DNA of 35,242 nt from Syntrophomonadaceae bacterium (GTDB lineage Bacteria > Bacillota > Dethiobacteria > DTU022). How positions within the stretch are numbered: the first letter of the stretch is position 1; the number at the start of each line of letters is the position of its first letter. The notes under the pieces are model-generated. The model did not search any database and had not been told where the DNA came from. It was given only the letters and a program-made list of their open reading frames with translations. The translations under genes and the position numbers were made by a program. Positions 1 through 35,242 of the stretch are shown here, one piece after another. The stretch covers positions 1 through 35,242 of the forward strand of contig SKXC01000161.1 of the NCBI GenBank assembly GCA_007128625.1. Reading direction: 5' to 3'.

Positions 1-134
1 GCATGGGGCTGGTGCCAAGTTACCCCCTGGGTCGGGTTTTTCGGGATTGTTCCGGCCGGGCTAACCAGCTGTTGGCAGATGCGGCCGATCAGGTCTGGCT
101 GGTAGTTTGCGGTATACCCCGGAGATTTAAATAA
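1..134 (+). CDS. cobU: Adenosylcobinamide kinase / adenosylcobinamide-phosphate guanylyltransferase, C-terminal end (5' partial)
   Basis: Frame 3 reads ...MGLVPSYPLGRVFRDCSGRANQLLADAADQVWLVVCGIPRRFK*, which resembles CobU C-termini (GLVP..PLGR.FRD..GR.NQ..A..AD.V.LVV.GIP...K). It lies in a cobalamin gene context. Confidence 0.85.
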   Translation, partial: MGLVPSYPLGRVFRDCSGRANQLLADAADQVWLVVCGIPRRFK

Positions 135-362
135 TTGGATCGGCTAACCCCGGGGGTTATAGCTTTTGTGCTGGCTTACTTTTTGGATTTCCTGCTTGGG
201 GATCCACCCCGTTTCCCCCATCCCGTTCGTATCCTGGGGGCACTTATTACCCTGCTGGAAAAGTCAGCCCGCCGTTTGTTTATTTCTCAGCCGGTTTTAA
301 AAACAGCAGGTCTGATTTTGGTCGTTATCGCAGCTGGAGGTTCGACATGCTTACCCGGATAA
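135..362 (+). pseudogene. cbiB: Adenosylcobinamide-phosphate synthase, N-terminal 75 aa only (truncated)
   Basis: The TTG start abuts the cobU stop. MDRLTPGVIAFVLAYFLDFLLGDPPRFPHPVRILGALI matches the CbiB N-terminus (D..LGDP...HPVR..G). The frame stops at TAA after 75 aa and cobS starts 22 nt later; full-length CbiB is about 300 aa. Confidence 0.75.
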
Positions 363-384
363 AAACCTGGGAGGTCTTCATTTT

Positions 385-1149
385 TTGAAAAACTATCTTC
401 GGGCCCTGTCATTTTTGACGATTATACCCCTGCCTCATGTGCAATGGAGTGCCGGGGGCAGAGATTTACCTGCAGCAGCGGTTTATTTCCCGCTGGCCGG
501 GGCAAGCCTGGGGCTAGTTCTGGCCGGGTTTGCCTGGCTGTTGAGCTTCTTTTTTCCACCGGCCCCGGTAGTGGTGATCGCCCTGGGGCTAAGTTTTTTG
601 TTTACCCGCGGGCTCCATTTCGATGGGTTGGCTGATACTGCTGACGGCCTGATCGGAACCACCGGTCGGGAAAAAGCTTTTAAAGCGATGGAAGACAGTG
701 CTATCGGGGTGATGGGGGCAGCTGCCATCTTTTTTGTTTACCTGCTGAAATATGCCTTATTAGCTGAAGCGGAGTTATATTTTCTTTTACCTTTCGCCCT
801 GTTTTTCATGCCGCTGGCGGGAAGATGGGCCATTGTGTATGCCGGAGCTTGGTTTACCCCTGCCCGCAACCAGGGTCTGGGTGATTTATTCCTCAGGGAA
901 CTGCGCTGGCCGATCCTGTTGAAGGCATCGTTAAGTGTTTTGGTTCTGATTGGCTTCTTATACTGGTGGCAGCCTTACCTGGTTATTCCGGTTATAGGAG
1001 GCTGTTTTTTAGCCCTAACCTTTGCTCATATCCTCGCTTTTTATGTTTCCCGCCGCCTGGGAGGTTTAACCGGCGATATTCTAGGGGCTTGCAGTGAGCT
1101 TGGAGAAATGATGTTTTTAATCGGCTTTTACCTGGTCCTGCATTTGTGA
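385..1149 (+). CDS. cobS: Adenosylcobinamide-GDP ribazoletransferase (cobalamin synthase)
   Basis: 254 aa hydrophobic protein with the motif GLHFDGLADTADGL, followed by cobT. Confidence 0.93.
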   Translation: MKNYLRALSFLTIIPLPHVQWSAGGRDLPAAAVYFPLAGASLGLVLAGFAWLLSFFFPPAPVVVIALGLSFLFTRGLHFDGLADTADGLIGTTGREKAFKAMEDSAIGVMGAAAIFFVYLLKYALLAEAELYFLLPFALFFMPLAGRWAIVYAGAWFTPARNQGLGDLFLRELRWPILLKASLSVLVLIGFLYWWQPYLVIPVIGGCFLALTFAHILAFYVSRRLGGLTGDILGACSELGEMMFLIGFYLVLHL

Positions 1150-1206
1150 GGCAATAAAAAAGGATACTTTTAGGCTACTTGTCATATTGAAAGGAGATGG
1201 AACATT

Positions 1207-2319
1207 ATGAGTGAGCAGGAAAAATTGGAACAGGAACTGCAGGCTGTGATAAAAGGGATCAGTCCCCTTGATGAAAAAGCCATGGAGAAGGCCCGTAAAC
1301 GGATGGACCTTTTAACCAAACCGCAGGGAAGCCTGGGAAGAATGGAAGACCTGGCCGTGCAGCTGGCCGGGATAACCGGAGATTTCTTTCCTGTCAGCAC
1401 CAAAAAAAGGGTCGTGGTCATGGCCTCCGACCATGGTGTTACTGAGGAAGGAATCAGCGCTTATCCTTCCGAAGTGACTGCCCAGATGGTAGCCAACTTC
1501 ACCGGTGGAGGAGCAGCTATCAATGTTTTAGGCCGGCAGGGTGAAGTGGAAGTGGTAGTTGTCGATGTCGGGGTTAAAGTCGATACCAGTCTGCCCGGGG
1601 TAAAACGAGTCAGGGTCAGGGCGGGCACCGATAATCTCAGGCGTCGTCCGGCCATGAGCCGCAGTGAAGCTTTACAGGCAGTATTGGCCGGTATTGATTG
1701 TGCAGGGGAAGCCGTAGAGGCAGGAGTAAAAGTTCTTGCCACCGGTGAAATGGGTATTGGTAACACCACGGCCAGCAGTGCGGTTATGGCCGCTCTCAGT
1801 GGTTATGAAACATCGCTTGTTGTCGGCCGGGGTACGGGCCTGGATGATGAAAAATTGCTCCACAAGCAGGAAGTGGTCAGCGGGGCACTGGAATTTCACA
1901 GGCCTGATCCTGCAGATCCCCTGGGAGTTTTAAGCCTGGTAGGCGGCCTGGAAATTGCCGCCCTGACCGGGTTGATTATCGGATCAGTTCGGCGGCGCAT
2001 CCCGGTTGTAGTTGACGGTTTTATCTCCAGTACAGCGGCACTGGCTGCAGTAAAACTATGTCCCCTGGTTAAACAATACCTGATCCCTTCACACCTGTCT
2101 GCTGAATCAGGTCATGCCCTGTTGATGGATTACCTGGACCTGAAACCTTATATTTACATGGGTATGCGTCTCGGTGAGGGTACTGGCGCTGTTCTGGCCA
2201 TGCACCTTGTTGAAGCAGCAGCCCGGCTTACCCAGGAGATGGCCACTTTCGAAGATGCCAATGTCAGCAACAAAGAAGCAAAGAAAGCCGGCTCAGAAAC
2301 AAAGGGAGAGGAGCAGTAA
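1207..2319 (+). CDS. cobT: Nicotinate-nucleotide--dimethylbenzimidazole phosphoribosyltransferase
   Basis: 370 aa. Motifs LTKPQGSLGRMEDLAVQLAGI, MASDHGVTEEGISAYPSEVTAQMV, GEMGIGNTTASSAV and MGMRLGEGTGA. RBS AAGGAG upstream. Confidence 0.95.
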   Translation: MSEQEKLEQELQAVIKGISPLDEKAMEKARKRMDLLTKPQGSLGRMEDLAVQLAGITGDFFPVSTKKRVVVMASDHGVTEEGISAYPSEVTAQMVANFTGGGAAINVLGRQGEVEVVVVDVGVKVDTSLPGVKRVRVRAGTDNLRRRPAMSRSEALQAVLAGIDCAGEAVEAGVKVLATGEMGIGNTTASSAVMAALSGYETSLVVGRGTGLDDEKLLHKQEVVSGALEFHRPDPADPLGVLSLVGGLEIAALTGLIIGSVRRRIPVVVDGFISSTAALAAVKLCPLVKQYLIPSHLSAESGHALLMDYLDLKPYIYMGMRLGEGTGAVLAMHLVEAAARLTQEMATFEDANVSNKEAKKAGSETKGEEQ

Positions 2320-2961
2320 ATGGAAATATACCTGGTCCGTCACGGCGAAACTGAATCTAACAAAGAAAAAAAGTACCAGGGTTGGATGGATTCGCCATTG
2401 TCAGCGCAGGGCCTGGTGCAGGCTGAAAAAGCTGCGTTGTTCCTCGGCGGCAAAAAAATAGAAGCAGTTTTCTGCAGTGATCTTAAGCGTGCCCTGCATA
2501 CTGCCCGGGTAATCGGCTCCAGCTGTGGGCTTGTACCGGAAATAACCCCTTTACTGCGTGAAATTAATTTTGGCCGTTGGGAAGGCCTTACCTATGAGGA
2601 AATTGAAGCTCACTGGGGTAATGAAGTCGAGCGCTGGTTTGATGATCCGTTTAAGCGTTCGGCCCCGGGCGGAGAAACGATTAAACAGGTCTGTGAGCGG
2701 ATGGTTTCTTTTCTTGACGGACTTTTGGCAAGCAACCGGGAATATCGGCGAATAGCAGCAGTCAGTCATGGAGGAGCGATCCGGGCCCTTTTGCAGCATG
2801 TTTTAAGACTGGACCGGGACAATTTTTGGAATTTAAAAATTAACAATGCCTCGATCAGCCTGGTTCGCAGGGAGGGAGAAAAGTTTGTGATTGCTTACCT
2901 CAACCGGATTAACCACCTGGAGGAGGGAGAAATAATGGAGGAATATCCTGATGGTTTTTAA
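2320..2961 (+). CDS. cobC: Histidine phosphatase family protein, likely alpha-ribazole phosphatase
   Basis: 213 aa. N-terminal LVRHGETESN (RHG motif), FGRWEGLTYEEIE, AVSHGGAIRALL. Its start codon abuts the cobT stop. Confidence 0.82.
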   Translation: MEIYLVRHGETESNKEKKYQGWMDSPLSAQGLVQAEKAALFLGGKKIEAVFCSDLKRALHTARVIGSSCGLVPEITPLLREINFGRWEGLTYEEIEAHWGNEVERWFDDPFKRSAPGGETIKQVCERMVSFLDGLLASNREYRRIAAVSHGGAIRALLQHVLRLDRDNFWNLKINNASISLVRREGEKFVIAYLNRINHLEEGEIMEEYPDGF

Positions 2962-2980
2962 CAGCCTGCCCGGGCTAAAA

Positions 2981-4267
2981 CTATTTTAATAGATTCAGGG
3001 TTTTAAGATAATGAAAAACATGAAGCCCCAGGTTCAACTGCAGGGCGTCTGATGGATCAAGCGGATTGTAGCCGGTTAAGTTTTTGATCTGCTCCAGCCT
3101 GTATCTCATGGTGTGACGGTGCACAAAAAGGGCTTCGGCAGCATTTTTTATGCTCATGTTTTTTAAATACACCTTCATTGTTTGCAGCAGTGCCCCCTTG
3201 GAACGGCGGTCATATTCAAGCAGGGGGGCAATGGTTTCGCTGTATAATTCCTGCAGGGTCTCTATATTATTTATTTCCATGATCAGCCGGTACAATCCTA
3301 ATTTATTATATGCAACATGGGTTGTGTTTTCGAGCAGTTCTAAACGGGCGGCTTGCAGTGCTTTACCGGCTTCATTCAGGGCCGGTTTGAAGGCATTGAT
3401 ATTGCTATGAACATTACTGGAGCCGATCATGGTTATGTAATCGGGGAAAAGCAGTTTTAATTCATTGCATAGATGATCGGTCAAAGATTTGTCAGGTGCA
3501 TGTTTCTCCTCTTTTAGCTGGCTGGATTGAACCAGCAGGGCGATGTGCTGCTCAGAAGGCCCTATTAAGAAAGGAGTATGACGCTGTAAAAGAATCCGGG
3601 CCGCGGTCTGTTTTAATGATGCAACCATATTTGTATTATGTTCTGCAAACTGTATTGCCTGTTTTGTTTTATCGCTAGTTGTTTGCATAAGCAGCACCTG
3701 GAATGGTTCACGGGGTTTTATGTTAAAATATTTCATCTCTGTATGTAGATCTTCGGGGTTTTTACTCTCCTCTAATTTAAGCCACAACTGGTTCATTTCG
3801 TTTATCCGGGTATTCAAGATTATTTGTGCTTTGGAAAGAACGTTTTTTTCTGCTGAGTTTAAGTCATAATGGACGAGCTCATTCATCAAGGCCCGGGTTA
3901 ATTTTTTGAAGCTGACTTCAGGAGGGATTTCAATTAAAGGAATACTATATTTTTTTGAAAGGTCTATAAAGGAAGGTGGTATTTCATTAATGTAATGTCC
4001 GGTTTGAATCGCCATGGCGGCCAGTTTCTTGGTTGAAAACAACTCAAGCATGTCGGTTTGCTTACTCTTGCTTTCAATGTTAAAACCATGAGCGGTCGTT
4101 ATTAAAAACTCACCTGTTTCGATATGACTTAAATCATCGAGGATTTCCAGGATATTAACCCAGTGGATTTCATTTTGCAGGCCTGCCTGGCCGGTAAGCA
4201 GTCGGCATTTGTGAAAAATTTCTATTTCCAGCGCTTTACTGACAGTATAAGGCATGATGTTCTCCAT
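2981..4267 (-). CDS. PucR family transcriptional regulator (PucR N-terminal domain plus C-terminal HTH)
   Basis: 428 aa. The N-terminus resembles the PucR domain (ALEIEIFHKCRLLTGQAGLQNEIHWVNILEI...GEFLITTAHGF). The C-terminus MKVYLKNMSIKNAAEALFVHRHTMRYRLEQIKNLTGYNPLDPSDALQLNLGL is typical of PucR/CdaR HTH_30. Confidence 0.9.
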   Translation of the reverse strand: MENIMPYTVSKALEIEIFHKCRLLTGQAGLQNEIHWVNILEILDDLSHIETGEFLITTAHGFNIESKSKQTDMLELFSTKKLAAMAIQTGHYINEIPPSFIDLSKKYSIPLIEIPPEVSFKKLTRALMNELVHYDLNSAEKNVLSKAQIILNTRINEMNQLWLKLEESKNPEDLHTEMKYFNIKPREPFQVLLMQTTSDKTKQAIQFAEHNTNMVASLKQTAARILLQRHTPFLIGPSEQHIALLVQSSQLKEEKHAPDKSLTDHLCNELKLLFPDYITMIGSSNVHSNINAFKPALNEAGKALQAARLELLENTTHVAYNKLGLYRLIMEINNIETLQELYSETIAPLLEYDRRSKGALLQTMKVYLKNMSIKNAAEALFVHRHTMRYRLEQIKNLTGYNPLDPSDALQLNLGLHVFHYLKTLNLLK

Positions 4268-4411
4268 ATTTTATAGTTTTCTATTTACCTTTTACCTTCT
4301 CTATAAAACCTGCAAATCCTGTTTTTTGCCTATACATATTGTATAACGATTTATTTTAAATTTTAGCCTTTGAAACAATGACTTATTTACAGGTATCTAA
4401 TAAAATTAATT

Positions 4412-4537
4412 AGATTCTACTGCTGATAAAATAGTTGCAGAAATTAAAGTTTTTGCATAGAATAGCCCTGACGAACCAATAAAGATAGGCGTACTGAGTT
4501 ATCATTTCATCTAAGTTGCAGTAGAATCTTTTTTTTA
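4412..4537 (+). ncRNA. Candidate structured RNA with long-range terminator-like helix
   Basis: AGATTCTACTGC (4412-4423) is perfectly complementary to GCAGTAGAATCT (4518-4529), which is followed by a T-run. Adjacent TGATAA (4424-4429) pairs with TTATCA (4499-4504). Confidence 0.45.
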
Positions 4538-4649
4538 TTCCGGTTAGAAGTTAGATATATTTACATGCCAGTTTAAGGGGTTTTTATTTCTCGTGTTTTT
4601 TGGAAAGTTTCCCCGGGCAAACGAATATCATAAAATGCAAATCATGTGG

Positions 4650-4683
4650 CCCGGTACAGTTGCGCTCTGCAACGAGTCCCGGG
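4650..4683 (+). other. Two-segment hairpin in intergenic region
   Basis: CCCGG-tacA-GTTGC-gctct-GCAAC-gagtc-CCGGG: two nested perfect helices in non-coding DNA. Confidence 0.4.
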
Positions 4684-4753
4684 TTTATTTAACTGGCAGC
4701 GATTTTTTAATGTGCCCCGCAAGACAGTGCCTGTTAAGAATGGAGATAGATAG

Positions 4754-4786
4754 GAAAGGGCAGACAAAATTTTTGTCTGCCCTTTC
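4754..4786 (+). terminator. Strong perfect hairpin, probable (possibly bidirectional) terminator
   Basis: GAAAGGGCAGACAAAA / TTTTGTCTGCCCTTTC: 16-bp perfect inverted repeat around a single central T, with internal A/T tracts, upstream of the M20 peptidase gene. Confidence 0.55.
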
Positions 4787-4864
4787 TTGCATGGGAGCCA
4801 ATTAAAATTTTTATCAAAAGGCCTTAATTTTCCAACAAAATGACTTAAGAATGCTGCAGGCTTA

Positions 4865-6112
4865 ATGCAGGAGTGGATTGTTTTGGATAAGAAACTAGAC
4901 ATTTACCGGAAAGCAGTTGAAAAGATTAATAAAGAAGACATGGTTAAGCTTTTAAAAGAGCTGATCAATATAAAAAGTCCGTTTTTTGAAGAAAAGAAGA
5001 TAATAGAGTTTTTACGGGGCCGTCTCTCGTATTACAATCGTTTAAAATCCGAAATACACAGCTTCGAAGAAAAAACAATTACCGGTTTTAAAGGAGAAAA
5101 CCTGGTTGTCCGTCTTTCAGGCAAGGGCAATGGGCCGCGAGTGCTTCTTAATGCCCATGTTGATACCGTTCCCCTCTGCGACGACTGGACATTTGATCCT
5201 TATGCCGGGGTGGAAAAAGATGGACGTGTATACGGATTGGGCGCACTGGACATGAAGGCGGGAGTGGTTATTTGTGTATTTTTGCTGGAAGCCCTGGTAG
5301 AAGCAGGAATAGAGCTTTCCGGTGATATTATCTTCACTGCTGTAAGTGGTGAAGAGGGTCCTTTTGGATTGGGTACCCATTACACAATCCTGGATGGCAT
5401 TGTTGATGGCTGTGATTATGCGGTTATAACTGAACCATCCTGCCCGTTTGCACCAGAAACTGTCAAATTTCCCTGTGCTGCCCTGGGCAGCAGGGGGACT
5501 GCCGTTTACTTTGTAAGTGTTAAGGGCAAATCGGCTCATGGGGCAAACCCGGAAAAAGGGATTAATGCTGTGGAAGATGCAGCCATGATTATTACCGCCC
5601 TGAAAGAAAAGCTGTATCTTGGATCTCATCCCTTGCTCGGTAGCGGCACAATGAGTATTACTAATTTCTGCGGAGGAGAAAAATACCTGCTTGTACCGGA
5701 AGAAGCAAGTTTTACTATTTACCGTCACACTGTTGATGGAGATGCCGATCAAGCTTTAAAAGAAGTAGAAGACATTGTTGATGGTCTGGGTCTTGAGAGT
5801 GAGGTTGAAATTAAACTTCGTGATTTGCCTGATCCGGAAGCCTTTTTCAGACCCTGGACAGTTAGTGAGGATAACCTTTTGGTTCAGTCTCTCCAAAAGG
5901 CAAGTAAAGAGATCATGGATAAAAAGCTGCAGATAACTTATTTCCGCTCAGAGTCTGATGCTAATCATATTGCTTCACGTTTAAAAATACCAACTGTTCT
6001 TTTTGGCCCCGATGGGGCTAATTACCATGCTGCTGATGAATATGTTAAGACCGATACCATGGTTGATTCTACCAGGATCCTTTTATATTCTTTGATAGAT
6101 TTACTTTACTAA
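4865..6112 (+). CDS. M20 family metallopeptidase (ArgE/DapE/CPG2-like)
   Basis: LLNAHVDTVPLCDDWTFDPYAGVEKDGRVYGLGALDMKAGV is the M20 metal-site signature, followed by VSGEEG. The real start may be TTG at 4883, with GGAG at about 4871. Confidence 0.88.
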   Translation: MQEWIVLDKKLDIYRKAVEKINKEDMVKLLKELINIKSPFFEEKKIIEFLRGRLSYYNRLKSEIHSFEEKTITGFKGENLVVRLSGKGNGPRVLLNAHVDTVPLCDDWTFDPYAGVEKDGRVYGLGALDMKAGVVICVFLLEALVEAGIELSGDIIFTAVSGEEGPFGLGTHYTILDGIVDGCDYAVITEPSCPFAPETVKFPCAALGSRGTAVYFVSVKGKSAHGANPEKGINAVEDAAMIITALKEKLYLGSHPLLGSGTMSITNFCGGEKYLLVPEEASFTIYRHTVDGDADQALKEVEDIVDGLGLESEVEIKLRDLPDPEAFFRPWTVSEDNLLVQSLQKASKEIMDKKLQITYFRSESDANHIASRLKIPTVLFGPDGANYHAADEYVKTDTMVDSTRILLYSLIDLLY

Positions 6113-6237
6113 GCCGGCCATGCCAGGAGGGCATTGAAAGTTAATTGGTCAGGATCATTCTTTAGCAATTGATAACAGGCTCATTTGTTACCATAGGGCT
6201 CAGTTTAATTGAAATTAGCGATATACTATCCTATTAA

Positions 6238-6269
6238 TCTAAAAAAGCTCTAAAAAAGCTTTAAAAAGG
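6238..6269. repeat. Tandem 11-bp A-tract repeat (about 2.9 copies)
   Basis: TCTAAAAAAGC TCTAAAAAAGC TTTAAAAAGG. Confidence 0.75.
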
Positions 6270-6283
6270 TCTTATGGCATTAG

Positions 6284-6312
6284 TTGATGGATGGCAGGAT
6301 TAAGTATATAAT
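6284..6312 (+). promoter_or_regulatory. Putative sigma-A promoter of amino-acid ABC operon
   Basis: TTGATG (6284-6289), 17-nt spacer, TATAAT (6307-6312). Confidence 0.55.
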
Positions 6313-6470
6313 ATCAAGAATACTCAACCTTAGTTTCTTTAATAATTGCTTGTTATTTGCAAATATAGTTATCTGTTAATGAGTACTTTGGCAGGAGGTG
6401 AATCGAAGGAGCAATTAAATTTAAGATTTAATAGGGGTTTGACAGTAAAATAAAGGAGTGAATAAAGAAC

Positions 6471-7274
6471 ATGTTAAATCGGAAAAGTTTGTTATTTATT
6501 GCATTAATGCTCAGTGTTTTGCTTTTTGTTTTTGTCGGTTGTGAACCTGTGCCCGAAGGTGACGGCAGTCTGCAGAGAGTGCTTGACGCGGGAGAACTGG
6601 TTGTAGTGGGCAGTGGTGGTTATCCTCCGTTTAACTACTATGGTGAAGAGGATCCCGACACACCAATCGGTTTTGATGTTGATACCGGAAAGGCAATTGC
6701 CGAACGGTTGGGGGTCGATTTGGTTTATGAAACATCCGACTGGGATGGTCTGCCTGACGGCCTGAGGGCCGGGCGTTATGATGCCATTCTCGGCAGTATG
6801 GCCGATACCGAGGCGCGCCGTGAAATTGTTAGCTTCACTATTCCCTATTATTACTCCGGAGCGCAGTTGATTGTGCGTGAAGATTCAGGCATAGCAGGTC
6901 CCGATGAAGTTGAAGGCCTTGATATCGGGGTTATCACCGGTGAAACCTATGTTGATGACGCTATTGGCCTTGGCGCAAATGATGTCCACTATGCAGAAGT
7001 TAATACTATTCTGCTTGAAGTGCTTGGCGGTAGGATTGACGGTATGATTACAGACCGGCTGGTGGCTGTCAGGGGTATGGATGAAATAGCCGGAGGCGAA
7101 CAGTTGATGCTGGCTGGAGATTTGATCCGCACCGAGAATGTGGCTATTGCTTTCCGCCAGGAAGACAATGAATTAAGAGAAAAGGTTACAGAAGTTCTTG
7201 AAGAACTGCATGCAGATGGAACAATGACAGAGATAAGCATGAAATGGTTTGGGATTGATATAACTAAGCCGTAA
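6471..7274 (+). CDS. Amino-acid ABC transporter substrate-binding lipoprotein (family 3)
   Basis: Signal peptide with lipobox-like FVGC. VVGSGGYPPFNYY...IGFDVDTGKAIAERLGVDLVYETSDWDGLPDGLRAGRYDAI. Confidence 0.92.
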   Translation: MLNRKSLLFIALMLSVLLFVFVGCEPVPEGDGSLQRVLDAGELVVVGSGGYPPFNYYGEEDPDTPIGFDVDTGKAIAERLGVDLVYETSDWDGLPDGLRAGRYDAILGSMADTEARREIVSFTIPYYYSGAQLIVREDSGIAGPDEVEGLDIGVITGETYVDDAIGLGANDVHYAEVNTILLEVLGGRIDGMITDRLVAVRGMDEIAGGEQLMLAGDLIRTENVAIAFRQEDNELREKVTEVLEELHADGTMTEISMKWFGIDITKP

Positions 7275-7282
7275 ATTAGTGG

Positions 7283-7309
7283 GGGCACGGGCCTTATAAG
7301 CCCGTGCCC
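7283..7309 (+). other. GC-rich hairpin between substrate-binding and permease genes
   Basis: GGGCACGGGC (7283-7292) / GCCCGTGCCC (7300-7309): 10-bp perfect stem with no adjacent U-tract. Confidence 0.7.
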
Positions 7310-7425
7310 TGGTATTAATTATTCCAGTTTTCTAATGAATAATATTTTTAACTGTTTAAAGCGAAAAATTCTTATTATATTTAAAAAGATCAAATTATAC
7401 TGTGTCCTTGTAAGGAGTTGAGTTT

Positions 7426-8097
7426 ATGCTGGATCTTCCCTGGGATTTTACGGCAATACCTAGATTTTTCCCCGGATTTTATGCAGCTGCTTTACTTACT
7501 ATACAGATAACTTTTTTTGGTATCCTGGTAGGCCTGGTGTTGGGGTTAGTTACCGGGTTAATGCGGCTTTCTACCAATAAATTAATCAATACCCCGGCTA
7601 AAGCTTATATATGGGTTATACGGGGAACCCCATTGCTATTACAGTTAATGATTATATATTACGGATTAATAGATTTGGTCAGTGTAGATAGAATGCCGGC
7701 AGCGATAATTGGACTAGGGGTGCATAACGGGGCTTATATTGCCGAAATTTTCCGGGGTGCTATCCAGTCGGTGGAAAGAGGGCAGCGTGAAGCGGCGATG
7801 TCCCTGGGCATGACCCAGGCTCAGGCCATGAGGAGAATTATTCTGCCGCAGGCTTTTAAGAGATCGGTACCCCCGCTGGGCAACCAGTTTATTATCGCTC
7901 TCAAAGATTCCTCCCTGGCCAGTGCCATAGCTGTACGTGAACTATTATTACGTGCCCGTCAGATGGGTTCGTCGACTTTAATGATGCTTGAAATGCTAAT
8001 GATAGTCGGTATATACTATTTGATGATGACCACAGTGCTGACTCTCCTGGTTGGAAGGTTAGAAAAACGCCTCCAGGTTAGTGACTATCGAGAATAG
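7426..8097 (+). CDS. Amino-acid ABC transporter permease (HisMQ type)
   Basis: 223 aa. [60 protein letters not shown] (EAA loop). Confidence 0.93.
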
Positions 8098-8113
8098 GGG
8101 GTGTAGGCCGAAG

Positions 8114-8836
8114 ATGATCAAGATAAGAGGTTTACACAAATGGTTCGGTGACCTGCATGTGTTGAATAATATAGATATGGATGTGAAAGAAAGAGAAGTG
8201 GTTGTGGTCATCGGAGCCAGCGGTTCGGGAAAGAGCACTTTGCTGCGCTGCATTAACTTTCTTGAATATGCCCAGAAAGGACAAATTTTTATCGATGGTG
8301 TAGAAGCTAATGCCAAAACCAGGCAGTTGCATAAAATCAGGGCGGATGTGGGCATGGTTTTTCAGCATTTCAATCTTTTTCCCCACCGGACGGTGATGGG
8401 CAATGTAATTGAAGGTCTGACCCAGGTTAAAAAGATCCCTTATAAAGAGGCTCTGCAACAGGGAGAGGATTTGCTTAAAAAGGTTGGCCTTTCCGATAAG
8501 GCCGATGTCTATCCGGCTATGATTTCAGGGGGTCAGAAGCAGCGGGTGGCCATTGCCCGGGCTTTGGCCATGAAACCGAAAATTATGCTCTTTGATGAAC
8601 CGACTTCCGCACTTGATCCAGAGCTGGTCGGTGAAGTTTTACAGGTAATGAAAAATTTAGCCCTGGAAGGGATGACCATGATGGTAGTCAGTCATGAGAT
8701 GGGTTTTGCCCGTGAAGTCGGCGATCGCATGATTTATATGGATGAAGGTTGTATTGTTGAGGAAGGCATACCTGAAGAACTTTATAAAAATCCACAGCAT
8801 GAGCGGACCAAGACTTTCCTGAGGCAAATTCTTTAA
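8114..8836 (+). CDS. Amino-acid ABC transporter ATP-binding protein (GlnQ-like)
   Basis: Walker [10 protein letters not shown], signature [15 protein letters not shown], Walker [15 protein letters not shown]. The ORF track extends to 8081, but ATG at 8114 is the natural N-terminus. Confidence 0.93.
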
Positions 8837-8949
8837 GGTTCTTAAGTTTGTTATTAATAGAACCAATTCATTTTTCTTTAGCTATATTACTTGTCCGGTT
8901 ACTGTTTACAGCCTGGTAATCCGGGCAATATTTTTGTTAGGGCTTATTT

Positions 8950-9900
8950 GTGAGGGTTTTAATGAAGCAGCTAATCGCAGAAAGAAAAACTTTAGTAGCT
9001 GATATATCACTTATTTTTGTTGCCCTTTTCTGGGGCTCAAACTTTGTGATTATCAAGCAGGCCCTGGATGTAATCCATCCTTTTACTTATATCGGAATCA
9101 GGTTTTTGATAGCCTCTCTATTGCTGGCCCCTTTTTTCTGGAAGCGCCTGGCCCGGGCTTCGGCCCAGGATTACCGGAACGGCTGTCTGATCGGGCTTTT
9201 TCTGTTCGGTGGTTTTGCCTTTCAGACCGTGGGCCTGCTTTACACCACTCCGGCCAACTCCGGTTTTATTACCAATACATCTGTAATCATAGTACCTTTC
9301 TTATATTTCATGGTTACAAAATATTCGCCGGGCTTGTGGGCTTACGCGGGAGGAATCCTGGCTGCCATTGGCCTTTACCTGCTCTCAGCCAATGAGATCG
9401 CCGGACCGGGGCTGGGTGATATCCTGACCCTGATCTGTGCTTTTTTGTTTGCTGCTCACCTGGTGGCGATAGGGGTTTTGGTCCAACGCAGCGATGCGAT
9501 TGTCCTGGCCATTATCCAGATTGTTTTCACCGGGGTGGCCAGCCTGGCTGTTGCATTTCTTTTTGAACCGACGGCGCTGATGTTTCATCAGCCCCTGGCG
9601 ATCTGGGGCGCTATTTTATATGCTGTTGTCTTTTGTACTATCGGTGCATTTGTTACCCAGACCTATGCCCAGCGTTATACCCCGCCCACCCATGCTGCCT
9701 TGATCCTGTCCCTGGAGGCAGCTTTTGCCGGTCTGTTTTCCTATCTCTTTTGGGATGAAATTTTTACCCATAAGAAATTGATCGGGGCGGTATTGATCTT
9801 AACTGGAATAATAGTTACCGAGCTGCGCCCTGCGCTGGGAGCCAGGGTTTCTGCTTTCCGGGCCGCACTGGCCAGACGGGGCGCCCCACCTGTTGATTGA
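8950..9900 (+). CDS. DMT (EamA) family transporter
   Basis: 316 aa, ten-TM-like. FVALFWGSNFVIIKQAL N-terminal EamA motif; second repeat ends FSYLFWDEIFTHKKLIGAVLILTGIIVTEL. Confidence 0.9.
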   Translation: MRVLMKQLIAERKTLVADISLIFVALFWGSNFVIIKQALDVIHPFTYIGIRFLIASLLLAPFFWKRLARASAQDYRNGCLIGLFLFGGFAFQTVGLLYTTPANSGFITNTSVIIVPFLYFMVTKYSPGLWAYAGGILAAIGLYLLSANEIAGPGLGDILTLICAFLFAAHLVAIGVLVQRSDAIVLAIIQIVFTGVASLAVAFLFEPTALMFHQPLAIWGAILYAVVFCTIGAFVTQTYAQRYTPPTHAALILSLEAAFAGLFSYLFWDEIFTHKKLIGAVLILTGIIVTELRPALGARVSAFRAALARRGAPPVD

Positions 9901-10049
9901 TGATGCTGTTAGATCTCGTTTGCACAGAAGAGCGGGATAAAAGTTTTGTGGATGCCGGAATCGAACCCTATAATAATCAGTAGTAGGGATAATAATACGA
10001 TAATTATTGTGGTAATATATAACATTTATAAATATAAATGGTATTTATA

Positions 10050-10078
10050 TTGACATAGGATGTAATTTGGGATATAGT
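10050..10078 (+). promoter_or_regulatory. Sigma-A promoter of hutH-hutP
   Basis: Consensus TTGACA (10050-10055), 17-nt spacer, TATAGT (10073-10078). Confidence 0.75.
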
Positions 10079-10125
10079 TATCGCTACAGACTAAGAAATT
10101 TATAACTCTTTAGTCCTAACGCTCA

Positions 10126-10142
10126 TAGCCATTAGACATGAG
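10126..10142 (+). promoter_or_regulatory. Putative HutP RNA-binding site
   Basis: TAG-CCAT-TAG-ACAT-GAG: three NAG triplets with exact 4-nt spacers, ending 2 nt before the leader terminator stem. A HutP gene is present downstream. Confidence 0.65.
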
Positions 10143-10144
10143 GG

Positions 10145-10173
10145 AGCATAGGGTTTTAACCCTGTGCTTTTTC
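10145..10173 (+). terminator. Intrinsic terminator in the hutH leader (attenuator)
   Basis: AGCATAGGGT-TTTA-ACCCTGTGCT (one G.U pair) followed by a T-rich tract (CTTTTTCTATT), located between the promoter and hutH. Confidence 0.75.
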
Positions 10174-10201
10174 TATTAACTGACAGGAGGGTTAAGCCAG
10201 T

Positions 10202-11761
10202 ATGAATAGAGCCCTGAAAACCCAAAAAGGAAATAACATGTTGACCATAAACGGTGAGGATTTTAACTGCGCAGATGTTGCTCGTGTAGCGCGTCAAAAG
10301 GTACCGGTTTCCATATGCCCGGAAGCTTTGGAACGGATCAGGCGTTCCAGGGCGATGTTAGAAGAACTGGTTGACCGGGAAGCAGTTGTTTACGGGATTA
10401 CCACCGGTTTTGGTAGTTTCAGTGATGTGACCATCTCCAGGGAAGATGCCATTCAACTACAAAAAAACCTGATTGCCAGCCATGCCGCCGCAGTCGGCGA
10501 TCCCCTCCCGGAAGATGTGGTGAGGGCAGCGCTGCTGCTCAGGTTAAATGCCCTTGCCCGTGGTTATTCCGGGGTCCGTCCTCTCCTGGTTAAACAGCTG
10601 ATTGAGGTTTTGAACAAGGGGGTAGTCCCGGTTATTCCTGAGCAGGGTTCACTTGGAGCCAGTGGAGATCTGGCTCCCCTTTCACATCTGGCCCTGGTTT
10701 TAACCGGTGAAGGTGAAGCTTTCTATCAAGGCAAGAAAATGCCGGGTGGCGAAGCACTTTCCCAGGCCGGAATTGAACCGGTTACCCTGCTTGAAAAAGA
10801 GGGGCTGGCCCTGATTAACGGTACCCAGGTTATGACGGCTATTGGCACCCTCGCTTATCATGATGCCGTAAACCTGTTAAAAGCGGCCCTGGTTACCGGT
10901 GCTTTAACCCTGGAAGCCCAGCAGGCGGTTCTTGATGCCTTTGATCCTTTAATTTCCGAAGTAAGACCTTACAGGGGCCATAAGTATACAGCTGAGGTGA
11001 TAAACCGCCTGGTTGAGGGCAGTATTCACATCGGCAGTGACAGCCAGAAAGTGCAGGATGCCTACAGCCTGCGTTGTATTCCTCAGGTTCATGGCGCTAC
11101 GGCCGATGCTCTTGAATATGTGAAGAGCATCCTGGAAGTGGAAATCAATTCGGTTAATGACAATCCCCTGCTTTTTCCTGATCAGAACCGGGTTCTTTCA
11201 GGCGGCAATTTCCACGGCCAACCTGTGGCCCAGGCCATGGATTTTATGGCTATTGCCGTTTCTGAACTGGGCAGCATTGCAGAGCGGCGCATTGAAAGGC
11301 TGGTTAATCCGGACCTGAGCGGCCTCCCTTCCTTCTTAATTGAGGAAGGCGGCTTGAATTCGGGCTTGATGATTGCCCAGTATACTGCTGCTTCCCTGGT
11401 AAGTGAGAATAAAGGCCTTTGTCATCCATCCAGCGTCGATTCAATCCCTTCTTCGGCCAACCAGGAAGATCATGTCAGCATGGGAACTACAGCGGCCCGC
11501 AAAGCCCGCCGGGTAGTTGATAATACGGCCCGTGTGATTGGAATTGAACTGCTGGTAGCTGCCCAGGCTGTGGAATTCAGGGGCGCTGATTGTCTTGGTC
11601 GGGGTACTGCTGCTGCTCATAAAGCCTTGCGAGAGGAAGTAGGCTTTTTAGAAAAAGATCAGATCCTTTATCCCCTTATTGACAGGGCTGTGGAGATGGT
11701 TACCAGTGGACATCTGGTAAAAAAAGTTGAAGAAGTAATCAGTCTTAATATTGATGCATAA
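10202..11761 (+). CDS. hutH: Histidine ammonia-lyase
   Basis: MIO motif region GSLGASGDLAPLSHLALVLTGEGEAFYQGK; YGITTGFGSF; SVDSIPSSANQEDHVSMG. The start may instead be ATG 10238. Confidence 0.95.
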   Translation: MNRALKTQKGNNMLTINGEDFNCADVARVARQKVPVSICPEALERIRRSRAMLEELVDREAVVYGITTGFGSFSDVTISREDAIQLQKNLIASHAAAVGDPLPEDVVRAALLLRLNALARGYSGVRPLLVKQLIEVLNKGVVPVIPEQGSLGASGDLAPLSHLALVLTGEGEAFYQGKKMPGGEALSQAGIEPVTLLEKEGLALINGTQVMTAIGTLAYHDAVNLLKAALVTGALTLEAQQAVLDAFDPLISEVRPYRGHKYTAEVINRLVEGSIHIGSDSQKVQDAYSLRCIPQVHGATADALEYVKSILEVEINSVNDNPLLFPDQNRVLSGGNFHGQPVAQAMDFMAIAVSELGSIAERRIERLVNPDLSGLPSFLIEEGGLNSGLMIAQYTAASLVSENKGLCHPSSVDSIPSSANQEDHVSMGTTAARKARRVVDNTARVIGIELLVAAQAVEFRGADCLGRGTAAAHKALREEVGFLEKDQILYPLIDRAVEMVTSGHLVKKVEEVISLNIDA

Positions 11762-11817
11762 CCACCAAATTAATGATAAAATAAGAGCATTAATATGCAG
11801 AAAAAGGCAGGATAAAA

Positions 11818-12255
11818 ATGGATAAAATCGGGAAAACAGCGATTATGTTTGCCTTGGCCGATGGGGAACTGGAAGAAAATATCAAAGCCACTGCTGAAAA
11901 GAACGGTTTTAAATTGATCAAGGGTAAAGTCGGGTCTATGAGTACCGAAAAAATATTTGCCGCTGTTGAAACTGCTGCTCAGAGGGAAGGCCTGGTCCGC
12001 AAGGATTATTATCGTGACACCCATGCTTTATACCATGCCATCCTCGATGCCTTTGTCGGTATTTGCAGGGGGCAGCTGGGCCTGGGCGATATGCTGCGGA
12101 CGGTAGGCCTGATGTTTACTGTAGTCAGGGGCCCAAGGAATGTGGATCAGCGTGAAGATGGTGATTGGCTGGCGGTGGTTCTCTATGGTACTATCGGCGC
12201 TCCGGTTAAAGGTTATGAACATGAAACAATAGGGCTGGGCATAAACCACTTATAG
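11818..12255 (+). CDS. hutP: HutP family histidine-responsive RNA-binding antiterminator
   Basis: 145 aa. KGKVGSMSTEKIFAAVETAAQREGL, RDTHALYHAILDA, LLYGTIGAP-like VVLYGTIGAPVKGYEHETIGLGINHL, collinear with Bacillus HutP including the HxxxH pair. Confidence 0.93.
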   Translation: MDKIGKTAIMFALADGELEENIKATAEKNGFKLIKGKVGSMSTEKIFAAVETAAQREGLVRKDYYRDTHALYHAILDAFVGICRGQLGLGDMLRTVGLMFTVVRGPRNVDQREDGDWLAVVLYGTIGAPVKGYEHETIGLGINHL

Positions 12256-12271
12256 TCTTTCTCAACTATTA

Positions 12272-13717
12272 ATGGAGGTGTTTGCAATAACCGCGTATTA
12301 TTCGAACTACAGTCAGCAGCTGTCGCCACAGCTAAAATGGTTCACTACGGCTCAACTGGAAGAGATCCACAGTGCCACGATAGATGTCCTGGAAAGGGCA
12401 GGGGTAAAGGTTTATCACGAGGAATCCTTAACACTGCTTGAAGAGGCAGGTTGCATTGTCAAAGACGGTGTGGCCAGGATTCCCGGTTGGCTGATTGAGG
12501 AAGCGATCAGGGTCGCGCCATCAAAGATTAATATTTTTAACCGGGAAGGTTTTCCGGCCATGAGCCTGGAGGCCAATAAAACATATTACGGGACCGGTTC
12601 TGATTTACCCTTTCACCTGGACCTTGAAACGGGCGAAAGAAGGAGATCGGTTAAGCAGGATATTATAAATACTGCTTTACTGCTGGAAAACCTGTCAAAT
12701 TATGATTTTTCCATGAGCTATGGTATACCCAGTGACATTCCGGCCGAAAAGGGCGATTTGCATCAGTTTGCCGCCCAGATCCTCAATTGCTCCAAGCCGA
12801 TTATTTTTACCTCTTTTAACGAACAAAATATCAGGATAATCATTGAAATGACGCTATCGGCAGCCGGTTCTCACGAGCGGCTTCGCAGCCGCCCTTTTAT
12901 TATTCTCTACAGTGAACCGATTTCACCCCTGGTGCATACCAGGGACGGTCTGGCCAAGATGTTTGCCTGTATTGAATACGGCGTGCCGGTTATTTATACC
13001 CCGGGTGTGGTAGCGGGCGCTACCTGTCCGGTAACCAAAGCGGGTACAATTGTGCAAATGAATGCGGAAAGCCTTTCCGGGCTGGTTATTGCACAGCTAA
13101 AAAAGAAAGGTGCCCCGGTGATTATTGGCGGTGGGGCAACCCCGATGGAAATGAGCACTACAGCCACCCTGTATGGCTCGCCTGATGCAGCCATGAACTA
13201 TTGTGCCATGACGGAACTGGCCAAGTTTTATGGTCTGCCTAACTTTACTGAAGCCGGCTGTTCCAATGCACCGGTACCCGATGCCCAGGCTGGAATGGAG
13301 GCTTCCATTGGTTTACTTATGAATCAGCTGGCCGGGGCCAACCTGGTGCACGATGTGGGCTACCTGGATGGCGGCAAGACTGGTTCTCTGCCCTTCCTGG
13401 TAATGTGCGATGACTTTATTAGCGCAGCAAAGTATGTCGGGGCCGGGACGGCTGTCAACAAAGATACAATCGGTACCGATACTATCGAGGCTGTTGGCCC
13501 TTCCGGGCACTATCTTGGAGAAGAACACACAATGAAGCACTTCCGCAGTGAAATATGGTCTCCCACAGTATTTAACCGGACAATGTATGAAACATGGGAA
13601 AAGAGGGGCAGTAAGGATATCTATGAGCTGGCCCGGGAAAAGGTTGCGGCGCTTTTAAAAGAGGAAGTAAATGCTCCGGACGAAGCAGTTGTTGAAAAAA
13701 TAAACGCTTTAATTTAA
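12272..13717 (+). CDS. Trimethylamine methyltransferase (MttB) family protein, non-pyrrolysine type
   Basis: 481 aa. LEEIHSATIDVLERAGVKVYHEESLTLLEEAG...YYGTGSDLPFHLDLETGERR...KQD; no in-frame amber codon. Confidence 0.9.
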   Translation: MEVFAITAYYSNYSQQLSPQLKWFTTAQLEEIHSATIDVLERAGVKVYHEESLTLLEEAGCIVKDGVARIPGWLIEEAIRVAPSKINIFNREGFPAMSLEANKTYYGTGSDLPFHLDLETGERRRSVKQDIINTALLLENLSNYDFSMSYGIPSDIPAEKGDLHQFAAQILNCSKPIIFTSFNEQNIRIIIEMTLSAAGSHERLRSRPFIILYSEPISPLVHTRDGLAKMFACIEYGVPVIYTPGVVAGATCPVTKAGTIVQMNAESLSGLVIAQLKKKGAPVIIGGGATPMEMSTTATLYGSPDAAMNYCAMTELAKFYGLPNFTEAGCSNAPVPDAQAGMEASIGLLMNQLAGANLVHDVGYLDGGKTGSLPFLVMCDDFISAAKYVGAGTAVNKDTIGTDTIEAVGPSGHYLGEEHTMKHFRSEIWSPTVFNRTMYETWEKRGSKDIYELAREKVAALLKEEVNAPDEAVVEKINALI

Positions 13718-13728
13718 GGAGATAGATA

Positions 13729-14709
13729 ATGAATTCAAGGGACCGAATATTAAAGGCTTTAAACCTGGAAGAGCCGGACAGGGTTCCTTTTGCGGATTAC
13801 GTGGAAGATAAGATGAGGGCGATATTGATGGGCAGGGATATTTTTACCGACATTGATTTTGCCAGGACAATGGGTTTTGATGCCATCAACATCAATCATT
13901 TTGTCGCCCCCGTCTTTTGCGATAGAAAAGTTGTAGATGGTCATGATTACATTCTTGATGGCCTGATTAAATGCAGAAAAGATCTTGACCTGATGGTTTT
14001 TCCCGATCCGGTCAGCGAGATGCCTTACGAAGAAGTGGAAAGAATAATTGAGGATAACCGTGAAGCTGGCCTGGCAACCTATGCGATCTGCCGCTTCGGA
14101 ATCAGTGGGGTAAATTATTCTATGGGTATAGAGGCGCTGTCTTATGCTATATATGAAGACCCCGGGTTGATCGAAAAAGTAATGGATCGCTACGTTGACT
14201 GGAACTGCAGGGTTGTCGAAAAATTAAATGAGATTGGTGTAGATTTTATTATTTCTTACGACAACATTGCCTACAATAGCGGTCCTTTAGTATCACCACA
14301 GGTTTTCAGAGAGTTCTTTGTCCCGGGAATGAAAGCGATCTCTGATACATGCAAAATGCCCTGGATTACCCATATGGATGGCAATATTATGCAGATTATG
14401 GAAGATGTTTTAAGTATGGGGGTCAGCGGGCTTCACCCTATCGAGCCAGTCTGCATGGACATAAAGGCGGTAAAAGAAAAATACGGTGACAGGGTTTGCC
14501 TGTGGGGCAACATTGATCTTCGCTATACCTTAACCCGCGGCACCCCGGAAGAAGTAGAAGCAGAAGTAAAACAGAAGATAAAAGATATCGCCCCCGGTGG
14601 CGGATATATAATGGGCAGCAGTAACGGTTTGCCCGAGTATTGTAAAGTAGATAATATATGGGCCATGGTTAAGGTGGTAAAAAATTACGGAAAATACCCT
14701 ATACATTAG
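13729..14709 (+). CDS. Uroporphyrinogen decarboxylase (URO-D/MtaA-like) family protein
   Basis: 326 aa. MNSRDRILKALNLEEPDRVPF; ISYDNIAYNSGPLVSPQVFREFFVPGMKAI; WITHMDGNI; LWGNIDLRYTLTRGTPEEVEAEVKQKI. Typical of UroD-like proteins beside corrinoid methyltransferases. Confidence 0.85.
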   Translation: MNSRDRILKALNLEEPDRVPFADYVEDKMRAILMGRDIFTDIDFARTMGFDAININHFVAPVFCDRKVVDGHDYILDGLIKCRKDLDLMVFPDPVSEMPYEEVERIIEDNREAGLATYAICRFGISGVNYSMGIEALSYAIYEDPGLIEKVMDRYVDWNCRVVEKLNEIGVDFIISYDNIAYNSGPLVSPQVFREFFVPGMKAISDTCKMPWITHMDGNIMQIMEDVLSMGVSGLHPIEPVCMDIKAVKEKYGDRVCLWGNIDLRYTLTRGTPEEVEAEVKQKIKDIAPGGGYIMGSSNGLPEYCKVDNIWAMVKVVKNYGKYPIH

Positions 14710-14741
14710 GTATAATAGATATAGTTTTAGTAATTATTTTT

Positions 14742-15000
14742 CCTGAAAGGAGCTGATTTGCAAAGCAATAATCAGGTAACTGCTTAGCCCGGATAGATAG
14801 TCTATATGGTCAGGGTGTTGGCTAAGTCCATTACCATTGTGTAGCTGCAGTGCAATGGACGATTAAGCAAAGGTTGCAGCAGGCTGGCCCGCACTGATGC
14901 GGGCCGCCAAGAGCCGAACCACTACCATTACCTGTAACGAAGCCGGTAAGGGAATTAGCCAGCACCCCGACTGGTAGTAGGAATTAATAAGGCTGGACGG
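14742..15000 (+). ncRNA. Candidate structured leader RNA upstream of peptide-type ABC operon (unassigned)
   Basis: Several perfect helices: CTTAGCC/GGCTAAG (14783-14789/14820-14826), GTCCATT/AATGGAC (14826-14832/14854-14860), GGCT-GGCCCGCA-CTGA-TGCGGGCC-...-AGCC (14882-14915), ACTACCA/TGGTAGT (14921-14927/14972-14978), TTACC/GGTAA (14928-14932/14945-14949). Confidence 0.5.
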
Positions 15001-15020
15001 TAATAAAAGTTGGATTTAAG

Positions 15021-15036
15021 CCCTGCATATGCAGGG
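15021..15036. repeat. 16-bp perfect palindrome
   Basis: CCCTGCATATGCAGGG equals its own reverse complement. It lies just upstream of the substrate-binding protein RBS. Confidence 0.7.
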
Positions 15037-15066
15037 AAGAGTATGAAGACAGAGGAGGCAACAAAA

Positions 15067-16647
15067 TTGTTAAAGAAATTAATGTTTTTGGCAGTACTGG
15101 TTTTAGTATCCGGAATGCTGCTGGTTTCCTGTGCACCTGATGCGCCTGATGACCCAGTTGAGGATGATGAACCCACTGATGCTATATCTGAAAAGCATGG
15201 AGGTATTCTACGCAGCGCATATTACGCTCCTACCAACATGGACCCTGCCTTTTTTGGCACAGTAGCTGATGACTGGATTGGTAAGCAGTGGGGCGATTTT
15301 CTGGTCTACATTGACGAGCAAAATAGGCCTGACCCAAGCCGCAGCCTTGCCGAGAGCTGGGAGGTTGATGAAAATGCCTTGATGTGGCAGTTTAACCTGC
15401 GCCAGGGAGTAGTTTTTCATGACGGAAAAGAAATGACATCAAGAGATGTAATGTTTACTTTTGATCGTCTGCGGGATCCCGACGTTGGAGCTGCGACAGT
15501 AGGTTTATATTCAAATATTGTTGAAATCTCCACTCCGGATGATTACACAGTTGTATTTGAACTGGAAAATCCAAATCCTGATTTTCTCTTTGACCTGTTT
15601 GATTATCACGCTGTTATAGTTGATGCCGATAATGATGATTTTGCCACCAACTGGAATGGCACCGGACCATTTATGATTACCAGCTATTCACCGGAAGACA
15701 GGATTGTTTTTGAGCGTAATCCGAATTACTGGATGACTGATAGTGCAGGAAACCCGCTGCCCTACCTTGATGGTATTGAGACTATTTTCCTTTCCGAGTC
15801 TTCTGCCCAGGTTGAAGCTTTGCGTGGCGGTCAAATTGATTACCTGATCTACCTGCCAACCGAGTTTATTCCCATGCTGGAAGCTGACCCGGATATCGTA
15901 GTTTTAGAGGCCCCATCAAATACCCATTATGCATTGAGGATGCGTTCTGATGAAGGACCCGCCAGTGATGTTCGAGTCCGCCAGGCTCTGAGGCTCGGCA
16001 CCGATCGCGCTTCAATTCTTGAAGGAGCTGTTGATGGCCTTGGTACAACCGGCCGTGATACACCAATCGGGCCGGCCTTTGGTGATTTCTATCTTGATGT
16101 TCCCGAACTGGTTCGTGATGTTGAAGCTGCAAAGGAGCTGTTGGCTGAAGCTGGTTTTGGCGATGGCCTGGATATTGTTATTACCACCCAGGAGTCTTCA
16201 CCGATTCCGGCTATTGCTACCATCTGGAGAGAGCAGATGGCTGAAATTGGGGTAAATGTTGAGATTCAATTGGTTCCATCGGACGTTTACTATGGCGCTG
16301 ACAACATGTGGCTGGAAGCACCTTTTGGAATTACTGACTGGGGAGCAAGGCCTACTGCGCAGCCATATCTTGATCTGGCCTATGTATGCGATGCACAGTG
16401 GAACGAGAGCCACTGGTGTGATCCTGAGCTTGATGAATTAGCAGCGCTGGCTGCCAAGGAAATGGATCGCGATGAGCGTATCCGCCTTTACCATGAAATC
16501 CAGGAAATTTTCATCGAGCGTGGTCCAGTCATCATCCCCTTCTTCATCAATAACCTTTGGGGAGCAAGTGCTGACCTAAAGGGAATGGAGCCGACCAGTA
16601 TCCTGGGTACAGCCATGGATTTACGTCCTGTCTATTTTGAAAGGTAA
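15067..16647 (+). CDS. Peptide/opine-type (family 5) ABC transporter substrate-binding lipoprotein
   Basis: Lipobox LLVSC; GGILRSAYYAPTNMDPAFFGT; LAESWEVDENALMWQFNLRQGVVFHDGKEMTSRDVMFTFDRL. RBS AGAGGAGG upstream of TTG 15067; the ORF track starts at 15010. Confidence 0.9.
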   Translation: MLKKLMFLAVLVLVSGMLLVSCAPDAPDDPVEDDEPTDAISEKHGGILRSAYYAPTNMDPAFFGTVADDWIGKQWGDFLVYIDEQNRPDPSRSLAESWEVDENALMWQFNLRQGVVFHDGKEMTSRDVMFTFDRLRDPDVGAATVGLYSNIVEISTPDDYTVVFELENPNPDFLFDLFDYHAVIVDADNDDFATNWNGTGPFMITSYSPEDRIVFERNPNYWMTDSAGNPLPYLDGIETIFLSESSAQVEALRGGQIDYLIYLPTEFIPMLEADPDIVVLEAPSNTHYALRMRSDEGPASDVRVRQALRLGTDRASILEGAVDGLGTTGRDTPIGPAFGDFYLDVPELVRDVEAAKELLAEAGFGDGLDIVITTQESSPIPAIATIWREQMAEIGVNVEIQLVPSDVYYGADNMWLEAPFGITDWGARPTAQPYLDLAYVCDAQWNESHWCDPELDELAALAAKEMDRDERIRLYHEIQEIFIERGPVIIPFFINNLWGASADLKGMEPTSILGTAMDLRPVYFER

Positions 16648-16678
16648 ACAGTTAAAATAAACCTGTTACAATCTACCT

Positions 16679-16713
16679 AACAGTCTCTCCCGGCTTAGCC
16701 GGGAGAGACTGTT
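16679..16713 (+). other. Perfect GC-rich hairpin between substrate-binding and permease genes
   Basis: AACAGTCTCTCCCGGC-TTA-GCCGGGAGAGACTGTT: 16-bp perfect stem with no U-tract after it. Confidence 0.8.
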
Positions 16714-16787
16714 AGGCTCACAGTTCCGGTAGTGATTAACGGAATACCGCCGGAATTGCATATATCTCTCTACAAGGGAGGGAACTT

Positions 16788-17675
16788 ATGGCACTTGCAA
16801 ATGGGGAAGAAAAGAAAAAAGCAGGTGTTTCTTATCTGGGGAAATTTTTTCCCCGCCTGCGCCGTTATCCGACTACTTACATTGGCTTTGCCATAATCCT
16901 GGCTTTTTTGTTTATAGCTATTTTCGGACCGATGATTGCACCCTACCACTATTCACAGCAGAACCTGGCTTTAAGACTTGATCCGCCATCTGAAGAGCAC
17001 ATTTTTGGTACTGACCAATTCGGGCGTGATATTTATAGCCGTATCCTGGTCGGAAGCCGTGATGTATTGACCGTGGCCGGTTCGGGTACAGCGCTGGCTG
17101 TTTTCTTTGGTTTGCTTTTAGGGCTTTTTTCCGGTTACCGGGGCGGACTCTTTGACGAAATGGTAATGCGGGCGATGGATGTAATTCTATCCATCCCGCC
17201 ACTTCTGCTGGCCATGGTGATATTATTCGCCCTTGGCCCTTCAAGAGTTAATGTTATCCTGGTTGTCGGTTTTCTCTACATTCCCATGGTGGCCAGGGTT
17301 GTTAGAAGCGTGGTTTTAGAACTAAAAACCAGGCAATTTGTTGAAGCGGCAAGGATGCGTGGTGAGTCCAGCCTCTACATCCTCTACAAAGAAATACTGC
17401 CCAATGTGCTGCCCAGCCTGGCCGTAGAAGCATCGATGCGCTTTTCCTATTCCATTTTTTTAGTGGCCTCCCTGGGCTTTTTAGGCCTCGGTGTGCAGCC
17501 ACCATCCCCAGACTGGGGCTTAATGGTTGGCGAAGCTAGAACCTGGTTTTACCAGGCCCAGTGGGTTTTGTACTTCCCCGCCGGAGCCATTGCCCTTTTA
17601 GTTGTTGGGGTGGGTTTTATGAGCGACGGCTTACGCCGCATGCTGCTTCCGGGAGGTGTATCAGATGTCGGATAA
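16788..17675 (+). CDS. Peptide-type ABC transporter permease (DppC-like)
   Basis: 295 aa. HIFGTDQFGRDIYSRILVGSRDVL; EAARMRGESSLYILYKEILPNVLPSLAVEAS; SLGFLGLGVQPPSPDWGLMV. Confidence 0.93.
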   Translation: MALANGEEKKKAGVSYLGKFFPRLRRYPTTYIGFAIILAFLFIAIFGPMIAPYHYSQQNLALRLDPPSEEHIFGTDQFGRDIYSRILVGSRDVLTVAGSGTALAVFFGLLLGLFSGYRGGLFDEMVMRAMDVILSIPPLLLAMVILFALGPSRVNVILVVGFLYIPMVARVVRSVVLELKTRQFVEAARMRGESSLYILYKEILPNVLPSLAVEASMRFSYSIFLVASLGFLGLGVQPPSPDWGLMVGEARTWFYQAQWVLYFPAGAIALLVVGVGFMSDGLRRMLLPGGVSDVG

Positions 17676-19740
17676 CGGAGCAGTTTTAGATGTTAAAAAT
17701 GTTACAGTTACTTACGAAACAGATAAAGGACCTCTTCATACGGTAAGAAATGTTTCCCTGAAAATAGCGCCTGGAGAAATCTATGGCCTGGTTGGAGAAT
17801 CAGGCTCTGGCAAAACCACACTGGCCAGGGCGGTAGTACGCTATTTGCCAGCGAATGGGAAAATTACCAGCGGAAGTATAAAACTATCTGACACTGACCT
17901 CTACCAGCTGCCGCGTGAAGAAGTACGTAAGATATGGGGTTCCAGGGTGACCATGGTTCACCAGGATCCCAATGCTTCGATCAACCCATCTATGCTGATC
18001 GGTGATCAGATTGCTGAGATGGCCCGTATTCACCTGGGAATGAACAAAAAGCAAGCCCGCGATAGAGCGATAGAAATGCTAACCAGGGTTAGAATGCCTG
18101 ATCCCGAATCGGTGGCCAAAAGGTATGCCCACCAGCTATCAGGCGGGATGCTGCAAAGAGTTTTGATCGCCACGGCCATGTCTACAAACCCCGAATTTAT
18201 GATCATGGACGAGCCGACAACTGCTTTAGATGTAACCACAGAGGCTGTGATCTTAGACCTGATTCACGAACTGATGGCAGATTACAACACGGCCATCCTG
18301 TTTATCACTCACAACCTGGGCGTAGTAGCCAGGCTGTGCGACAAGATAGGTGTTCTCTATGCCGGAGAGATTATGGAAGAAGGCTCAATTGATGAGGTAT
18401 TTAAAAAAAGATTACACCCCTATACAAGGGGACTTTTAGGCTGTGTGCCCCGGGTTGATGCCAGCAAAAAAGATATCAGCTTAAGCTCCATACCTGGCTA
18501 CATTCCCAGGCCTGATGACCTGCCCGATGGTTGCATCTTTGCCCCCCGCTGCGAACTGGTTGAAGACGCATGTGAGAAAGAGAGACCTCCTTTAAAGGAA
18601 ATAGCAGAAAACCATTTCAGCGCCTGCCGCCGGGTGGACCAGCTGCAGGAAAAGATCGAACGAAAAGATGAATTACGGGAACACCATGAAGAAGAGCTGG
18701 GCGATATAGTCCTGGAAGCACGCAACATAAAAAAATACTTCCCCTTTACACCTGGTATCGGCTCGCTATTCGGCTCTAAAAAGGCGGAGCTGAAAGCGGT
18801 AGATGATATTTCGGTGCGGATGCGCAGCTCCTTTACTATGGGCATAGTCGGCGAATCCGGCTGTGGCAAAACTACCCTTGCGCGCTGCATTGCCGGGATA
18901 GAGGAAGCCACCTCGGGTGAGATAGAGCTGCAGGGAAAACTTTTAGCCTACTCGGTCAAAAAAAGGCCACATGATACTTTAAAGAAGATCCAGATGGTTT
19001 TCCAGAACCCCGATGCCTCGCTTAACCCACAGCACCCGGCAGGTGACAGTGTGGCCAGGCCGCTGATCCTGTTGCGTGATATGAGCAGGAAAGAGGTTCG
19101 TGAGAAGGTAAAAGAGCTATTTAAGGCAGTGAGCCTGCCAGAAGATTACATAAAAAGATTGCCTCATGAACTCTCCGGCGGAGAGAAACAAAGAGTAGCT
19201 ATTGCCCGGGCCTTTGCCGCCGACCCGGCACTGATGATCTGCGATGAGCCCATTTCATCTTTAGATGTATCGGTTCAAGCTTCGTTGATGAACCTTCTAA
19301 CTGAACTGCAGGACTCGGCTGGCACGTCATACCTTTTTATCTCCCACGACTTATCCGCTGTCAGGCATATCTCTGACTGGATCGCCGTAGTCTACCTGGG
19401 CCGCCTGTGGGAAATTGGTTCGGCAGAAGATGTTTTTATTCCACCTTACCATCCCTATACAGAGGCTTTATTGTCAGCTATTCCAATTCCGGACCCGGAG
19501 GTAAAGCAGGACCGGATCAGACTTAAAGGCAGTGTTCCGAGCCCCTTAAACATCCCCTCTGGATGCCGTTTTCACACTCGTTGTCCGCGTAAGTACGGTA
19601 AGATCTGCGAGAAAGAAGAGCCGCCCTGGCAGGACATGGAGGATGGCCACAGGATATGCTGCCATATTCCCTTAGAAGAGCTAAGAGAGCTGCAGGGTGA
19701 TGGGCTGCTTAAAAAATCAAGTGCAGGAGGTGGCAGCTAA
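17665..19740 (+). CDS. Peptide-type ABC transporter ATP-binding protein, fused DppD-DppF (two ATPase domains)
   Basis: Two Walker A motifs (GESGSGKTT, GESGCGKTT), two signatures (LSGGMLQRVLIA, LSGGEKQRVAIA) and two oligopeptide C-terminal cysteine-rich segments. ATG 17665 overlaps the permease 3' end. Confidence 0.93.
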   Translation: MSDNGAVLDVKNVTVTYETDKGPLHTVRNVSLKIAPGEIYGLVGESGSGKTTLARAVVRYLPANGKITSGSIKLSDTDLYQLPREEVRKIWGSRVTMVHQDPNASINPSMLIGDQIAEMARIHLGMNKKQARDRAIEMLTRVRMPDPESVAKRYAHQLSGGMLQRVLIATAMSTNPEFMIMDEPTTALDVTTEAVILDLIHELMADYNTAILFITHNLGVVARLCDKIGVLYAGEIMEEGSIDEVFKKRLHPYTRGLLGCVPRVDASKKDISLSSIPGYIPRPDDLPDGCIFAPRCELVEDACEKERPPLKEIAENHFSACRRVDQLQEKIERKDELREHHEEELGDIVLEARNIKKYFPFTPGIGSLFGSKKAELKAVDDISVRMRSSFTMGIVGESGCGKTTLARCIAGIEEATSGEIELQGKLLAYSVKKRPHDTLKKIQMVFQNPDASLNPQHPAGDSVARPLILLRDMSRKEVREKVKELFKAVSLPEDYIKRLPHELSGGEKQRVAIARAFAADPALMICDEPISSLDVSVQASLMNLLTELQDSAGTSYLFISHDLSAVRHISDWIAVVYLGRLWEIGSAEDVFIPPYHPYTEALLSAIPIPDPEVKQDRIRLKGSVPSPLNIPSGCRFHTRCPRKYGKICEKEEPPWQDMEDGHRICCHIPLEELRELQGDGLLKKSSAGGGS

Positions 19741-20684
19741 TGGGTTCTTACTTTATTCGCAGGATTGGTTTTATCATCATTACCCTTATCCTGGCCTCGA
19801 TCATCATTTTTTCCATAACCCAGTTTTTACCCGGTGATGTGGCCCAGGTGATATTGGGCCAGTTTGCCACCGAGACGGCGATTGCCAACCTGCGCGAAGA
19901 GCTGGGTTTGAATGAACCGCTGCATATGCAGTATTTAAACTGGGCCGGAAACTTTATCCAGGGTGACTGGGGCAATTCCCTGGTCAGCAGGATGCCCGTG
20001 CGGCCGATAGTGACCCAGCGCCTTGTCAACTCGGCCATGCTGGCCGGGCTGGCCCTTTTAATCTATGTGCCCTTAGGGATTGTCTTAGGGGTAATAGCAG
20101 CTTTAAAAAGGGACAGGCTGCCCGACCAGATGATCACCGGGGTATCGATGGCCTTTGTCGGCCTGCCCGAATTTGTAAGCGGCCTGCTTTTGATCTCATT
20201 TTTAGCCATCGGGGCCGGCTGGTTCCCGGCCAATTCATCAATCGATCCAGATTCAACCTTTTTCCAGTCCCTGCCCTACCTGATCCTGCCGGCCATAACG
20301 GTCAGCCTGACCGGGCTGGGCTACGTGGCCCGCATGACCCGCTCGGGCACAATTGATGTTTTAAGGTCTGATTATGTCCGCGCAGCGGAACTGAAAGGTC
20401 TGCCCGGCAGCCAGGTTTTGACCCGCCACGTGCTGCGCAACTCGCTATTGCCGACGGTGACCATCGTGGCGATGGGTATCGGCTGGCTGCTTGGCGGGCT
20501 GATCGTCACCGAGGCGGTGTACGGTTACCCCGGCCTTGGACGCCTCCTGGTTTACGGCATTCAGCGCCAGGACCTGCCGATTATTCAGGCCGGCTCGATG
20601 ATCGTTGTCGCCGTCTACAGCCTCTCTAACCTGGCAGCCGATATCATATATGGAATGCTTAATCCCAGGATCCGGGTTGATTAG
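19740..20684 (+). CDS. Peptide-type ABC transporter permease (DppB-like)
   Basis: 314 aa. FITQFLPGDVA-like FSITQFLPGDVAQVILG; LREELGLNEPLHMQYLNWAGNFIQGDWGNSL; VRAAELKGLPGSQVLTRHVLRNSLLP. Start overlaps the previous stop. Confidence 0.93.
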   Translation: MGSYFIRRIGFIIITLILASIIIFSITQFLPGDVAQVILGQFATETAIANLREELGLNEPLHMQYLNWAGNFIQGDWGNSLVSRMPVRPIVTQRLVNSAMLAGLALLIYVPLGIVLGVIAALKRDRLPDQMITGVSMAFVGLPEFVSGLLLISFLAIGAGWFPANSSIDPDSTFFQSLPYLILPAITVSLTGLGYVARMTRSGTIDVLRSDYVRAAELKGLPGSQVLTRHVLRNSLLPTVTIVAMGIGWLLGGLIVTEAVYGYPGLGRLLVYGIQRQDLPIIQAGSMIVVAVYSLSNLAADIIYGMLNPRIRVD

Positions 20685-20736
20685 TGAGACCTTCAGTGTG
20701 GAGGTTAAAGGTTAATTTCGAGGAGTGATTGCTTAG

Positions 20737-23010
20737 TTGTCTGTTGAGTCAACAAAGACGAAAAAAGTTTGTTCCGGTTTCTCCGGTTTGGCCGGATATC
20801 AAAACCCCGAAGTGTGGGCAAAAGTTACCGGTAAAGCTCTTTACGGCACTGACTTAAAATTTCCCGGTATGCTTTATGGTAAAATACTGCGCAGCCCTCA
20901 CCCACATGCCCGTATCAGGAATATTGACAGCTCTGCTGCCCTGGCTATTTCGGGAGTGAAGGCGGTGCTTACTGCAGCAGATCTGCAGTGTGAACCATAC
21001 GGGATCGTAATCAAAGATGAACTGCCCCTGGCCCTGAAACGGGTACGCTATATCGGCGATGAAGTGGCTGTGGTGGCTGCCGTTGACCAGGAAACAGCTG
21101 ATCGAGCTTTGCAGGCAGTTAAGGTAGATTATGAACCACTACCGGCTGTTTTTGAACCGGCGGAAGCAGTGAAAGCCGGTTCGCCACAGCTGCATGAGCA
21201 GTTTCCAGGCAACATAGCCTGGGAAAGGAATATCCAGCGCGGAGACCCCGGTAAAGCATTTGCCGAAGCAGATGTTATTGTTGAAAATACATTTTCCACT
21301 CCTTCTGTTCATCCTGCTTACTTAGAACCCATTGCCTGTGTGGCCGTAAGCAGTTATACAAGCGGTGTAAATCTCCACACGGCCCTGCAGTCACCCGATA
21401 TTGTTCGCGATATTATTGCTGAAGTGCTTGATATGCCATATTCGGGGGTCAGGATAATTGGTCCGGTCATGGGCGGTGGTTTTGGGGGAAGAGTTTACGG
21501 CAACCTGAAGCTGTATATACTTGCTTCAATCCTTTCCATGCAAACCGGAGCCCCGGTGAAAATGCAGTTAACCCGGGAAGAGGAATTTATAGCCGGACGT
21601 CCGCTGATTGCAGCTAAAATGAAATTAAAAATGGCTCTGCGCTCTGATGGGACCATCCTGGCCCGTGAAGCCGATATTATAACTGATAATGGGGCTTACA
21701 GTGCCCAGGCACCCCTGGTTTCAAAAACTCTTTCTGAACGAAATGATTCTGTCTACCGTATTCCCAGCATAAAAACCAGGGTCAGGCTTGCCTATACCAA
21801 CAAAGTGCCTACCGCCCAGTACAGGGCTTACGGAAACCAGGTGGCAAATTTTGCCTGTGAATCTTTAATCGACCAGGCAGCTAAAAAACTAAAGATGGAT
21901 CCGCTGCAGCTGCGCCTGAAAAACTGCACCCGCAGCGGAGATATAACCGTGCATGGGCTTAACATTCAAAGCTGTGAGCTTGGCGGCTGTTTGCAGAAAG
22001 CTGCCTCGAAAATAGGCTGGAACAAACGCAAAAAGAACCGCGGTTACGGGCTTAGTGCCGCTATTCATGCTTCAGGCAGCCTGGTGGCCAACAAAGATTT
22101 TCGCGGAGCTTCTGCCCGGGTTTTCCTGGAGCGTGATGGAATAGTAACCGTTTTTAGCGGTGAACAGGATTATGGACAGGGAACTAATGCTGCTTTTGCC
22201 CGGATTGCGGCCAGGGTACTTGGTCTGAAACCGCAGATGATCATGATATGCTCCCGCGATACACTGGTTGCCCCATATTCCCAGGGGGCCCTGGCCAACC
22301 GGCAAACCACGATTGGCGGCCGGGCTGTCCAGATGGCTGCTGAAAATCTGAAAAATAATATTATAAAGATTGCCGGGGAAATGGTTGGTGAACCAGTCAG
22401 CATGAATGATGGCAGGCTCAGCACTGCTTCGGGTGATGGGCCTGATTTAAAAGCAGTAGCTTTATATTACCATAACCAGACCAGCGGGCTGAAAATTGTT
22501 GGGGAAGGCAGTTATTTACCTCCTGCTGAAGACTATGATCATAGTGGCTATGGCAATATTTCAGTTACCTATTCCTTTGCCGCCCATGCTGCAGAAGTTG
22601 AAATTGATCAATCTACCGGGTCTTTAACTATCCACCGGTTTGTAGCCGTTCATGATTCAGGTCGGATTGTTGATCATCTGGCTGCGAGCGGACAGGTCTG
22701 CGGTGGGGTAACCCAGGGCCTGGGATTTAGCTTATATGAAGGATACCTGTTTGAACAAGGGCGGGTAGTCAACCCTTCATTTGTTGACTACAAGATACCG
22801 ACAATCCTTGATGTTCCTTCAATAGAACACTTTTTTATCGAAACTGATGATCCACACGGGCCTTTTGGAGCAAAGGGTCTGGGTGAAATTGTTCAGGTGC
22901 CTGTTCTGGGAGCACTGGCCAACGCGGTGGCAGATGCAGCGGGGGACTGGGTGAGCGAACTTCCTTTGAGCGCGGAAAAAATTGTTCAGCTTATGCCTGA
23001 AGAGAAATGA
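20737..23010 (+). CDS. Xanthine dehydrogenase family protein, molybdopterin-binding subunit
   Basis: 757 aa. TGKALYGTDLKFPGMLYGKILRSPHPHARI; GPVMGGGFGGRVYG; QYRAYGNQVANFACE; GPFGAKGLGEIVQVP with catalytic Glu-type motif. Confidence 0.9.
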   Translation: MSVESTKTKKVCSGFSGLAGYQNPEVWAKVTGKALYGTDLKFPGMLYGKILRSPHPHARIRNIDSSAALAISGVKAVLTAADLQCEPYGIVIKDELPLALKRVRYIGDEVAVVAAVDQETADRALQAVKVDYEPLPAVFEPAEAVKAGSPQLHEQFPGNIAWERNIQRGDPGKAFAEADVIVENTFSTPSVHPAYLEPIACVAVSSYTSGVNLHTALQSPDIVRDIIAEVLDMPYSGVRIIGPVMGGGFGGRVYGNLKLYILASILSMQTGAPVKMQLTREEEFIAGRPLIAAKMKLKMALRSDGTILAREADIITDNGAYSAQAPLVSKTLSERNDSVYRIPSIKTRVRLAYTNKVPTAQYRAYGNQVANFACESLIDQAAKKLKMDPLQLRLKNCTRSGDITVHGLNIQSCELGGCLQKAASKIGWNKRKKNRGYGLSAAIHASGSLVANKDFRGASARVFLERDGIVTVFSGEQDYGQGTNAAFARIAARVLGLKPQMIMICSRDTLVAPYSQGALANRQTTIGGRAVQMAAENLKNNIIKIAGEMVGEPVSMNDGRLSTASGDGPDLKAVALYYHNQTSGLKIVGEGSYLPPAEDYDHSGYGNISVTYSFAAHAAEVEIDQSTGSLTIHRFVAVHDSGRIVDHLAASGQVCGGVTQGLGFSLYEGYLFEQGRVVNPSFVDYKIPTILDVPSIEHFFIETDDPHGPFGAKGLGEIVQVPVLGALANAVADAAGDWVSELPLSAEKIVQLMPEEK

Positions 23011-23064
23011 GTTATGTGAATCAAGAGACGTTCAAGCTGAAATAACTATACAGGAGTTAACAAA

Positions 23065-24549
23065 ATGACGGTAAACAACCCTTCTATCAACACAATCGGT
23101 TTAAGTATGATGAATAAAGAACAAATGGACCGAATTCATAAAGGCACCTTGCAGATTCTTGAACATACAGGAGTGAAAGTTTTTGAACCTGAATCACTGG
23201 AGTTGCTTCATAATGCCGGTGCCCGGGTTGATGGTCCCCTGGTAAAGATTCCACCCCGGATGGTCGAGCAGGCCCTGGAGACAGCACCCTCTGCAGTTAC
23301 CCTGTTTGCTCGTGACAGCAGTAAAAATATAGCAATGGAGAAAAACAAAATATACTATGGAACCGGCTCAGAGGTACCTTTTACGATTGATCTCTATTCC
23401 GGAGAACGCCGGAGACCGCTTAAACAGGATAACTGTCACGCCGCACAATTAGTTGAAGCATTGGAGCATATTGATTTTGCCATGTCTTTGGGAGTGGCAA
23501 CTGATGTTCCTGTCGATGCATCAGACCTTCACCAGTTTGAAGCGATGATTCTTAATACCAGTAAACCAATCTTGTTTACTGCCTATCAGCGTGGCGGCCT
23601 GGAATCCATTATTGAAATAGCCCGCCTGGTCGCCGGGGGCAAAGAAGAGTTGCGTAAAAAGCCCCACCTTGCTCTTTATGCCGAACCCAGTTCACCTTTG
23701 CTGCATTCAGGTGACGCTTTAGAAAAATTGCTGACCTGTGCTTCAGAAGGTATTCCGCTAATTTATGCAACAACTCCTATGCTTGGTGCTACTGCCCCGG
23801 TAACAATGGGCGGAGCCCTGGTTGTCGCCAATACCGAGATATTATCAGGCCTGGTCATTCATCAATTAAAAGCTGCAGGAGCACCGTTTATTTATGGCGG
23901 AGGAATTCCGCCCATGCATATGGGCACCTCGATTTGCTCTTACGGAGGGCCGGAACGTGACCGGGGCTGTATTTCACTGGTTGGCCTGTCCCAGTATTAT
24001 AACTTACCTTCATTTACTACAGCCGGTTGTACTGATGCCCATATTTTTGATCAACAGGCCGGTATGGAAGCTGGATTTAACCTGCTAATTGCCGGGTTGG
24101 CCGGAGGCAACCTGATTCACAACCTGGGCTACATGGGCATAGGGATGATTTCCTGCCTGGAGCATTTACTGCTTTGTAACGAGGCTGTAGGCGGCGTCAA
24201 GCATTTGCTGCGAGGCATCGATACCAGCGATGAGCACCTGGCCCTTGATCTAATCGATAAAGTGGGTCCCGGCGGACATTTCCTGGCTGATGAACATACC
24301 ATGAGGCATTTTCGCCGGGAATTATATTTCCCGCAAACCTTAAATAGGAAAAACTATGATGTCTGGGTGAAAGAAGGGAGTAAAACATTTGGTGAGGTGG
24401 CTAATGAACAGGTGCGAACTATTCTAAAAAATCACCATCTGGAAATAATCTCACCGGAAACTAAAGAAGAGATCCAAAAAATTGTCTCGCGTCGTGACCG
24501 GCAGGTAGCCCGGGAACCCGGTAAAACGTATTTAGATAGCAAAAAATAG
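23065..24549 (+). CDS. MttB-family methyltransferase, non-pyrrolysine type (paralog 2)
   Basis: 494 aa. RIHKGTLQILEHTGVKVFEPESLELLHNAGARV...YYGTGSEVPFTIDLYSGERR...TTAGCTDAHIFDQQAGMEAGFNLL. Confidence 0.9.
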   Translation: MTVNNPSINTIGLSMMNKEQMDRIHKGTLQILEHTGVKVFEPESLELLHNAGARVDGPLVKIPPRMVEQALETAPSAVTLFARDSSKNIAMEKNKIYYGTGSEVPFTIDLYSGERRRPLKQDNCHAAQLVEALEHIDFAMSLGVATDVPVDASDLHQFEAMILNTSKPILFTAYQRGGLESIIEIARLVAGGKEELRKKPHLALYAEPSSPLLHSGDALEKLLTCASEGIPLIYATTPMLGATAPVTMGGALVVANTEILSGLVIHQLKAAGAPFIYGGGIPPMHMGTSICSYGGPERDRGCISLVGLSQYYNLPSFTTAGCTDAHIFDQQAGMEAGFNLLIAGLAGGNLIHNLGYMGIGMISCLEHLLLCNEAVGGVKHLLRGIDTSDEHLALDLIDKVGPGGHFLADEHTMRHFRRELYFPQTLNRKNYDVWVKEGSKTFGEVANEQVRTILKNHHLEIISPETKEEIQKIVSRRDRQVAREPGKTYLDSKK

Positions 24550-24594
24550 CATTTATAGGCAGCTTTGGCAATTATAATAAGGGAGGCAGTAATA

Positions 24595-26052
24595 TTGCTC
24601 AACAAGAGTATTTTTAACAGGCGTTTGGGGCTGCTAAATTTGACACCTGGTCAAACCGAAAAGCTGCATCAGGCCACCCTGGATATACTGGAACAGGTTG
24701 GAGTAAAGATATGCGAGCCAGAAGCGATGGAACTTTTACATGATGGCGGGGCTCGTGTAACAGGTGATCTGGTCAAGATCCCCACTTTTATGGTTCAGCA
24801 GGCACTGCAAACAGCACCGGGCAAAGTATTAATCTTTGATCGCAGCGGTAACGAGGCGATGATTCTTGAAAAGGATAATATTTATTACGGCACCGGTTCT
24901 GATACCTCTTACACAATAGATATTGAAACCGGCGAAAGAAGACTTTCAGTTAAACAGGACACGGTAAATGCCGCTATTGTTACTGATGCCCTTGATAATT
25001 TAGATTTTGTCATGTCCATGGCCCGGGCTGCGGATGTGCCCGAGGATAGAATTGATCGGCATCACTTTGAGGCCATGACTTTAAACAGTGTCAAGCCGAT
25101 TATTTTCGATGCCCATGATCGTCAGGGTCTCCTTGAAATAATTGAAATGGCCGGTATCGTGAGAGGGAGTAAAGAAAAGCTGGTTGAAAAGCCTTATATT
25201 ATCCATTACTCTCAACCAACATCACCACTGGTTCAGTCAAAGAATGCTTTAAGTAAACTGCTTACCGCTGCAGAGGAAAGAATACCGACTGTTTATGCTT
25301 CAGCAGTACTTTGCGGAGCAACCGGCCCGGTAACAACAGCCGGTGCGCTGGTTGTGGCCAATGCCGAAATACTTTCCGGCCTGGTGGTTCACCAGCTAAA
25401 AGCAAAGGGAGCACCCTTTATTTATGGAGGTGGGACACCTCCCCTGGATATGATTACCACGATTTGTACTTACGGAAACCCGCAGGGGGCTCTTGGCTCG
25501 GCATCACTGGTTCAAATGGCCCAGTATTATGATTTACCCTCTTTTACTCTTGCAGGCTGTACCGATGCTCATATTTTTGATCAACAGGCGGCGATGGAAG
25601 CTGGTTTTAACCTGCTCATCTCCGGCCTGGCCGGAGGTAATTTGATTCATGATCTTGGTTACATTGGTTCCGGTACAACCGGCAGCCTTGAATACCTGAT
25701 CTTATGTAATGAAGGGGCCGGAGCTGTTAAATATCTTGTCCGCGGAGTAGATATCAACCCGGCTACCCTGGCCCTGGATGTGATCAAGCAAGTCGGCCCC
25801 GGGGGCAACTTTATAACCGATAAGCATACCATGGATCATTTCCGCAACCAGATGCATTTTACCAATCTTTTTAATCGCAACAATTACAAAAACTGGCAAT
25901 CTGCCGGTTCCAAGAGCCTGGCAAAAAGTGCCAATGATTTACTGAAAGAAATATTAAAATGGCACGAGGTTCCTCCTCTTGCACCTGAAATAGAAAAAGA
26001 GCTTAAAGAACTGGCCTGCGGCAGGGCAGGTAGAAACCGGGAACTGGCATGA
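24595..26052 (+). CDS. MttB-family methyltransferase, non-pyrrolysine type (paralog 3)
   Basis: KLHQATLDILEQVGVKICEPEAMELLHDGGARV...TLAGCTDAHIFDQQAAMEAGFNLLISGLAGGNLIHDLGYIG. RBS GGGAGG upstream of TTG 24595; the ORF track starts at 24565. Confidence 0.9.
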   Translation: MLNKSIFNRRLGLLNLTPGQTEKLHQATLDILEQVGVKICEPEAMELLHDGGARVTGDLVKIPTFMVQQALQTAPGKVLIFDRSGNEAMILEKDNIYYGTGSDTSYTIDIETGERRLSVKQDTVNAAIVTDALDNLDFVMSMARAADVPEDRIDRHHFEAMTLNSVKPIIFDAHDRQGLLEIIEMAGIVRGSKEKLVEKPYIIHYSQPTSPLVQSKNALSKLLTAAEERIPTVYASAVLCGATGPVTTAGALVVANAEILSGLVVHQLKAKGAPFIYGGGTPPLDMITTICTYGNPQGALGSASLVQMAQYYDLPSFTLAGCTDAHIFDQQAAMEAGFNLLISGLAGGNLIHDLGYIGSGTTGSLEYLILCNEGAGAVKYLVRGVDINPATLALDVIKQVGPGGNFITDKHTMDHFRNQMHFTNLFNRNNYKNWQSAGSKSLAKSANDLLKEILKWHEVPPLAPEIEKELKELACGRAGRNRELA

Positions 26053-26129
26053 GCAGCAATTCACTGTTATAATTAAGTTTATTACTGATATTAAGTTGTA
26101 ACTAAATTGCTTGTTAAGGAGAATATATT

Positions 26130-26756
26130 ATGCTTAAAGAACTGTCCATCCAGGAGTTAGTTCGTGAAGTATCTTCTCCGTCTCCCGCACCGGGTGGAGG
26201 CAGTGTTGCTGCACTGGCCGGAGCCCAGGGCGCTGGTCTTCTTTCGATGTACTGCAATTTAAGTCAAAATCGGGACAAGCTGGGTGATATAGTTGATATG
26301 CTGAAAAAGGTCGGAGAAGAAGCGCGGTTTTTGATGACCAGGATGTTAGAAGGAATTGATGAAGATACAGTAGCCTTCAACCAGGTTATGGAAGGCTACC
26401 GGCTGCCCAAAGAAAGTGAAGCTGATAAAGCGAAGCGAAAAAAAGTTATTCAGGAAGCCATTAAAAATGCAGCCGATGTTCCGATGCAAATTGCCCGAGG
26501 CAGTTTACGTGTGCTGTCCCTGGTTGATGAGGTTGCCGGCAAAGGCAATCCGGCAGCAATATCCGACCTTGGCATGGCAAATTTGCAGGCCCGTGCTGCC
26601 CTGATTGGAGCTTGTTACAATGTTAAAATAAACCTGGGCCAGCTTTCAGATAAGCAGTTTATTAAAGACTATGCCTCTGAAGCTGACAAACTCCTCGAAC
26701 AGGGTCAGGAACTATATAACAAAAATCGCCTTGTCATTGAACAGGAAATCCAGTAA
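26130..26756 (+). CDS. fchA: Formiminotetrahydrofolate cyclodeaminase (FTCD_C family)
   Basis: 208 aa. SPSPAPGGGSVAALAGAQGAGLLSM; DEDTVAFNQVMEGYRLPK; GNPAAISDLGMANLQARAALIGA. Confidence 0.9.
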   Translation: MLKELSIQELVREVSSPSPAPGGGSVAALAGAQGAGLLSMYCNLSQNRDKLGDIVDMLKKVGEEARFLMTRMLEGIDEDTVAFNQVMEGYRLPKESEADKAKRKKVIQEAIKNAADVPMQIARGSLRVLSLVDEVAGKGNPAAISDLGMANLQARAALIGACYNVKINLGQLSDKQFIKDYASEADKLLEQGQELYNKNRLVIEQEIQ

Positions 26757-26785
26757 AGACCATTTGTTATTATAGAGGTGATTAA

Positions 26786-27559
26786 ATGTCCGATTTATAT
26801 TCTGTAATTGACAATTCATCACTGCCCATGTACCTTTTTTATCCACGCCGTCAGCACAGCAGACCCCGGGGCGGAGCTTTTGATCTAAAAGTCCCGCTTG
26901 AAAACAATTTGTCCATTGTCTGCCGTGCTTATCCCGCCAGAGAAGAAAATCCCTGGATCCTTTACTTTCACGGCAACGGTGAGGTGGTTAGTGATTATGA
27001 CGGCATAGCCCCTCTTTATACCGACAGGGGATTAAACCTTTTTGTTGCCGATTACCGGGGTTACGGGGCCAGCGATGGAACCCCCACCTTTACCGATATG
27101 GTCAAAGATGCCGGGGTAATTTTCGATTATGTTTATCATCACCTGCCCGTTGAAGGCAAAAGATATGACTGGTATGTTATGGGCCGTTCGCTGGGTAGCA
27201 TTTCTGCCTTGGAACTTGCCGCAAAATTTCCCGGGAAATTAAAAGGGCTGATCATTGAAAGTGGTTTTATCAGTGTAGCCGGGTTGATTTGCCATCTGGG
27301 CTTACCTTCGCCCGGAGATCTTTCTGTACTGGAAAAAGAATATCGGCGTCTGACCGGAACAATAGAACTGCCGTCTTTGGTCATCCATGGCGAGCATGAC
27401 CGCCTGGTTCCATTAGCACAGGGTGAAGATTTATATCAATCCCTGGGAACAGGGCAAAAAGAGATGCTGATCATTCCTCGAGCAGATCATAACGATATCA
27501 TGTTTGTTGACTCAGAAAATTACATGCAGGCAATTGCAAAGTTTGTTTTTAATAAATAA
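26786..27559 (+). CDS. Alpha/beta hydrolase
   Basis: 257 aa. YFHGNGEVVSDY, DYRGYGASDG, MGRSLGSISALELA (nucleophile elbow GRSLGS), VIHGEHDRLVPLAQGEDLY. Confidence 0.9.
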   Translation: MSDLYSVIDNSSLPMYLFYPRRQHSRPRGGAFDLKVPLENNLSIVCRAYPAREENPWILYFHGNGEVVSDYDGIAPLYTDRGLNLFVADYRGYGASDGTPTFTDMVKDAGVIFDYVYHHLPVEGKRYDWYVMGRSLGSISALELAAKFPGKLKGLIIESGFISVAGLICHLGLPSPGDLSVLEKEYRRLTGTIELPSLVIHGEHDRLVPLAQGEDLYQSLGTGQKEMLIIPRADHNDIMFVDSENYMQAIAKFVFNK

Positions 27560-27584
27560 ACTGTAACAAGGAGGTTGTAAATAT

Positions 27585-28037
27585 ATGCAAATTAAAGAAG
27601 TCATGTCTACAGAAGTGATAACAGTTTCGACCAGTGATCCGGTGGAAAAATGTGCTAAACTGCTCCAGGAAAATGACATAAGTGGATTACCGGTAATAGA
27701 TAAGGATGGCAGGGTAGTCGGGATGGTTACTGAAGGTGATTTAATCAGGCGGGCTTCAAGGATTGAGGCTCCCGGTTACCTGGAAATTCTTGGTGGGTTG
27801 ATCTATCTGGGCAGCCCCTCTAAGTTTGTTGATGAGCTGCAAAGAGCCATGGCCCTGGAGGCCGGGCGGCTGATGAGCAAAGATGTGATTACCATAAAAC
27901 CGGATCAAGACCTGGAAACTGCAGCCACCATGATGGTCAAAAAAAACATCAATCGGCTTCCGGTCATTGATGATAATGATCAGTTAGTCGGAATAGTTTC
28001 CCGTCGCGATATTATGAAACATCTTTATAATCAATGA
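27585..28037 (+). CDS. CBS-domain pair protein
   Basis: 150 aa with two CBS motifs: MQIKEVMSTEVITVSTSDPVEKCAKLLQENDISGLPVIDKDGRVVGMVTEGDL and LMSKDVITIKPDQDLETAATMMVKKNINRLPVIDDNDQLVGIVSRRDIM. Confidence 0.94.
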   Translation: MQIKEVMSTEVITVSTSDPVEKCAKLLQENDISGLPVIDKDGRVVGMVTEGDLIRRASRIEAPGYLEILGGLIYLGSPSKFVDELQRAMALEAGRLMSKDVITIKPDQDLETAATMMVKKNINRLPVIDDNDQLVGIVSRRDIMKHLYNQ

Positions 28038-28264
28038 AACACTGCTCTTTTGATTGCCGGCTGCATGGTTAACTCCCCCTGCTGGTTTATGCCTGCTCTT
28101 TCTTTACTGATGACTTAGATGACTTAATCGATGAGTTTGGCTTAAGCAAACCTGAATGCATGTGTCCTTACCATGGAACTGTAGTTATCTTAAAGGCCAG
28201 GATCCAGGATAGTAAGTTGTGATCAAAAAATTGTTGCTTTAGTAAAAAATAAGGAGGTTTAATT

Positions 28265-29458
28265 TTGCCCGGAGGTTTGAGCTTGTTTAATAAGTATAAG
28301 CTGATCGTCTTAATTTTTATTGTAATAGCAGTTATGGCAATATTATTTTTTTCTCATTTGCCATCACTTACACCAGGAGAAGAGGAGGAAACAGCTCCAG
28401 CTGATTCTGAATTTCAACCTGCAGATGACCCTTATGCTGCCTACAATTTAAGCCTTGATGCTGAAAAACCGATAGTTCTTAAGTTTTATGCCCGCTGGTG
28501 AACTGCTTGCGTAATGATGGAGCCCGTGATCATGGCTCTAAAAGAACATTATGCCGGTAGAGTGGAATTTATTGTCGCCGACCTCGATAACCCTGCTTCT
28601 GATCAGCTTCTGAAAATATATGATGTATTATATATCCCGATGTTTTATTTTATCAACGAACAAGGTGAAGTGGTGTCCGAAGAAGCAGGCATTTTCAGTT
28701 TTGAAGAGATGGAGGCCAAAATTGAACCGATCATTGGTGAGCCTTTTGAAGCTGAGGAATTATCACGCCTGGACTATTTTTTTACAGAACAGCTTCCCGC
28801 TACTGTGGAGCAACGATCTCTTTTTACCCTGGCCATCGTTTTTCTTGGCGGCTTAATTACCAGTATCAGCCCCTGTATTTTGTCAATGGTTCCTCTTTTA
28901 ATCAGCTATATCGGAGGGTATGGTGAAGGTTCACGTTCAAGAGGTTTCTTTATCTCGTTAACTTTTGTTACCGGTTTGGCCGTTACTTTTGCCATCCTAG
29001 GTTTTATAGCTGCCGGATTTGGTCGGGTATTCGGTGAAATTGGCGAGATCTGGTACTACCTGCTCGCTGCTGTGGCCATTATCATGGGTTTGCAGCTGCT
29101 CGGCGTTTTAACCTTTAATTTGCCTGGCTTAAAAAATATCCCGGTTAAAAAAGTCGGTTTGGGTGGATCCCTGGTCATGGGGATGCTCTTTGGATTGGTT
29201 GCTTCACCCTGTGCCACACCGGTTTTGGCCGTGATTATCACCTATGCAGCAGTTCAGGCCGAACCATTTTACGGCAGTGGGCTGCTTTTTGTTTATGGCC
29301 TGGGTCATGGGATTCCCCTTATAGCAGCCGGTACTTTCGCCGGAATAGCCAGGGGTTTGCCAAGGATAAGCAAGTACACCAGGTATCTCAGCTATTTCAG
29401 CGGGCTGGTTTTAATAATTCTTGGTCTGGTTCTTTTAGCCTGGATTAACTGGATTTAA
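28265..29458 (+). CDS. Membrane-anchored thioredoxin-like/CcdA fusion, probable selenoprotein (Sec at codon 79, UGA 28499-28501)
   Basis: ORFs 28265-28501 and 28514-29458 share one frame, interrupted only by TGA. Read-through gives KPIVLKFYARW-U-TACVMMEPVIMALKEHYAGRVEFIVADLDN, i.e. a thioredoxin WCxxC site with the first Cys as UGA, followed by a CcdA-type domain (SISPCIL, ASPCATP). RBS AAGGAGG 8 nt before TTG. Confidence 0.82.
28518..28540 (+). promoter_or_regulatory. Candidate bacterial SECIS hairpin
   Basis: TGGAGCC-CGTGATCAT-GGCTCTA: 7-bp stem (one G.U) with GU in the apical loop, starting 16 nt after the UGA. Confidence 0.6.
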
Positions 29459-29564
29459 CTTTTTAGCACCTTGATGCCTTAATTTCAGCCCATAAATAGC
29501 AAAACTGTGCAGATGTGGTCTTTTTGTGGCTCTGAGGTGTGAAAAATTTTATGTCTAAAACAAC

Positions 29565-29593
29565 TTGAACATATATGCTACTAGTAGGATAAT
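29565..29593 (+). promoter_or_regulatory. Putative sigma-A promoter of 2-oxoacid oxidoreductase operon
   Basis: TTGAAC (29565-29570), 17-nt spacer, GATAAT (29588-29593). Confidence 0.5.
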
Positions 29594-29620
29594 ATAAGTG
29601 AAAGGAGTTGATCACCGGTT

Positions 29621-31321
29621 ATGGAAGTCAATATCCTTGTAGGAGGCGCAGCAGGTCAGGGTATGGAGACGATTATGAACCTGCTGGGTAAAGCGCTGGT
29701 CAGGGAAGGCTGTGAATTGATTTATACTAAAGATTACATGTCCCGGGTCCGGGGCGGTCATAATTTTTCATGCCTTCGTATTACTTCAGACACTCCCTGG
29801 ACAACAGTCGAATCGATTGACATTATGGTTGCTCTCAATGAAGAGACATACTTTCTTCACCAGGATAACCTGGTTTTTTCAGGCCGGGTTATTTTTGACC
29901 CGAACTTGTTCAGCCTCCCGGAAAAAGAAAACAGGGGTGTGCCGGTTGAACTGCAAAAGTTGGCCGAAGAGGCCGGCGGAAAAGTAATGGCCAACACAGT
30001 AGCGGTTGGAGCCCTGCTGGTATTGATGGGCCTGCAAACCTCTACAGTTGAAATTTTGCTTAAGGACATCTTTGCAGATAAAGAAGGTGTTGCCGATAAA
30101 AATATTGCTGCACTCAAGGCAGGTTTTGAAGCGGCAGCTCAATTTTGCAGCACCTGCTTTGATTTGCCTCCAAGAAACAAAGATGCTAAAAAACTATTTA
30201 TTGACGGCAGCCAGGTACTGGGCATGGCTGCTCTTGCCAGCGGGTGCCGATTTCTATCTGCTTACCCGATGACCCCTTCAACCGGAATCATGAATTACCT
30301 GGCCGGGAAAAGCAAAAATTATCCTGTGGTGGTTGAACAGGCCGAAGATGAGATTGCAGCCATCAACATGGCTATTGGCGCTTCTTATGCCGGGGTTAGA
30401 GCCCTGACCTGTACTTCAGGAGGCGGGTTTTCACTGATGGTGGAGGGAGTTTCCCTGGCCGGTATGACCGAAACTCCCCTGGTAATAGTTATAGCAATGC
30501 GGCCCGGCCCGGCTACGGGTTTGCCTACACGCACTGAGCAGGCCGATCTTGAATTCGTTATTCACAGCGGCCACGGCGAATTTCCGCGGGCAGTTTTAAG
30601 TGCAACCTCGCACGAAGATGCTTTTTACCGTTTAAATAAAGCATTTGAGCTGGCCGATCGTTACCAGACACCGGTATTTTTCCTTTCAGATCAAAACTTT
30701 GCCGACACCCACCGTTCCGTAGAACCCTTTGATTTCGGGCGGATGAAATATAACCGATTTATTGCAGAAGAAAACGGGTATGAAAAACCCTATAAGCGCT
30801 ACCGGATTACCGAAAGTGGCATATCACCACGTGCTTTACCCGGGCAGTTTGAAAATGAGGTAGTTTTAGTTGATAGTGATGAACACGATGAGAATGGTAA
30901 TATTATTGAAGACGCTTCTACCCGTCGCTCGATGGTAGAAAAAAGAATGCGTAAACTAAAGGCCCTGGCTGAAGAAATGGATGAACCAGATCTATATGGC
31001 GATCCTAATCCGGAATTGCTGTTAATCGGCTGGGGTTCTACCTACGGGGTGCTGCGGGAAGTTGTAGATATGCTTGCAATACTGGAAACAAAAACAGCCA
31101 TGCTCCATTTTAGTGATATCTGGCCTCTTCCCCAGAAACGTCTAAAAAAACTGTTCCCCGGGGTGAAGCGCAGTTATTGTATTGAAAACAATGCCTGTGG
31201 ACAGCTTTCTGCCCTGATTCGTCGGGAAACAGGGCTTTCGATCGACAGTTTAATCTTAAAATATGACGGACGCCCTTTTATGCCCCATGAAATTGTGGAG
31301 GAGGTAAAAAATGATCTATAA
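29621..31321 (+). CDS. 2-oxoacid:acceptor oxidoreductase, fused gamma-alpha subunit (KorA-like)
   Basis: 566 aa. The N-terminal gamma domain (GGAAGQGMETIMNLLGKALVREGCELIYTKDYMSRVRGGHNF) precedes the alpha domain (FLSAYPMTPSTGIMNYLAGK; VEQAEDEIAAINMAIGASYAGVRALTCTSGGGFSLMVEG). Confidence 0.93.
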   Translation: MEVNILVGGAAGQGMETIMNLLGKALVREGCELIYTKDYMSRVRGGHNFSCLRITSDTPWTTVESIDIMVALNEETYFLHQDNLVFSGRVIFDPNLFSLPEKENRGVPVELQKLAEEAGGKVMANTVAVGALLVLMGLQTSTVEILLKDIFADKEGVADKNIAALKAGFEAAAQFCSTCFDLPPRNKDAKKLFIDGSQVLGMAALASGCRFLSAYPMTPSTGIMNYLAGKSKNYPVVVEQAEDEIAAINMAIGASYAGVRALTCTSGGGFSLMVEGVSLAGMTETPLVIVIAMRPGPATGLPTRTEQADLEFVIHSGHGEFPRAVLSATSHEDAFYRLNKAFELADRYQTPVFFLSDQNFADTHRSVEPFDFGRMKYNRFIAEENGYEKPYKRYRITESGISPRALPGQFENEVVLVDSDEHDENGNIIEDASTRRSMVEKRMRKLKALAEEMDEPDLYGDPNPELLLIGWGSTYGVLREVVDMLAILETKTAMLHFSDIWPLPQKRLKKLFPGVKRSYCIENNACGQLSALIRRETGLSIDSLILKYDGRPFMPHEIVEEVKNDL

Positions 31322-32162
31322 AGCTGAAGATTACATGATTGGAGAAACAGCCTGGTGTCCTGGTTGTGGTAATTTTGCTATCCGGGAAGCTTTGGCCGGA
31401 GCGCTTTTTGATCTTGAACTGCCTCCGCACAAGATACTGCTATTATCCGGGATCGGTCAGGCAGCCAAAATACCGCATTATCTGCGGGTAAACGGTTTTA
31501 ATGGTTTGCATGGACGAGCTCTTCCACCTGCTGTTGGGGCCCGGGTGGCCAACAAAGATCTAAAAGTAATTGTCGAGTCCGGTGACGGTGACAGCTATGG
31601 TGAAGGCGGAAATCACTTTATTCATAACATTCGCCGTAATCCGGATATTGCCCATTTTGTTCATGATAACCAGGTTTACGGTCTGACCAAGGGACAGGCC
31701 AGTCCGACCAGTGAACCGGGGATGAAAACCGGTGTCCAGGTAGAAGGTGTCACAGCACCTCCATTGAACCCACTTTCCCTGGCCCTGGTTATGGGGGCCG
31801 GATTCGTTGCCCGCTGTTTTAGCGGGGAAAAGGAGCATCTGCGTGAAACGATGAAAGAGGCGATAAATTTTCCTGGCTACGCCCTGATTGATATTTTACA
31901 GCCCTGTGTTTCATTTAATAAGGTAAACACTTACGGTTGGTATAAAAAACGAGTTTTTTTCCCGGATATTGAAAACCCCAGGGATTGGGCGGCAGCAATG
32001 GAGTGTTCTCGCCAGTGGGGAGATAATATTCCGCTGGGTGTTTTTTATAACAGTCCTCGGCCGACATTTGAATCTCACAGGTCAGCACTGGATGATGAAC
32101 CATTAAGCATGAAGCCCTTTGACCCACAGCAGGTTACCAGTCTTCAAAATGATTTTTTATAA
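31311..32162 (+). CDS. 2-oxoacid:ferredoxin oxidoreductase beta subunit (KorB-like, TPP-binding)
   Basis: 283 aa. WCPGCGNFAIREAL; GIGQAAKIPHYL; SGDGDSYGEGGNHFIHNIRRNPDI; NQVYGLTKGQASPTSEPG. Overlaps the alpha gene by 11 nt. Confidence 0.94.
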   Translation: MIYKAEDYMIGETAWCPGCGNFAIREALAGALFDLELPPHKILLLSGIGQAAKIPHYLRVNGFNGLHGRALPPAVGARVANKDLKVIVESGDGDSYGEGGNHFIHNIRRNPDIAHFVHDNQVYGLTKGQASPTSEPGMKTGVQVEGVTAPPLNPLSLALVMGAGFVARCFSGEKEHLRETMKEAINFPGYALIDILQPCVSFNKVNTYGWYKKRVFFPDIENPRDWAAAMECSRQWGDNIPLGVFYNSPRPTFESHRSALDDEPLSMKPFDPQQVTSLQNDFL

Positions 32163-32176
32163 GGTGAGCCTGATTT

Positions 32177-32437
32177 ATGGAAAATAAAACATATACATGC
32201 CAAAAATGTGCCCAAAAAGTAAATGCCGATCAGGTTAGCTTTCACCCGATCCGGGGAGGCTATTCAAGGGAGCATTTTCCACTTTTTCATTTTGAAAAAC
32301 TGCCCTTGTGTTCCGAATGCCTGGTTCGCCAGAAAAAAATAGATATTTTTGAAAAGGTACTGGCTATCCTTGCCCTGGCCATTGTAGGGTATTTTTTGGT
32401 GGTTGGATTTGCAGTTCTTTTTTACAGCAGAGGGTAA
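32177..32437 (+). CDS. Small zinc-ribbon-like membrane protein, unknown function
   Basis: 86 aa. Two CxxC pairs (CQKC, CSEC) followed by one predicted TM helix (VLAILALAIVGYFLVVGFAVLFY). Confidence 0.6.
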   Translation: MENKTYTCQKCAQKVNADQVSFHPIRGGYSREHFPLFHFEKLPLCSECLVRQKKIDIFEKVLAILALAIVGYFLVVGFAVLFYSRG

Positions 32438-32453
32438 ATTTTGGAGGATAATC

Positions 32454-32654
32454 ATGTTTTTTAAAACATTTGGCAATAGAACAGTCAAAGAATTGCGAAA
32501 AAAACAGGGATTAACTGCACGGGACCTCTCTTTAATAGTAAAAGTTAACAGTCCGGTTATTAAGAAAATTGATCATGTAAAATTTAAAAATGTTCCAGAA
32601 CCGCTTAAAAATAGAATTGAAGCAGTCTTGAGAGGAAAAAGAGTGAACAGATAA
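32454..32654 (+). CDS. Small HTH-like protein, unknown function
   Basis: 66 aa from ATG 32454 with RBS GGAGG. TVKELRKKQGLTARDLSLIVKVNSPVIKKIDHVKFKNVPEPLKNRIEAVLRG resembles a compact XRE-like helix-turn-helix. Confidence 0.5.
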   Translation: MFFKTFGNRTVKELRKKQGLTARDLSLIVKVNSPVIKKIDHVKFKNVPEPLKNRIEAVLRGKRVNR

Positions 32655-32660
32655 AGGCAG

Positions 32661-32676
32661 CTGCATTATAATGCAG
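32661..32676. repeat. 16-bp perfect palindrome
   Basis: CTGCATTATAATGCAG equals its own reverse complement. Confidence 0.75.
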
Positions 32677-32802
32677 CAGGAGATAAAGACCGGGCTCAAA
32701 ATTGAACAAGAAGCGGTAGACCAACTGTTGCAGACCGAAGATTTTAGGGAAGGGATTGCTGCATTTACGGAAAAAAGGAAGCCACTTTGGAAAGGATGTT
32801 AA
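32671..32802 (+). pseudogene. Enoyl-CoA hydratase/crotonase C-terminal remnant
   Basis: 43 codons: MQQEIKTGLKIEQEAVDQLLQTEDFREGIAAFTEKRKPLWKGC*, which resembles crotonase C-termini (GL.LE......TED..EG..AFLEKRKP.FKG). The catalytic body is absent. Confidence 0.65.
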
Positions 32803-32863
32803 TTTTTAAGCAAATAACTCCTGGATTGAAAAACAGTTGATTTTTGATAAGTGACAGCTGTGT

Positions 32864-32869
32864 TATAAT
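32864..32869 (+). promoter_or_regulatory. Putative extended -10 promoter element upstream of PBP gene
   Basis: TG-T-TATAAT at 32861-32869; no well-spaced -35. Confidence 0.4.
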
Positions 32870-33005
32870 TAGTACAAGATTTACTTTGAGACCTCTTTTG
32901 CAAGTTTTACCGGTAGTTATAAAGGACTGCTTGTAAACTGACATGCATGCAGAGGTTGTTTTGTCCATAGATTGATATATTGGCTAAAGAGAGGATCTAT
33001 AAAGG

Positions 33006-35242
33006 ATGGCCGAGAAGAAAAACCCTGTCTATTTTGATTTTAATACGCCGGCTTCGAAAAAACATAAACAGCCAGCCCGTATCGGCAGTGTAATAACAAT
33101 TATTTTAGTCTTGCTGGCCCTTATTTTCCTTGTCACCGGAGCAGCTGCTGCAGCTGTTGTAATTCAGTATGTCAATGAAACGCCACCATTTGATCCAAAA
33201 CGCCTGGCGACAGCAGAGACATCGTATCTTTATGACAGCAGAGGAAATGAAGTAACAGTTTTTCATGATGAGCAGAATCGCATTGTAGTCGGTTTAGATG
33301 AGATCCCGAAACATGTACAGGAAGCCTTTATTGCTATTGAGGATGAGCGCTATTACAATCATTTTGGTTTTGATGTTCTCGGCAGTATGAGAGCGGCATA
33401 TGCCAATTATCAAGCTGGAGAAATAGTGCAGGGCGCAAGTACCATTACTCAACAGTTGGCTCAGAATGCCTTTTTAACAAGGGAGAAAACTTACAAGCGA
33501 AAAATACAGGAGGTCTGGCTGGCTATTCAGTTTGAGCGCAAATACAGCAAAGAAGAAGTATTGGAGTTATACTTAAATCGTATATACTTCGGGAACAGTG
33601 CTTACGGGGTTGAAGCAGCTGCCCAGACTTACTTTGATAAGAGCATCGGCGACATAAGTCTTGCTGAAGCAGCAATGTTGGCCGGTATTGCTCGATCTCC
33701 TAACAATTATAACCCAATTAGAAGCGTAGAATTGGCTGAAAGACGAATGAAAACGGTGCTTTCAAGCATGAAAAGGCTAAATTATATTACGGAATTCCAA
33801 TATCGAAGAGCAATTGAAGAAGAGTTGGTTTATGCTGAACCACGTGATCCTCTTTATCCCTACCCATATTATATCGACTATGTTCTTCACCATGAATTGC
33901 TTGAAATATTGAGTTCAATTCCATCCATTGGTTCCCGCAGAGAAGCTTATCGCGCAATTTATACCGGCGGTTTGCGTATTTACACTAACCTGGAACCGGA
34001 CATGCAAAACCATGTAGAAGAGATTCTTGGCCGGGAAGACTTATATCCGAGGACTGTTTATGTAGATATGGAAGGGGTTAAAGAAGCTCTGACTGCTATA
34101 CCGCCAGGTCGTAATTTGCCCTGGAATCAGTTACAAGAGTATATCGATGAAGAAAAGGGGTTGGCTCAACCCCAGGCAGCAATTGTTCTTGCCGATCCGA
34201 TTACCGGTAGGATTAAAGCACTGGGTGGAGGGCGAGAATACCGTAAAGGTGTAGACGAGGTGCTGCGTTATAATTCACTGCGGCAGCCCGGTTCGGCGAT
34301 TAAGCCGATAATTACCTATGCTCCGGCTTTTGAAGAAGGCACTTTGGCCGGTGCCGGTTCAACCCTTGATGACTCGCCATTTACAGGTCCGCATGGATGG
34401 CGGCCTTTTAACTATGACAGACGGTTTAGGGGTATGACTACGGTCAGAGAGGCCCTTTATTATTCATATAATATCCCAGCGGTTCGTGCATTTGTAGATT
34501 TAGGGCCAAGAGTAGGGGTTGATTATGCCAGGCGCATGGGTATTAATTCTTTTACACCTGAAGAAATAGATAATCTTAGCCTGACCCTGGGTGGTTTTAC
34601 TTATGGGGTAAGGGCGATAGAGATGGCCCAGGCATACGGTGTTTTGGCTAACGAGGGAGTTAAGGTCGACTTCCATACTGTTAGAAGAATAGAAGACAGG
34701 CATGGTGGTTTAATATACCAGCAGGAGGTTAATCCCCAACAAATACTAAGTCCGCAGGCAACATTTTTAGTTAATGATATATTACTGGAATTTATCCGTA
34801 GGCACCCTGTTACCCGGGCATTAAGATTTGACCGCCCTGTGGCAGGTAAAACCGGTACAACTGACTACTATAACGATGCCTATCTGGTCGCTTACACCCC
34901 CAACCTGGTAGCTTCTTTTTGGATGGGTTACGATGAGCCGAAATTGGGTAATATAAGACCGGGTTGGGACTATGCTACCGCTTTTATGCGTGAGCTTTTA
35001 CTGGAGGCATTTAAAGATCTGGAAATCAGGGATTTCAATCGCCCTGACGGTATTATCAGGATGGAGGTATGTACAATATCCGGTCTGCGACCCACTGAAG
35101 CTTGCCGGGCTGCTGGCAGTGTAAAGGCCGATTACTTTATTGAAAAAAATGCTCCCTGGATGACCTGTGATGAACATACTGCCATCGAAGATGAAGATGA
35201 AGACAATGGCGATGACAATGGCGACGACGATGACAATGGCGA
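33006..35242 (+). CDS. Class A penicillin-binding protein (transglycosylase/transpeptidase, PBP1A-like), 3' truncated by window end
   Basis: Open from ATG 33006 to the window edge with RBS AAAGG. IAIEDERYYNHFGFD, GASTITQQLAQNAFL, KIQEVWLAIQFERKYSKEEVLELYLNRIYFG, RQPGSAIKPIITY, AGKTGTTDYYNDAYLVAYTP. Not in the ORF track because no stop is reached. Confidence 0.95.
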   Translation, partial: MAEKKNPVYFDFNTPASKKHKQPARIGSVITIILVLLALIFLVTGAAAAAVVIQYVNETPPFDPKRLATAETSYLYDSRGNEVTVFHDEQNRIVVGLDEIPKHVQEAFIAIEDERYYNHFGFDVLGSMRAAYANYQAGEIVQGASTITQQLAQNAFLTREKTYKRKIQEVWLAIQFERKYSKEEVLELYLNRIYFGNSAYGVEAAAQTYFDKSIGDISLAEAAMLAGIARSPNNYNPIRSVELAERRMKTVLSSMKRLNYITEFQYRRAIEEELVYAEPRDPLYPYPYYIDYVLHHELLEILSSIPSIGSRREAYRAIYTGGLRIYTNLEPDMQNHVEEILGREDLYPRTVYVDMEGVKEALTAIPPGRNLPWNQLQEYIDEEKGLAQPQAAIVLADPITGRIKALGGGREYRKGVDEVLRYNSLRQPGSAIKPIITYAPAFEEGTLAGAGSTLDDSPFTGPHGWRPFNYDRRFRGMTTVREALYYSYNIPAVRAFVDLGPRVGVDYARRMGINSFTPEEIDNLSLTLGGFTYGVRAIEMAQAYGVLANEGVKVDFHTVRRIEDRHGGLIYQQEVNPQQILSPQATFLVNDILLEFIRRHPVTRALRFDRPVAGKTGTTDYYNDAYLVAYTPNLVASFWMGYDEPKLGNIRPGWDYATAFMRELLLEAFKDLEIRDFNRPDGIIRMEVCTISGLRPTEACRAAGSVKADYFIEKNAPWMTCDEHTAIEDEDEDNGDDNGDDDDNG

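Follow-up and report, generated by a model that had tools for sequence, protein, structure and literature searches.

A thioredoxin-CcdA fusion protein of a Syntrophomonadaceae bacterium, with an apparent stop codon almost certainly read as selenocysteine

The stretch of DNA analysed here (the window) comprises positions 1 to 35,242 of contig SKXC01000161.1 from a Syntrophomonadaceae bacterium (assembly GCA_007128625.1), whose genome is a fragmented draft of 175 contigs that is 97% complete. Standard ORF calling yields a 314-aa ORF at 28514-29458 and a 78-codon piece upstream of it, which is the split that the earlier note on this DNA had expected of gene callers. The frame that starts with the TTG at 28265 and closes with a TAA whose last base is 29458 is open except for a single TGA, which falls exactly where a thioredoxin domain has its first catalytic Cys, as that note had proposed, and lies in frame with a CcdA/DsbD domain (Table 1). 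We argue that the two apparent genes are almost certainly one membrane protein, the apparent stop being read as selenocysteine (Sec).

Table 1. Features of the locus and its surroundings, with the basis of each assignment
Feature	Position	Strand	Basis
Whole selenoprotein gene (397 aa, Sec79, TTG start, TAA stop)	28265..29458	+	Read-through translation, Pfam domains, 23 fused homologues
AGGAGG, likely ribosome binding site	28253..28258	+	6 nt 5' of the TTG start at 28265; read directly from the sequence
N-terminal membrane anchor, residues 13-31	28301..28357	+	Hydropathy 2.97 over 19 residues; helix 9-29 in the AlphaFold2 model
Thioredoxin domain, residues 63-152, motif W-U-T-A-C	28451..28720	+	Pfam PF00085, E 6e-14; thioredoxin fold matches in PDB
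In-frame UGA, Sec codon 79	28499..28501	+	TGA in 39 homologous loci, TGT in 3
bSECIS hairpin, 7-bp stem, loop CGUGAUCAU	28518..28540	+	23 nt from UGA to loop; constraints from PMC13188914
CcdA/DsbD transmembrane domain, residues 187-392	28823..29440	+	Pfam PF02683 (DsbD_TM), E 7e-30; best PDB sequence match CcdA 5vkv
Conserved downstream neighbours: 2-oxoacid:ferredoxin oxidoreductase alpha (fused gamma) and beta subunits	29621..32162	+	Context only
Conserved upstream neighbours: two MTTB methyltransferase homologues, FchA-like cyclohydrolase, alpha/beta hydrolase, CBS-domain protein	23065..28037	+	Context only

The read-through product joins a thioredoxin domain with a UxxC motif to a transmembrane domain of the CcdA/DsbD family, and the Pfam matches bear out the earlier reading that the codons after the TGA stay thioredoxin-like and continue into a CcdA/DsbD domain with two SPC motifs. 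Its Cys and Sec residues are confined to positions 79 (Sec), 82, 204 and 316, the last two both within SPC motifs; all four are invariant in the 23 fused proteins of the family, as is Pro125 of the YIP motif, whose cis state we assume. The hydropathy profile has a single N-terminal anchor followed by a multi-helix membrane domain. In the AlphaFold2 model, which is moderate as a whole (pTM 0.52), the thioredoxin domain is confident (block means of about 78-92 over residues 51-150), and the fold matches of the model are thioredoxins, with a TM-score of about 0.8 by target length. The top Foldseek matches, to a receptor crystal, were rejected as relatives of the membrane part, since they probably reflect a thioredoxin fusion tag plus helices.

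Homologues in both fused and split form were collected by searches of the order, the class and the phylum. According to the alignment, codon 79 reads TGA at 39 loci and TGT, for Cys, at another three, a distribution far from chance, in which the in-frame UGA aligns with the Cys that the earlier note had expected in relatives. The TGA occurs in all 23 fused loci of the window's family, its own included (60-80% identity for the others), and in 16 further loci, which comprise free-standing paralogues, split pairs of thioredoxin and CcdA genes, and other fusions. Three of the 23, counted once, come from the public Syntrophomonadaceae metagenome-assembled genomes CSSed165cm_584, CSSed162cmA_245 and CSSed162cmA_337, which we take to originate from soda-lake sediment. 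The free-standing paralogues are thioredoxins of about 200 aa without CcdA; loci L052 and L053 (genomes G040 and G010) carry the same UGA and hairpin, and those at G036:C36 and G039:C131 carry the in-frame TGA only. Median pN/pS values, which are rough here owing to the near-saturation of synonymous sites, are 0.60 upstream of the UGA, 0.38 for the part of the thioredoxin that follows it and 0.21 for CcdA; as judged from these comparisons, the locus is under purifying selection and not decaying into the pseudogene that the earlier note had considered.

The proposal that a 7-bp hairpin beginning 16 nt past the UGA acts as a bacterial SECIS (bSECIS) element agrees well with what is known of such structures. 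The published model has a loop of 3-9 nt with G in the first two loop positions, a stem of 4-16 bp, a distance of 16-37 nt from the UGA and a minimum free energy of -7.5 kcal/mol or lower (PMC13188914). The hairpin of the window, with arms at 28518-28524 and 28534-28540 and a folding energy of -9.0 kcal/mol with flanks and -8.2 bare, lies within all these limits. Under the same rules, 30 of the 39 TGA forms pass, against 0 of the 3 Cys forms; the other nine TGA forms fall short on energy, six of them by a small margin, with -7.2 kcal/mol. For the window's gene alone, the comparison of hairpin energy with synonymous recodings was not significant (fraction 0.19), and we therefore relied on conservation at the level of codons. 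Every one of 22 sequences has the codons GAG-CCC-GTG in the hairpin, with their synonymous sites fixed; gene-wide, conserved residues that can be encoded by at least four codons have a mean pairwise codon identity of 0.375, and the three top 15-codon windows by normalised codon conservation all fall on the hairpin. RNAalifold found no stem pair with both sides changed, but the stem is nearly invariant, so that covariation is uninformative. A search of the region against Rfam gave chance matches only and no SECIS.

The Sec machinery that the earlier note had proposed to look for is present in the window's own genome: a tRNA-Sec (74 bits, above the Rfam cut-off; anticodon TCA according to ARAGORN) and selA, selB and selD, which share one contig and all score above curated cut-offs. 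The TGA in 39 loci, this machinery and the hairpin strongly support the Sec reading of codon 79 and uphold the claim of a probable selenoprotein. Of 98 genomes of the class, 87 were found to contain selA. A loss of the Sec machinery from genomes with the Cys form was considered and rejected, as selA is kept in three out of three. The selD gene of the window's genome (locus L020, contig C173) contains a TGA in frame shortly after its beginning, so that SelD is probably a selenoprotein itself.

On the basis of the homologues and the predicted structure, we propose that SelB and Sec-tRNA decode the UGA as selenocysteine, directed by the hairpin just 3' of it. The product would consist of the N-terminal anchor, an extracytoplasmic thioredoxin with the Sec79-x-x-Cys82 pair, and the CcdA membrane domain. 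We infer both the topology and the electron flow of this predicted relay by homology to DsbD and to the CcdA-Etrx system: CcdA would draw electrons from cytosolic thioredoxin via Cys204/Cys316 and pass them to Sec79-Cys82, which would reduce disulfides or other oxidised groups of a client outside the cell. By this analogy, CcdA probably carries electrons to a selenium-containing thioredoxin on the outer side of the membrane.

In family f1 the gene is part of a conserved row of MTTB homologues, an FchA-like cyclohydrolase, a hydrolase, a CBS protein, sometimes an MFS transporter, the Sec-thioredoxin-CcdA gene itself and the 2-oxoacid:ferredoxin oxidoreductase subunits. Outside this family the neighbours differ and include the lipoprotein transferase LGT, ArsP/ArsR and Germane. 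Genes for an ArsP permease and an ArsR regulator adjoin the Sec-thioredoxin/CcdA genes in L093 (G144) and L103 (G254), and the gene order makes a link to arsenic possible in these families. The MFS gene of some relatives separates the CBS gene from the Sec-thioredoxin-CcdA gene; it is absent from the window, where no remnant of it was found at 28038-28264. Elsewhere in the window (10202-14709), genes for an aromatic amino acid lyase, HutP, an MTTB-family protein and a URO-D-family protein stand in a row, mixing genes of the histidine-use type with relatives of corrinoid methyltransferases.

Even if the Sec reading is accepted, the relay could serve cytochrome c maturation (in a ResA/CcmG-like role) or the spore cortex (in a StoA-like role), as CcdA and its thioredoxin-fold partners do in other bacteria (PMC4460558), and a Germane-domain gene near some split relatives would fit such a role. 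We consider these roles unlikely here, because ResB, the CcsA/CcmC/CcmF family and Spo0A were not found in the 97%-complete genome, in which the controls were positive; moreover, the ResA and StoA models match weakly, far under their cut-offs. Searches of the literature on SaoT/SaoD, and on selenoproteins with cytochrome c biogenesis, yielded nothing useful.

The history of the predicted Sec-thioredoxin-CcdA relay can be followed in its split relatives. In L048, L054, L055, L059, L061, L062, L066 and others, a stop near residue 158-163 separates the Sec-thioredoxin frame from the ccdA frame, and codon 79 has kept its TGA. This junction stop is TAA or TAG, also TGA, and is absent from the fused clade; L058 and L065 are ambiguous because their junction stop is itself TGA. 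In the tree, the 23 fused proteins form one clade (support 100/100), whose neighbours, with moderate support, are split pairs from within that order and class. The homologues and the tree suggest that the fused gene arose from an adjacent pair of Sec-thioredoxin and ccdA genes through loss of the intervening stop, so that the gene boundary was probably lost and the UGA kept. The fusions in L060 and L075/L076 are likely independent of this clade. The fusion described in the earlier note thus holds for the window's family, with the refinement that in many relatives Sec-thioredoxin and CcdA form a pair of separate genes. L055 and L056, from different genera (G089 and G086), share the same Sec-thioredoxin/ccdA locus, in which the homology to ccdA breaks off prematurely around residue 316; an insertion, a transfer or contamination could each account for it.

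These split pairs also bear on the reading of the UGA as an ordinary stop, in which it would end a short membrane-anchored peptide and CcdA would start alone at the ATG at 28514, in line with standard ORF calling, with the use of TGA as a stop in 5 of the 25 genes of the window, and with the existence of thioredoxin and CcdA as separate genes in some relatives. However, the stop that separates those genes lies about 80 codons later, the codon-79 TGA being retained; that split pairs have a junction stop of their own and the fused clade has none is a strong argument against the UGA as a gene boundary. In addition, the stretch from the UGA to CcdA is a conserved thioredoxin under purifying selection and the piece before the UGA is without an active site, which makes termination at this codon very improbable.

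Some bacteria read UGA as Trp or Cys, and Cys forms do exist at this site, which could suggest decoding by an altered code or a suppressor tRNA instead of Sec insertion. We regard this as extremely unlikely, given that other genes in the window end normally at TGA, that tRNA-Sec, selA, selB and selD are all present, and that the bSECIS hairpin accompanies TGA and not TGT. That the TGA stems from faulty sequencing or assembly, or marks a decaying pseudogene, is conceivable in a fragmented draft but has a negligible chance of being correct, being refuted for practical purposes by the same TGA in 23 family genomes and 16 other loci and by pN/pS well below 1 downstream of it.

We hold with high confidence that 28265-29458 is one selenoprotein gene, in which the hairpin directs Sec to the UGA, encoding an anchored, predicted extracytoplasmic UxxC thioredoxin with a putative CcdA relay and probably derived by fusion of a split pair. 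We also lean towards a broader view, according to which a Sec-dependent transmembrane relay of UxxC thioredoxin and CcdA is widespread, encoded as neighbouring genes by many families within one phylum, fused more than once, and strongly reducing towards an extracytoplasmic client. The protein adds to the bacterial selenoproteome a domain architecture that standard gene callers split, and would mean that a transmembrane thiol relay has selenium at its exit, a point at which the examples described so far rely on sulfur. Its Sec and Cys, split and fused relatives offer a natural test of why selenium is retained at that point, and the conserved hairpin provides a clean bSECIS family for studies of SelB.

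Both components of the predicted relay have known counterparts. UxxC thioredoxin (Trx, PF00085) is an established selenoprotein, listed in Table 1 of a 2026 review together with the rhodanese/DsbD fusion TsoB, and the window's protein resembles it in the thioredoxin fold and in the replacement of the first catalytic Cys by Sec, but differs in being membrane anchored, presumably extracytoplasmic, and fused to CcdA; in the available part of that review, the table of known and predicted prokaryotic selenoproteins has no thioredoxin-CcdA fusion, so that the architecture appears to be an unlisted one that occurs in many related bacteria (PMC13188914). None of the selenoprotein models of NCBIfam was passed by the protein. 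TsoB (NF045694) is likewise a selenoprotein with a DsbD-type membrane domain, but it is rhodanese-like and has two Sec residues (UxxxxU); this assignment was rejected, as the match reaches 125.8 bits against a cut-off of 805, covers mainly the membrane part, and the window's protein has one Sec. DsbD, the best NCBIfam match on the membrane part, also joins a thioredoxin domain to the same transmembrane domain, but its thioredoxin domain is C-terminal, it has an N-terminal alpha domain and it contains no Sec, whereas in the window's protein the thioredoxin comes first and the alpha domain is missing; with 128.6 bits against a cut-off of 330 and an order other than alpha-beta-gamma, DsbD proper was rejected as well. 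A further parallel is the CcdA-Etrx system of Streptococcus pneumoniae, in which CcdA feeds electrons to an extracytoplasmic membrane-attached thioredoxin encoded alongside; the bicistronic etrx2-ccdA2 resembles the split relatives, but the thioredoxin there uses Cys instead of Sec, is a separate lipoprotein and has MsrAB2 as its client (PMC3914529). In this respect, the unusual redox device envisaged by the earlier note stands as a Sec version and a new fused architecture, and not as a new principle: Sec-thioredoxins and the CcdA-thioredoxin relay were both known, and what appears to be new is their combination in one protein.
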